From NCBI GenBank assembly GCA_012519905.1, contig JAAYPG010000066.1:1-64000 (forward strand): a stretch of 64,000 nt of DNA, read 5' to 3'. Each line of letters starts with the position of its first letter. Position 1 is the first letter of the stretch. This document shows positions 1 to 64,000 of the stretch, in pieces. The notes under the pieces were generated by a model. That model saw only the letters and a program-made list of their open reading frames with translations, had not been told where the DNA came from and searched no databases. A program made the position numbers and the translations under genes. Origin of the DNA: Clostridiales bacterium (GTDB taxonomy: Bacteria > Bacillota > Clostridia > Lachnospirales > Lachnospiraceae).

Positions 1-588
1 GCTACAATTGTATTCGAAACAAAATATCGTAATCCTGATGCCTTAAGAGGATTGGAAGGCTTCTCGCATATATGGCTTATATGGGGCTTTCATCATAATA
101 AACGTGAAAACTGGGCGCCCATGGTGAAGCCACCCCGTCTAGGGGGGAATATGAGAATGGGGGTCTTTGCAACCAGATCGCCTAATCGACCTAATCCACT
201 GGGCTTATCTTCTGTAAGGCTTGATGATATTGAATATCACAGGGAATATGGCCCGATAATTCATGTGTCTGGTGTCGACCTGGTAGATCAGACACCAATA
301 TACGATATTAAGCCATATCTTGCTTATACTGACAGCCATCCAGAGGCCCTAGGGAGTTACCTAGATAAGATAGAAGATAGTAGGCTTAAGGTAGAATTTA
401 GGGAGGAGTTACTTAATCAGTTACCTAAGAAGTATCATGAAGCTGTCATGGGAGTTCTTTCGCAGGACCCAAGACCATCATATCATGATGATCCAGAGAG
501 AATATATGGTTTCTATTTTGCAGGGTATAATATTAGGTTTAAGGTGAATGATAACTACTTATCAGTATATGAGGTAACGAAACTCTGA
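1..588 (+). CDS. trmO: tRNA (N6-threonylcarbamoyladenosine(37)-N6)-methyltransferase TrmO/TsaA family, 5' truncated by window edge
   Basis: Open frame runs from base 1 (ATIVFETKYRNPDALRGLEGFSHIWLIWGFH...); motifs GVFATRSPNRPNPLGLS and DLVDQTPIYDIKPYL are typical of the family. Confidence 0.9.
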   Translation, partial: ATIVFETKYRNPDALRGLEGFSHIWLIWGFHHNKRENWAPMVKPPRLGGNMRMGVFATRSPNRPNPLGLSSVRLDDIEYHREYGPIIHVSGVDLVDQTPIYDIKPYLAYTDSHPEALGSYLDKIEDSRLKVEFREELLNQLPKKYHEAVMGVLSQDPRPSYHDDPERIYGFYFAGYNIRFKVNDNYLSVYEVTKL

Positions 589-596
589 TATTAATG

Positions 597-788
597 AGGC
601 TGCCGCTGAAATGTAAGAGGGAGCTGTATATGTTCCAATCATGCACATTTAGGAGAACGGTTTGCCATGATTTGTTTAATCATAAGCGGACTTTAGTCCG
701 ATTAAGATTTACAAATCGCAGCAAACTGTACTAATAATCAGTGTGTGATGGAATATATACACTCCCTTAATTACTTCAGCGGCAGCCT
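597..788. repeat. 192-bp long imperfect palindrome between convergent genes (giant hairpin, MITE-like element or bidirectional terminator)
   Basis: Terminal 14-bp perfect inverted repeat AGGCTGCCGCTGAA/TTCAGCGGCAGCCT plus matching internal blocks (AGGGAG, TGTATAT, TTCCA, TTTGC, CGGAC) in the same order in both arms. Confidence 0.8.
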
Positions 789-795
789 TTTCATT

Positions 796-1659
796 TTACT
801 GCTTTTTCATATTAAAGAGTGCATATGAGGATATGTTGACCATTTGATATCCACCATTTTCTTCAGGGTCTAATGAAATGAGATAATCCACTTTGTATTG
901 CAATGATGTTTCGGTCACCCCATCTATGACTAAGGCTTCAGGGAATAGTACCAGATAGAGTCCCTCTCCCTCAACCATACTCATATTTGCATTTTCTACA
1001 TCACATCCATAGCTACCATAATGCTTATTATTTTCATCCTTGCTAGCGTCGCGATACCATTCATAGCTACTATCCTTGGATAGAACAAGATAGCCTTTTC
1101 CATCTAAATCCCATTCGCCTACCAGGAATTCCTTAGCCTTTTCTTCATTAACTTTATTACTTACATCCTCAACCTCGATACTGGACATAAATTTTAGGGC
1201 CTGGTCATAGCCGCTATCATATAGGTCAGGTGTAGAGGTGTAGGTTATTGATGCCGCATTATAGTATTTTCCATAATACCTTTGATAAACCTTATAAGTA
1301 GAAGCGCCATCCTCGTAGATATATCCATATTCATACCATTTGGTACCATTCACCGTTATTTCATTAGGTTGGAGAAATACTTGAAATCCATCATTTTCTG
1401 ATATTAAACTCTCTATAAATGAAATCATTGCCATAGGATGTTGATATGTACTTTCCTGAGATACATTAAGGCTTATTTTGTTTTCAAATTCATCCTCAAA
1501 TTCGAGAGGTTCATTGGCAATGTTCTTTACAATAGTCCAAACCTTATCATCAAATTTAATGGACATATTACCTATAGTAAGAGGAACAGTGTTTTTGCTA
1601 CAGGCTGTAAGGAGGAATACCATTGATAGTAATAATAAAGCTTGCAGATTTTTCTTCAT
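796..1659 (-). CDS. hypothetical lipoprotein
   Basis: 287 aa ORF; signal peptide with lipobox LLTACSK. Confidence 0.7.
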   Translation of the reverse strand: MKKNLQALLLLSMVFLLTACSKNTVPLTIGNMSIKFDDKVWTIVKNIANEPLEFEDEFENKISLNVSQESTYQHPMAMISFIESLISENDGFQVFLQPNEITVNGTKWYEYGYIYEDGASTYKVYQRYYGKYYNAASITYTSTPDLYDSGYDQALKFMSSIEVEDVSNKVNEEKAKEFLVGEWDLDGKGYLVLSKDSSYEWYRDASKDENNKHYGSYGCDVENANMSMVEGEGLYLVLFPEALVIDGVTETSLQYKVDYLISLDPEENGGYQMVNISSYALFNMKKQ

Positions 1660-1871
1660 TGTAGACTACCTTCTCTTTCATATTATAAGTGCTTTAGTAC
1701 CCATGTTACACCGAAAAGAGATAAATTTCAATTTATTTATAATATTAAGAATAATTCTCATTAAAGAGGTTGTATATATGATAAAAATATGCTAAATTAA
1801 AATATATTAAGCAATTCTACTTATTGATACTTTTATTGACACTTGTTTACTAAAGAAAAGGAGATATTAAT

Positions 1872-2267
1872 ATGGCCATGTATGAGATGAAACCAGAATA
1901 TTATACTGGAATTAGTTTTGTTGATGAAGAACATAAAAAGCTATTTGAAATTGCAAATACTGTTTATGATCTACTGACTGATGAGTTCATACCTGATAAG
2001 TATGACTATATTATGGAAGTGGTAAATGAACTGAAAAGCTATGCAAAATATCATTTTGACCATGAGGAAGAATATATGAGCAGTATAAAGTATCGAAAAT
2101 TTTTATCTCATAAGGTTGCACATGATGGTTTTATAGAGGAAATAGAAAAATATGATGCAGAAATAATTGATGAGAACCAAAAGGAGTCTTTGTTGGAATT
2201 GCTAGAGTTTTTGACAACATGGCTAGTTGAGCATATTCTTAAGCAGGACAAGCAATTTGCAGAATAA
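1872..2267 (+). CDS. bacteriohemerythrin-family protein
   Basis: DEEHKKLF, HFDHEEEYM, HKVAH, WLVEHILKQDK motifs; RBS aaaggag upstream. Confidence 0.9.
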   Translation: MAMYEMKPEYYTGISFVDEEHKKLFEIANTVYDLLTDEFIPDKYDYIMEVVNELKSYAKYHFDHEEEYMSSIKYRKFLSHKVAHDGFIEEIEKYDAEIIDENQKESLLELLEFLTTWLVEHILKQDKQFAE

Positions 2268-2389
2268 GATAATATATTTAGACATTGCATAATTTGGACA
2301 GTTTAGAATAACCATAAAACAAGCTATTATATTGAACAAGTAAGGTTTAAATATATATATAAAACACACAAAGAAAAGGAGATGCTACT

Positions 2390-2785
2390 ATGGCTATGTA
2401 TGAGATGAAGCCGGAATATTATACCGGTATTAACTTTATTGATGAGGAACATAAAAAGCTATTTGAAATTGCTAATAGGGCATATGAATTATTGATGAAT
2501 GAGTTCATCCCAGATAAATACGATTACATTATGGAAGTTATTGATGAGCTTAAAGATTATACTAAATATCATTTCGACCATGAAGAGACCTATATGAATA
2601 ACATAAAATATAAAAGATTCCTATCACAAAAGGTTTCCCATGATGACTTTATTGAAAAGATTAATAGTTATAGCTCGGAAATTGTGGATGAACAACAGAG
2701 AGAATCCTTATTGGAATTACTTGAGTTTCTAACAACCTGGCTTGTAGAGCATATCTATAAGCAGGACAAGCTTATAGCTGAGTAA
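2390..2785 (+). CDS. bacteriohemerythrin-family protein, tandem paralog
   Basis: Highly similar to 1872..2267 over the full 131 aa; HxxxH motif reads QKVSH. Confidence 0.9.
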   Translation: MAMYEMKPEYYTGINFIDEEHKKLFEIANRAYELLMNEFIPDKYDYIMEVIDELKDYTKYHFDHEETYMNNIKYKRFLSQKVSHDDFIEKINSYSSEIVDEQQRESLLELLEFLTTWLVEHIYKQDKLIAE

Positions 2786-2824
2786 GATATAAGTCATTTT
2801 CAAGTATTGTTAACATACTTGCAT

Positions 2825-2855
2825 AAAACCGCTATGGATAATCCCATGCGGTTTT
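2825..2855 (+). terminator. Rho-independent terminator
   Basis: AAAACCGC...GCGGTTTT hairpin. Confidence 0.7.
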
Positions 2856-2895
2856 ACTATTAAGAGCTATTATGGTTAGATGTTAAGGAGAGAAG

Positions 2896-3516
2896 ATGGG
2901 AAAAACTGTAGTAATCGGCGTATCAGGTGGTTCTGCATCAGGAAAAACCACTGTAGCAAATCGAATTAAGGAGGCATTTGAGGATAGGGTTGAGCTATTG
3001 AGTCAGGATTTTTATTATCTTCCCTATGATGATTTATCTTTTGAGGAAAGGGTTAAGCTTAATTATGACCATCCAAATGCCTTTGATACAGAGAGATTAA
3101 TTCAAGATATTAGAGAGCTTAAGGAGGGTAAGGCCATCGAGCGGCCGGTTTACTCCTATACAGAATATACAAGGCTGTCAGAAACAGTAACTGTCATGCC
3201 TGCCAAGGTTATTGTTGTTGAGGGATTTATGATATTCGAGAATACATCCCTAAGAGAGCTTATGGATATAAAGATTTTCGTTGATACTGACGCAGATGAA
3301 AGACTTATTAGACGGATCATCCGGGACGTAAGTGAAAGAGGAAGGACACTGGAGTCTGTGATTAATCAGTATATTGATTCCGTTAAACCCATGCATGAGC
3401 AATTTGTGGAGCCCTATAAAAAGTATGCTGATATCATTATACCTAGAGGTGGAATGAATGATGTGGCAATTGATGTACTAATCCATAGAATTAGGGCTAT
3501 TGTAGATGAGATATAG
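2896..3516 (+). CDS. udk: uridine kinase
   Basis: GVSGGSASGKTTVANRI P-loop, LSQDFYY, NYDHPNAFD, YIDSVKPMHEQFVEP. Confidence 0.93.
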   Translation: MGKTVVIGVSGGSASGKTTVANRIKEAFEDRVELLSQDFYYLPYDDLSFEERVKLNYDHPNAFDTERLIQDIRELKEGKAIERPVYSYTEYTRLSETVTVMPAKVIVVEGFMIFENTSLRELMDIKIFVDTDADERLIRRIIRDVSERGRTLESVINQYIDSVKPMHEQFVEPYKKYADIIIPRGGMNDVAIDVLIHRIRAIVDEI

Positions 3517-3580
3517 ATACTATCATTATTTGACCTAATACAGGCATATAATTAAATAAGGACCACATAAGGAAAATATA

Positions 3581-4060
3581 ATGCCTGATAGAGAGTTTTA
3601 TACTTTTAGTGAATATATCCGTAAAGACCAGGATGCCCTATCGCCCTCAGCAGAGGATTATATGGAAATGATATATAGACTTACAAAGGAGCAAGGGTTT
3701 ACCAGAGTAAATGACCTTGCAGGAGCCCTAAATGTACAACCTCCTTCTGTAACTAAAATGATACAAAAGCTGTCTGAAATGAAGCTTATTAAGTATGAAA
3801 AGTACGGTGTTATTATGCTAGAGAGGGAGGGCATTGCCTTAGGAAAAGCCCTTCTTTACAGACATAACCTAATCGAAGAGTTTTTGCGACTGCTTAATAT
3901 TACAGAAGGGCTCTTGGCAGAGACTGAAAAAATGGAGCACACGATTAATGATGAGATTCTAAAGGGAATAAAGGACCTTTTGGAATTTTTTCAGATGAAT
4001 CCTGAGCTTAGAGATAGATGGAATCAATATCGCCGCAAGAATATTGATAAAGAAGAATAA
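3581..4060 (+). CDS. DtxR/MntR-family metal-dependent transcriptional regulator
   Basis: SAEDYMEMIYRLTKEQGFTRVNDLAGALNVQPPSVTKMIQKLSEMKLIKYEKYGVIMLE winged helix. Confidence 0.85.
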   Translation: MPDREFYTFSEYIRKDQDALSPSAEDYMEMIYRLTKEQGFTRVNDLAGALNVQPPSVTKMIQKLSEMKLIKYEKYGVIMLEREGIALGKALLYRHNLIEEFLRLLNITEGLLAETEKMEHTINDEILKGIKDLLEFFQMNPELRDRWNQYRRKNIDKEE

Positions 4061-4066
4061 ATAAGA

Positions 4067-4089
4067 TGGATGGGATTTTAGCCCCATCC
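4067..4089. terminator. Bidirectional terminator between convergent regulator and feoB; overlaps the feoB stop region
   Basis: TGGATGGG attttag CCCCATCCA hairpin. Confidence 0.6.
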
Positions 4090-6195
4090 AAATAATCTAA
4101 ATATTAGAGTGGTTATAGAACAAATTATTATAGCTATTCCCGTAGGTATAAAAGCGGCTAAGGCGGTCCATTTCATACTGCCAGTCTCTTTTTTTATGGT
4201 TATAAGTGTCGTAGCACAGGGCCAATGTAGTAAGCTAAATAGCATTGTGTTTAAAGCGGTAAGGTAGGTCCATCCATTATCAAGAAGAATTTGCTTAAGG
4301 GAGTCAAGACTATCAATTTCTATCATAGAACCTGTAGATAGGTAGGACATTAAAAGTATCGGTAGTACGATTTCATTTGCTGGCAGACCAAGTATAAAGG
4401 CCATTAGTATAAACCCGTCAAGGCCAATCAATCTGGCAAATGGATTTAGGAAGTTGGCTGTATGCCCTATCAAACTCAAATCACCTATATATATATTTCC
4501 CAAAATCCAAGTGATTGCTCCCGCCGGGGCCGCAACTATAATAGCTCTCCATAATACGAACATGGTCCGATCGATGATAGAGCTGTATAAGACTCTACCT
4601 ACTCTTGGGACTCGGTAAGGCGGTAACTCAAGAGTAAATGTAGAAGGGACCCCCTTAAGTATAGTCTTTGATAGGAGATAGGAGACTAATAAGGTAATTA
4701 CTATTCCAATTACCACCAGACCTGTTACAGAAAGTACAGGTAAAATTCCGTATCCAAAGCCTTCCCTTGACACTAAAAACACAGTAGATATGGCGATTAA
4801 AGTTGGAAATCTGCCATTACAGGGGACAAAATTATTGGTAAGGGTGGCTATAAGTCTTTCTCTGGGAGATTCTATAATTCTACAGGCAATGATTCCAGCT
4901 GCATTGCAGCCAAATCCCATGCACATTGTTAAGCATTGCTTACCATGGGCGCAGGCCTTCTTAAATAAATGATCCATATTAAAGGCAACCCGAGGAAGAT
5001 AGCCTAGATCCTCCAATATCGTAAAAAGAGGAAAGAAGATGGCCATGGGAGGTAGCATAACAGCTACCACCCAGGAAAGAGTCCTATAAAGCCCTAATAC
5101 CAATACCCCGTGAAGCCACTGAGGAGCATTTACATAATGAAAAAACATAGTTATCTTTTCTTCAATTATGAAGAAAAAATTGGATAGAAGAGATGAAGGA
5201 TAATTTGCCCCTGATATTGTAATCCAAAAGATTAATGCAAGAGTTAGCAGCATTAAGGGTATACCAAACCTTTTTGAGGTGATATAATTATCTATAATCC
5301 TATCCCTATTCATCTTCTTGCTATTATTAGAGACATAGCTTTGGGTAAGTTCCTCAATCCTATAATAGATACTTGTGGCAATTGAATCCCTAATAGCTTG
5401 TTTATCCATATCTATATTAGAATCATTAAGTATATTTTCTATCTCATTTAGTAGATTCTCTGGTATAAGTTCGTGTAAGTTTTTAACAAACTTATCATCA
5501 CTGTCAATCAATCTAAGAGCAATCCATCTAGGATTAATATCACCGGACTGATCTTCTAATAAAGGAACAATCCTATCAATAATTTCTTCATACTTTTCCT
5601 CATACCAGACAGGTTGTGGGGTGGGTTTAATATCACCACTTGCAATCTTGTATACTGCCTGCTTAAGATCATTCATACCTATGCCACTTCGTGCAGCGCA
5701 TAGCACCACAGGGATTCCCAGCTCTTTCTCTAGTCCATATGAATCTATCTCGATTTTCTTCTTTTTCGCCTCATCTATAAGATTAATACAAAGGATAAGG
5801 TTATCAGTTAATTCTAGCACCTGATAGACCAGGTTAAGGTTTCTTTCAAGACAGGTTGCATCTGCCACTACGATGACAGCATCCGCATTTCCAAAGCATA
5901 TGAAATCTCTAGCAACTTCTTCTTCGGCAGATGAGGAGAACAAGGAATAAGTTCCTGGAAGATCAACTATAATAAAATCCCTATCCTCATATTTATATTC
6001 ACCCTTGGCATTTACAACGGTTTTACCTGGCCAATTTCCGGTGTGCTGATGTAGGCCGGTAAGTGAATTAAATACAGTGCTTTTCCCTGTATTAGGATTA
6101 CCTGCTAGTGCAATGACGAATTGATTTTCGTCCTTATTAATATGGAATATATCTGTTAATGCAGAATTTTTAGTGGATTGAAAAGTTAAACCCAT
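4078..6195 (-). CDS. feoB: ferrous iron transport protein B
   Basis: GNPNTGKSTVFNSLTG, VDLPGTYSL, NLIDEA G-domain plus gate/core TM domains. Confidence 0.95.
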   Translation of the reverse strand: MGLTFQSTKNSALTDIFHINKDENQFVIALAGNPNTGKSTVFNSLTGLHQHTGNWPGKTVVNAKGEYKYEDRDFIIVDLPGTYSLFSSSAEEEVARDFICFGNADAVIVVADATCLERNLNLVYQVLELTDNLILCINLIDEAKKKKIEIDSYGLEKELGIPVVLCAARSGIGMNDLKQAVYKIASGDIKPTPQPVWYEEKYEEIIDRIVPLLEDQSGDINPRWIALRLIDSDDKFVKNLHELIPENLLNEIENILNDSNIDMDKQAIRDSIATSIYYRIEELTQSYVSNNSKKMNRDRIIDNYITSKRFGIPLMLLTLALIFWITISGANYPSSLLSNFFFIIEEKITMFFHYVNAPQWLHGVLVLGLYRTLSWVVAVMLPPMAIFFPLFTILEDLGYLPRVAFNMDHLFKKACAHGKQCLTMCMGFGCNAAGIIACRIIESPRERLIATLTNNFVPCNGRFPTLIAISTVFLVSREGFGYGILPVLSVTGLVVIGIVITLLVSYLLSKTILKGVPSTFTLELPPYRVPRVGRVLYSSIIDRTMFVLWRAIIVAAPAGAITWILGNIYIGDLSLIGHTANFLNPFARLIGLDGFILMAFILGLPANEIVLPILLMSYLSTGSMIEIDSLDSLKQILLDNGWTYLTALNTMLFSLLHWPCATTLITIKKETGSMKWTALAAFIPTGIAIIICSITTLIFRLFGWG

Positions 6196-6241
6196 GATTC
6201 CTCCAATTTATATATTGATTCATTATAAAGATAAAAAGCCT

Positions 6242-6463
6242 TTATGAAATAGTGACTAAGGATGCTTCTTCCTTTCTAAGTGCAATCATAGCACCACGTA
6301 TATTGAATACCGTAGGGTCACCGGAAGGACCTCGTCTAATAACCTCGACTCTTGCACCCTTAGTTAAGCCAAGAGCTAACATTCTTTCTCTTAGGTAACC
6401 TGTTGAAGTAAGATCATCTACTTTGACAACGCTTCCTATTGAAGCGTTATGAAGCTTTAACAT
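6242..6463 (-). CDS. feoA: ferrous iron transport protein A
   Basis: 73 aa SH3-like FeoA protein immediately upstream of feoB. Confidence 0.9.
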   Translation of the reverse strand: MLKLHNASIGSVVKVDDLTSTGYLRERMLALGLTKGARVEVIRRGPSGDPTVFNIRGAMIALRKEEASLVTIS

Positions 6464-6604
6464 ATTATATAACCTCCAAATAAATAATACTTAGCCTAGA
6501 ATAAAAGATTTAGCGTAAGCTAATATCATAATATGAAAAAGAATGTATGAGGTTCATAATAATAAAAGAAAATAAGTATTGATAAATGTCATAAAGCAAA
6601 TGAA

Positions 6605-6648
6605 TAAGCCCCATAAGTTGGTTTTTTATCTCCAACTTATGGGGCTTA
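6605..6648 (-). terminator. Terminator downstream of the 6678..7742 gene
   Basis: TAAGCCCCATAAGTTGG...CCAACTTATGGGGCTTA, 17-bp stem. Confidence 0.75.
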
Positions 6649-6677
6649 AATCATTCAAATCCTAATGAACTTATCAC

Positions 6678-7742
6678 TTATAATTTATTCTCGCTAATAA
6701 TTCTATTAAATATTGGGTCAACCTTAGAAAAATCCATAGCCTTTATATAGAAGGCTTCTAGATCATCATGCATAAGCTTAGCATCTTTGATATGATCGGT
6801 AGCCAGATCTATTAGCTCCTTTGATATATTAAGATGCAATGACATACGGTCTATATAGGTATCTGGAATTTCTTCCATAAGGTTGGTAACAAGATAATGT
6901 TTATTGTCTTTAATTGAATGAAAGGAATTACTGGTTGTAACAGCTATAGCTGCAGATGGAAATATAATATGATCTATCTTATGGGGGGTACGTATGGAAC
7001 AGTAGCATATAATATGCTCTAACCCCAATAAAGAAGCCTCATGGGCAAGGGCTGACAATAAGGCCTTAGAAGCGGCCCCCCACATATCAGGTATTACATA
7101 AATCTTATCAGCATAGGCTGCGATAGTCTCATTAAAGAATACTGTTTCGCCTACAGATACTGCGCTAAGAAGCCTTTTTTTAACTTTGCCCTTATTAGTG
7201 CCCTTTATATCATTTATTAGTTTTCTGACAAAGTCATTAACTACATTTAATTTCACATAGGGCTTAGCCATAGTCATATTATTATTAAGAAAATCAGCGG
7301 CAGATGCAATAGAGGCTGTAGCCATCTGATGACAACTGGATATGGTATCGCTCAGTTGTATTATCTCATCCTTATAAGCCATAAGAGAGCTTTCGTCCCA
7401 GCAGTCTCCCATATTGATTATAGTATCGTAAGCGCCCGGATATCTGGGATCCATTGTATGTGGTGCTGTACCATCCACCATAGCGATACCTGAATCATAA
7501 TCTATATAGGCATCTAGAGAACCAGGATCACTGGCACAATGAAAATACTCTATAGAATGCTCCTTAGCTTCCAAAACTTTTAGAACTCTTTTCATCAATG
7601 AACTTTTACCACTTCCAGGCCCTCCCTTAATTATATATAGTCTTTTGCCTTCAAGGGGGTTCCTGAGCTCATCAAATAAGGAGACAAAGCCTATTTTTGT
7701 ATTACTACCCAAAAGAAATTTTATTTTATTATTATCAGACAT
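6678..7742 (-). CDS. P-loop ATPase of unknown function (PRK06851-like)
   Basis: IIKGGPGSGKSSLMKRV Walker A; FHCASDPGSLDAY. Confidence 0.7.
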   Translation of the reverse strand: MSDNNKIKFLLGSNTKIGFVSLFDELRNPLEGKRLYIIKGGPGSGKSSLMKRVLKVLEAKEHSIEYFHCASDPGSLDAYIDYDSGIAMVDGTAPHTMDPRYPGAYDTIINMGDCWDESSLMAYKDEIIQLSDTISSCHQMATASIASAADFLNNNMTMAKPYVKLNVVNDFVRKLINDIKGTNKGKVKKRLLSAVSVGETVFFNETIAAYADKIYVIPDMWGAASKALLSALAHEASLLGLEHIICYCSIRTPHKIDHIIFPSAAIAVTTSNSFHSIKDNKHYLVTNLMEEIPDTYIDRMSLHLNISKELIDLATDHIKDAKLMHDDLEAFYIKAMDFSKVDPIFNRIISENKL

Positions 7743-7984
7743 ATGCTTACCTCACTATTTTAATATTTTGCTAAGTTTCTAATGTTATTATTACTATACA
7801 GTATAAAAATAATTATCAAAGTTAATATATGTTAAATTATATGCATATAGCTTATAATGTGGGTAGATTTTCTTGCAAACTCTCAAAAAAAATGATATGC
7901 TCATAGATATTTATTATTAGAATAATAGCAAGGTAATTTGTGCTAGATTACATATTATTTATGTTAATAGAAGGGAGAACTATA

Positions 7985-8809
7985 GTGTTCGAAATACTTA
8001 AAGCTATCTTACTTGGTATTGTAGAAGGTATAACAGAATGGCTTCCAATTAGTAGTACAGGGCATATGATTCTAGTGGAAGAATTCGTTGAATTTAAGGC
8101 TAGTGCTGAGTTTATGGAGATGTTTCGTGTGGTAATACAGTTGGGGGCAATTCTAGCTGTTGTCTTGTTATATTTTAATAAATTAAATCCGTTTTCATTT
8201 AAAAAATCAAAAGAAGAAAAAATGGATACCATGGCTATCTGGTATAAGGTCATAATAGGAGTAATACCTGCAGGAATATTGGGAGTTCTCTTTGATGATT
8301 GGTTTGACCAGCATTTTTATAATTATATAATGGTAGCAGTCATGCTGATTGTATACGGTGTTTTGTTTATAATGATTGAAAATCGTAATAAAGATAGAGA
8401 TACTAAGATTAACAGCTTTAATGATTTGACCTATAAGACTGCATTTTTAATAGGTATTATACAGGTCTTGTCCTTGATGCCAGGAACCTCCCGTTCAGGA
8501 GTAACCATACTGGGGGCAATATTACTTGGGTGCTCCCGTAGTATAGCTGCTGAATATTCATTCTTTCTATCGATACCTATTATGTTTGGAGCCAGTGCTC
8601 TAAAGCTATTAAAGTTTGGTTTAGACTTTACAAGTATGGAGCTTGCAGTATTATTAACAGGTATGGCAGTGGCTTTTATCGTATCTATAGTTGCTATAAA
8701 ATTCCTTATGAGCTATATTAAGCGTAATGACTTTAAGGCCTTTGGCTGGTATAGGATTGCGCTGGGAATATTGGTGGTAGGATATTTTATAACTAATAGA
8801 ACATTTTAA
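7985..8809 (+). CDS. uppP: undecaprenyl-diphosphatase UppP/BacA
   Basis: [21 protein letters not shown] and [11 protein letters not shown]; likely GTG start at 7985 after an RBS-like sequence. Confidence 0.92.
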
Positions 8810-8871
8810 ATTATATTAGTTGGTAAATCTTGATACTAAGGCATATCGGCTATATATGAAAGAGGAAGGTT

Positions 8872-10503
8872 ATGGATAAGAAAAAATTAATATTTTACGG
8901 AGTTTCCATAGTTGTATCTGCTGTAGTTCTTGTGTATATAATCGTATTTGCTAGTAGAATCTTTAAAACAGAAGAAAATAATAATAATGAGATTGAAGCT
9001 AATATTCAGACTAATGACCATGATAATAATGATGAATCTGCTCCAGATAATTCTATTGATTTAGAAGATGAGGAGCCAGATCTAAGCATGCTAAAGGGTA
9101 ATGGTCACTCAAATAATGAAGATATAGATTTAGGTGATGAGGAGGATACTGAAAATATTGATAATGAAGAAGCAGATAAAGAAAGCGTATATGATGATGA
9201 GCTAGATAATGAAGCTGTTAGTCCCAAGCCTGAACAGCTTGTTGATGCAGAGGATCCCCAAGAAGAGGGTAGTTCAGGGGTTAGTATGGATGTAAGGGAT
9301 ATAAAGAATTCAAAGAATGAAACAGATGATATCACCTATGGTATAGATGTGGCAAAATGGCAAGGGGTTATAGACTGGGCTAAGGTTAAGGAGGCCGGTG
9401 TGGAATTTGCCATGATACGGGTGGGATATAGAACTCAGATTAGTGGAGAAATTACAGAGGACCCATATGCTAAATACAACTTACAGCAGGCGGGTAAGCA
9501 AGGTATCAAGCTTGGTGCCTATTTCTTTTCAACGGCTATTAATGAAAAGGAAGCCGAGGAAGAGGCTAGATGGGTTACTGATTTTATTGCACCCTATAAG
9601 ATTACCTATCCTGTAGCCTATAACTGTGAGGGCTTTACGGATCCAAATAATAGACAGTATAAGCTGACCAAGGAGGAAAGATCAAATCTAGCTACAGTAT
9701 TTCTTGATTTTGTTAAGGATAAGGGTTATTTGCCTATGTTCTATGCTTCAAAAAATGAGCTTGAGGACAACAGGGATTGGGATAAGGATCTATTAACAAA
9801 AAAATATAGGATATGGGTTGCACAATATCCTGATCAACTAGCGCTTAACTCCAAATCCTCGTATACCGACCTACATGAAATGTGGCAATATACCAATAAT
9901 GGAAAGGTACCTGGTATTAAGGGTTCGGTTGACCTAAATATTGCTTATTTTGGATTTGAAAAGGCTGCAGCTCCTAAGGATGATACTCCAGTAGACGAGG
10001 TTAGTGCTGATCCTTTAGCACTTATTAGTTTTAAGGAGGTAAATGAGACTGTGACTGCTAAGGAACTAACAAATCTTCGCGACATTCCTGGTACAGATAC
10101 GGGTAGCAAGGTGATTGAGGTTCTATATTATGGTGATCAGGCAAGGCGGACTGGGATAGGAGATAACGGATGGTCAAGAGTGGAATATAAGGGAAAAACC
10201 TTATATGCTGTAACTGATTATCTTACAACAAATCTAAACTACCAAGAGCAATTAAAGCCCAGTTTAGAGAATCCAGAAGCAGGAATAACATTTACAGAGG
10301 TGAATGAGAAAGTAACAGCCAAGATTGTAACTAATCTAAGATTGGTCCCTAGTACCGATAGTGACGATACCATTGTAGTAGCCTTAGAAAATGGACAGGT
10401 CGCACTAAGGACAGGTATAGGTAGTAATGGTTGGTCAAGAATAGAATATGAGGGTCAGCTTCTATATGCTGTAACTAATTATCTTGAGTTAATAGAAGAA
10501 TAG
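8872..10503 (+). CDS. GH25 family lysozyme with N-terminal TM anchor, acidic linker and two tandem SH3-like repeats
   Basis: GIDVAKWQGVIDWAKVKEAGVEFAMIRVGY; two C-terminal repeats (EVNETVTAKELTNLR..., EVNEKVTAKIVTNLR...). Confidence 0.85.
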   Translation: MDKKKLIFYGVSIVVSAVVLVYIIVFASRIFKTEENNNNEIEANIQTNDHDNNDESAPDNSIDLEDEEPDLSMLKGNGHSNNEDIDLGDEEDTENIDNEEADKESVYDDELDNEAVSPKPEQLVDAEDPQEEGSSGVSMDVRDIKNSKNETDDITYGIDVAKWQGVIDWAKVKEAGVEFAMIRVGYRTQISGEITEDPYAKYNLQQAGKQGIKLGAYFFSTAINEKEAEEEARWVTDFIAPYKITYPVAYNCEGFTDPNNRQYKLTKEERSNLATVFLDFVKDKGYLPMFYASKNELEDNRDWDKDLLTKKYRIWVAQYPDQLALNSKSSYTDLHEMWQYTNNGKVPGIKGSVDLNIAYFGFEKAAAPKDDTPVDEVSADPLALISFKEVNETVTAKELTNLRDIPGTDTGSKVIEVLYYGDQARRTGIGDNGWSRVEYKGKTLYAVTDYLTTNLNYQEQLKPSLENPEAGITFTEVNEKVTAKIVTNLRLVPSTDSDDTIVVALENGQVALRTGIGSNGWSRIEYEGQLLYAVTNYLELIEE

Positions 10504-10565
10504 GAAGGTTAGAAGGACAGTTCTTTACAATAAGCAGTTTATTTTAGTGACTAGGGAGGATATAT

Positions 10566-12296
10566 ATGGGACAGAAGATACAAAAAAGTACCCCTGAGAG
10601 AGAGCTTTGGGCACAATATGATGCACTGCAGCTGGGTTCCGGTTGGGATGAAAAGGATATTACTAAGCCACAGATACTTATAGAGGATGTATACGGTGAC
10701 AGCCATCCGGGAAGTGTGCATCTTAATCAATTGACTGAGCAGGCAAAATACGGTGTCTTTGAATGCGGAGCTTATCCAGCACATTTTCATGCTACAGATA
10801 TATGTGACGGTTGTGCCCAAGGGCATGATGGAATGAATTATATACTAGCTTCTAGGGAAGCTATATGCGATATGGTAGAGATACATGGATCTGCTACTCC
10901 TTGGGATGGACTGATACTTACCTCCTCCTGTGATAAATCAGTGCCAGCTCATCTGAAAGCAGCGGCAAGGCTTGATATTCCCACCATATTTATTCCTGGT
11001 GGAAGTATGAGACCCAGCCCCTATATGGCTACCTCTATGAAGGCAGGAGATATTTCCTTAAGACAAAAGAGAGAGGGGCAGATATCTGAGCAAGAGGTAA
11101 GAGATTATAAGATAACGGGCTGTCCTTCCTATGGTGCCTGTGCATTCTTAGGAACAGCCAGTACTATGCAATGTATGGCTGAAGCCTTGGGTTTAGCTCT
11201 ACCGGGTAGTGCTCTTGTACCTGCAACTATGAGAGATATCCTTCAGTATTCTAGAGATGCAGGAAGAAGGATTATGGATTTGGTAAATCGGGGCATAAAA
11301 GCAAGCATGATTATGACTAAAGAGGCCTTCTACAATGCATTTGTTATTCACAGTGCAATTGGTGGATCAACTAATGCTATGATACATATGCCTTCTATAG
11401 CTAGAGAGCTGGGAATTATATTAGATCCAGAAGAAATTGATGAAATTAATCATAAGATTCCTCATATGGTTAATGTAACACCTAGCGGTGAGTTTCCTAC
11501 GGAAGCCTTTTGGTTTGCTGGGGCTATACCGATGGTTCAGCTATATCTTAAGGACTATCTTAATCTAGATGTAATGACTGTAACAGGTAAGAGTCTGGGA
11601 GAAAACCTAGAGGATTTACAAAGGGAGAATTTCTTTGCCCGTAATTTGGGCTATCTAGCCAATTATGGCCTTACTAGAGAAGATTTAATAATACCCCCTG
11701 ATAAAGCCGATGAGATGGGTTCAATTGCTGTATTGAAGGGTAATATAGCTCCAGAGGGTTCTGTTGTAAAGTACTCAGCCTGTGATAAAAAACTATATAA
11801 GCATAGGGGGCCTGCCAGAGTATTTGATTCTGAGGAGGAGGCCCATAGGGCAGTAGTTAAAGGGGAAATTAATCCAGGTGATATGATAGTTATACGCTAT
11901 GAAGGACCAAGAGGTTCTGGTATGCCTGAGATGTTTATGACTACAGAGGCTATAGTGTGTGATCCGAGGCTAAATGGTACTGTGTCACTAATAACAGACG
12001 GAAGATTCTCTGGAGCAACCAGGGGGGCTGCCATCGGCCATATATCACCGGAGGCAGCAGTAGGTGGACCCTTAGCATATATTAGAGAAGGTGATATCAT
12101 TGAATATGATATCCAGGCCAGACAAATCAATTGTGTAGGTATTAAAGGTAGCTTAAAAGAGCCTGTAGAGATTGAAAAGATACTAAAAGAACGGGCCAAT
12201 AGGGAAGGAATTGCTCCTAGACCTGTAAGAAAAGGACTTTTAAAGCGTTATACATCCCTTGCTTTATCAGCCATGGAAGGTGCAGGTTACGAATAA
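10566..12296 (+). CDS. IlvD/Edd family dehydratase (possibly sugar-acid dehydratase)
   Basis: [52 protein letters not shown]. Confidence 0.85.
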
Positions 12297-12301
12297 GAGA
12301 A

Positions 12302-12396
12302 CTGTACCAGGTACAAAGACAGAGATGATCTGTACCAGGTACCAAAGTCAGTACCTGGTACAGACGAAAGGTACAAAAACCGGCACCCGGTACAGA
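12302..12396. repeat. GTACC(A/T)GGTAC palindromic repeat cluster A
   Basis: Units TGTACCAGGTAC, TGTACCAGGTACC, GTACCTGGTACAG, GCACCCGGTACAG; same units at 52799-52918 and 55105-55204. Confidence 0.85.
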
Positions 12397-12425
12397 AGAA
12401 TTGAAGAAGTTGAAAGGAGAAAGTG

Positions 12426-13325
12426 ATGAAGGCTAGATTTATTACGCCGGTTGTTACGGCTTTTGATAATAATTATAATCTTGATATTGAAGCGAATCAT
12501 AGAATATGGGATTTTGTTATAGAGGGTGGTATAGACGGTATTATTCTAATGGGTAGTACAGGTGAATTCTTTGCCATGACAATGGAGCAGAAGAAGGAGC
12601 TTATTGTTGAGGCGGTTAAACATATAGATCACAGGGTTCCCCTTATCGTTGGTACTGGATGTATGAGGCAGGATGATACTATTGAATTAACCAAATTTGC
12701 CAAGGATAAAGGGGCTGATGGGGTAATCATCGTACCTCCCTACTATTTTTCCTTGTCTGAATCTAGTGTAGAAGACTATTTTGATGCAATTGCTGGTGCG
12801 GTGGACACTAATATATATATCTATAATTACCCAGAACGAACAGGTTATGACTTGACGCCTGAGCTGATGCTTAGGCTTCGAAGAAAGCATGATAATATAG
12901 TTGGCTGTAAGGATACAGTAGTGGATTTTGCTCATACCCGTAGGCTTATAGACACCATACTTCCTGAGTTTACTGATTTTGAAATATATTCAGGTTATGA
13001 TGATAATTTCGCTCATAATGTCTTGAGCGGGGGGAGTGGAGTTATAGGCGGACTTACTAATGTGGCTCCTGAGGTTGGCTCAGGCTGGGTAAAAGCCTTC
13101 CATGAAAATGATATAGAAAAGATATCATTCTATCAAAAACAAATGGACATTTTGGCGCAGCTTTTTGAATTCGGAATACCCTTCGTACCCTTAGTTAAGA
13201 AGGCTATGGTGCTCCGAGGAATATCTATGGAGGATGTAGTCACGCCACCACTAGAAAAGCCTAGCAAAGATCACATCTTACGAATAAAGGAAATCTTAAG
13301 AAGAGTAAATATCTTATCCGAATAA
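12426..13325 (+). CDS. DapA/N-acetylneuraminate-lyase family aldolase (possibly 2-keto-3-deoxy sugar acid aldolase)
   Basis: GGIDGIILMGSTGEFFAMT, YIYNYPERTG, GCKDT motifs. Confidence 0.85.
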   Translation: MKARFITPVVTAFDNNYNLDIEANHRIWDFVIEGGIDGIILMGSTGEFFAMTMEQKKELIVEAVKHIDHRVPLIVGTGCMRQDDTIELTKFAKDKGADGVIIVPPYYFSLSESSVEDYFDAIAGAVDTNIYIYNYPERTGYDLTPELMLRLRRKHDNIVGCKDTVVDFAHTRRLIDTILPEFTDFEIYSGYDDNFAHNVLSGGSGVIGGLTNVAPEVGSGWVKAFHENDIEKISFYQKQMDILAQLFEFGIPFVPLVKKAMVLRGISMEDVVTPPLEKPSKDHILRIKEILRRVNILSE

Positions 13326-13332
13326 GAACAAG

Positions 13333-13393
13333 CCCTGATATGTATAGTCGTTACAGACTTTTTAGTCCTTTAAAGACATACATATCAGGGCAT
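13333..13393. terminator. Bidirectional terminator hairpin between convergent genes
   Basis: GCCCTGATATGTAT...ATACATATCAGGGC. Confidence 0.7.
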
Positions 13394-13409
13394 TTTATAT
13401 GGTTTTCTC

Positions 13410-14600
13410 TTACTTAGTATAATTATCAAAATATCCCTGAACCAGCACGATAGGTGTTCCCTTATCACCGCTTCCGGAGGTGAGATCACATAGGGAGCCT
13501 ATTAAATCAGTTAAACGCCTTGGTGTAGTACCTTGGGATGCCATATCTCCCACAAGATTATCCCCTTTGTGACGTATATATTCAGAGATGGCTTCCTTTA
13601 ACTCATCGCCCTTTAGATGGGCAAAATCATTATCAGCAAGGTATTTTAGTTTGACTTCATTAGGCTGTCCTTCTAAACCACTGGTGTAAGCAGGAGATAC
13701 GACAGGATCTGCTAGTTCCCATATCTTACCGATGGGGTCTTTGAAGGCTCCATCGCCATATACCATGGCTTCTACATGTTTACCTGTAAGTTTATAAAAT
13801 GCTTTACTGATTCCGTCCACAATTGGTTGGCATTCACGGGGAAAGAGCTTGACTGTATCCTCTGTTGCTCTATTGCAGCCTAAAAGTCCATAGGCTTCAT
13901 TATAGCCGCTACCATCTATAGATGAGGTAAGGATATCATCAAGACTATAGATAGTTATTGCCCCGGCCTCCTTAAGAAGTCTTTTGGTTCTTTCTCTAGA
14001 GTGGACATCACAAGATAGGACATGCTTGGTGTTCTTTAGAATTGCACGACAATCATTTGCTAGTAGTATATCAACTTCACAGTCCTCGTCTTTAATAATG
14101 TTTTTATAATATTCAATATAATCTACACCTGTAAAAGGATGTTTATAGCAACCAAAAAGTTGACGATAATTCTCTTCGGTTAATACATCAGTCCATGGAT
14201 TAACGCCCTTTTCATCCAGTGTATCTAAATCTACAAGATGGTTCCCCACCTCATCTGAGGGATAGCTAAGTAGTAGGGTGATTTTTTTTGCCCCTCTAGC
14301 AATTCCCTTAAGGCAGGTGGCGAATCTATTTCTACTTAGGATAGGAAAAATCACACCAATATTTTCATTGCCGAACTTGCTTCTGATATCCGATGCTATA
14401 TGGTCGACGGAGGCATAGTTTCCTTGTGCTCTAGCAACTACAGCTTCAGTCACAGCTACGATATCTCTATCGCCTATCTGAAAACCTTCATTTTCTGCTG
14501 CATCTAGCACACTTTTTACAACGATATCTACTATATCGTCACCTTCTCTTATTATCGGTGCACGAACACCTCTTGATATAGTTCCTATATATCTTTCCAT
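13410..14600 (-). CDS. coenzyme F420-0:L-glutamate ligase (CofE)-like protein
   Basis: GVRAPIIREGDDIVDIVVKSVLDAA...IGDRDIVAVTEAVVARAQGNY; ATG 14600 preceded by gagggagtg RBS. Confidence 0.75.
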   Translation of the reverse strand: MERYIGTISRGVRAPIIREGDDIVDIVVKSVLDAAENEGFQIGDRDIVAVTEAVVARAQGNYASVDHIASDIRSKFGNENIGVIFPILSRNRFATCLKGIARGAKKITLLLSYPSDEVGNHLVDLDTLDEKGVNPWTDVLTEENYRQLFGCYKHPFTGVDYIEYYKNIIKDEDCEVDILLANDCRAILKNTKHVLSCDVHSRERTKRLLKEAGAITIYSLDDILTSSIDGSGYNEAYGLLGCNRATEDTVKLFPRECQPIVDGISKAFYKLTGKHVEAMVYGDGAFKDPIGKIWELADPVVSPAYTSGLEGQPNEVKLKYLADNDFAHLKGDELKEAISEYIRHKGDNLVGDMASQGTTPRRLTDLIGSLCDLTSGSGDKGTPIVLVQGYFDNYTK

Positions 14601-14787
14601 TTTACACACTCCCTCATTTACCTTCATACTTTATTTATTATCATATCGAAGTTGATTTAATCACCATATTATTATAGCATTGGTTATCACTTTAGTAAAA
14701 CTAATAGTTATTATACATACCATAAGTCTGACTTATACTTGCGGAGTGTTTTTAAATAATAGGACGCAATTTCTTATTACAATGAAA

Positions 14788-14821
14788 TAAGGGATACATA
14801 GCCAATGGCTATATATCCCTT
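14788..14821 (-). terminator. Terminator downstream of the GH43 gene
   Basis: AAGGGATACATAGCC...GGCTATATATCCCTT. Confidence 0.6.
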
Positions 14822-14864
14822 TTGTTTAACTATTATTATGTTCTTAACTAGCTTAGTTATTAGT

Positions 14865-15845
14865 TTAGTTATAAGGATGAATTGTCTGGATAGTTCCATC
14901 CTCGTTATACTTTAATTCTGTAAATTTAATAGAACGTCTTGAATCAATGCCACCGGATAATGATGCATCATGGTAGAAGAGATACCATTTACCCTTAAAC
15001 TCAACTACAGAATGATGGGTAGTCCAACCAATAACAGGCTCTAATATTCTTCCTCTGTATACAAAGGGGCCTGTAGGACTATCACTAGTAGCATATACGA
15101 TGTAGTGGCTTGTTCCTGTTGAATAGGTTAGATAATATGTTCCATTATACTTGTGTACCCATGGTGCCTCAAAGAAACGTCTGTCCTCATCGCCTGCCAA
15201 TAATGGCTTGTTATTCTCATCAAGAATTTTGGATTCTTTAAGTGGCTCCTTTAAGGAAATCATATCTTCATTTAACTCAGCTATATATACACTAAGAGCT
15301 TCTTCTTCTGGCTTCTGAGGTCCAGCGTCTGCAACAAATTCACCTGTTTGCCATTTTTCCAATTGTCCGCCCCAAATACCGCCTACATACATGTATGCCT
15401 TGCCATCGTCATCAATGAAGACAGCAGGATCGATACTAAAGGTACCTTCTATGTAGTTTGGTTCAGGTTTAAAAGGACCAGCAGGGCTTTTTGATGTTGC
15501 TACACCAATACGGAAGATTCCATCCTTGTCCTTAGCTGGAAAATAAAAATAATAGGTGCCATTCTTGTATGCTGCATCTGGAGCCCACATCTGTTGGCTG
15601 GCCCAAGGTACATCCTTAACATGAAGTACTTCACCATGATCTACAACGGGAGCATCAATATCATCCATAGAAAATACATGATAATCCTCCATTGCATATT
15701 GGTCTCCGCTGTCGTCTGACACGGCGTCGTGCTCTAAATCGTGAGAAGGATATATATATATCTTATCTTCGAACACGTGAGCAGATGGATCAGCAGTATA
15801 GAGATGTGTTACTAATGGTTCGTTCTGTTTAGCGTGTTTATTCAT
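14865..15845 (-). CDS. glycoside hydrolase family 43 protein, apparently cytoplasmic
   Basis: ADPSAHVFEDKIYIYPSHD, SIDPAVFIDDDGKAYMY, FFEAPWVHKYNGTYYLTYS; no signal peptide; start 15845 after gaggag RBS. Confidence 0.88.
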   Translation of the reverse strand: MNKHAKQNEPLVTHLYTADPSAHVFEDKIYIYPSHDLEHDAVSDDSGDQYAMEDYHVFSMDDIDAPVVDHGEVLHVKDVPWASQQMWAPDAAYKNGTYYFYFPAKDKDGIFRIGVATSKSPAGPFKPEPNYIEGTFSIDPAVFIDDDGKAYMYVGGIWGGQLEKWQTGEFVADAGPQKPEEEALSVYIAELNEDMISLKEPLKESKILDENNKPLLAGDEDRRFFEAPWVHKYNGTYYLTYSTGTSHYIVYATSDSPTGPFVYRGRILEPVIGWTTHHSVVEFKGKWYLFYHDASLSGGIDSRRSIKFTELKYNEDGTIQTIHPYN

Positions 15846-16080
15846 CTGTATTCTCCTCGTCATAAATTATATTATTACATACTAATTATAACAAGGATTT
15901 ACAGACAAGCAAGGGGTAAGATGCTATTAATAATGAAATGTTTATAAAATATGTATTTTAAACCAGATATTTGAGAAATTGCTTTAATCATTTAGGATAA
16001 TAATGTATTATATAAACAGATATTCAACTAAAACTTGTAGGTAAATTAATGGAAAATATATAGGGAGGGTTCGTATAACA

Positions 16081-17208
16081 ATGAAAAAATGGAAATACTC
16101 ACTTATATTTATTCTTATAATTAGTCTAAGTATATGGGTAGAGCCCTACAAGGCTACAGGTGAGGTAAAACCTATTGAGGAGGTTAACCGACAGCTGCAG
16201 GGAATAAGCCAAGAGGAGCAAGAGACCTTGGAGAAACTCTTTATACTTACTCAGGAAATAGAGGAGATGGAGAGAGAGGAAGCAAGGATTACCGAGGAAA
16301 TAAATGATCTTATTGTAGAGATAGATGAACTAGATAAATCTATAACTAAGGAAGAGGAAAGTTATAATAGTAATCTAAAGATTATGGAGCAACTATTAAT
16401 AAGCTATCAGCGTGGTGGTCCAGCATCTTATCTAGATATACTTTTAAAGGCTGAGAACCTTACTAGCTTTATCAAAAGTTTGAATTTAATAAAGGATATT
16501 TCAAGAAATACTGGGGAGCTTTTAGCCACTATAGAAGAGAGCAAGCTAATACTTGAGGAAAGAAAGCAGAGTTTAGCAGATAGCGTAGCTAAGTTAGAGC
16601 TTAAAAGGGAAGAACTTCAAGAGCCTATAGCCGAAAGAAAGAGACTAGTAAAAGAGCAGGAGAATTACCTTGATTCCTTGTCTGAGGAAAAGGAATTATA
16701 TCAGCAACATCTTGATAATGTAAAGCTGATGTGGGACAATTTGAAGAAGCTCTTCTCTGAAATAGTAGATGAATATGCTCGGATAATAAATGAAGGGCAT
16801 TTTACTATGGAAGATCTGAATCTACAATTTTCATTCTTTAGCTTAAAAGGTTCCATACATGAGGATACATTTAATAGAATTATGAATGATAATTCTACAC
16901 TTTCAAGGATGGTATTCAGCTTTGGACAGGGTAGGGTAAGGCTTGAAGTACCTGATAATAGTTTGGTGCTTTATGGGTATTTTGAGTTGGGGGATACAAG
17001 CTCACTTTTATTTATTCCAGAAGAAGGAACATTCTACGGAATGGCTTTAGAGACAGAGTCTATCAATGAATTGTTTAAGGATGGACCACTTTTATTAGAT
17101 TTTGAACAAGTAGCTGGTGACCTGGTAACCATAGATATTAAGCTTAAGGATGTAGAGGTCGCAGATGGTTTTATTAGCTTTAGTATAGGCATCGGTTCTT
17201 TATTCTAG
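16081..17208 (+). CDS. secreted coiled-coil protein, PcsB/CwlO-like N-terminal region without recognisable hydrolase domain
   Basis: Signal peptide; long coiled coil with SYQRGGPASYLDILLKAENLTSFIKSLNLIKDI; adjacent to ftsE/ftsX-like genes. Confidence 0.7.
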   Translation: MKKWKYSLIFILIISLSIWVEPYKATGEVKPIEEVNRQLQGISQEEQETLEKLFILTQEIEEMEREEARITEEINDLIVEIDELDKSITKEEESYNSNLKIMEQLLISYQRGGPASYLDILLKAENLTSFIKSLNLIKDISRNTGELLATIEESKLILEERKQSLADSVAKLELKREELQEPIAERKRLVKEQENYLDSLSEEKELYQQHLDNVKLMWDNLKKLFSEIVDEYARIINEGHFTMEDLNLQFSFFSLKGSIHEDTFNRIMNDNSTLSRMVFSFGQGRVRLEVPDNSLVLYGYFELGDTSSLLFIPEEGTFYGMALETESINELFKDGPLLLDFEQVAGDLVTIDIKLKDVEVADGFISFSIGIGSLF

Positions 17209-17226
17209 TTCAAAGGAGGAAAAACA

Positions 17227-17895
17227 TTGATTATAGCGAACAATCTATCATTAGTATATCCTGATAAGACCCAAGCTCTTATTGATGTAGATCTAAATAT
17301 AAAGGCAGGAGAATTGGTATACATAACAGGCCCTAGCGGTTCAGGAAAGACGAGTCTACTTAAGCTTTTTATGGGTATAGAATATCCATCGACAGGTAGT
17401 CTTAGTGTTATGGGTAAGCCTATAAAAAACAATTCTAAAGGTAATATTAGAAAAATTAGAAGGAACATTGGACCGGTCTTTCAGGAGTTTAAATTAATCA
17501 AGGGCAGAACTTCCCTTGAAAATGTCATGATTGGAATGAGATTTTTAGGTTTAACGCCCAAATGTATAAAAAAAGAGGCAAATGAAGCCTTAGAAAAGGT
17601 AGGTCTTGGTCATAAGAAGTTATCCAAGGTTGAACATCTGTCCTGGGGAGAAACTCAAAGAGTGGCTATTGCTAGAGCAGTTGCCCGAAAGCCTTCTCTG
17701 ATATTGGCAGATGAGCCGACAGGCAATCTTGATTATGACAATGCAATAAATATCCTTGGGCTATTAAAATCCTTTAGGAATGAGAATACCACCGTTATTA
17801 TTACCACCCATGCCACACATCTTATTATGGAGGAGCAGAATGCGACCTTTATAAGTGTTGATGGTGGTAGGATTAGGATAGAACGGAAGGGGTAA
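17227..17895 (+). CDS. FtsE-like ABC transporter ATP-binding protein
   Basis: TGPSGSGKTSLLK Walker A, LILADEPTGNLD Walker B; signature reads LSWGETQR. Confidence 0.85.
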   Translation: MIIANNLSLVYPDKTQALIDVDLNIKAGELVYITGPSGSGKTSLLKLFMGIEYPSTGSLSVMGKPIKNNSKGNIRKIRRNIGPVFQEFKLIKGRTSLENVMIGMRFLGLTPKCIKKEANEALEKVGLGHKKLSKVEHLSWGETQRVAIARAVARKPSLILADEPTGNLDYDNAINILGLLKSFRNENTTVIITTHATHLIMEEQNATFISVDGGRIRIERKG

Positions 17896-17920
17896 TAAGA
17901 AAGAAAGGTAGGTTGTTTGT

Positions 17921-18811
17921 ATGAGAAGCTTTCTGTTCAATATGGGCTATTTTATAAAGGAATCTGGAAGGATTATCAGGCTGAATTTATTGTCAAATAT
18001 ATTTTCAGTTATAGGAACGGGCTTAATTCTTCTTCTGCTTGGTATAATTGTTACCGGGACCAGTGTTGGAAATCGTCTGGTTGTTATGTTAAATGAAGAA
18101 GCAGAGGTTAATGCTTATTTTTCAAAAGAACTTACATCTGAGGAAGTAGAGCAATTAATAGAAAAAATTACTAATCTTGATGGGGTCAGAGCTCTTAGGA
18201 TTGTGGATGAAGATGAGGCCAAGGCTAGTATGCAGGAGATACTGGGAGAAGAGGCAAAAATCCTTGAGCTCTTTGATGATAATCCCTTTGAAGCATTTAT
18301 AGAAATCCGCATTGACATAGAGGTAATGAACTCTGTTATAGAGGAACTAAGAGGGGTTGATGGGATAGAATATGTTCGAGACAACCAAGAGATACTAGAG
18401 AAGATAAAGGATATTACATATGCTCTTGAGATATTGGGCTATCTTATGATAGCTGCTGTTGGTATAACAACAGTAATTATCCTTTCCCATATGATACGTC
18501 AGGGTATATATAACAATAAGGAGCAGATCAACACATTAAAGCTTCTTGGTTCCCCAGGAATTTTCATAGGATTTCCATATATTTTGACTGGTGTTTTTCT
18601 GACTTTATTAGGAGGTATAATAGCTGTAATAGCTATGGTGCTTTTAATCAATGGAGCATATAACAGCCTGGGGGCGACTATTCCTTTTATACCCTTGCCT
18701 CCAAAAGATGAATTAATTACTAATATGGTTTTATGGCTTCCTGTCTTAAGTCTAATACTAGGTTTTTTTGGAAGTCTGTTTGGACTTTCCTCTATAGGAG
18801 AGAAGTCATAA
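17921..18811 (+). CDS. FtsX-like permease
   Basis: N-terminal TM, extracellular domain (EEAEVNAYFSKELTSEEVEQL...), three C-terminal TMs; follows FtsE-like gene. Confidence 0.85.
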   Translation: MRSFLFNMGYFIKESGRIIRLNLLSNIFSVIGTGLILLLLGIIVTGTSVGNRLVVMLNEEAEVNAYFSKELTSEEVEQLIEKITNLDGVRALRIVDEDEAKASMQEILGEEAKILELFDDNPFEAFIEIRIDIEVMNSVIEELRGVDGIEYVRDNQEILEKIKDITYALEILGYLMIAAVGITTVIILSHMIRQGIYNNKEQINTLKLLGSPGIFIGFPYILTGVFLTLLGGIIAVIAMVLLINGAYNSLGATIPFIPLPPKDELITNMVLWLPVLSLILGFFGSLFGLSSIGEKS

Positions 18812-18833
18812 AAGGTATATATTGGAGGTTATC

Positions 18834-19859
18834 ATGTACAGCTTTATCAATGATTATAGTGAGGGAGCTCATCCTAGAATTCTAGATGCTTTCTATAAGT
18901 TAAACTTGGAGCAGAATATTGGTTATGGAGAGGATGCTTACTCCTTAAGGGCTAAGGAAGCTATAAAAGCACATATTAAGAATAATGAGGTGGATATACA
19001 TTTTATAGCAGGAGGAACACAGACTAATTTATTGGTTGTATCATCTTTTCTAAGACCTCATGAATGTGTTATCTCTGTGGAGACAGGACATATCAATACC
19101 CATGAAACGGGTGCAATTGAAGCTACTGGCCATAAGGTAGTGGTAGTAGCAGATAGGGAAGGTAAGCTTACACCAGAACATTTAGAGAAAGCTATAAAGC
19201 AGCATACCGATGAGCATATGGTGAAGCCAGGTATGGTCTATATATCAAATTCAACCGAGCTTGGAACAATTTACACTAGATCTGAGCTTATGGCCATTCG
19301 TAACATGTGTAATAGCCATGGATTAATTTTGTTCTTGGATGGTGCTAGGCTAGGCTCTGCCCTTACTTGCAATAGTAATGATTTATGGCTTTTAGACCTT
19401 GCCCAGCTCACAGATGTATTCACTATAGGAGGGACAAAGAATGGGGCGCTTCTGGGCGAGGCCCTGGTTATAGTGAAAGATGAGCTGAAGGAGGATTTTC
19501 GCTACCTTATAAAGCAAAGGGGAGCCATGATGGCCAAGGGCTTTGTCCTGGGCTTACAATTCGAAGAGCTATTCAGAGACAATCTTTATTTTGAATTAGC
19601 CAGCCATGCAAATAAAATGGCAAAAGTTATAGCTACTACTATAATAGAATGTGGTTATGATTTTTATGCAAGACCCAGTACTAACCAGCTGTTTCCGATA
19701 TTGCCCAATAAACTTCTTAAGGAGCTTTCAAAAGAGTTTGGTTTTATAGTCATAGATAAGTTAGATGATAATAATAGTGTGGTAAGACTTGTCACATCCT
19801 GGGCTACTTCTACAGAAAGTGTAGAACAGCTTTGCAGATTTATCAAAGAACATAAATAA
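18834..19859 (+). CDS. threonine aldolase / beta-eliminating lyase family PLP enzyme
   Basis: FINDYSEGAHPRI, GGTQTNLLV, LFLDGARLGSAL, GGTKNGALLGEA; start 18834 after ggagg RBS. Confidence 0.85.
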   Translation: MYSFINDYSEGAHPRILDAFYKLNLEQNIGYGEDAYSLRAKEAIKAHIKNNEVDIHFIAGGTQTNLLVVSSFLRPHECVISVETGHINTHETGAIEATGHKVVVVADREGKLTPEHLEKAIKQHTDEHMVKPGMVYISNSTELGTIYTRSELMAIRNMCNSHGLILFLDGARLGSALTCNSNDLWLLDLAQLTDVFTIGGTKNGALLGEALVIVKDELKEDFRYLIKQRGAMMAKGFVLGLQFEELFRDNLYFELASHANKMAKVIATTIIECGYDFYARPSTNQLFPILPNKLLKELSKEFGFIVIDKLDDNNSVVRLVTSWATSTESVEQLCRFIKEHK

Positions 19860-19908
19860 TGAGAGAATGAACTTATCCTTATGGAAGTCCATTGTACCTA
19901 TAAAAGAT

Positions 19909-19973
19909 ATTAGAGCGCAGGCTTTTTTATATAATAGGAAAGTTCGTCCTATTAAAAAATGCTGCGCTCTAAT
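19909..19973. terminator. Large bidirectional terminator hairpin between convergent genes
   Basis: ATTAGAGCGCAG...CTGCGCTCTAAT with inner TTTTTTA...AAAAA and ATAGGA/TCCTAT stems. Confidence 0.75.
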
Positions 19974-20003
19974 ATAATCACCGTTTAAGGTATTAGTAGG
20001 GGT

Positions 20004-21598
<1,595 letters not shown>

Positions 21599-21943
21599 TA
21601 TCTCATCTCCTTAGTAAGCTAATTAGAAATCTAATCTATTTTAAAATAGTATAATAAACAGATATTGTCAACTGTAACTTCATTAATGGCTTGAAATTTG
21701 CTATCAATATAAGAAAATACATGATTAATCTTGGTTATTTCAATTAAAAAAATTGATATAAATATAACAAAGACTAAAAAAACATCAATAAATACAAAGC
21801 TAAGATAGGCAAATATATAAAAATTGCACAAATAAAGCAATATATGATATCAAGATAGCAATAAGTGAGAAGCTTGTCATAAAAAGATTTGTTATAATAC
21901 ATTTGTATTTTTTTGAATACATAAATTATGAGGAGGGTATAAC

Positions 21944-23371
21944 ATGAAACGATTTTTAGCACTGTTTCTTGCATGCTTAATGTTAATGTCATTAGCATTA
22001 ACAGGCTGCGGAAAAAAAGACGATTCAAAACCGACTAGCGATGAGGGGAAGAAGACAGAATCTAAGGAAGACAAGAAAGACACAGGCAGTGAAGTTAAGG
22101 AAGTAAAGGATGATCCAAGCGTTAAAACACTTAATATTTATGCTTTTACCGATGAGGTTCCTAAGATGTTACATAAATATAAAGAGTTAAATCCTGATTT
22201 TCCTTACGAAATCAAAGAAACAATTATAGCTACTACAGATGGACTTTATCAACCAGCTCTTGACCAGGCTCTTGCAGGCGGTGGTGCAGATGCACCTGAT
22301 ATTTATGTAGCTGAAGCTGCATTTATACTTAAGTATGCTCAGGGTGATGCTTATGAGTATGCTGCTCCTTACAAGGATCTTGGAATTGACGTAGATAAGC
22401 TCCTTAAGGAATCTGAGATTGCTCCTTACACATCCGAAATTGGAACAAATCCAGATGGAGAACTTGTAGCTCTTGGATATCAGGCAACTGGTGGCGCATT
22501 TATTTATCGTCGTTCACTTGCTAAGGATACTTGGGGTACTGATGATCCTGAAACTATTAAGGGTAAGATTGGTCCTGGCTGGGATAAATTCTTCCAAGCA
22601 GCTGAGGAATTAAAGGCTAAGGGTTATGCTATAGTATCCGGTGATGGTGATATCTGGCACGCAGTTGAGAATAGCTCAGACCAAGGTTGGGTAGTAGATG
22701 GTAAACTTACCATTGATCCTAAGCGTGAGGAATTCTTAGACTTATCCATGAAGCTTAAAGAAAACAATTATCATAATGATACTCAGGACTGGACAGACGC
22801 TTGGTATGCAGATATGAAGGGCGTTGGTGAGAAGCCTGTATTTGGTTTCTTCGGACCTGCTTGGTTAATTAACTATGTTATGGCTGGTAACTCCGGTGGT
22901 GAGAAGATCGGCGAAGGAACATACGGTGATTGGGCAGTATGTGAGCCTCCAGTTGGTTTCTTCTGGGGTGGTTCATGGTTACTTGCTAACAAGGACACCA
23001 AGATTCCTAATGCTGTAGGTGAAATTATTGAGTGGGTTACACTTAATGCTACTAAAGATGGCTTACAGTATATGTGGGCTAACGGAACATTTTCAGGTGA
23101 AGGCGGTACCAAGGATACAGTTGCATCTGGTGCTGTTATGAAGATTTCCAATGGTGAAATTGACTTCTTAAATGGACAGAACATGTTTGATGCATTCGTA
23201 CCAGCTGGTGAGTTTGCTAATGGTAAGAACTTAACACAGTACGATGAGACTATAAATAGTCACTTCCGTTCACAGGTACGTGAGTACACTGCAGGAAATA
23301 AAACACGTGAACAAGCTATTGCTGACTTTAAACAACTTGTTGCTGATAACCTTGATGTTATCGTAAACTAA
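21944..23371 (+). CDS. carbohydrate ABC transporter substrate-binding lipoprotein
   Basis: Lipobox ALTGCGKK; extracellular solute-binding protein architecture, followed by two permease genes. Confidence 0.9.
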   Translation: MKRFLALFLACLMLMSLALTGCGKKDDSKPTSDEGKKTESKEDKKDTGSEVKEVKDDPSVKTLNIYAFTDEVPKMLHKYKELNPDFPYEIKETIIATTDGLYQPALDQALAGGGADAPDIYVAEAAFILKYAQGDAYEYAAPYKDLGIDVDKLLKESEIAPYTSEIGTNPDGELVALGYQATGGAFIYRRSLAKDTWGTDDPETIKGKIGPGWDKFFQAAEELKAKGYAIVSGDGDIWHAVENSSDQGWVVDGKLTIDPKREEFLDLSMKLKENNYHNDTQDWTDAWYADMKGVGEKPVFGFFGPAWLINYVMAGNSGGEKIGEGTYGDWAVCEPPVGFFWGGSWLLANKDTKIPNAVGEIIEWVTLNATKDGLQYMWANGTFSGEGGTKDTVASGAVMKISNGEIDFLNGQNMFDAFVPAGEFANGKNLTQYDETINSHFRSQVREYTAGNKTREQAIADFKQLVADNLDVIVN

Positions 23372-23388
23372 TCTAGACTCTTACATGG

Positions 23389-23414
23389 GGCGGCGAAGCC
23401 TTTCGACCGCCCTA
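23389..23414 (+). other. Intercistronic hairpin after the substrate-binding-protein gene (likely mRNA stabiliser/attenuator)
   Basis: GGGCGG cgaagcctttcga CCGCCC between SBP stop and permease RBS. Confidence 0.55.
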
Positions 23415-23453
23415 TACTTATATAAAAGAGTTGGCATACCGGAGGTGGAGCTT

Positions 23454-24434
23454 ATGCGACGTAAGGGCGTTAGTTACGCTAAATATGGATATATATTTTC
23501 TATACCCTTTGTTTTAGCTTATATTATTTTTCACCTATATCCTTTGGTTTTTACTACTGTAATCGGTTTTACTGATTATAAAGGAATAGGAAAAACAAAT
23601 TTTAAATTTTTAGAGGATATATTTGCTAATTTTAAATTGATATTAAACAATCCATCATTTCAGGTATCCTTAAAAAACACTTTTGGAATGTGGCTTGTTA
23701 ACTTTATTCCACAGATTCTATTGGCACTATTACTTACTGCATGGTTTACTAATAACCGTCGTAAGATTAAGGGTCAGGGATTTTTTAAAGTGGTTCTATA
23801 TATGCCTAATATTATTACTCAGGCGACAATAGCTATATTATTTAGTCAATTGTTCGCATATCCAACAGGACCTATAAATTCACTATTACAGAATATGGGC
23901 CTAATTGATTCGCCATCATTTTTTCTTATGAATAAGACACTTTCTAGGGGAATCATATCATTTATACAATTTTGGATGTGGTATGGTTATACCATGATTA
24001 TCCTAGTATCAGGTGTACTTGGTATAAATCCTGAATTATTCGAGGCTGCTGAGATAGATGGAGCCACCAGTAGGCAGACCTTTTTTAAGATTACTATACC
24101 TAACCTAAGGACGATTTTACTCTTTACCTTAGTAACTAGCTTAGTTGGTGGATTGAATATGTTTGATATTCCTAAGTTATTTAATAATGGGCTTCCAGAT
24201 AATGCTACACTTACTTCATCAGTATTTATATATAATCAAGCGTTTTCAGGAAGCTATCTCTATAACAGAGCCGCTGCTGCAAGTTTAATAATGTTCTTTA
24301 TTATTGCCATATGTTCGGCCGCACTATTTTTAATAATGTATGATAGAGATGCCGCTCAGATTAGAAAGCTTGAGAAGAAACAGTATAAAGCACTTAGAAA
24401 ATTAGATAAAGAAGCAAGGAGGGTGGCAAAATGA
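23454..24434 (+). CDS. carbohydrate ABC transporter permease (MalF-like)
   Basis: PELFEAAEIDGATSRQTFFKITIPNLR EAA loop; start moved to ATG 23454 preceded by ggaggtgg. Confidence 0.9.
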   Translation: MRRKGVSYAKYGYIFSIPFVLAYIIFHLYPLVFTTVIGFTDYKGIGKTNFKFLEDIFANFKLILNNPSFQVSLKNTFGMWLVNFIPQILLALLLTAWFTNNRRKIKGQGFFKVVLYMPNIITQATIAILFSQLFAYPTGPINSLLQNMGLIDSPSFFLMNKTLSRGIISFIQFWMWYGYTMIILVSGVLGINPELFEAAEIDGATSRQTFFKITIPNLRTILLFTLVTSLVGGLNMFDIPKLFNNGLPDNATLTSSVFIYNQAFSGSYLYNRAAAASLIMFFIIAICSAALFLIMYDRDAAQIRKLEKKQYKALRKLDKEARRVAK

Positions 24435-25279
24435 GACACGAAGTAACCATACCTCAAAAGCTATATAAAATATTTATTTATGTGATTTGCATACTTTTGG
24501 CAATACTAAGCATCTTACCTTTTTATATAATGTTTGTGAATGCTACCCGTGGTACATACGAAATTCAATCGAATGCCTTATCCCTAATACCATCAAAATA
24601 TTTACTAAGCAACTATAAAGTTTTTGAAGGAAAAAGCTTTAGTCCTATTGTAGGATTTATCAACTCGATGATAATATCTACAGGAGTAACAGCACTAACA
24701 GCATATTTTTCTTCAATGACAGCATATGCTTTAGTAGCTTATAATTGGAAGTTGCGTCAGCCTTTCTTCGCATTTATATTGGCTGTTATGATGGTTCCCG
24801 GTCAGTTAACCAGTATTGGTTTTTATCAGTTTATGTATCGGATAGGATGGACTAACAGCTATTTGCCACTTATTCTTCCGGCTATAGCTGCCCCTACGGT
24901 GGTGTTCTTTATGCGTCAATATCTAATTGGTACATTATCGCTTGATATTGTAAATTCTGGTAGAATTGATGGAGCTGGAGAATTCCATATATTTAACAGA
25001 ATTATTATACCTATTATGAAGCCTGCTATAGCTACACAAGCAATATTTGCTTTTGTGGGAAGCTGGAACAATTACTTTATGCCATCTATACTACTTACCA
25101 GTAAGGAAAAATACACCATGCCAATTATGATAAGTCAGCTTAAGGGTGACATCTATAAGACAGAGTATGGTTCAGTATACCTTGGTCTTGCACTTACTGT
25201 TTTACCACTATTTATAGTATATTTTGCCTTATCTAAATATATTATTGCTGGAGTAGCATTGGGAGGCGTAAAGGAATAA
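24431..25279 (+). CDS. carbohydrate ABC transporter permease (MalG-like)
   Basis: NSGRIDGAGEFHIFNRIIIPIMKPAIATQ; overlaps the upstream permease by 4 nt. Confidence 0.9.
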   Translation: MRHEVTIPQKLYKIFIYVICILLAILSILPFYIMFVNATRGTYEIQSNALSLIPSKYLLSNYKVFEGKSFSPIVGFINSMIISTGVTALTAYFSSMTAYALVAYNWKLRQPFFAFILAVMMVPGQLTSIGFYQFMYRIGWTNSYLPLILPAIAAPTVVFFMRQYLIGTLSLDIVNSGRIDGAGEFHIFNRIIIPIMKPAIATQAIFAFVGSWNNYFMPSILLTSKEKYTMPIMISQLKGDIYKTEYGSVYLGLALTVLPLFIVYFALSKYIIAGVALGGVKE

Positions 25280-25323
25280 GATAATACTTAAGGAAATAAA
25301 GCAATTATAAATAAATGATTATT

Positions 25324-25352
25324 GAGGAGATGGTATTCATTGCCATCTCCTT
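25324..25352 (+). terminator. Terminator after ABC transporter operon
   Basis: GAGGAGATGG...CCATCTCCTTTC. Confidence 0.65.
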
Positions 25353-25638
25353 TCTTGTATGATCCTCTAAGGAAGATTTACTTCCCATTAACAGGCTTTT
25401 TGTGTCATAAAAGTATAAATTGAATATTAAATGGGCCAAAAACTTGACATTTGTATATATTTATATAAAATATTATTATATGCTTATTTGCTATTTTATT
25501 TTACATCAAATAATTGCATACACAAATGGCATATAAGTGAATTATCTTATCGCAGATATATTTAAATGGATTATAAATTTTAATCTAGGAGCAAAAAGCA
25601 AGATAATATATTTGATTCATATTAAGGAGGAATAAATT

Positions 25639-26268
25639 ATGGCACAAGCTGCGACTTTAAAAGTTGAAGTTCGAAAGGAAGTTAGTAAGAAGGAAAATAA
25701 AAAACTTCTTAATAACGGTTTTATTATTGGAGTAATTAATCAGAAAGGATTGGAATCTATACCAGTAGCTGTTAAAAAAGATGAGTTTAGAAGAGCATTA
25801 AAGGATAATGGTAGAAATGCTATATTCAAGCTTGAGGATTCAGATAAGAACAGTTATGATGTTATGGTTAAGACTATAGATCTAACACCGATGAAATATG
25901 AATATCACCATGTGGATTTTCAGAAGGTTTCACTTACTGAGGAGATAAAGGTTGATGTTGCGCTTAGATTTATCGGCAGCGATTTATTAAAGCAAAAGCG
26001 CTTGATTTTAAACAGACAGATGGATACAATCCTAATAGCTGGATTACCCCAGAACATACCAGATGCAATCGAAATTGATGTGACTGATAGTGGAAACGGT
26101 GACAGTATATATGTGAGTGATTTAAAACTGGCCGAGGGATTATCTACCGATATAGATCCTACCCAGCTTATTGCTTCTATCAGCGAGGCTAAGGCCGCAG
26201 CTGTTGAGACAGAGGAAGATAGCGAAGATGCTGTTGTAAGTGAAGCACAGGCAAGCACAGAAGAATAG
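25639..26268 (+). CDS. 50S ribosomal protein L25/general stress protein Ctc
   Basis: KVEVRKEVSKKENKKLLNNGFIIGVI..., MKYEYHHVDFQKVSLTEEIKVDVALRF. Confidence 0.88.
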   Translation: MAQAATLKVEVRKEVSKKENKKLLNNGFIIGVINQKGLESIPVAVKKDEFRRALKDNGRNAIFKLEDSDKNSYDVMVKTIDLTPMKYEYHHVDFQKVSLTEEIKVDVALRFIGSDLLKQKRLILNRQMDTILIAGLPQNIPDAIEIDVTDSGNGDSIYVSDLKLAEGLSTDIDPTQLIASISEAKAAAVETEEDSEDAVVSEAQASTEE

Positions 26269-26347
26269 GTTTTAATGTTCGAAATGGTTAATCCTAAATA
26301 GTTGTAAATCTATATTCTAAAAAAGATATCAAATGATGGACTTAATT

Positions 26348-26393
26348 CAAGTAGTATGTTATTATGAAGCAATAAATAACATACTACTTTTTA
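26348..26393. terminator. Hairpin between Ctc and GGDEF-EAL genes
   Basis: AAGTAGTATGTTATT...AATAACATACTACTTTTT. Confidence 0.65.
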
Positions 26394-26408
26394 CATCAGA
26401 GGTCTATC

Positions 26409-28016
26409 ATGTTACATAATACTAAGGATAAATATAAGAATTCTACTGACAATAATAATAACAATAGTAATAATAATGCAGAATTGTCTAGAAAATTATT
26501 TTGCAAACCAATTCATAGGATTGGTTTGTTTGTATGTATAGCAATATTTTTGATTAGCCTGGCTGCCATTGTTCTTTTGCTTGATGATAATAAGAGATGG
26601 CTTGTAATATTCCCACTAAGCTCGATTATTATCCTATTAGCCGTATACTATTATACTAAAATTATCAGAAGGTATTTAAAGGATATTTATTACCATACAT
26701 ATATTAGTAAGGAAAACAGTAAGATACTTAATAAACTTGTGTATTATGATAGTCTTACAGGACTTCCTAATAGAAAAACGATTTTGGATGAAGTGGAGAA
26801 TTTAATAAGTAAGGGCAATAAGCAAAGGTTTTATCTGATATATTTTGATATGGATGATTTTAAAAAGATTAATGAAATAGGGGGATACAGTGTTGGCGAT
26901 GAGGTCCTTCGCTATGTTTCCCGTAGATGGAATGACTTGATTAAGGAAGGTGATCTTCTCGGACATCTTGATGGTGATGAATTCTCTTTATTAATTAAGA
27001 GAGATATGGATAGAGAGAGTCTTATGAACTATATCGATAAATTCCGAAAGGTTTTAGACGAGCCAGTAAGCCTATTTGGTAGGGAGTATTTTGTAAGTGC
27101 TAGCTTTGGTATATCTGAATATCCCAATGATGGAAAGGATGGAATTGAGTTACTAAGAAGTTCTTTTATTGCTATGAATACTGCCAAGGAATCAGGCAAG
27201 GATTATATTCAGTTCTATACCCATGAGATGCAAGAGGAGATACTAGAACGAATTCAATTGGAGAATGGCTTAATATATTCTGTTAGAAATAATGAATTAT
27301 ATATGGTTTATCAACCTATGTATAATTGTAAAAACGGTTCTCTCCGTGGGTTTGAGGCCTTGGCCAGATGGGAATATCCTGCTTTTGGATTTGTCAGCCC
27401 GGATCAATTTATACCCATAGCTGAAGAAACAGGGATAATAATAGATATGGGGAAATGGATAATAAATAATGTTTTAACTAAGTTTAAGGAGTTTCACAGA
27501 AAATACAATGTAAGACCCATTGTTTCAATAAATATCTCTGTAGTTCAGATGATTGAGCCTTCATTTGTTCAAATGATTAAGGATGCTCTTGATGAAACTG
27601 GATTCGATGGCAAATATCTTGAACTGGAGATTACTGAATCCGTATTAATATCATACCCTGAGTATATAGTGGAGATAATAGGTCAGTTAAGAGAACTGGG
27701 AATAAGAATAGCCCTAGACGATTTTGGAACTGGCTATGCATCCTTGAATTATCTTCAAATGCTACCGATTAATGTACTTAAAATAGATAAATCATTTATT
27801 GATAAAATAAATAAAGAAAATGCGATGAACCAGATTATATTACATCTCATTAATCTGGCCCATCAGCTTGGTATAGAAGTAGTGGCTGAAGGAGTGGAAA
27901 ATGAGGAACAGCTAAAATTCTTAAGCTCAAATTGCTGTGACTATATACAGGGTTTTCTTTTGAGTAAACCATTAGAGGAAGAATATATAGCTAAGCAGTT
28001 ATTATCATATAAATAA
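26409..28016 (+). CDS. GGDEF-EAL domain protein, probable c-di-GMP phosphodiesterase
   Basis: Two N-terminal TMs; degenerate GGDEF (LDGDEF); EAL domain with GFEALARW, ELEITES, ALDDFGTGYASLNYL, EVVAEGVE. Confidence 0.88.
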   Translation: MLHNTKDKYKNSTDNNNNNSNNNAELSRKLFCKPIHRIGLFVCIAIFLISLAAIVLLLDDNKRWLVIFPLSSIIILLAVYYYTKIIRRYLKDIYYHTYISKENSKILNKLVYYDSLTGLPNRKTILDEVENLISKGNKQRFYLIYFDMDDFKKINEIGGYSVGDEVLRYVSRRWNDLIKEGDLLGHLDGDEFSLLIKRDMDRESLMNYIDKFRKVLDEPVSLFGREYFVSASFGISEYPNDGKDGIELLRSSFIAMNTAKESGKDYIQFYTHEMQEEILERIQLENGLIYSVRNNELYMVYQPMYNCKNGSLRGFEALARWEYPAFGFVSPDQFIPIAEETGIIIDMGKWIINNVLTKFKEFHRKYNVRPIVSINISVVQMIEPSFVQMIKDALDETGFDGKYLELEITESVLISYPEYIVEIIGQLRELGIRIALDDFGTGYASLNYLQMLPINVLKIDKSFIDKINKENAMNQIILHLINLAHQLGIEVVAEGVENEEQLKFLSSNCCDYIQGFLLSKPLEEEYIAKQLLSYK

Positions 28017-28037
28017 ATTTGTAACTTATAAGAAAAC

Positions 28038-28688
28038 TTATAAATATGTAAAATCCATGATTACTGAACTTTCAATCTCGGTTGTTCCATCTTCTATAGG
28101 GGTTGCAAATTGTCCTTCTCCTAGGAAGGACCGTGCAATGGGAGTGGGTTGATTACTGTTTTCAACAATTCTTATTGGAAGTGGATTTAGCATGGCTCCA
28201 AGTTCATTGGACATGGATATGGCTTTATCAGTGGCGTTTGATAAAGCCATATTCAAGGCTTCAAGATAATATTGATCTATAGCTGATACCTCAAAGCTAA
28301 TTAATTCTACAAGATTGGCCCCTAAAGATACTGCCGTATCAATAATAGCACCTGTCATATTAAGCATATCTGTTCTTATTTCAAATATATTACGTACAAA
28401 ATAGCCTCGATCAATTCGTGTACCGTTCTCAAATTCATATAATCTATCAATATTATATTGGTGAGTTTTTATGTCACTAACACCTATCTGTCGAAGTCCT
28501 TCTAGAATCATTTGACTTATTCTTGCATTATCTTCTTGAACCCTAGTTAGGTTGTCACCTGTGGTCATAACACCTAGTCTAATTACTGCTATGTCTGGTA
28601 TGGCTGTTACGCTAGCTCTTCCTGAGACGGTCATTATGTTATTAGCCATGGAGTTGATATTTCTTTGTCTTTCATTATTCTCATACAT
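28038..28688 (-). CDS. SIMPL domain (DUF541) protein
   Basis: VSGRASVTAIPDIAVIRLGVMTTGDNLTRVQEDNA... Confidence 0.8.
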   Translation of the reverse strand: MYENNERQRNINSMANNIMTVSGRASVTAIPDIAVIRLGVMTTGDNLTRVQEDNARISQMILEGLRQIGVSDIKTHQYNIDRLYEFENGTRIDRGYFVRNIFEIRTDMLNMTGAIIDTAVSLGANLVELISFEVSAIDQYYLEALNMALSNATDKAISMSNELGAMLNPLPIRIVENSNQPTPIARSFLGEGQFATPIEDGTTEIESSVIMDFTYL

Positions 28689-28772
28689 TATAGCGCCCCC
28701 CAATTAATTTATACAATAATATATGATATTTAATTTAAGATATGTTAGAAAGCAAATTGATGAAAATAATTG

Positions 28773-29132
28773 TTATGCCATATTATATAAAAATGGAAGG
28801 AGCAGAACCCATAATATGTGTGAAAGATTAACTAGTGAGTATAAAGTTAATGATATTAGAAGCCCAATATTAGCTGCTCGTAGTTGTTTGGCGTCTGTAA
28901 GGCGTATTCTTTTATAGAGATAGTTAAGTGTCCCTGCTGGGAGTATAATCTTAAGAATTATGCTAATTAATGGGCTTTCAACTACGCTGACCATAAATAT
29001 GTTTATTTCCTGAAAGAGGCCTGTTCGCAATAAGGCAAGTGTAAATAATATGTCTGAAACATTAAGTATATATAGAAGAATTAACTTTTTGCGAATATTT
29101 ATTATATTATAGGTCTTTATAAATGAAATCAA
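28773..29132 (-). CDS. small membrane protein, DUF5658-like
   Basis: LYILNVSDILFTLALLRTGLFQEINIFM...; strong RBS aggaggtgaatat before TTG 29132. Confidence 0.6.
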   Translation of the reverse strand: MISFIKTYNIINIRKKLILLYILNVSDILFTLALLRTGLFQEINIFMVSVVESPLISIILKIILPAGTLNYLYKRIRLTDAKQLRAANIGLLISLTLYSLVNLSHILWVLLLPFLYNMA

Positions 29133-29371
29133 ATATTCACCTCCTTGACAGGAGTATTGACAACTAGCCATGTTTTAATCGTTTTATATAATTTATTAGA
29201 GTGTCTGATTATATGTATGTTTGACTGCTTGTGTACTTACATATAATTTTTGGATATATTTTTCTTTGAACAATAATGAGTTTGATCTGTTAGTAGCGAT
29301 TGTCGAAATATGAACATTTTTGTAAGAGACACATAGAATAATATAGTCACTTATAAGAAACGAGGTGTCGT

Positions 29372-30943
29372 ATGTTACAAAACTGTTCAAAAATAATTAT
29401 TTATTATGTTATTAATAATTTTAAGAATATTGTTAAATATAGGAAACGTAAATATATTTATATTGGAGAAAAAGAAAAACTTGATCCCAAAATTATACCA
29501 AAATATAAAAATCAATTATATAAGCCCCATATCTTTCACCCAATCTTAATTAAAACTCGAAAGAATGATTATAAAGAAGCTAGGGTAGAAGAGTACTTAT
29601 ATTTTATAGATATATGCAGTTTTAAAGAGCAGATCTTACCCCATGGATTTCCTAAAACAACAGTTATTGGTGCCGCTGGTCTTATTAAGACTTCAAAGGG
29701 AACTGTTAGATATATTAGGGCTTTTCCTGGGGCTAGCTTTGAGGTAAGTAGATATGCTCCAATTCATGTAAGGTGGAGAAATAAGACGGATAGGTTGATT
29801 CGAATATATATTCACGGACTTAAAAGTAATAAGACAGATATTTCATATGAATTAGATAAGCTTTATAAAAGAGTAAGCGACCATCAATATGAAAATAATC
29901 AAGAAACGGCTTTGTATTGGTATCAGGATAAGAACAATCTTATGAGCACAATAGGGCTATATATTATAAAAGAAGATAAGAAGGACTATAGGTATAACTT
30001 TAAAAGTATGGATTTGCCCGTATCTAAATATAAATACCCACTTATTATACAGGATTGTTCCTTCTATAAGGATGGGTCAGTTGTCTATCCCAGTGGAAAA
30101 GTAAGCGATAAATCAAATACAGCTGTATCTTGGCTACCATACTATGGGGATGTTATCCTGGTAAATGGCAGGGCATGGCCAAATCTAGAAGTGGAAAGAA
30201 GGCAATATAGATTCTATATCTTAAATGCTTCTAGATCAAGATTTTATAATTTATATCTATCAAATGGAGTAGACTTTTTAGTAATTGGGGGAGACAAGGG
30301 GCTGCTTCCTTCGGCCGTAAGGCAAAAAAACATATTACTAGCACCGGGAGAGAGAGTTGATCTTCTAATAGATTTCTCCCGACTAGCTAAGGGTTCAAGA
30401 ATTATATTAAGGAATGATGCCAAGACGCCATATCCCCATGGGGAGCTAGTAAATCCAGAAACAGTGGGACAAATCATGAGTTTTCATATCCCTGACCATG
30501 AAGCCTTATCTATATCACCCAGCAAACTACCTAATAAGCTATATGACGCAGCTATAATACCAAAGAATTTACCAGTGATAGTTAACCTTATCTCTAAGGA
30601 CGTGGAAGTTAAGGAAGGTTCTGTACTATTGAATGGTAATAGATGCACCTTGCCTATTACTATAAAGGGTCAGATTGAATCACCCCAGGAATGGTGCTTT
30701 ATAAATATTACTGAATTATCTTATCCAGTCTATTTTAAAGAAAGCAAGTTCAGAATAATAAGTCGTCAGGAAATTGATACAAGATCCTTCAGTAGACAGT
30801 GGAATGATAGTAAGGATTATCAAACCATTGGTCCTCATTTGCTTGGAGACCCTAAAGAATCAGAGGAATATGAGAGGGGCTGGAAGGATACCTTAAGAAT
30901 CGATCCGGGTGTGGTAACTCGGGTATTAGTGCAATCAAATTAA
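29372..30943 (+). CDS. CotA-like multicopper-oxidase-fold protein lacking most copper ligands
   Basis: DVILVNGRAWPNLEVERRQYRFYILNASRSRFYNLYLSNG, GLLPSAVRQKNILLAPGERVDLLIDFS, GWKDTLRIDPGVV align with CotA family; Cu motifs degenerate. Confidence 0.85.
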   Translation: MLQNCSKIIIYYVINNFKNIVKYRKRKYIYIGEKEKLDPKIIPKYKNQLYKPHIFHPILIKTRKNDYKEARVEEYLYFIDICSFKEQILPHGFPKTTVIGAAGLIKTSKGTVRYIRAFPGASFEVSRYAPIHVRWRNKTDRLIRIYIHGLKSNKTDISYELDKLYKRVSDHQYENNQETALYWYQDKNNLMSTIGLYIIKEDKKDYRYNFKSMDLPVSKYKYPLIIQDCSFYKDGSVVYPSGKVSDKSNTAVSWLPYYGDVILVNGRAWPNLEVERRQYRFYILNASRSRFYNLYLSNGVDFLVIGGDKGLLPSAVRQKNILLAPGERVDLLIDFSRLAKGSRIILRNDAKTPYPHGELVNPETVGQIMSFHIPDHEALSISPSKLPNKLYDAAIIPKNLPVIVNLISKDVEVKEGSVLLNGNRCTLPITIKGQIESPQEWCFINITELSYPVYFKESKFRIISRQEIDTRSFSRQWNDSKDYQTIGPHLLGDPKESEEYERGWKDTLRIDPGVVTRVLVQSN

Positions 30944-30945
30944 AA

Positions 30946-30990
30946 AAATGAGCTGTCTATAAGGATATAACCTTTAAAGACAGTCTCATT
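30946..30990. terminator. Bidirectional terminator between convergent genes
   Basis: AATGAGCTGTCT...AGACAGTCTCATT. Confidence 0.65.
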
Positions 30991-30995
30991 ATATA

Positions 30996-31487
30996 TTATA
31001 TTTCAGTCTGAAGTTTCTTGTCTTTTTCTAACACTTCCCTAGCCATGTCTTCCTTCATTTTAAGAAGCTTTTCTGTTAATAAGTCATCATTAACCGCAAG
31101 AATCTGAACTGCCAGCAAGGCGGCATTTTCTGCTCCATCTATGGCAACTGTTGCTACGGGTACTCCCTTAGGCATCTGAACAGTAGATAATAGTGCATCA
31201 AGGCCATCAAGTGTAGAGGATTTCATAGGAATTCCTATAACGGGTAATGTAGTATGAGCAGCAACAACTCCGGCCAAATGTGCTGCTTTTCCTGCTGCGC
31301 ATATTATAACACCAAAACCATTAGATTTTGCATTTGATGCAAATTCCATAGCCTGCTTTGGAGTACGGTGTGCGCTCATTATATGAGCTTCAGTTGTGAT
31401 GCCATAATCTTTGAGGGTCTTAATTGTACCTTTTACAACAGGTAAATCAGAATCGCTACCCATTATTACTGCTACTTTTTTATTCAT
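30996..31487 (-). CDS. purE: 5-(carboxyamino)imidazole ribonucleotide mutase
   Basis: VIMGSDSDLPV, SAHRTP, AGKAAHLAGVVAAHTTLPVIGIP. Confidence 0.95.
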   Translation of the reverse strand: MNKKVAVIMGSDSDLPVVKGTIKTLKDYGITTEAHIMSAHRTPKQAMEFASNAKSNGFGVIICAAGKAAHLAGVVAAHTTLPVIGIPMKSSTLDGLDALLSTVQMPKGVPVATVAIDGAENAALLAVQILAVNDDLLTEKLLKMKEDMAREVLEKDKKLQTEI

Positions 31488-31657
31488 CTTAACCTCCTAA
31501 AAACAAGCTTTTGTTCCTATAATATATCTTATAACATTATGGGTGTCAATAATTAATATAGTTGATTATTAGATGAAAATGTAATATAATATGTCCAGAT
31601 ATAAAAAAACTATAAAGAATATTAAAATAAAATAACTTTTATAAAGTAGGTTTTGTA

Positions 31658-32263
31658 ATGACTAGATATAAAGAACATGATAATTGTAATCTAAATAAAA
31701 ATGAAAAATCATATAAAAATGTGTACATAGTATTATCTCAGACGAGAACCTATCCTGCAAGGGTAATTAAATTATATACCCATGAGCCTTATGCTCACGC
31801 ATCAATAGCCTTTGACGAGGATTTAGAGGAAATGTACAGTTTTGCCAGGCGTGGACTATATAATCCTTTTAATGCTGGATTTATTAGAGAGCATATTGAT
31901 AAGGGAGTGTTTGGACGATTTACAACTACTGAATGTAGTATTTATCGCCTAAGGATTACCAATCAACAGTATATTTCCTTAAGAAGAGAAATAGATAGGT
32001 TCAACCAGAATAAAAATTCTTATTCTTATAATTACTTAGGTCTAATAGGAGCAGCCTTCAATATTCCCATACGTTCGAAGCAAAGGTATTTCTGCTCCCA
32101 GTTTGTTGCCTATGTTCTTGAGCAAAGCGGTATATATTTGTTTGAAAAAACCTATGCTTTAGTTAAACCAAGAGATATAAGGGTTAATCCCAATCTTGAA
32201 ACTATTTATCAGGGTAGGCTATCCCAATATAGGATTCATAAGAAGAAGTATCATATAGCGTAA
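31658..32263 (+). CDS. putative permuted papain-fold (NlpC/P60-superfamily, YiiX-like) protein
   Basis: His motif EPYAHASIAFDEDLEEMYSFAR precedes Cys motif YFCSQFVAYVLEQSG. Confidence 0.6.
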   Translation: MTRYKEHDNCNLNKNEKSYKNVYIVLSQTRTYPARVIKLYTHEPYAHASIAFDEDLEEMYSFARRGLYNPFNAGFIREHIDKGVFGRFTTTECSIYRLRITNQQYISLRREIDRFNQNKNSYSYNYLGLIGAAFNIPIRSKQRYFCSQFVAYVLEQSGIYLFEKTYALVKPRDIRVNPNLETIYQGRLSQYRIHKKKYHIA

Positions 32264-32347
32264 AGCTAGTATTGTATCACATCCCAATGCGAACAAAGTT
32301 CGCAATGTGGACTACTATTATCTAATAAAAGGAAATGTTTTATATAA

Positions 32348-32390
32348 AAATCGGAAGAAATACACTATGAGTGTTTCTTCCGATTTAATT
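32348..32390. terminator. Bidirectional terminator between convergent genes
   Basis: AAATCGGAAGAAATACACT...AGTGTTTCTTCCGATTT. Confidence 0.75.
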
Positions 32391-32428
32391 TATATATACT
32401 AAAAAGTCTTATAATTTGGTTAGAATAC

Positions 32429-32962
32429 CTAGCTATCTGCTGGATTTAATATAGGGTCCTTAGCTAACCTTGCAGCGATGAATTTATCTTGTCCGATATG
32501 ACAATAGCCCTGAATATTCTTGTCTAGATATTTCTGGTGATAATCCTCTGCAAGATAGTAATTATTTAGCGGTAGTATCTCTATAACTATGGGGTCCTTA
32601 TATGAACTTTGGAGTTCCTTTATAGACTTTCTAATTATAACTTCATCAGAACTATCAATATAATAAACTCCGGTTCTGTATTGTGTCCCCGTATCCCCAC
32701 CTTGGCGATTTAAAGATGTAGGATCAATTACATTATAAAACAGCTTTAGCAAATACTCCAATCTTATCTTTGCAGGGTCATATACTACACGAACAGTTTC
32801 TGCATGGCCAGTATTATCCTGACATACTTCTTCATAGCTGGGATTTATGCTGCTACCATTGGCATAGCCCACGTCTGTTTCTATTACACCAGGTATAAGT
32901 GATAGATACTTCTCTGTACCCCAGAAGCATCCTCCTGCTAGGTAGATAACTTTTCTTTCCAT
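32429..32962 (-). CDS. msrA: peptide-methionine (S)-S-oxide reductase
   Basis: YLAGGCFWGTEKYLSLIPGV, GHAETVRVVYDP, LAEDYHQKYLDKN. Confidence 0.94.
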   Translation of the reverse strand: MERKVIYLAGGCFWGTEKYLSLIPGVIETDVGYANGSSINPSYEEVCQDNTGHAETVRVVYDPAKIRLEYLLKLFYNVIDPTSLNRQGGDTGTQYRTGVYYIDSSDEVIIRKSIKELQSSYKDPIVIEILPLNNYYLAEDYHQKYLDKNIQGYCHIGQDKFIAARLAKDPILNPADS

Positions 32963-33026
32963 GATTGACATCCTCCCTTAATTAAGACTTGCTATCATTA
33001 GTTAGTCTGAATATGGATTACTCATG

Positions 33027-35702
33027 CTATTTCTTCTGGGAAGCCCGCATGAATATCTTAATAATCTCATTTACCAATAAAGGTACTAAGGCAAATAGGA
33101 AAACTAACCCCCAATCCTGTAAGGATAAATTCTGGACCTGAAATGCCTTGGCAAGAGGAGGAACGGATATAACAATAAATTGAAGGAAAAAACCTGTAAC
33201 AATGGCACCAACTAGATATTTATTTTTAAAGAGACCCACTTGAAAGATTGATTTTGTAGCACTTCGCATCGACAAAGAGTAGAAGAGCTGAGAGGCTGCC
33301 AATACTACAAATGCCATAGTTCTAGCATAAGTTAATGCATTTAGATATTCTAGATTTTCTAAATCAGTGATTATTTCACCGAGAGGATAATTGTGCTCCC
33401 ACAAGCCATAAGCGAATGCAGCTAGGGTCAATAGGCCGATCAATACCCCGCCTATTATAGCACGAACACCTGCCCCTCCAGCAAAGAAGCTATCTTTGGG
33501 ATTCCTGGGCTTTTGCTTCATAACATCATGATCTCCTGGATCCACACCTAATGAGATGGCAGGAAGTGAGTCTGTAATTAGGTTGATCCATAGAAGATGG
33601 GTGGCTAGTAGAGGTATCGGCCAATTAAGAAGTATCGATATAAATATACTTATAACTTCACCCAAATTACAGGAAAGGAGGAAAATCACAGCCTTTTTGA
33701 TGTTGTTATATATATTTCTGCCCTCTTCAATAGCATGGACAATGGTTGTGAAATTATCGTCAGTTAATATCATATCACTAGCACCCTTAGCTACATCAGT
33801 ACCAGTAATACCCATAGCAACACCAATATCAGCAAATTTTAGAGAGGGAGCATCATTAACGCCGTCTCCAGTCATAGATACGATATTGCCCTGAGCCTTA
33901 AAGGCCTTAACTATTTTTACTTTATGCTCAGGAGAAACTCTGGCAAACACTCTATAATCATTGATACGTCTAGCAAAGACTTCATCGGTCATATTATCTA
34001 TTTCGGCCCCAGTTATACTTTGCTCCAGGCTTTCTGCGATCTCTAGCTCTTTTGCTATGGCTACAGCAGTGTTTTTATGGTCACCGGTTATCATAATTGG
34101 AATGATACCAGCATTCTTTGCTTCTCGAATAGAATCCTTGACCTCTAGTCTTGGAGGATCAATCATGCCAACCAAGCCAATAATAGTTAGATCCTTCTCC
34201 ATTTCTTCAGGAGTAATAAGAGAGGAGGTCTCCTTATAAGCGGCGCCAAGAACTCTAAGAGCGGAATTTGACATTTCCTCGGTCACCCTTAGATAGTCTT
34301 CCTTCATGTCATCTGTTAATGGTACAATAACGCCATCTACCAATGCGCTAGTACATATCTTTAACAGGTTGTCAATTGCACCCTTGGTATTAACTCGATA
34401 TCCCTTACCCGCTTGGTTAAGAGTTGACATAAGCTTTCTATCTGAATCAAAGGGGAATTCGGAGACTCTTTTGTGCTCGTTGTTAATTGAGTTCTTAGTA
34501 ATATTATATTTGTTACCAAGAACAATAAGGGCAACCTCAGTAGGATCACCGGTACCCTGTTCATTCTCATAGGTTGCATCTGAGCAGAGAACAAGAGTCT
34601 TTATTAGTTCCATCTCATCTTGACTACCTACCAGGTTAGTTGCTGTTTGACCAACATCTGTAAGCGTTTTATGGGTATAGTGCTTAACGACAGTCATTTT
34701 ATTTTGAGTTAGGGTACCTGTTTTGTCCGAGCAGATAATATTGACTGAACCTAAGGTTTCTACTGCGGGAAGTTTTTTTACAATTGCATTAATCTTAGAC
34801 ATTCTAGTTACACCTAGGGCTAAGACTATTGCGACTATAGCTGCTAGACCTTCGGGAATAGCCGCTACAGCAAGACTTATGGCTGTTAGGAACATTTCCA
34901 TAATGTCTCTTTTTTGGAATAAAGCTATTACAAAGATTAGTCCACAGATTCCAATGGCAAGAATACCAAGTATACGTCCTAGTTCATCAAGCTTTTTCTG
35001 AAGAGGAGTCATTTCATAGGTATGGTCATCCAGTATTTTTGCTATCTTACCTATCTCAGTGTCCATTGCTGTAGCAACTACAACTCCTTCGCCTCTTCCA
35101 TAGGTAACTAAAGTAGACATATATGCCATGTTAACCTTGTCACCCAATGAGGTCTTAGGGTCTGTAAGAATAGTCGAAGCATTCTTGTTAGTAGGTACTG
35201 ATTCACCTGTTAGGGCGGATTCCTCAATTTGAAGATTTGCCGTATCTGTGAGTCTTATGTCCGCTGGAATAAAACGGCCAGCATCCAGAATTATAATGTC
35301 TCCTGGAACTACCTCTTCTGAATTAATCTCTAAAATCTCGCCGCCTCTACGGACCAGTGATTTTGGGGTTGTTAATTTCTGTAGGGCTTCTACTGCCTTT
35401 TCTGCCTTGGATTCTTGGGCAACACCAATAATTGCATTTAAGGCTACAACCAGTAGAATGATGATTGCATCTGAATATTCACCAATAGCTATGGTTATAG
35501 CTGCCGCTCCCAATAGAACATATATAAGCATATCCTTTAATTGGGATAAAAATAGAGCTAATACACTTTTCTTAGGTTTTCCCTTTAGCTTGTTTCTACC
35601 ATACTGCTCAAGTCTATTTGCGGCTTCTTCCTTAGAAAGTCCTATTTCAGGATCCACATTTAGCTCTTTAAGAATTTCTTCCTGTGATTTAATAAACCAC
35701 AT
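33027..35702 (-). CDS. calcium-translocating P-type ATPase (SERCA/PMCA-type)
   Basis: CSDKTGTLTQNKM phosphorylation site, TGDGVNDAPSLKFADIGVAMG, PEGLAAIVAIVLALG. Confidence 0.93.
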   Translation of the reverse strand: MWFIKSQEEILKELNVDPEIGLSKEEAANRLEQYGRNKLKGKPKKSVLALFLSQLKDMLIYVLLGAAAITIAIGEYSDAIIILLVVALNAIIGVAQESKAEKAVEALQKLTTPKSLVRRGGEILEINSEEVVPGDIIILDAGRFIPADIRLTDTANLQIEESALTGESVPTNKNASTILTDPKTSLGDKVNMAYMSTLVTYGRGEGVVVATAMDTEIGKIAKILDDHTYEMTPLQKKLDELGRILGILAIGICGLIFVIALFQKRDIMEMFLTAISLAVAAIPEGLAAIVAIVLALGVTRMSKINAIVKKLPAVETLGSVNIICSDKTGTLTQNKMTVVKHYTHKTLTDVGQTATNLVGSQDEMELIKTLVLCSDATYENEQGTGDPTEVALIVLGNKYNITKNSINNEHKRVSEFPFDSDRKLMSTLNQAGKGYRVNTKGAIDNLLKICTSALVDGVIVPLTDDMKEDYLRVTEEMSNSALRVLGAAYKETSSLITPEEMEKDLTIIGLVGMIDPPRLEVKDSIREAKNAGIIPIMITGDHKNTAVAIAKELEIAESLEQSITGAEIDNMTDEVFARRINDYRVFARVSPEHKVKIVKAFKAQGNIVSMTGDGVNDAPSLKFADIGVAMGITGTDVAKGASDMILTDDNFTTIVHAIEEGRNIYNNIKKAVIFLLSCNLGEVISIFISILLNWPIPLLATHLLWINLITDSLPAISLGVDPGDHDVMKQKPRNPKDSFFAGGAGVRAIIGGVLIGLLTLAAFAYGLWEHNYPLGEIITDLENLEYLNALTYARTMAFVVLAASQLFYSLSMRSATKSIFQVGLFKNKYLVGAIVTGFFLQFIVISVPPLAKAFQVQNLSLQDWGLVFLFALVPLLVNEIIKIFMRASQKK

Positions 35703-35923
35703 AATAACACCTCTTTTTTAGTATTTTCATTATGTTGCCTTAATGCTTAGCTTATTATACAGATTTGGAGCTTAGATGCCACCCCTTCATCTGTTAATTA
35801 ATTGATTATATCAAACATAAATTATTATTTCATTAAAAATTAATAAGAATTTATGATATTGCACTTGAAAAATTTAATTATAACAGAGAGAATATATAGT
35901 GAACAGATAAAAGGAAAATATGT

Positions 35924-37207
35924 ATGAGGATTATTTCGTGGGAGGATTCAAAAGATATGAAGGATTTATTTAGTAACTACTTTGAGAACAGAGGGGCTAA
36001 GGATGGGGTGGCGGAGCTACTTGCGGCTCTAGCAATTACTCTTGCTATATTAATTGTTTGTATTTTGGTTCATATTATACTTAAAAAGGTGATATTGCGA
36101 ATTATAACCAAAGTAATAAAGAAAAATAAACTTGAATGGGATGATATTCTTTTAGAACGCAAGGTTATTCATAGGGCGATTCTTATAGTTCCGGGTATTC
36201 TTTTCTACACCTTAGCAGCTATATACGAGAATGCTGAATTGACAGAGATTCTACAGCGCTTTTCATCAATATTTGTTATGATTGTATTTGCCTTTGTAAT
36301 CAGCTCTATTTTGGATGCTATAGATGACATATATCGTACAAAGCCTATATCAAAAATAAGGCCTATTAAAGGATTGCTACAGATAGTAAAGATTCTAATG
36401 TTTATAGTTATTGCAATAATTATTATAGCAATATTATTAGATAAGAGTCCTTTAGTTCTTCTTAGCGGTGTAGGTGCCGCAGCAGCCCTATTTTCATTTG
36501 TTTTTAAGGATTCTATTCTAGGCTTTATTGCTGGTATTATGCTTACTTCAAATGACATGCTTAGAATTGGAGATTGGATTGAAATGCCTAAGTATGGAGC
36601 AGATGGTGACGTTATAGACATAACTCTAAATACTGTTAAGGTGCAAAATTGGGATAAAACTTTTGTTACCATACCTGCCTATGCACTAATTTCTGATTCA
36701 TTTAAAAACTGGAGAGGAATGTTTCAATTCGGTGGCAGGAGAATAAAAAGATCAATATATATTGATGTAAATAGTATCAAATTTTGTACTGATGATATGA
36801 TTGAAAAATATAAAAAGATACATTATCTTAAGGATTATATTAATAAGAAAGAGAAGGAACTAGAAGAATATAATATTGCAAATAATATTGATACAGAGCA
36901 GAAAATCAATGGAAGGCGTATGACCAATATTGGAACCTTTCGGGCCTATTTACAAAGTTATATAGAGAATCATCCTGGAATAAACCAAGACAAGATAAAA
37001 ATGATTAGACAACTTGCTGCAGGTGATAATGGAGTTCCCATGGAAATATATGCTTTTACCCGTGATACGGCTTGGGTTAATTATGAAGGAGTGCAATCTG
37101 ATATATTTGATCATGTATATGCTATAGCGGGAGAGTTTGATTTGAGAGTATTTCAGAGTCCTTCTGGATATGATATCAACACATTCAAAGAAAAGTCAAG
37201 GTCATAA
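35924..37207 (+). CDS. MscS-family mechanosensitive channel, YbdG-like
   Basis: GVGAAAALFSFVFKDSILGFIAGIMLTSNDMLRIGDWIEMP; NTVKVQNWDKTFVTIPAYALIS. Confidence 0.88.
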   Translation: MRIISWEDSKDMKDLFSNYFENRGAKDGVAELLAALAITLAILIVCILVHIILKKVILRIITKVIKKNKLEWDDILLERKVIHRAILIVPGILFYTLAAIYENAELTEILQRFSSIFVMIVFAFVISSILDAIDDIYRTKPISKIRPIKGLLQIVKILMFIVIAIIIIAILLDKSPLVLLSGVGAAAALFSFVFKDSILGFIAGIMLTSNDMLRIGDWIEMPKYGADGDVIDITLNTVKVQNWDKTFVTIPAYALISDSFKNWRGMFQFGGRRIKRSIYIDVNSIKFCTDDMIEKYKKIHYLKDYINKKEKELEEYNIANNIDTEQKINGRRMTNIGTFRAYLQSYIENHPGINQDKIKMIRQLAAGDNGVPMEIYAFTRDTAWVNYEGVQSDIFDHVYAIAGEFDLRVFQSPSGYDINTFKEKSRS

Positions 37208-37237
37208 TCTAATATAATAAAATATAAAAAACAAAAG

Positions 37238-37283
37238 CAAATGACAGAAAGCAGGGAAATATTACCCTGCTTTCTGTCATTTG
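37238..37283 (+). terminator. Strong terminator after the MscS gene
   Basis: CAAATGACAGAAAGCAGGG/CCCTGCTTTCTGTCATTTG, 19-bp perfect stem. Confidence 0.75.
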
Positions 37284-37661
37284 GTGTCTCAAATATTCAA
37301 TTGTCTGGTATAACCTCGATTATGAGTTTACAAGAACTTATACCAATTTAGGTTAGTATTCCTGCATAAATGATTGAAAACTTAATGCCTCGTTTGTAAA
37401 AACTAGACTGTCCAACGCAACCACCTCATTTTCTTAGCTAAACCCTTGTCTGTAATTCTGAGACTAAATTACAAACTTTTCTCTCTATTTTCAGATACAG
37501 ATGAGCTCTTTAGATCTAGTTATTCGCATGATGCTTATGAGTTCTTGTCTGTATCTAATAATTATTATGTCTAATAAAATTTTAATTATACAATAAATTA
37601 ATATAATTTTTTTCTTTTTTTATAAATAAGTAAGTTAAAGTATATCTTTATATTTATAAAC

Positions 37662-37678
37662 GAAAACGATTAAGTAAA
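37662..37678. promoter_or_regulatory. Putative LacI-family operator O1
   Basis: GAAAACGATTAAGTAAA, exact 17-bp repeat of 37813-37829, upstream of a lacI-family gene. Confidence 0.55.
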
Positions 37679-37812
37679 AAATAAAAAAAGACTTGCCAAA
37701 AGGATAAAAAAGAGTTAATATATGGTTATGACCAGTAGCAATTTAGTCATTAAAATAAATATAGTATAGAAAAATTACAATTAATTATACAAATTGCCTA
37801 ACTTGGTATAAA

Positions 37813-37829
37813 GAAAACGATTAAGTAAA
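37813..37829. promoter_or_regulatory. Putative LacI-family operator O2
   Basis: GAAAACGATTAAGTAAA, 31 bp upstream of the regulator start. Confidence 0.6.
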
Positions 37830-37859
37830 CATAGATTTTATTAGGAATAGGGGATTTAA

Positions 37860-38867
37860 ATGGTTTCGATTAAGGATATATCTATAAGATGTGGCGTATC
37901 AGTAGCCACAGTTAGTAAGGCTTTGAATAACCACAGTGATATTTCCGAAGCTACCAAAAGTAACATTATAAATGTAGCAAATGAGATGGGCTATTATCCA
38001 AATTCCTTTGCAAGAGCCTTAAAAACAAATAGAACCTATAATATTGGTGTTCTTTTTGTAGATGAAGCGCAGAGTGGATTAACACATGAGTATTTTGCTA
38101 ACGTTTTGGACAGCTTCAAGGTGGAAGCAGAAAGTAATGGTTATGATATTACATTTATTAATAAGCATATGGGAGTTAGGAAGATGTCTTACTATGAACA
38201 TAGTAAGTACAGGGGTGTTGATGGTGTAGTAATAGCATGTATTAATTTCTCTGATCCTGAAGTCCTAGAGCTAATTAATAGTGATTTACCAGTGGTAACT
38301 ATCGATCATGTTTTTAACAATCGTACTGCTATAGTATCTGACAATATTAAGGGCATGAGAGATTTAATTACATATATTCATGATATGGGACACAGAAATA
38401 TAGCCTATATTCATGGAGCTGATTCTTCAGTTACACAAAATCGTGTGGGAAGCTTTTACAAGTCGCTTAGTGAATTAAATATCAAAATTCCTGATGAATA
38501 TGTAAGGAGTGGTGTTTATCATGATGCTGATACTACATATCACATTACAAAGGAATTATTAGCATTAAAGAACCGTCCCACATGCATTATATTTCCAGAC
38601 GATTTCTCCTGCATCGGAGGAATCAATGCCATAAAGGACTTTGGATTATCTATTCCTGATGATATATCAATTGCAGGTTATGATGGAGTATTATTATCAC
38701 AGGTTCTTAATCCGAAGCTTACTACACTAAAGCAGGATACTAAAGCTTTGGGGAAATTCGCTGCAGAAAAGCTTATAGCATTAATTGATAATCCCAAGGC
38801 TAATATAGTAGAAAAAGTAGTTGTAGAAGGCCAGCTTCTTTATGGTGAATCCGTAAAAAGGATTTAA
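37860..38867 (+). CDS. LacI-family transcriptional regulator
   Basis: VSIKDISIRCGVSVATVSKALNNHSDISEATKSNI HTH; periplasmic-binding-like sensor domain. Confidence 0.92.
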   Translation: MVSIKDISIRCGVSVATVSKALNNHSDISEATKSNIINVANEMGYYPNSFARALKTNRTYNIGVLFVDEAQSGLTHEYFANVLDSFKVEAESNGYDITFINKHMGVRKMSYYEHSKYRGVDGVVIACINFSDPEVLELINSDLPVVTIDHVFNNRTAIVSDNIKGMRDLITYIHDMGHRNIAYIHGADSSVTQNRVGSFYKSLSELNIKIPDEYVRSGVYHDADTTYHITKELLALKNRPTCIIFPDDFSCIGGINAIKDFGLSIPDDISIAGYDGVLLSQVLNPKLTTLKQDTKALGKFAAEKLIALIDNPKANIVEKVVVEGQLLYGESVKRI

Positions 38868-39063
38868 AGTGAGATTTTCCAGTCATTTTATGATATGAAT
38901 ACATATGTAAGACGATGTAGGGGAGTTTTAACATATAAAAAATTCAAATCATAAAATGAAGGGTGTCTATATTTTTCCTCCTAGCAAAATACCAAGGCCT
39001 TCAAATAACCTGGGGAGAGTTAGATGAATGGCTGTGGTTACATTGCATCATATTATTGTGAAA

Positions 39064-39101
39064 AAAGCTATCCGTGATAAGTTTATGGATAGCTTTTTTC
39101 A
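39064..39101 (+). terminator. Terminator upstream of the V-ATPase operon
   Basis: AAAAAGCTATCC...GGATAGCTTTTT. Confidence 0.75.
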
Positions 39102-39309
39102 TAAATATCTTTATATATTTTATTTATATAAAGATTGTTATATTTTTGTCATTATTGTTGAATGATATTGTTATATTTAGCGTAGTATTTAGTAAAAATA
39201 AATAAAAACATATAAAAATAAAAGCCATAATCTGTTGAATAAAAATGATATATGGGATATAATACTAAAGGCGTTAATTTTGCCAAAAATCAAATAAAGA
39301 GGTGAGTTA

Positions 39310-39618
39310 ATGGCAAAAGAAACAGTACAAGCTGTCCGAAAAGCAGAGATTGCTGCAGAGAATATTATTAAGGATGCGCAAAGTCAAAAGGAAGCAATAA
39401 TATCTGAGGCTGAACAAAAAGCTAAAGAGTTATCGACTTCTATGTTAAGTGAAGCGCAAATGAATGCAGAAAAGGATGTTCAGGAAGCTGTACACCGTAG
39501 TAATCAAATATTGGAGGAAGCAAAACAGGATGCTGAAAAGGAAGTACAGCTTCTTATAGCTATGGCTAAAACTAAGGAGCAAGCTGCAATAGACCTGGTT
39601 ATCTCCAATGTCATATGA
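39310..39618 (+). CDS. V-type ATP synthase subunit H/G-like (stator stalk)
   Basis: Coiled-coil IKDAQSQKEAIISEAEQKAKEL; first gene of V-ATPase operon. Confidence 0.75.
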   Translation: MAKETVQAVRKAEIAAENIIKDAQSQKEAIISEAEQKAKELSTSMLSEAQMNAEKDVQEAVHRSNQILEEAKQDAEKEVQLLIAMAKTKEQAAIDLVISNVI

Positions 39619-39663
39619 CACATGACTAACAAGTTTTAATGAGGCAAAGGAGGTGTATTAGAT

Positions 39664-42169
<2,506 letters not shown>

Positions 42170-42191
42170 CAGTTAACAGATGGAGGTTGAA

Positions 42192-42788
42192 ATGACTGGA
42201 TTAGAAAAGATTATTAAGGCAATTGAAGCAGAAGCTCATTCTAGCGCCAATAGAATTCTTACTGAGGCAAAGGAGGAGGCAGATAAGATTCTGTCTCTAG
42301 CTAAGGAGGAAGCAAAGCAGGCGGTAGCAAATATTGCCGAAAAGCCCGTATCTGAGGTCAAAGCCATTATAAATCGAGCGGAATCTGGTGCTAGGCTTAT
42401 AAAAAGGCAGATGATTTTAGATGCAAAGCAACAAATGATAAATGATATAATCCTTAAAGCAAAAGAAAAGCTTACCAGTCTTCCGGATACTGACTATTTT
42501 GATACAATCCTTCAAATCCTTAAGAAGCATGCTCATAAGATGCCAGGTGTAATTAAGTTCTCTCAAGCAGATTTAGAACGATTACCTAAGCAGTTTGAGA
42601 AGAGCATAAATACCGCCATAAAGGGAATTGAAAATGCATCCCTTACTATTTCACAAGATAGTGCACAGCTTGATGGTGGCTTTATACTGGTTTATGGAGA
42701 TATAGAGGAAAATTGTTCCTTTGATGCCTTATTAGATGAAGCGAAGGAAGAACTACAGGATAAAGTAAATGCATTTTTATTTGAATAG
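42192..42788 (+). CDS. V-type ATP synthase subunit E
   Basis: Position in operon; N-terminal helix EKIIKAIEAEAHSSANRILTEAKEEADKIL. Confidence 0.85.
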   Translation: MTGLEKIIKAIEAEAHSSANRILTEAKEEADKILSLAKEEAKQAVANIAEKPVSEVKAIINRAESGARLIKRQMILDAKQQMINDIILKAKEKLTSLPDTDYFDTILQILKKHAHKMPGVIKFSQADLERLPKQFEKSINTAIKGIENASLTISQDSAQLDGGFILVYGDIEENCSFDALLDEAKEELQDKVNAFLFE

Positions 42789-42814
42789 AAGGACCGGAAA
42801 GAGGGTGAAGCGGT

Positions 42815-43807
42815 TTGCGTAAGGAAAATAAAAGTGAAATAACTGATAAGCAATATATTTATGCTGTAGCACGCATACGTTCAAAGGAGCTTTCATTAAT
42901 AAGTAAGTCTGATATCGAACAGCTTATGAGTTGTAAGACTGAGATAGAATGTCTTCGCTATCTGGCTGATAAGGGATGGGGTAAGGAAGGTACACATACC
43001 TCAGATCAGATATTAGCGTCAGAAAGAGAGAAAACATGGGAGCTTCTTAAAGAGCTGGTAGAGGATATTTCTGTATTTAATACATTTCTTTATGGAAACG
43101 ATTACCACAACCTTAAGGCGGCAATAAAGCAGATATATAAGGGTACAAATAATCCGAATATTTATCTATCTAATAGCACTATCGACCCTAATATTATTAT
43201 CAAGGCAGTTACAGAAAGAGATTTTTCTTTACTTCCCGAGCATATGAGGGAGGTGGCCGAGGAGGCCTATCAGATACAGCTTCATACTGGTGACAGCCAG
43301 TTATGTGATCTTGTCTTAGATAAGGCAGCTCTTGATAGTATATATTCTCATGGAAAGGCTTCTGGCAATGAACTTATCTCACAATATGTAGAGCTAAAGG
43401 TAGCCGCTGCCAACATAAATATAGCTATCAGAAGTGTAAAAACAGGTAAGGATGAGGAATTTCTCCAGCGTTCACTTGCTGAATGTGAAAGCCTTAATAA
43501 AAGCAAGTTGATTCAAAGTGCCTTAGAAGGTATGGAGGCAATATATGAGTATCTACTTACAACTGATTATTCAGATGCCCTACCTGCCCTTAAGGAATCC
43601 TCGCAAGCCTTTGAGCGTTGGTGTGATAATAGGATAGTAGAATATATACGTCCACAAAAGTATAATCCATTTACCCTGTCACCTCTGGCAGCCTATCTCT
43701 TAGCCCGAGAAAATGAAATCAAGACAGTAAGGATTCTACTTTCAGGTAAAAGAAATGATATATCGGATGATATAATCCGGGAAAGATTGAGGGAAATGTA
43801 TGTATAG
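42815..43807 (+). CDS. V-type ATP synthase subunit C
   Basis: YIYAVARIRSKE, FNTFLYGNDYHNLKAAIKQ, ENEIKTVRILLSGKRN. Confidence 0.9.
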   Translation: MRKENKSEITDKQYIYAVARIRSKELSLISKSDIEQLMSCKTEIECLRYLADKGWGKEGTHTSDQILASEREKTWELLKELVEDISVFNTFLYGNDYHNLKAAIKQIYKGTNNPNIYLSNSTIDPNIIIKAVTERDFSLLPEHMREVAEEAYQIQLHTGDSQLCDLVLDKAALDSIYSHGKASGNELISQYVELKVAAANINIAIRSVKTGKDEEFLQRSLAECESLNKSKLIQSALEGMEAIYEYLLTTDYSDALPALKESSQAFERWCDNRIVEYIRPQKYNPFTLSPLAAYLLARENEIKTVRILLSGKRNDISDDIIRERLREMYV

Positions 43808-44120
43808 GGTTGCAGTTTTGGGTGATCGTGACAGTATATATGGATTTGCCGCGATCGGCCTGGATACCTTCCCGGTGGAAGATGCTACAGAAGCCGCAAA
43901 GAAATTAAAAAAACTGGCTGATGGAAGATATGCAGTAATATATATTACAGAGAGTCTTCAAGCACAGCTGGAGACTGAGATATATAATTATGTATCATTA
44001 CAGTTACCAGCGATTATACCGATACCGGGTGTATCTGATAATACCGGAATGGGAATGAGAAATGTAAAGAAATCAGTTGAGCGTGCAGTAGGCTCTGATA
44101 TTATATTTAATAATGATTAG
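43800..44120 (+). CDS. V-type ATP synthase subunit F
   Basis: [29 protein letters not shown]. Confidence 0.9.
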
Positions 44121-44128
44121 TAAAGCAG

Positions 44129-45898
44129 GTGAAAAATATGAGCAATGGCACCATAAAAAAAGTAGCCGGTCCTTTGGTTATTGCAGAGGGTATGCGCAAT
44201 GCCAATATGTTTGACGTGGTAAGAGTTAGTAAACAACGTCTTATCGGTGAAATAATTGAAATACATGGCGACCAGGCCTCCATTCAGGTTTATGAAGAAA
44301 CTTCGGGACTTGGTCCCGGCGAGCCTGTGGAATCTACCGGCCAACCTTTAAGCGTAGAATTGGGCCCTGGTCTTATCGGAAGTATATTTGATGGAATACA
44401 ACGTCCTTTGGTAGACATCATGGAGGCTACAGGAACAAATCTGAAGCGTGGTGTTGAGATACCTTCCTTAAACAGAGAGAAAAAGTGGCATTTTGTACCT
44501 AGTGTTTCTGTTGGTACTGAGGTTGAGGCAGGAGATATCATTGGAACTGTTAATGAAACAGATATAGTTGTTCAGAAGATAATGGTTCCTGTCGGAATGA
44601 AGGGAAGGATTACATCCATTACCGAAGGAGATTATACTGTAGTTGATACTGTCGCTATACTTGAAAAAGATGATAATACTACAGAAAATCTTACATTAAT
44701 GCAGAAGTGGCCAGTGCGTCAGGGCAGACCCTATAAGCAGAAGCTTTCTCCGGATAAGCCTATGGTTACTGGACAAAGAGTTATTGATACCCTTTTCCCA
44801 ATCGCTAAGGGCGGAGTTGCAGCTATACCTGGTCCTTTCGGAAGCGGTAAAACAGTTGTACAGCATCAGCTAGCAAAATGGGCAGAGGCAGATATCGTAG
44901 TATATATCGGATGCGGTGAGCGTGGTAATGAGATGACAGACGTTCTTAATGAGTTCCCAGAGCTTAAGGATCCTAAGACAGGAAAATCACTGATGGAACG
45001 TACTGTTCTTATAGCTAATACCTCAGACATGCCGGTTGCAGCCCGTGAGGCTTCAATCTATGTTGGTATAACCATAGCGGAGTATTTCCGTGATATGGGC
45101 TATTCAGTTGCTCTGATGGCTGATTCTACATCCCGTTGGGCTGAAGCCCTTCGTGAGATGTCAGGTCGTCTTGAGGAGATGCCTGGTGAAGAGGGTTATC
45201 CCGCCTACCTGGCCAGCCGTTTAGCTCAGTTCTATGAGAGGGCTGGAAGGGTAATTAGCCTAGGTAAGGATGGAAGAGAGGGAGCCTTATCAGCTATAGG
45301 AGCTGTATCACCTCCTGGTGGTGATATTTCCGAGCCGGTATCTCAGGCAACTCTTAGAATTGTTAAGGTCTTCTGGGGCTTGGATGCCAATTTGGCCTAT
45401 AGAAGACATTTTCCAGCTATCAACTGGCTGACCAGTTACTCACTTTATGATATGGGAAAATGGTTTAATTCCAATGTAAATAGCAAATGGAATGATATGA
45501 AGGCCCGTATAATGAAGCTATTGAATGATGAGGCAGAGCTGGACGAGATAGTAAAGCTGGTTGGTATGGATGCTTTATCTGCACCAGACCGCTTAAAGTT
45601 AGAGGCGGCAAGGTCCATAAGAGAGGACTATCTACATCAGGATGCCTTCCATGAGGATGATACCTATACCAGCCTCGAGAAGCAATATTACATGATGGAG
45701 CTTGTTCTACAGTTTTATGATATATCCCTGGAGAACCTGGCAAATCTCTCTATTGATGATCTAGTTAAGTTACCCGTAAGAGAGAGAATAGGTCGTTTCA
45801 AATATATTAAGAATAATAAGATAAAGCAGGAATATGAAGAAGTCCTGATGCAATTAAAAACAGAGATTAATAATCTGGTACAGAAGGAGGATGCCTAA
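44129..45898 (+). CDS. ntpA: V-type ATP synthase subunit A (catalytic)
   Basis: [18 protein letters not shown]-loop; [30 protein letters not shown]. Confidence 0.96.
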
Positions 45899-47274
45899 TG
45901 CCAAAGGAATATAGAACCATAAGGGAGGTAGCGGGTCCTCTTATGCTGGTACAGGGAGTTGAAGGGGTTGCCTTTGATGAGCTGGCCGAGATAGAATTGA
46001 TCAGCGGGGAAAAACGCCGTTGTAGAGTTCTTGAGATCGATGGGGGAAATGCCCTTGTTCAATTATTTGAAAGCTCTACAGGAATTAATCTAGCCAGTAG
46101 TAAGGTACGTTTTTTAGGTAGAAGCATGGAGCTTGGTGTATCTGAAGATATGCTAAGCCGCGTGTTTGACGGTTTGGGACGTCCTATTGATAATGGGCCT
46201 GATATATTACCAGAGCAAAGACTTGATATCAATGGCCTTCCCATGAATCCTGCAGCTAGAAACTATCCGCAGGAATTTATTCAGACAGGTGTATCTGCCA
46301 TAGACGGATTAAATACATTGGTTCGTGGACAAAAGTTACCTATATTTTCAGCCAGTGGTCTACCCCATGCAAATCTGGCGGCTCAGATAGCCCGTCAAGC
46401 CAAGGTTCGTGGTACATCAGAACCCTTTGCGGTTGTATTTGCTGCTATGGGTATTACCTTTGAGGAAGCTCACTTCTTTACTGAGTCCTTCCGTGAAACT
46501 GGTGCAATAGATAGAACAGTTATGTTCGTCAATCTAGCCAATGACCCGGCTATAGAACGTATATCTACACCTCGAATGGCGCTTACGGCCGCAGAATACC
46601 TAGCCTTTGAAAAGGATATGCATGTGCTTGTAATCCTTACTGATATTACAAACTATGCTGATTCACTTAGAGAAGTATCTGCAGCCAGAAAAGAAGTTCC
46701 CGGTAGGCGTGGATACCCAGGTTATATGTATACTGACCTGGCTTCTCTTTATGAGAGAGCAGGACGTAAGAAGGGCAAGGCTGGAAGTATCACTATGATT
46801 CCCATACTTACCATGCCTGAGGATGACAAGACGCATCCTATACCTGACCTTACAGGATATATTACAGAGGGCCAGATTATACTTAGCCGTGAGCTCCACC
46901 GTCAAGGTATTGAGCCCCCTGTGGATGTATTGCCATCTCTTTCACGTCTAAAGGACAAGGGAATCGGTGAAGGTAAGACCCGAAAGGATCATGCAAATAC
47001 CATGAATCAGATATTTGCAGCTTATGCAAGGGGTAAGGAAGCAAAAGAATTGATGGTAGTTCTTGGTGAAGCTGCCCTGACTGATATTGATAAGCTCTAT
47101 GCAGATTTCGCCGATGCCTTTGAGAAGGAATATGTTTCCCAAGGTTATAATACCAACCGTGATATTGAAGATACTTTGAATCTAGGCTGGAAGCTCCTCA
47201 ATATGCTTCCTAGGGCTGAGCTTAAGAGAATAAAGGATGAGCTACTGGACGAATACTACGGCAAAGGAGACTGA
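45898..47274 (+). CDS. ntpB: V-type ATP synthase subunit B
   Basis: [37 protein letters not shown]; overlaps ntpA by 1 nt. Confidence 0.96.
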
Positions 47275-47275
47275 T

Positions 47276-47947
47276 ATGGCTACAACACAAGTAAATCCAA
47301 CCCGTATGGAATTAACCAGACTTAAGAAGAAACTTGCCACTGCGACTAGGGGGCATAAGCTTCTTAAGGATAAAAGAGACGAGCTTATGAGAAGGTTTCT
47401 TGATATGGTTAAGGAGAATAAAGCTTTACGTGAAAAGGTTGAAGCAGGAATACACGCTGCCAATAAGAATTTTGTCTTAGCCAGATCAGTTATGGTAGAT
47501 GAGATACTTAATGTATCCTTGATGGCCCCCAGACAGGAGGTTTATCTAGACACCCATACTAAAAATGTCATGAGTGTTAATATTCCTGAATTTGAGTATA
47601 AGACAAAGACCCCGGATGAAAATGATATTTATCCTTATGGTTATGCATTTACATCCAGTGACTTGGATGATGCTGTTAAAAGTCTTGCCAATATACTACC
47701 TGATATGCTAAAGTTGGCTGAGGTGGAAAAGTCCTGTCAGCTAATGGCTGCAGAGATTGAGAAGACCAGACGTAGAGTTAATGCCCTTGAGCATGTTATG
47801 ATACCAGATATGCAAGAAAAGATAAAATATATTGTGATGAAACTTGATGAGAATGAGCGAAGTACGCAGATCCGCCTAATGAAGGTTAAGGATATGATGC
47901 TTGAAGCAGCTCACAACTATTCACAACGTTATGAGATCAATCAATAG
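47276..47947 (+). CDS. ntpD: V-type ATP synthase subunit D
   Basis: VNPTRMELTRLKKKLATATRGHKLLKDKRDELMR. Confidence 0.93.
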   Translation: MATTQVNPTRMELTRLKKKLATATRGHKLLKDKRDELMRRFLDMVKENKALREKVEAGIHAANKNFVLARSVMVDEILNVSLMAPRQEVYLDTHTKNVMSVNIPEFEYKTKTPDENDIYPYGYAFTSSDLDDAVKSLANILPDMLKLAEVEKSCQLMAAEIEKTRRRVNALEHVMIPDMQEKIKYIVMKLDENERSTQIRLMKVKDMMLEAAHNYSQRYEINQ

Positions 47948-47972
47948 AACAAAATAATTATTCTAACAACAA

Positions 47973-48024
47973 ATAGTGGCATATAGGTAGACCTAAGTGG
48001 TGTGTAGGTATTCCTATATGCCAT
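47973..48024 (+). terminator. Terminator after V-ATPase operon
   Basis: TGGCATATAGG...CCTATATGCCA. Confidence 0.65.
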
Positions 48025-48153
48025 TTAATATCTTAAGCAAAGAAGAAAATTTCTTTTTATTATTTACTGAAACTAGTGTGTTTAATTGCTATATATGATA
48101 CAATCTGGATATAAATATTTGACCTTAGAGGAAAAGGGGAGGGAAGATTACAA

Positions 48154-48870
48154 TTGACTGTTCGGTATAACTGTGCGAAATGTAATGATAGTTTGTGCAT
48201 GCATAAGGTTCCAATCTTTTCATCATTAGATAAGGAAGATCTTAAGAAGATAATGGGTTTAATTAGACATCATGAATATAAAAAAGGCGATATCCTGGTC
48301 TTTGATGGAGATCCAATGGATTCAGTAGTAATAATTAATGAGGGTAGTGTTAAGGCCTATAAGAATACTGCAGATGGCCGTGAGCAGATTCTATATGTAT
48401 TTTCTGCAGGTGATTTTTTTGGAGAACAGAATTTGTTCAGTGGGCAAGCATCAACATTTTCTGTAGAAGCCCTTGGTACTGTTAAAACCTGCAACTTATC
48501 CAGAAAGCAGTTTCAAGAACTCCTTTATCGTTTTCCTGATATAGCAGTAAAGATTATAGATGAATTAGGTAATCGTATGACTAGGCTGGAGAATACGCTT
48601 CAAAGTATCGGAGTAAGAAATGTTGATAATAGAATAGGCAGTATTTTAATTGAATTTGCTGAAAAATACGGGTCCAATAATGATAAGGGTACTATTATTC
48701 ATCTACCCTTAAGTAGAGAAGGTATAGCAAATTATCTTGGAATTGCTAGAGAAACAGTAAGTAGAAAGTTTAGTCAGCTTGAAAATGATGGAATTATTCA
48801 TTCACTTAATAATAGGGAAATATTGATTCTGGATATGGATAGAATAGAGGCTCTTGCCGGAATTAATTAA
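48154..48870 (+). CDS. Crp/Fnr-family transcriptional regulator
   Basis: cNMP-like domain, Cys-rich N-terminus (CAKCNDSLC), HTH LSREGIANYLGIARETVSRKFSQLENDGII. Confidence 0.9.
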   Translation: MTVRYNCAKCNDSLCMHKVPIFSSLDKEDLKKIMGLIRHHEYKKGDILVFDGDPMDSVVIINEGSVKAYKNTADGREQILYVFSAGDFFGEQNLFSGQASTFSVEALGTVKTCNLSRKQFQELLYRFPDIAVKIIDELGNRMTRLENTLQSIGVRNVDNRIGSILIEFAEKYGSNNDKGTIIHLPLSREGIANYLGIARETVSRKFSQLENDGIIHSLNNREILILDMDRIEALAGIN

Positions 48871-48945
48871 AATTATGAATATGACTGAAGGGAAGGGGAA
48901 TACTTCTTTATAGCGAAAAATTTATTAAAGCTAAGGAGGCCCTAT

Positions 48946-49560
48946 ATGTCAGTTGATTTTAAGAACAGTCAGACAAAAGATAATCTGATGAGAGCTTTTG
49001 CTGGTGAAAGCCAGGCTAGAAATCGTTATACCTTTGCTGCATCACAAGCTAAAAAAGAGCATCATCATGTAATTGAAGCTATTTTTAGATTTACTGCAGA
49101 TCAGGAAAAGGAGCATGCTGAGATTTTCTATGAACATCTAAAGGAGCTGGCGGGAGAGAATATTCAAGTTGATGGAGCATATCCAGTAGATATAGCAGAT
49201 GATGTATCTAAGCTATTACGTATGGCTCAGCATAATGAATATGAAGAGTATGATCCTGTCTATAAGAAATTTGGAGATATAGCTAAAGAAGAGGGCTTTA
49301 ATAAAGTCGCAGCATCATTTCACATGATTGCAAAGATAGAGAAGATTCATGGTGATCGTTTTGGTAAATTTGCCGAGCTACTTGAGGAGAACAAACTCTA
49401 TGTATCCGATGTGGAGATAGGGTGGATGTGCCTAAACTGTGGCCATGTGCATTGGGGTAAAGAAGCTCCAAAAGAATGTCCAGTCTGTCACCATGATAGA
49501 GGATACTTTATTAGGCTTGAGCTGGCACCATTTCATAACCTAAAATTAGATAAGGAATAA
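48946..49560 (+). CDS. rubrerythrin
   Basis: AFAGESQARNRYTFAASQAKKE, DQEKEHAEIF, C-terminal rubredoxin-like CLNCGHVHWGKEAPKECPVCHH. Confidence 0.95.
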   Translation: MSVDFKNSQTKDNLMRAFAGESQARNRYTFAASQAKKEHHHVIEAIFRFTADQEKEHAEIFYEHLKELAGENIQVDGAYPVDIADDVSKLLRMAQHNEYEEYDPVYKKFGDIAKEEGFNKVAASFHMIAKIEKIHGDRFGKFAELLEENKLYVSDVEIGWMCLNCGHVHWGKEAPKECPVCHHDRGYFIRLELAPFHNLKLDKE

Positions 49561-49571
49561 GAAAAATAACA

Positions 49572-49678
49572 CACTAGGAGTAAATGATTATTTCTCGCTT
49601 TCTTCCATAAGATATCGGTGGTCACACCCCTGGAGGACTTGATCTTAAGTGAGGAAATTGATCTTATATCTCTTAGTG
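49572..49678 (+). ncRNA. Candidate structured RNA / complex terminator downstream of rubrerythrin
   Basis: Outer stem CACTAGGAG/CTCTTAGTG followed by U-tract; inner ATAAGAT/ATCTTAT; GGTG/CACC; duplicated TTGATCTTA allows alternative pairing. Confidence 0.4.
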
Positions 49679-49744
49679 TTTTTATTTATGGCTTTACACA
49701 TAGTAATCCATACTACATAACAAGGAAAAGAATACTGCAAGATG

Positions 49745-49773
49745 TTGACAAGAAACCTTTGTGTGGTTATAAT
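49745..49773 (+). promoter_or_regulatory. Consensus sigma-A promoter upstream of the NMO-like gene
   Basis: TTGACA, 17-nt spacer, TATAAT. Confidence 0.8.
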
Positions 49774-49840
49774 TGCAATATAATAGTTTGATTATCAAAG
49801 TAAATTCATAGAAGATATGATTGATTTGGAGGAATAATAT

Positions 49841-50896
49841 ATGAATATGAAGCCCTTAATTATAGGTAATATAAAAGCAAAATATCCAATTATTCAAGGG
49901 GGAATGGGTGTAGGTGTCAGTAGGTGGCGCTTAGCAGGAACGGTTGCTAGAGAAGGAGGAATTGGGATAATCTCCACAGCTCAGATTGGATATGATGATC
50001 CTGAATTTGAGCAAGAGCAGATTCCTACAAATCTAAAAGCTATTAAGAAACATATAGATAAGGCAAGGGAAATAGCGAATGGAGGTATTATCGGTGTAAA
50101 TATTATGGTGGCCACTAAGCAGTATGAAAGCTATGTTAGGGCTGCCTGTGAGGCAAAGGCGGATGTCATTATATCAGGAGCAGGCCTTCCTATTAATCTT
50201 CCAGAGCTAACCAAGGGTTTTGATATAAAGATAGCCCCTATAGTATCCAGTTTAAAAGCGGCTTCGGTTATACTAAAAATGTGGGATAGAAAATACAAGC
50301 AAACAGCGGATTTTATAGTTATAGAGGGTCCAAGGGCAGGAGGACATCTGGGATTTACAAGAGAAGAGATTGTAAGTATGAGTGATTCTGATTTTGATAA
50401 GATTATTAAAGATATAGTGGAATACCTAAAGGAGTTTGAGGAGAAATACGAAAAAGATATTCCCGTGATAGTAGCAGGTGGTATATATGATCGGGAGGAT
50501 ATTAAGCATGTCATGTCCTTAGGAGCTGATGGTGTACAGATGGCCACAAGGTTTGTCGTAACTGAAGAATGTGATGCTAGTCTTGAATTTAAGCAGGCTT
50601 ATATTAAGGCAAAAAAAGAAGATATCGATGTGGTTATTAGTCCTGTTGGTATGCCAGGACGTGCTATTATTACTCCATTTATAAAAAGAACAAAAAAGGG
50701 CAGGATACCTGTCGATAAGTGTTACAAGTGTATACAGCGCTGTAATCCGAAGGATACACCATATTGTATAACAAGGTCCTTAGTCAATGCTGTTAAAGGT
50801 AATATTAGTGAGGGACTCGTCTTTTGCGGTGAAACTGCATATCGCTTAGATAAAATAACAACGGTAAAGGAAATATTCGAAGAACTAATATACTAA
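49841..50896 (+). CDS. NAD(P)H-dependent flavin oxidoreductase / nitronate monooxygenase family
   Basis: PIIQGGMGVGVSRWRLAGTVAREGGIGIIS, GPRAGGHLGF, GADGVQMATRFV; C-terminal Cys cluster. Confidence 0.85.
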   Translation: MNMKPLIIGNIKAKYPIIQGGMGVGVSRWRLAGTVAREGGIGIISTAQIGYDDPEFEQEQIPTNLKAIKKHIDKAREIANGGIIGVNIMVATKQYESYVRAACEAKADVIISGAGLPINLPELTKGFDIKIAPIVSSLKAASVILKMWDRKYKQTADFIVIEGPRAGGHLGFTREEIVSMSDSDFDKIIKDIVEYLKEFEEKYEKDIPVIVAGGIYDREDIKHVMSLGADGVQMATRFVVTEECDASLEFKQAYIKAKKEDIDVVISPVGMPGRAIITPFIKRTKKGRIPVDKCYKCIQRCNPKDTPYCITRSLVNAVKGNISEGLVFCGETAYRLDKITTVKEIFEELIY

Positions 50897-50972
50897 TAAT
50901 ATAGTTAGTTTAAAAACTATAGTTGCCTTCAATTAAGAGCTTATGTATAATAAGTTTACAATTATTATCATA

Positions 50973-50988
50973 TGTGATTTAGGTCACA
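50973..50988. promoter_or_regulatory. Putative Crp/Fnr-family binding site
   Basis: TGTGATTTAGGTCACA = TGTGA-N6-TCACA with perfect half-sites, 100 bp upstream of the DUF1858 gene. Confidence 0.6.
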
Positions 50989-51087
50989 GAATATATTTCC
51001 ATAACATTCTATACTTTTAAATACTATAAATAATATATATGAACATATTATTATGGTTCAATCTATTGATATAGAAGGAGTATTTTT

Positions 51088-51318
51088 ATGGAAGATAAGA
51101 CAGTTGATTTAAATAAAAGTGTTTATGAAATATGTAATGAATATAAGGATTTACCTGAAATATTACATGACTTGGGTTTTGTGGATATTATAAAGCCAGG
51201 AATGCTTCATACGGCAGGTAGATTCATGACATTAAAAAAGGGAGCAGCTTTAAAGAAGATAAGCATAGATAGTATTAAGGAAAGGCTCTCCCTACATGGA
51301 TATAATACTATAGACTAG
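51088..51318 (+). CDS. DUF1858 domain protein
   Basis: 76 aa; VYEICNEYKDLPEILHDLGFVDI...GRFMTLKKGAALKKIS. Confidence 0.8.
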   Translation: MEDKTVDLNKSVYEICNEYKDLPEILHDLGFVDIIKPGMLHTAGRFMTLKKGAALKKISIDSIKERLSLHGYNTID

Positions 51319-51339
51319 AATATAATATCATCTAATAAC

Positions 51340-51367
51340 GAAACCTTGATGTAATATCAGGGTTTCT
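51340..51367 (+). terminator. Terminator between DUF1858 and gnd
   Basis: GAAACCTTGAT gtaat ATCAGGGTTTC. Confidence 0.6.
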
Positions 51368-51387
51368 TATGAATAGGAGGGAATATA

Positions 51388-52797
51388 ATGTCAAAGCAGA
51401 CAGTTGGATTAATAGGATTAGCAGTTATGGGAAAAAACCTGGCACTAAATATTGCCGACCATGGATATTCTGTGGCGGTATATAACCGCTCTAGAGAAAA
51501 GACCGATAGCTTACTAGATGAGGCAAAGCATGAAAATATTATAGGTACTTATTCATTGGAGGAGTTGGTAAATTCTCTTGAAAAGCCTAGAAAGATAATA
51601 TTAATGGTTAAGGCAGGTAAAGCAGTGGATGACATGATAGAGCAGCTTATCCCCTTGATATCACCAGGTGACTTATTAGTGGATGGTGGGAACTCAAACT
51701 ATCTAGATACCATGGAAAGAGCGGCAAGACTTGAAGAAAAGAATATTCATTATCTTGGCTCAGGAATATCAGGTGGTGAGGAAGGAGCCCGTAGAGGCCC
51801 AGCTATAATGCCTGGGGGAAGCAAAGAAGCTTACAGGATGATGGAAAAAATTCTTACAGATATTTCTGCCAAGGTTGGAAGTGATGCTTGTAGTACTTAT
51901 ATCGGAAAAAACGGTGCTGGGCATTTTGTGAAAATGGTTCATAATGGGATCGAATATGCAGATATGCAGCTTATTGTAGAAGCGTATTCAATATTAAAGC
52001 AGGTACTCGGTCTTACAGCTCCTGATTTTCATGAAATCTTTACTAAATGGAATGAGGGAGAGCTTAACAGCTACTTGATAGAGATAACAGCAGATATATT
52101 CAAGAAAAAAGATCCTGAAACAGGCAACTATCTAGTCGACATGATTCTTGATGTAGCTGGCCAAAAGGGTACTGGCAAATGGACAGGACAGGTATCACTG
52201 GAACTTGGCGTACCTACACCAACCATTACCACAGCAGTATATGAGCGTTATATTTCATCCATGAAGGAGGAAAGAGTAATAGCACATAAGGTTCTTAGTG
52301 GTCCAGAGAGCGAAACAAAGCTTTCAAAGGAAGAGGCTGATAAATTCATAGAGGCAGTACGAAAGGGATTATATGCTAGTAAGATATGTGCATACGCCCA
52401 GGGATTTAGCCTTATGCGCGTGGCTTCATTGAAGTATGACTGGGATTTAAACCTAGGAGATATCGCAAAAATATTCCGTGGTGGATGTATAATTCGTGCC
52501 CAATTTTTGAATAGAATAATGGAAGCATATGATCAGAAAAAAGATCTTATTAATCTATTGTTAGCAGATTATTTTAAGGATATAGTCAGCGAATATCAGG
52601 CTGATTGGAGAACTGTTATAACTACAGCCATAGCTAATGGGATTCCTAGCCCGGCATTTTCCAGTGCCCTAGCCTATTACGACAGCTACCGTTCTGTAGA
52701 ATTACCCATGAACCTTCTCCAAGCCCAAAGAGATTACTTCGGTGCCCATACCTATATGCGTACTGATAAGGAAGGCATCTTCCATACCCAGTGGTAA
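51388..52797 (+). CDS. gnd: 6-phosphogluconate dehydrogenase, decarboxylating
   Basis: GLIGLAVMGKNLALNIADHGY, GSGISGGEEGARRGPAIMPGG, VKMVHNGIEYADMQLI. Confidence 0.96.
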   Translation: MSKQTVGLIGLAVMGKNLALNIADHGYSVAVYNRSREKTDSLLDEAKHENIIGTYSLEELVNSLEKPRKIILMVKAGKAVDDMIEQLIPLISPGDLLVDGGNSNYLDTMERAARLEEKNIHYLGSGISGGEEGARRGPAIMPGGSKEAYRMMEKILTDISAKVGSDACSTYIGKNGAGHFVKMVHNGIEYADMQLIVEAYSILKQVLGLTAPDFHEIFTKWNEGELNSYLIEITADIFKKKDPETGNYLVDMILDVAGQKGTGKWTGQVSLELGVPTPTITTAVYERYISSMKEERVIAHKVLSGPESETKLSKEEADKFIEAVRKGLYASKICAYAQGFSLMRVASLKYDWDLNLGDIAKIFRGGCIIRAQFLNRIMEAYDQKKDLINLLLADYFKDIVSEYQADWRTVITTAIANGIPSPAFSSALAYYDSYRSVELPMNLLQAQRDYFGAHTYMRTDKEGIFHTQW

Positions 52798-52798
52798 A

Positions 52799-52918
52799 AC
52801 TGTACCGGGTACGGTACCAGAAGTAACAGTAATCAATACGGTACCAGGTACCAAAACTATCGGTACCTGAAAGTATAGATAAAAGGTACCTGGTACCGTT
52901 AACACACCTGGTACCGGA
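52799..52918. repeat. GTACC(A/T)GGTAC palindromic repeat cluster B
   Basis: TGTACCGGGTAC, GGTACCAG, GGTACCAGGTACC, GGTACCTG, GGTACCTGGTACC, CCTGGTACCGG; fills the gnd-zwf gap. Confidence 0.9.
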
Positions 52919-52957
52919 ATGACTGAAGCAACAGTACGCAGAAGGAGGAGAGTACTT

Positions 52958-54466
52958 ATGATGGACTATAATAATATGTTTGGTGGAGATAAGGATTTGT
53001 CTGCAATTCTTGTGATTTTTGGTGGTACTGGTGACTTAACTCATAGAAAACTGATGCCAGCCTTATATAATATGCTTCTAGATGGCTTAGTGCCAGAGCA
53101 TTTTAAGGTGGTGTCTATCGGTAGGAGAGATAAGACTGACGATGAATATAAGAATGAAATACGAGCATCCATAGATAGACACTCAAGAAATAAGGTGGAC
53201 GAGGATATATGGACTAGGCTTAAGGATATGATTAAATACTATCGTTTTGATTTTAGAGATAATGATGGTTATCCTAAACTAAAAGAATATCTAGAAGAGA
53301 TTGATAAAACGGCTAATACTAGGGGAAATAGGATATATTATATGGCTGTTGCTCCTGAGTATTTTGAGACTATAGTCCATGGATTGCATAGCGCTAAAAT
53401 GGCAAAAGTAGAGGGATCATGGAGTCGCCTTGTGATAGAAAAACCCTTTGGCAAGGATTTGATAACAGCTAGACAGCTAAACCAGAAACTCCTGGAGGTT
53501 TTCGAGGAAAAGAACATATATCGAATCGACCACTATCTTGGTAAGGAAATGATACAGAACATAATGGTACTTAGATTTAGCAACTCAATCTTTGAATCCA
53601 TTTGGAATAATAAATTTATTGATAATATACAGATATCCTTGACTGAAAAGTTGGGAGTTGGAACCCGTGGAGGTTATTACGAGCATTCAGGAGCTATGCG
53701 GGATATGATTCAAAACCATATTATGCAGATATTATCGCTTGTAGCCATGGAACCCCCTGTAAACCTTAAGACTGATTCAATTCGTACGGAGAAGCTTAAG
53801 GTTATCGAAGCCATAGAGGATATATCGCCTGAATTTCTCAAAAACAATGTTGTATTTGGGCAATATGATAGGGGAGTAATAGATGGAAAGCCTGTGGTCG
53901 GCTATAGAGAGGAAGTTAATGTTCCTAAGGATTCAGGTACAGAGACTTTTGTGGCATTAAAACTTCATGTCAATAATTTTAGATGGGCAAATACACCCTT
54001 CTATATCAGAACAGGCAAAAGACTAGGTAACTACGGAGCTGAGATAGTTATTCAATTTAAGGACTTACCCAATATTTTGTATTTTGAGGATAGCAATATC
54101 CAAGAGCCCAATCTCTTGGTTATAAGGATACAACCAAATGTCGGTGTCTTCTTTCAATTTAATACAAAGGATTTTTCTAGCCATCATGGTATCATTCCTA
54201 CCAAAATGGATACCAGCTATGTAAGTCCTACACAAGGAAACACTCCAGAGGCCTATGAAAGATTGATTTATGATATTTTAAGAGGAGATTCTACTCTTTT
54301 CTCTAGGTGGGATGAGGTAGAGGCAGCTTGGACTGTAGCGGATAAAATAATTAGTTATAGAGAGCAAAGCAATGTAAGATTTCCGAATTATGATGCAGGC
54401 TCTATGGGACCAATAAGAGCTTTTGAGCTCTTGGCAAAGGAAGGAAGGAAATGGTGGAACATATGA
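52958..54466 (+). CDS. zwf: glucose-6-phosphate 1-dehydrogenase
   Basis: VIFGGTGDLTHRKLMPALYNM, RIDHYLGKEMIQNIMVLRF; start 52958 after gaaggagg RBS. Confidence 0.96.
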   Translation: MMDYNNMFGGDKDLSAILVIFGGTGDLTHRKLMPALYNMLLDGLVPEHFKVVSIGRRDKTDDEYKNEIRASIDRHSRNKVDEDIWTRLKDMIKYYRFDFRDNDGYPKLKEYLEEIDKTANTRGNRIYYMAVAPEYFETIVHGLHSAKMAKVEGSWSRLVIEKPFGKDLITARQLNQKLLEVFEEKNIYRIDHYLGKEMIQNIMVLRFSNSIFESIWNNKFIDNIQISLTEKLGVGTRGGYYEHSGAMRDMIQNHIMQILSLVAMEPPVNLKTDSIRTEKLKVIEAIEDISPEFLKNNVVFGQYDRGVIDGKPVVGYREEVNVPKDSGTETFVALKLHVNNFRWANTPFYIRTGKRLGNYGAEIVIQFKDLPNILYFEDSNIQEPNLLVIRIQPNVGVFFQFNTKDFSSHHGIIPTKMDTSYVSPTQGNTPEAYERLIYDILRGDSTLFSRWDEVEAAWTVADKIISYREQSNVRFPNYDAGSMGPIRAFELLAKEGRKWWNI

Positions 54467-55101
54467 TAATAAATACAAAGGATTTTAAGATATTCGATAT
54501 ATCAATGCCGATTTCATATAATATGCCTGTGTATAAGGGATTGGAATACAAAAGACCAATTATAAGTATTGATGGAGATTTCTCCACAGGCTCCTCCTAT
54601 GAGACCAGACTAGAGATGAATCTTCATACAGGAACCCACCTTGATACCCCAAAGCATATGATAGCAGAGGGCTATACTCTAGAGGAGCTAGAGCTGAATC
54701 GGGTGGTAACCCATTGTAGGGTATATGACCTTACAGATCTAAAGGATAAAATCACAGATAAAGACCTTATGAAATTAGATATCAAGGAAGGGGATTTTAT
54801 AGTCTTAAAAACAAGAAATTCATTTGAGGAAATTCTTGAGAAGGATTTTATATATCTCGATAAAAGCGGAGCTGAATACTTAACCAAGTTGAATATAAAA
54901 GGTGTTGGAATAGATGCCCTAGGCATAGAGAGAGCTCAACCAGACCATGAGACTCATATTAACTTGTTTAACTCTAACATCATGATTCTTGAGGGTTTAA
55001 GACTAAAGGATATTGTAGAAGGGGAATATATGCTGAGTGCCGCTCCCATATATATTCCGGGAGCAGAGGCGGCTCCTGTAAGAGCTTATTTGATAAAGTA
55101 A
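54463..55101 (+). CDS. cyclase family protein (kynurenine formamidase-like)
   Basis: FDISMPISYNMPVYKG, MNLHTGTHLDTPKHM, GVGIDALGIERAQPDHETH. Confidence 0.85.
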   Translation: MIINTKDFKIFDISMPISYNMPVYKGLEYKRPIISIDGDFSTGSSYETRLEMNLHTGTHLDTPKHMIAEGYTLEELELNRVVTHCRVYDLTDLKDKITDKDLMKLDIKEGDFIVLKTRNSFEEILEKDFIYLDKSGAEYLTKLNIKGVGIDALGIERAQPDHETHINLFNSNIMILEGLRLKDIVEGEYMLSAAPIYIPGAEAAPVRAYLIK

Positions 55102-55104
55102 ATT

Positions 55105-55204
55105 GTGTACTGCAGGGTTCGGTACCAGGTACAGAAACCAGTACCTGGTACCTGAACCCCTTGGTACCCGAACCCACAGAAACGAAGTTGTGTACCCGGT
55201 ACAA
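55105..55204. repeat. GTACC(A/T)GGTAC palindromic repeat cluster C
   Basis: GGTACCAGGTACAG, AGTACCTGGTACCTG, TTGGTACCCG, TGTACCCGGTACA; also GGGTTC/GAACCC outer pairing. Confidence 0.9.
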
Positions 55205-55225
55205 GAAAATAAAAAGGAGGAATAT

Positions 55226-56473
55226 ATGAGCGAACATATTAATAACAGAGAATATAGGCAGAAGGTTTTAAAAGAGCTTATTATGGAGCTTCATGATGGT
55301 AAGACTGTTGATGAAGTTAAGGAGAGATTCGAAAAATTAATCGAAGGTATATCTGCATCTGAAATTTCTATGATGGAAAATCAATTAATTATGGAAGGCT
55401 TACCGATTACTGAGGTTCAGAGACTCTGTGATGTCCATGCTGCTGTCTTTAAGGGCTCAATTGAGGAGATTCATATGCCTGATAATCCAGCTGATATACC
55501 AGGCCATCCTATACACACATTTAAGATGGAAAACCGTGCCCTTGAACGTTTAATGGACAAAACTATAAAGCCCTTACTTAATGAGCTGATAGAAAATGAT
55601 AATCAAAAGCTACGTGAAAATATTCTGACTGAATTTACTAAGCTATACGAGCTAGATAAGCATTATTTAAGAAAGGAAAATCTTTTGTTTCCATTCCTTG
55701 AAAAGTATGAGATAACTGGTCCGCCTCAGGTTATGTGGGGAGTGGATGATGAAATAAGAGAAGATATAAAGGATCTAATGGCTTCTTTAAGCAATTCAGA
55801 CCTTGATGCCAAGGAACTTTCAACTAAGGCACATGCTGCTATAGATCGTGTACATGAAATGATTTTTAAAGAAGAGAACATCTTGCTTCCTATGGCACAG
55901 GAGACTTTAAATGAAGATGAATGGCTTAAGATTGCTAAAGAAAGCCATGAGCTGGGTTATTGCCTCTATGAGCCGAAGAAAGAATGGAAACCAGCCCGAG
56001 TAAATGTTGAGGAAAAGAGTAAGAAATCACAATCTGCGAATACAGCTGATAGTAAAGAAGCACCAGCTGGCTATATCAAGTTTGAGACCGGGGTTCTTAC
56101 TCAAAAGGAAATAGAAGCAATGCTTAATGCTATGCCTGTAGATATAACCTTTGTAGATAAGGATGGAATCGTTAAGTACTTTTCAGAGGGTAGAGAGCGT
56201 ATCTTCCCAAGAACAAAGGCGGTTATTGGAAGAACAGTTGCCAACTGTCATCCACCGGGCAGTGTTCATATAGTAGAGAAAATAGTAGAGGATTTAATGT
56301 CCGGCAAGAAGGATAATGAGGATTTCTGGATTAAGATGGGTGACAAATATACTCTTATCCGTTATTTTGCTGTAAGAGATAAGGACGGTAGTTATTTAGG
56401 AACCCTAGAGTTTACACAAAATATTGCACCAATCAAGGCGATTGAGGGTGAAAAAAGACTATTATCTGAATAA
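55226..56473 (+). CDS. DUF438 domain protein with hemerythrin-like and PAS-like regions
   Basis: YRQKVLKELIMELHDGKTVDEVKERF; PGHPIHTFKMENRALERL; C-terminal PAS-like ITFVDKDGIVKYFSEGRERIFPRTKAVIGR; start 55226 after aaggagg. Confidence 0.88.
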   Translation: MSEHINNREYRQKVLKELIMELHDGKTVDEVKERFEKLIEGISASEISMMENQLIMEGLPITEVQRLCDVHAAVFKGSIEEIHMPDNPADIPGHPIHTFKMENRALERLMDKTIKPLLNELIENDNQKLRENILTEFTKLYELDKHYLRKENLLFPFLEKYEITGPPQVMWGVDDEIREDIKDLMASLSNSDLDAKELSTKAHAAIDRVHEMIFKEENILLPMAQETLNEDEWLKIAKESHELGYCLYEPKKEWKPARVNVEEKSKKSQSANTADSKEAPAGYIKFETGVLTQKEIEAMLNAMPVDITFVDKDGIVKYFSEGRERIFPRTKAVIGRTVANCHPPGSVHIVEKIVEDLMSGKKDNEDFWIKMGDKYTLIRYFAVRDKDGSYLGTLEFTQNIAPIKAIEGEKRLLSE

Positions 56474-56654
56474 TCTTTATAATTACATTATTCAAGGGTA
56501 ATCAGCTACTATATTTTACATGATCTTAATTTTTTGATTATGTTGACAATAAATACTTTTCGCTCTATGATTAAATAATAGATAAAATATATTCTTTTGC
56601 TGTTCATATAATAGCAAGGGAACTTTATATGATAGAGGATAAGGAGAATAGCTG

Positions 56655-57506
56655 ATGAGTTGTATTAAGATTGTTGCAGATAGTACTTGTGATTTATCCA
56701 ATGATTTATTGGAGGAATACGATATTAGTGTACTTCCATTAATGATTTCAATGGGGGATATTACGAAAAAAGATGGTATAGAGGTCACTCCTGATGAGAT
56801 TTATAAGTGGTCAGATGAGACTGGTCAGACACCTAAGACAGCCGCTCCAACCATAGGAGATGCCATAGCATTTCTAGAGCCCTATATGAAAAAAGAGATG
56901 GATATTATATTTTTTGGTATATCCGAGTCTATGTCAGCCACTTGTAATGTTATAAGACTTGCTGGTCAAAATATGAACTATGATAGACTTTTTGTAGTGG
57001 ATTCTAAGAGTCTTTCAACAGGAATTGGTCTACAGGTGCTTCGTGCAGCGGAATTGGCCAAGAATGGTGCCTCTGCAGAAGATATAATAAAAGATAATAA
57101 CCAAATCAATTCAAAGGTAAGGGCCAGCTTTGTTATAGATACCTTGACTTTTTTACACCGTGGTGGAAGATGTTCTGGTGTAGCAGCCCTGCTTGCAAAT
57201 ACCCTTCGACTTAAGCCTGAGATTGTTGTAAAGGATGGCAAAATGGTTGTGGGGAAGAAATACAGAGGTAATATCAAATCTGCTCTTCTAAAATATGTTC
57301 AAGATAGAAATGATCAACTATTAGCTGCTGATTCAAAAAGAATATTTATAACTCATTCAGGCTGTAGCCCTGAACTAATTGATGAAATAAAGCAGTATCT
57401 TAAAGACTTGAATATATTTGAAGAAATATGTGTAACCCGTGCAGGAGGGGTTATTTCTAGTCATTGTGGTCCTAATACTCTGGGAGTATTATATATAATT
57501 AAATAA
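56655..57506 (+). CDS. DegV family fatty-acid-binding protein
   Basis: IVADSTCDLSNDLLEEYDISVLPLMI, TAAPTIGD, THSGC... Confidence 0.92.
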   Translation: MSCIKIVADSTCDLSNDLLEEYDISVLPLMISMGDITKKDGIEVTPDEIYKWSDETGQTPKTAAPTIGDAIAFLEPYMKKEMDIIFFGISESMSATCNVIRLAGQNMNYDRLFVVDSKSLSTGIGLQVLRAAELAKNGASAEDIIKDNNQINSKVRASFVIDTLTFLHRGGRCSGVAALLANTLRLKPEIVVKDGKMVVGKKYRGNIKSALLKYVQDRNDQLLAADSKRIFITHSGCSPELIDEIKQYLKDLNIFEEICVTRAGGVISSHCGPNTLGVLYIIK

Positions 57507-57528
57507 ACTATTAATAAACTATAAAAGA

Positions 57529-57602
57529 AGACTGTTTATATTAGCAAGAGAACCGGTAGATAAATTCCGTTTCTTATTATGCTATTATGAACAGTCTTTT
57601 TT
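57529..57602 (+). terminator. Branched terminator hairpin after DegV gene
   Basis: AAGACTGTT...AACAGTCTTTTTT with internal TTAGCA/TGCTA pairing. Confidence 0.6.
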
Positions 57603-57729
57603 GTTATAGGAAAGTTTGTCCTTTTATATAAAAAATAATATCAATTAATAATTCCAGTAATAGAAATTTATGAATAAGGAAACAATGACTATAGCAAAAT
57701 AGAATAAATATAATAGAAGGAGGTTTCTT

Positions 57730-57924
57730 ATGAAGATTAATGATGGTTATAATTTAAAAAATAAGAATAATAAGAGATTGGACAAGATTCAACCAACCAA
57801 CAAGGAGGGAACAGCCGCTTGGCAGAATTTCGAGGGCTTTTATAAGGTTGATCAAGTGGGTAAACCCTCTGAAGAAGATGTTATTGAGGCCAAGGAATGG
57901 GTCGATAACGGTAGTAGATTATAA
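57730..57924 (+). CDS. small DUF3787-like protein
   Basis: 64 aa; GTAAWQNFEGFYKVDQVGKPSEEDVIEAKEWVDNGSRL; RBS aaggagg. Confidence 0.65.
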   Translation: MKINDGYNLKNKNNKRLDKIQPTNKEGTAAWQNFEGFYKVDQVGKPSEEDVIEAKEWVDNGSRL

Positions 57925-57938
57925 AAGGAGCGAGTAAA

Positions 57939-60900
57939 ATGGCAAAACTTTCGATGACATTGGATGGAAATACTGCTGCAGCTTATGCAGCCTATGCTTT
58001 TACTGAGGTAGCATCTATTTATCCCATAACACCTTCTTCAGGAATGGCAGAATCAACTGATGAATGGGCTGCAAATGGAAGGAAGAATATTTTTGGTCAA
58101 ACAGTAAATGTAGTAGAGATGCAATCAGAGGCAGGAGCCAGTGGTGCTTTTCATGGCTCACTACAAGCCGGAGCCCTGTCAACAACCTTTACAGCCTCAC
58201 AGGGCCTTCTATTAATGACACCTAATCTATATAAGACTGCAGGAGAGTTGCTACCGGGAGTATTCCATGTCAGTGCAAGGGCTATAGCAACTCATGCACT
58301 TAGTATTTTTGGAGATCATCAGGATGTTATGGCTGTTAGGCAGACAGGCTGCGCCCTCCTGGCTTCGGGGTCGGTTCAAGAGGTTGCTGACTTGGCTCCT
58401 ATAGCACATCTTTCGGCCATTAAGGGAAGAGTTCCCTTCGTACATTTTTTTGATGGATTTAGAACATCCCATGAGGTTCAAAAGGTCGAGCTTTTAGAGT
58501 ATAAGGATTATGCCGAGTTACTTGATATGGATGCTGTGAAAATGTTCAAGGACCGAGCATTATCACCAAACAAACCATGTTTTAGGGGAACAGCCCAGAA
58601 TTCTGATATATATTTTCAAGGACGGGAAGCGTCAAACCAATTTTATATGGATTTAATACCCATAGTAGAAGATTACATGAAGAAGATGGCTGAAAGAACA
58701 GGCAGGTCATATAATTTATTTGATTACTATGGGGCCAAGGATGCAGAATATATTATTATCGCTATGGGTTCTGTAACTGAAGCTATTATGCAGACTGTTG
58801 ATTATTATAATAATAGAGGTGAGAAATACGGTCTTGTAAAAGTAAGATTATATAGACCTTTCTCTGTAAGTCACTTTTTAGATGCGCTACCTTCTTCAGT
58901 TAAGAAAATAGCTGTACTTGATCGTACTAAGGAACCAGGAGCAGTCGGTGAGCCCCTATATGTGGATGTCTGCTCAGCCTATAAGGATCATCCTAATCCT
59001 CCTATTATTGTAGGAGGAAGATATGGACTGGCATCTAAGGATACAACTCCTAATCAAATTGCAGCTGTCTACGAGAATTTAAAACAAGACCAGCCTAAGA
59101 ACTCATTTACAATAGGCATAATTGATGATGTAACCAAGACATCCTTGCAAAGTATTGAAGACATAGATGCAGAGCCTGAAGATGTAAGGGCCTGTCAGAT
59201 ATGGGGTTTAGGTTCAGATGGTACTGTTGGTGCGAATAGGCAGGCTATAAGGATTATAGGTGATCATTCAGATATGAATGTTCAGGCCTATTTTGATTAT
59301 GATTCTAAGAAATCTGGTGGCATAACGGTATCACACCTACGTTTCTCAGAACAACCTATACGTTCGACTTATCTTGTTAATAATGCAGATTACGTTGCCT
59401 GTCATAACCCCTCTTATGTAAATAAGTATGATTTGGTGGAAAGCTTAAAGCCTGGAGGTATATTTGTTCTTAACACTCAATGGACTGATGAGGAGCTTGA
59501 AGAACATCTTCCTGCTAAAATGAAGCAAAAGTTAGCCAAGAAGAAGGCAAGAATTTATACTGTAAATGCAATAAAGATAGCAAATGAAATTGGTCTTGGT
59601 AATAGAATAAATATGGTTATGCAGGGAGCCTTCTTTAAGCTGACCAAGCTATTACCTGAAGAGGTATATGTTAAGGAACTTAAAGATGTAATAGCAAAGA
59701 TGTATGGTAAAAAAGGTGAAAAGATCGTCAAGATGAATCATGATGCTGTAGATCAAGGCATCAAAGCCATACATGAGGTAAAGATACCAGAAGCCTGGAT
59801 GAATTGTAGCGATGATAAAGCATCTACGACTAAAGAACCTGATTTTATTAGAAATATTATGCGCCCTATGTCAGAGCTTAAGGGAGGCGAACTTCCTGTT
59901 AGTGCATTCTCTGGTATTGAGGATGGAACATTCCCATCAGGTACTACAGCCTATGAAAAAAGAGGTATTGCAGTAAATGTTCCCGAATGGATTTTGGAGA
60001 ATTGTATTCAATGTAATCAATGTTCTTATGTATGTCCTCATGCTGTTATAAGACCATTCTTATTAAATGATGAGGAGCTTTCAAAGGCACCTGATACTTT
60101 TGTTACAAAGAAGGCCAATGGAAGAGCCTTTGAAGGACTTAGTTATAAAATCCAAATTTCTCCTATGGACTGTACAGGCTGTGGCAATTGCGCCGATGTA
60201 TGTCCGGCCAAGGATAAGGCTTTGGTTATGAAGCCAATAGAAACTCAACTTCCTGTACAAGTAGAAAACTGGAACTTTGCCATAAACAATGTGCATTTTA
60301 AGAAGGAACTGTCCTATGGTCAATCATTCAAGGATAGCCAATTCAAACAGCCATTGATGGAGTTTTCAGGGGCATGTGCAGGATGTGGAGAGACACCATA
60401 TATTAAGCTGGTTACACAGCTTTTTGGTGAGAGAATGATGATTGCCAATGCTACGGGCTGCTCTTCAATCTGGGCTTCATCAGCACCGAGTACCTCATAT
60501 ACAGTTAATAGAGAGGGAAAAGGACCATCTTGGGCAAATTCTTTATTTGAGGATAATGCTGAGTTCGGCTTTGGTATGTATCTTGGTGTAAAGCAGATAA
60601 GGGATAAGCTAGAGCAATCCATGAGAAAATTAAACGGAATGAAGGTAGAAGAAAAAGTTAAGGAAGCACTTCATGATTGGATACACTATAAGGATGATGG
60701 AAATGCATCGGAAGAAGCAGGAAGAAGGGTCTTAGAAGTGCTTGAGAACTTCAGTTCAACAGATGTTGAGATCGTTCAGCTTGTAAATGATATAAAAGAG
60801 AATAAGGATTACCTAACAAAAAGATCTATTTGGCTTGTAGGTGGTGATGGATGGGCTTATGATATTGGCTATGGCGGGCTTGACCATGTGCTTGCTTCAG

Positions 60901-61478
60901 GAGAGGATATAAATGTATTGGTATTTGATACAGAGGTTTATTCAAATACTGGTGGTCAAGCATCAAAGGCTACTCCAACAGCAGCTATTGCAAAATTTGC
61001 CGCATCAGGAAAGAAACAGGGCAAGAAGGATCTGGGTAGGATGATGATGACCTATGGAAATGTATACGTGGCTCAGGTTGGTATACACGCTGACAATGCA
61101 CAGCTAATAAAGGCCCTAAGAGAAGCAGAAGAATATAAAGGTCCTTCCCTTATAATATGTTATTCTCCATGTATAAATCATGGACTGATGGAGGGAATGG
61201 GCCGTAGTATGGCAAATATAAAAAAGGCTGTAGCAGCAGGCTATTGGCATCTATACAGATATAACCCTAATTTAAAGAAGGAAGGTAAAAATCCATTTAT
61301 TCTGGATTCCAAAGAGCCAACAGAAAGTTTTCGCGATTATATTTTAAACCAGGTACGCTATAGCTCATTGGTAAAGGCATTTCCTGATATGGCCGAGCAA
61401 TTATTTAAACAGGCAGAACAGCAAGCAAAGGAAAGATATGCTATATATAAACAGATGGCTTCAGTATACCCTAATTAA
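57939..61478 (+). CDS. nifJ: pyruvate:ferredoxin (flavodoxin) oxidoreductase
   Basis: 1179 aa; YPITPSSGMAE, two 4Fe-4S motifs (CIQCNQCSYVCPH, CTGCGNCADVCPAK), TPP domain. Confidence 0.97.
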   Translation: MAKLSMTLDGNTAAAYAAYAFTEVASIYPITPSSGMAESTDEWAANGRKNIFGQTVNVVEMQSEAGASGAFHGSLQAGALSTTFTASQGLLLMTPNLYKTAGELLPGVFHVSARAIATHALSIFGDHQDVMAVRQTGCALLASGSVQEVADLAPIAHLSAIKGRVPFVHFFDGFRTSHEVQKVELLEYKDYAELLDMDAVKMFKDRALSPNKPCFRGTAQNSDIYFQGREASNQFYMDLIPIVEDYMKKMAERTGRSYNLFDYYGAKDAEYIIIAMGSVTEAIMQTVDYYNNRGEKYGLVKVRLYRPFSVSHFLDALPSSVKKIAVLDRTKEPGAVGEPLYVDVCSAYKDHPNPPIIVGGRYGLASKDTTPNQIAAVYENLKQDQPKNSFTIGIIDDVTKTSLQSIEDIDAEPEDVRACQIWGLGSDGTVGANRQAIRIIGDHSDMNVQAYFDYDSKKSGGITVSHLRFSEQPIRSTYLVNNADYVACHNPSYVNKYDLVESLKPGGIFVLNTQWTDEELEEHLPAKMKQKLAKKKARIYTVNAIKIANEIGLGNRINMVMQGAFFKLTKLLPEEVYVKELKDVIAKMYGKKGEKIVKMNHDAVDQGIKAIHEVKIPEAWMNCSDDKASTTKEPDFIRNIMRPMSELKGGELPVSAFSGIEDGTFPSGTTAYEKRGIAVNVPEWILENCIQCNQCSYVCPHAVIRPFLLNDEELSKAPDTFVTKKANGRAFEGLSYKIQISPMDCTGCGNCADVCPAKDKALVMKPIETQLPVQVENWNFAINNVHFKKELSYGQSFKDSQFKQPLMEFSGACAGCGETPYIKLVTQLFGERMMIANATGCSSIWASSAPSTSYTVNREGKGPSWANSLFEDNAEFGFGMYLGVKQIRDKLEQSMRKLNGMKVEEKVKEALHDWIHYKDDGNASEEAGRRVLEVLENFSSTDVEIVQLVNDIKENKDYLTKRSIWLVGGDGWAYDIGYGGLDHVLASGEDINVLVFDTEVYSNTGGQASKATPTAAIAKFAASGKKQGKKDLGRMMMTYGNVYVAQVGIHADNAQLIKALREAEEYKGPSLIICYSPCINHGLMEGMGRSMANIKKAVAAGYWHLYRYNPNLKKEGKNPFILDSKEPTESFRDYILNQVRYSSLVKAFPDMAEQLFKQAEQQAKERYAIYKQMASVYPN

Positions 61479-61496
61479 ATAAAAGTAAAAAGATTT

Positions 61497-61534
61497 AGGA
61501 CAGGATTGGAATCAAAAAGCAAAGCCTGTCCTAT
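61497..61534 (+). terminator. Terminator after nifJ
   Basis: AGGACAGG...CCTGTCCT. Confidence 0.65.
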
Positions 61535-61736
61535 AATTTTATCCTTATATTGTGTTAATTGGATACTAGTTCATATAAATGTAACTTATGTGCCTAGATA
61601 TGGTAGTATGTGGTTTCAAATGCAGTAATTACATGTGAAAAATCAATAATCCATATATGATTATTATAATTTTACTGATATAATTATTATGTCTAGTAAG
61701 GTATGACTATAGACCTAAAATAATATACATAAAGGG

Positions 61737-62012
61737 GTGGCCGTATTGCATATAATGCAGTCTTTACGAACCATAACTACTTCTGCAAAAGAAAAGGAAA
61801 TTGAAATTATTTACAACCTGATTTTCAAGAATGCACTCTATAGTATAGAATGTATTAGACTTGGAGGCAATGATGAAGAGCATAACAATTATTGCTTTGT
61901 AGAGAACATTACTGAGGATGAGGGTGATGCAGAGATATTTATGCAAGAATTGACTAAGGGAAAGGTATTTCCGGTACATATTAGGGATTTAGTAGAGGAT
62001 TATTTTTATTAA
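61737..62012 (+). CDS. hypothetical protein, DUF6514-like
   Basis: 91 aa; YSIECIRLGGNDEEHNNYCFVENITEDEGDAEIFMQELTKGKVFPVHIRDLVEDYF. Confidence 0.55.
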   Translation: MAVLHIMQSLRTITTSAKEKEIEIIYNLIFKNALYSIECIRLGGNDEEHNNYCFVENITEDEGDAEIFMQELTKGKVFPVHIRDLVEDYFY

Positions 62013-62038
62013 TTTATTGTTTAACAAAGGAAAAGCTG

Positions 62039-62074
62039 GTAGGAAGCTAATCAGATAATGGTTAGCCTCCTACT
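62039..62074 (+). terminator. Terminator
   Basis: GTAGGAAGCTAATC...GGTTAGCCTCCTACTTTTTTT. Confidence 0.7.
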
Positions 62075-62190
62075 TTTTTTGAAGCTAAGATTTTTGTATA
62101 TTTTCGGCATCAGTAGGAAAATATAGATATATGAATTATTTAATATTCGATAGATATTCAGATGAATTTTAACATATAAGGAGGCTGGAC

Positions 62191-63669
62191 TTGGAAAATA
62201 GAATAAATTCATCATGGATTACAAGCTTATTTGAAAAAAGCCAGGATGTAGTCGTTAGACAAATTAAAATAAATCAAAATAATATAACAGTCTATCTCTT
62301 TTGTGTAGATGGCTTAATTAATCAAGCTTTATTTGATGAAGCAGTATTTAGGTCCTTGAAGTTCGATCCATATTTGTCACATTGTGTAACTGAGAGAGCT
62401 ATGATGGACTATCTGTTAGAAGGTGGAGCATATCATGTCTTTACAAGTGAAGAAGCTGATTATCAGAAGCTATTAAAGTCTGTACTTAGCGGTATGGTGG
62501 CTTTAATCTTTGATTCAGAGGAAAAAGCTATTGTATATGACATAAGGATGTTTGAGAAAAGATCCATACAAGAACCCTCAGAAGAAAACGTTATGAAGGG
62601 CTCAAAAGAGTCCTTTATTGAAGTCATGCGCATGAATACTGCTTTGATACGAAGAAGAATTAGATCAGAGCATCTAGTTGTAGAGAGTTTGACAGCGGGA
62701 AGGGTTTCCAAAACAGACATGTCTTTGGTCTATATAAGCAATATAGCAGATATGAATACAGTGAATAAGATACGAGAGAAAATTAATAGCATTGAAATTG
62801 ATAATGTATCTACTCCAGCCTTCATAGAGGAGTTTTTAATAGAGAATAAGCATAGCATATTTCCCCAGATAATGTATACCCAGAGACCAGATCGGGTATC
62901 TGCTAATTTATCAGATGGAAGAGTAGCGCTAGTTGTGGATGGAATCCCATTTGTATATATTCTTCCCTGTCAGCTTCCCATGCTCATGCAGTCTCCAGAT
63001 GATTATGCCAATCATTTTTTTATCGGATCATCATTAAGGATTATAAGATATTTGTCTATGATAGTTACCCTATTTTTACCTGCCTTTTATATAGCTGCTA
63101 CAACTTATCAGAGTCAAATGCTACCTGTTCAGCTGGCCTTATCAACTCAAGCAGCCAAGCAAAATGTACCCTTTTCTTCAGCGTCTGAGGTCTTAGGGCT
63201 CCTTATATCCTTTGAGATTCTCATAGAAGCAGGGTTACGGCTTCCCAAGGCTGTAGGAACAGCCATGTCGATTTTAGGAGGTTTAGTCGTAGGACAATCA
63301 GCAGTTGCGGCGAATCTAGTGTCTCCTGCGGTTGTAGTGATAGTATCCTTGGCTGGAATATCGGGGTTTATTATGCCTAACCAGGATTTAAGTAGTGGTA
63401 TTAGACTAACAAGATTTCTTTTGGCAGTTTTAGCCGCTCTAGCAGGCTTCTTTGGTCTAGCCATAGGGCTTATATTGATAATCACCCATTTATGCAGTCT
63501 TAATAACTATAATACAGCATATATTTGGCCCTTTGTTGATGTGGAAGAGAGAAATATAAAGGATACCTTATTTAGGTTTCCAATTAGATATTTTAAGAAA
63601 AGACCGGATGAGGTGGCAGCTCAAAATAAGATTAAGCAAGGAACCAAGAAGGATGGGCAGGAGGGTTAA
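62191..63669 (+). CDS. spore germination protein, GerA (GerAA/GerKA) family
   Basis: GRVALVVDGIPFVYILPCQLPMLMQSPDDY; C-terminal TMs with LPKAVGTAMSILGGLVVGQSAVAANLVSPAVV. Confidence 0.93.
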   Translation: MENRINSSWITSLFEKSQDVVVRQIKINQNNITVYLFCVDGLINQALFDEAVFRSLKFDPYLSHCVTERAMMDYLLEGGAYHVFTSEEADYQKLLKSVLSGMVALIFDSEEKAIVYDIRMFEKRSIQEPSEENVMKGSKESFIEVMRMNTALIRRRIRSEHLVVESLTAGRVSKTDMSLVYISNIADMNTVNKIREKINSIEIDNVSTPAFIEEFLIENKHSIFPQIMYTQRPDRVSANLSDGRVALVVDGIPFVYILPCQLPMLMQSPDDYANHFFIGSSLRIIRYLSMIVTLFLPAFYIAATTYQSQMLPVQLALSTQAAKQNVPFSSASEVLGLLISFEILIEAGLRLPKAVGTAMSILGGLVVGQSAVAANLVSPAVVVIVSLAGISGFIMPNQDLSSGIRLTRFLLAVLAALAGFFGLAIGLILIITHLCSLNNYNTAYIWPFVDVEERNIKDTLFRFPIRYFKKRPDEVAAQNKIKQGTKKDGQEG

Positions 63670-63670
63670 T

Positions 63671-64000
63671 ATGAAGAAGCTAATTATTTTTTTATTTTCC
63701 CTTATACTATGCGGATGCAGCCATGATATGAATCGAAGAGAGATTGATGAAATAAATTTTATACATGTAATGGGTATTGATTATTCAGAGGGAGAATATG
63801 TCTTATCAGCTATATATAGCTCAAGTCAAGGGGCTGACCCTGAGAAGGGCTTAGCTGGTGATGAAGAAAGCTCAGAGGGAAGAGGGGCAACACCTTTTGA
63901 GGCTTTTCAAAACCTAAAACTAAAGAATAAAAAAACTGTATCTATTGCCAATACCGGCTATTTTCTTATAGGTGATAGGGCAGCCAGTAAAGGAATTGAT
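63671..64000 (+). CDS. Ger(x)C-family spore germination lipoprotein, truncated by window end
   Basis: MKKLIIFLFSLILCGCSHDMNRREIDEINFIHVMGIDYSEGEY...; lipobox LCGC; follows GerA gene. Confidence 0.85.
   Translation, partial: MKKLIIFLFSLILCGCSHDMNRREIDEINFIHVMGIDYSEGEYVLSAIYSSSQGADPEKGLAGDEESSEGRGATPFEAFQNLKLKNKKTVSIANTGYFLIGDRAASKGID

Follow-up and report, generated by a model that had tools for sequence, protein, structure and literature searches.

At positions 29372..30943 (forward strand) of the window, a 64,000-nucleotide stretch from the genome (G000) of a heat-loving anaerobe belonging to Herbinix, lies an open frame of 523 codons encoding a putatively copper-less homolog of the CotA-type multicopper oxidases (MCOs), 523 residues long. 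A ribosome-binding-site-like GAGGTG, read directly from the sequence, stands 4 bp ahead of the ATG (29362..29367, forward strand), and further upstream there is a sequence match to a SigK-type promoter (29314..29340, forward strand), whose -35 element AC (29314-29315) and -10 element CATAGAATA (29332-29340) are separated by a 16-bp spacer. The slot is marked on one side by a divergent gene for a DUF5658 membrane protein (28773..29171, reverse strand) and on the other by the convergent purE (30996..31487, reverse strand). Between the converging genes, the 52 bp from the stop codon to purE (30944..30996, unstranded) fold as an intrinsic-terminator hairpin (-18.1 kcal/mol, z -5.8), agreeing with the terminator that the first-pass annotation had placed directly after an intact reading frame.

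The protein consists of three cupredoxin domains and is CotA-like both by sequence and by predicted fold. The alignment places its borders only approximately: an N-terminal extension (residues about 1-84) is followed by domain 1 (about 85-200), which carries a deletion of about 40 residues immediately ahead of the site that reads HLHG in enzymes and YIHG here, by domain 2 (about 201-390), the best conserved, and by domain 3 (about 391-523), which is degenerate and lacks the C-terminal tail. All three CotA landmark segments quoted earlier are found in it, including the GWKDT block, beyond which the protein runs on to VTRVLVQSN. It scores below the cut-off of the Pfam MCO models, and its best match in the PDB is CotA of Bacillus subtilis (1gsk/4a67, phmmer E 3e-51), as the proposed CotA-like identity would have it. 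AlphaFold likewise predicts a CotA fold (pLDDT 81, pTM 0.84), and Foldseek ranks CotA first against that model (E 4e-43, TM about 0.71-0.74).

A CotA-type enzyme holds its copper with 12 ligands, arranged in the motifs HxH, HxH, HxxHxH and HCHxxxHxxxxM, and domain 3 houses the T1 site together with one half of the trinuclear ligands. We aligned the window protein and its relatives, including 18 complete intact MCOs, each of which has 12 of 12 ligands. At these positions the window protein reads Y H Q K Y Y K, followed by five gaps, so that at most one of the 12 is retained; the sole survivor is the second histidine of HLHG, provided that the alignment is correct there. The degradation of the copper motifs described from the letters alone (HLHG to YIHG, WYHDH to WYQDK, HPIHLH to YPVYFK) is thus borne out by comparison with intact MCOs, as is the absence of the HCHxxxHxxxxM block. 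Nor does a frameshift conceal that block further downstream: tblastn downstream of the stop codon returned nothing, and the tail is not restorable in this way because the 52 bp before purE are taken up by the terminator, leaving no room for it.

Orthologs with the same or greater losses occupy the same slot in two other Herbinix genomes, H. hemicellulosilytica T3/55 (G022) and the metagenome-assembled genome AS24abBPME_146 (G004), and each is 52% identical to the window protein. In the carriers the gene order is DUF5658, MCO, purE, a C92-peptidase-like gene, a Ca-ATPase and MscS. Only one of 12 ligands is kept in each of the two, the domain-1 ligand positions reading Y, P, H, K in H. hemicellulosilytica and C, H, Y, Q in G004, and both proteins end at the border of domains 2 and 3, so that the third domain is wholly absent. 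The domain-1 deletion is common to all three degenerate MCOs, as are several derived residues (e.g., Y182, Y222, C229 and K309), while the replacements at the ligand positions vary between them. In the gene tree they group together as a single clade (support 100/100) on a long branch. The existence of two syntenic orthologs excludes a one-off pseudogene, and neither of them has intact ligands. The locus tree places H. hemicellulosilytica outside the other two, with which the gene tree agrees weakly (82/41); the domain-3 losses in H. hemicellulosilytica and G004 stop at an identical residue. The form with domains 1 and 2 is also predicted to fold (pLDDT 80, pTM 0.81). Outside Herbinix we found no ortholog, either among one genome from each of 150 genera of the family, where the other matches were intact-type or weak, or in the GTDB r220 scan.

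Between the three degenerate orthologs, pairwise pS is 0.72-0.74, meaning that synonymous sites are saturated and no proper dN/dS ratio can be quoted, while pN is 0.28-0.36 and all frames are open. Across the three, 44-52% of residues are kept, and domain 2 evolves most slowly (53-61% identity, against 36-48% in domain 1). At 0.05 substitutions per site, a simulated 523-codon frame stayed open in 4 of 300 runs, and at 0.1 or more in none of 300. Saturated pS combined with lower pN and open frames shows that the protein was under purifying selection; selection maintained it through most of the period after the species split, though less tightly than intact MCOs, since its amino acid divergence is about twice that of intact orthologs (73-85% identity, albeit in different species pairs).

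The putative promoter points to when the gene may be used. In Clostridium difficile, as in B. subtilis, SigE and SigK share a common -10 element and differ at -35, ATA as opposed to AC (PMC3789822); the pairing of a -35 AC with a -10 CATA is thus valid in a clostridium. The pattern sought, AC-N16/17-CATAnnnTA within 150 bp of the start codon, is short; it occurs upstream of all three degenerate MCOs (at -58, -60 and -44), and in 22 of 26 MCO genes compared with none of 271 control ORFs on the same stretches of DNA (Fisher p 1.5e-29, a nominal value, since MCO genes are related and the 22 matches are not independent). None of the six slots without a degenerate MCO contains it. The window genome has SpoIVA, SASPs and SigE-, SigF- and SigG-like genes, the last three assigned by match rank and neighbourhood. 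We did not find sigK in this assembly, a draft metagenome-assembled genome, whereas both other carriers have it in full. In H. hemicellulosilytica sigK is preceded by a U32 peptidase gene, of which the window genome has just a 40% paralog, and because this conserved neighbour is missing too, the absence of sigK is probably a gap in the draft assembly. Some Herbinix metagenome-assembled genomes are predicted to be spore-formers and others are not (PMC12536801). In two genomes sigK is seemingly split in two by about 5.5-7 kb, as though a skin-like element had interrupted it (G002:C82:95773-103654 and G029:C60:369-6568).

Our preferred explanation, to which we give a probability of roughly 0.6, is that the gene encodes a copper-free MCO pseudoenzyme, produced late in the mother cell and serving as a structural protein of the spore coat. 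The first-pass annotation had proposed a maintained scaffold, perhaps structural in the coat, and the signature of purifying selection and the conserved SigK-type promoter both speak for this proposal. The pseudoenzyme would descend from a CotA-type sporulation laccase in which, in an ancestor common to at least the three carriers, the domain-1 deletion and the ligand substitutions destroyed the copper sites, T1 and trinuclear alike. The beta-sandwich scaffold, domain 2 most of all, would have been retained, while copper and oxidase activity would both be gone. Transcription would be driven by the SigK-type promoter late in sporulation, in the mother cell; in H. hemicellulosilytica the transcript would begin about 10 bp after CATAAAATA. 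The product would most likely become part of the coat or outer layer of the spore, where its function would be structural or one of binding rather than catalytic, and as the third cupredoxin domain is gone in two of three species, its working part would be domains 1 and 2. Against this explanation stand the missing sigK of the window assembly, the shortness of the promoter pattern and the kinship of the genes that carry it, the long branch and faster evolution of the degenerate clade relative to intact MCOs, and the absence of the gene from the slot in six relatives, one of which (G032) keeps a relic of it.

The last two observations would also be expected of slow decay, in which a laccase gene unneeded in an anaerobe persists as residual open frames and sheds domain 3 piecemeal before it is lost. 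The slot is empty in five genomes (G014, G016, G018, G008 and G032), and in G007 it holds a YgaP-like membrane gene instead. In G032 the 172-bp gap between DUF5658 and purE retains NILNGSASRFFKLILSNEMIMRFSIPENDAISIAP, clearly what a deletion left of the degenerate MCO (L069:9630-9802, NILNGSASRFFKLILSNE...IMRFSIPENDAISIAP). Loss in several close relatives means that the degenerate gene is dispensable. Erosion extends to other loci: H. luporum SD1D (G006) has an MCO pseudogene (L020, C1:2419508-2423026) with a frameshift near the N-terminus and a domain 3 of which deletion has left only the 17 C-terminal residues, in another frame, although the copper motifs HLHG and WYHDH of domains 1 and 2 are intact, and in G015 (L024, G015:C100) a single in-frame TAG ahead of the HCH block interrupts a second MCO that is otherwise full-length. 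The empty slots and the H. luporum pseudogene indicate that the laccases of Herbinix are under erosion. Decay of this kind nonetheless seems to us an unlikely account of the window gene, despite the missing third domains and the accelerated evolution, because the retention of about half of the residues, three frames and three promoters in the face of saturated synonymous sites needs selection, and because several derived residues have become fixed across the three species. The window lineage is one in which the MCO was kept after inactivation.

A non-catalytic scaffold acting outside the spore, for instance at the septum, has a precedent in FtsP/SufI of Escherichia coli (2uxt), an MCO fold that keeps two of 12 copper ligands and is thought to act as a scaffold (PMC2661564). 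We regard such a role as improbable here. FtsP is a Tat-exported periplasmic division protein of a separate lineage, whereas residues 1-40 of the window protein, by reading, contain no twin-arginine motif with a hydrophobic stretch; its match to FtsP (E 4e-15) falls behind that to CotA, which is also first by fold, and its promoter is of sporulation type. Still less probable is that the fold keeps a site for some other metal or ligand, or another catalytic activity: polar residues (Y, K, Q, C) do occupy most of the former ligand positions, but they vary between the orthologs, two of which lack the very domain that houses the T1 site. That an assembly error or frameshift masks an intact laccase is refuted, for although the window genome is a draft of 197 contigs, the same degenerate gene sits in the same slot in two independent assemblies, one of them an isolate, and the terminator fills the space ahead of purE.

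The closest known system for the proposed coat pseudoenzyme remains the CotA laccase of B. subtilis, nearest by sequence and structure, with the same three-cupredoxin fold and likewise a sporulation gene. Unlike CotA, the window protein lacks the T1 and trinuclear ligands, the C-terminal HCH tail and a segment of domain 1, and to judge from its residues it cannot be a laccase as known. Another comparison is the intact MCO of H. hemicellulosilytica (G022:C26, L023), about 37-40% identical to the degenerate form and sharing its N-terminal block, domain 2 and SigK-type promoter, but with all 12 ligands, 665 residues and another genomic slot. Copper-less MCO scaffolds are already known, as in FtsP/SufI; a sporulation-linked copper-less CotA whose orthologs shed a whole domain appears to be new, and the titles and abstracts searched yielded no copper-less CotA in spores. 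If the explanation is correct, the CotA scaffold serves the spore in some way other than by oxidation, and the scaffold of a coat enzyme can matter without its chemistry. One genus, a cultured type strain included, offers a natural series of intact, ligand-less, domain-3-less and deleted forms in which the role of coat laccases in anaerobes can be tested.

At slightly less than even odds, we would extend this to suppose that Herbinix has taken its sporulation laccases apart repeatedly, oxygen-dependent chemistry being of little use to an anaerobe, and that in one lineage one of them was converted into a coat protein without copper and, in the end, with two domains. A survey from 2008, in which most anaerobes examined made no use of copper and CotA turned up in Bacillales alone (PMC2147054), fits a weak need for laccase chemistry, but the intact CotA-type genes common within Herbinix run counter to it. 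Among the carriers, H. hemicellulosilytica has an intact MCO elsewhere (L023), G004 has another in the second MCO group, and the window genome has no further MCO. An MBL-fold gene separates DUF5658 from an intact MCO in G015, and the two keep the same orientation towards each other, from which it follows that an intact MCO probably once stood next to DUF5658. The DUF5658 gene diverges from the MCO gene in all three carriers and lies close to an intact one in a fourth genome, and a functional link between the two is possible. YgaP-like membrane genes lie in or beside the MCO slot in G007 (L075:2745-3071) and in H. hemicellulosilytica (L002:1916-2416).
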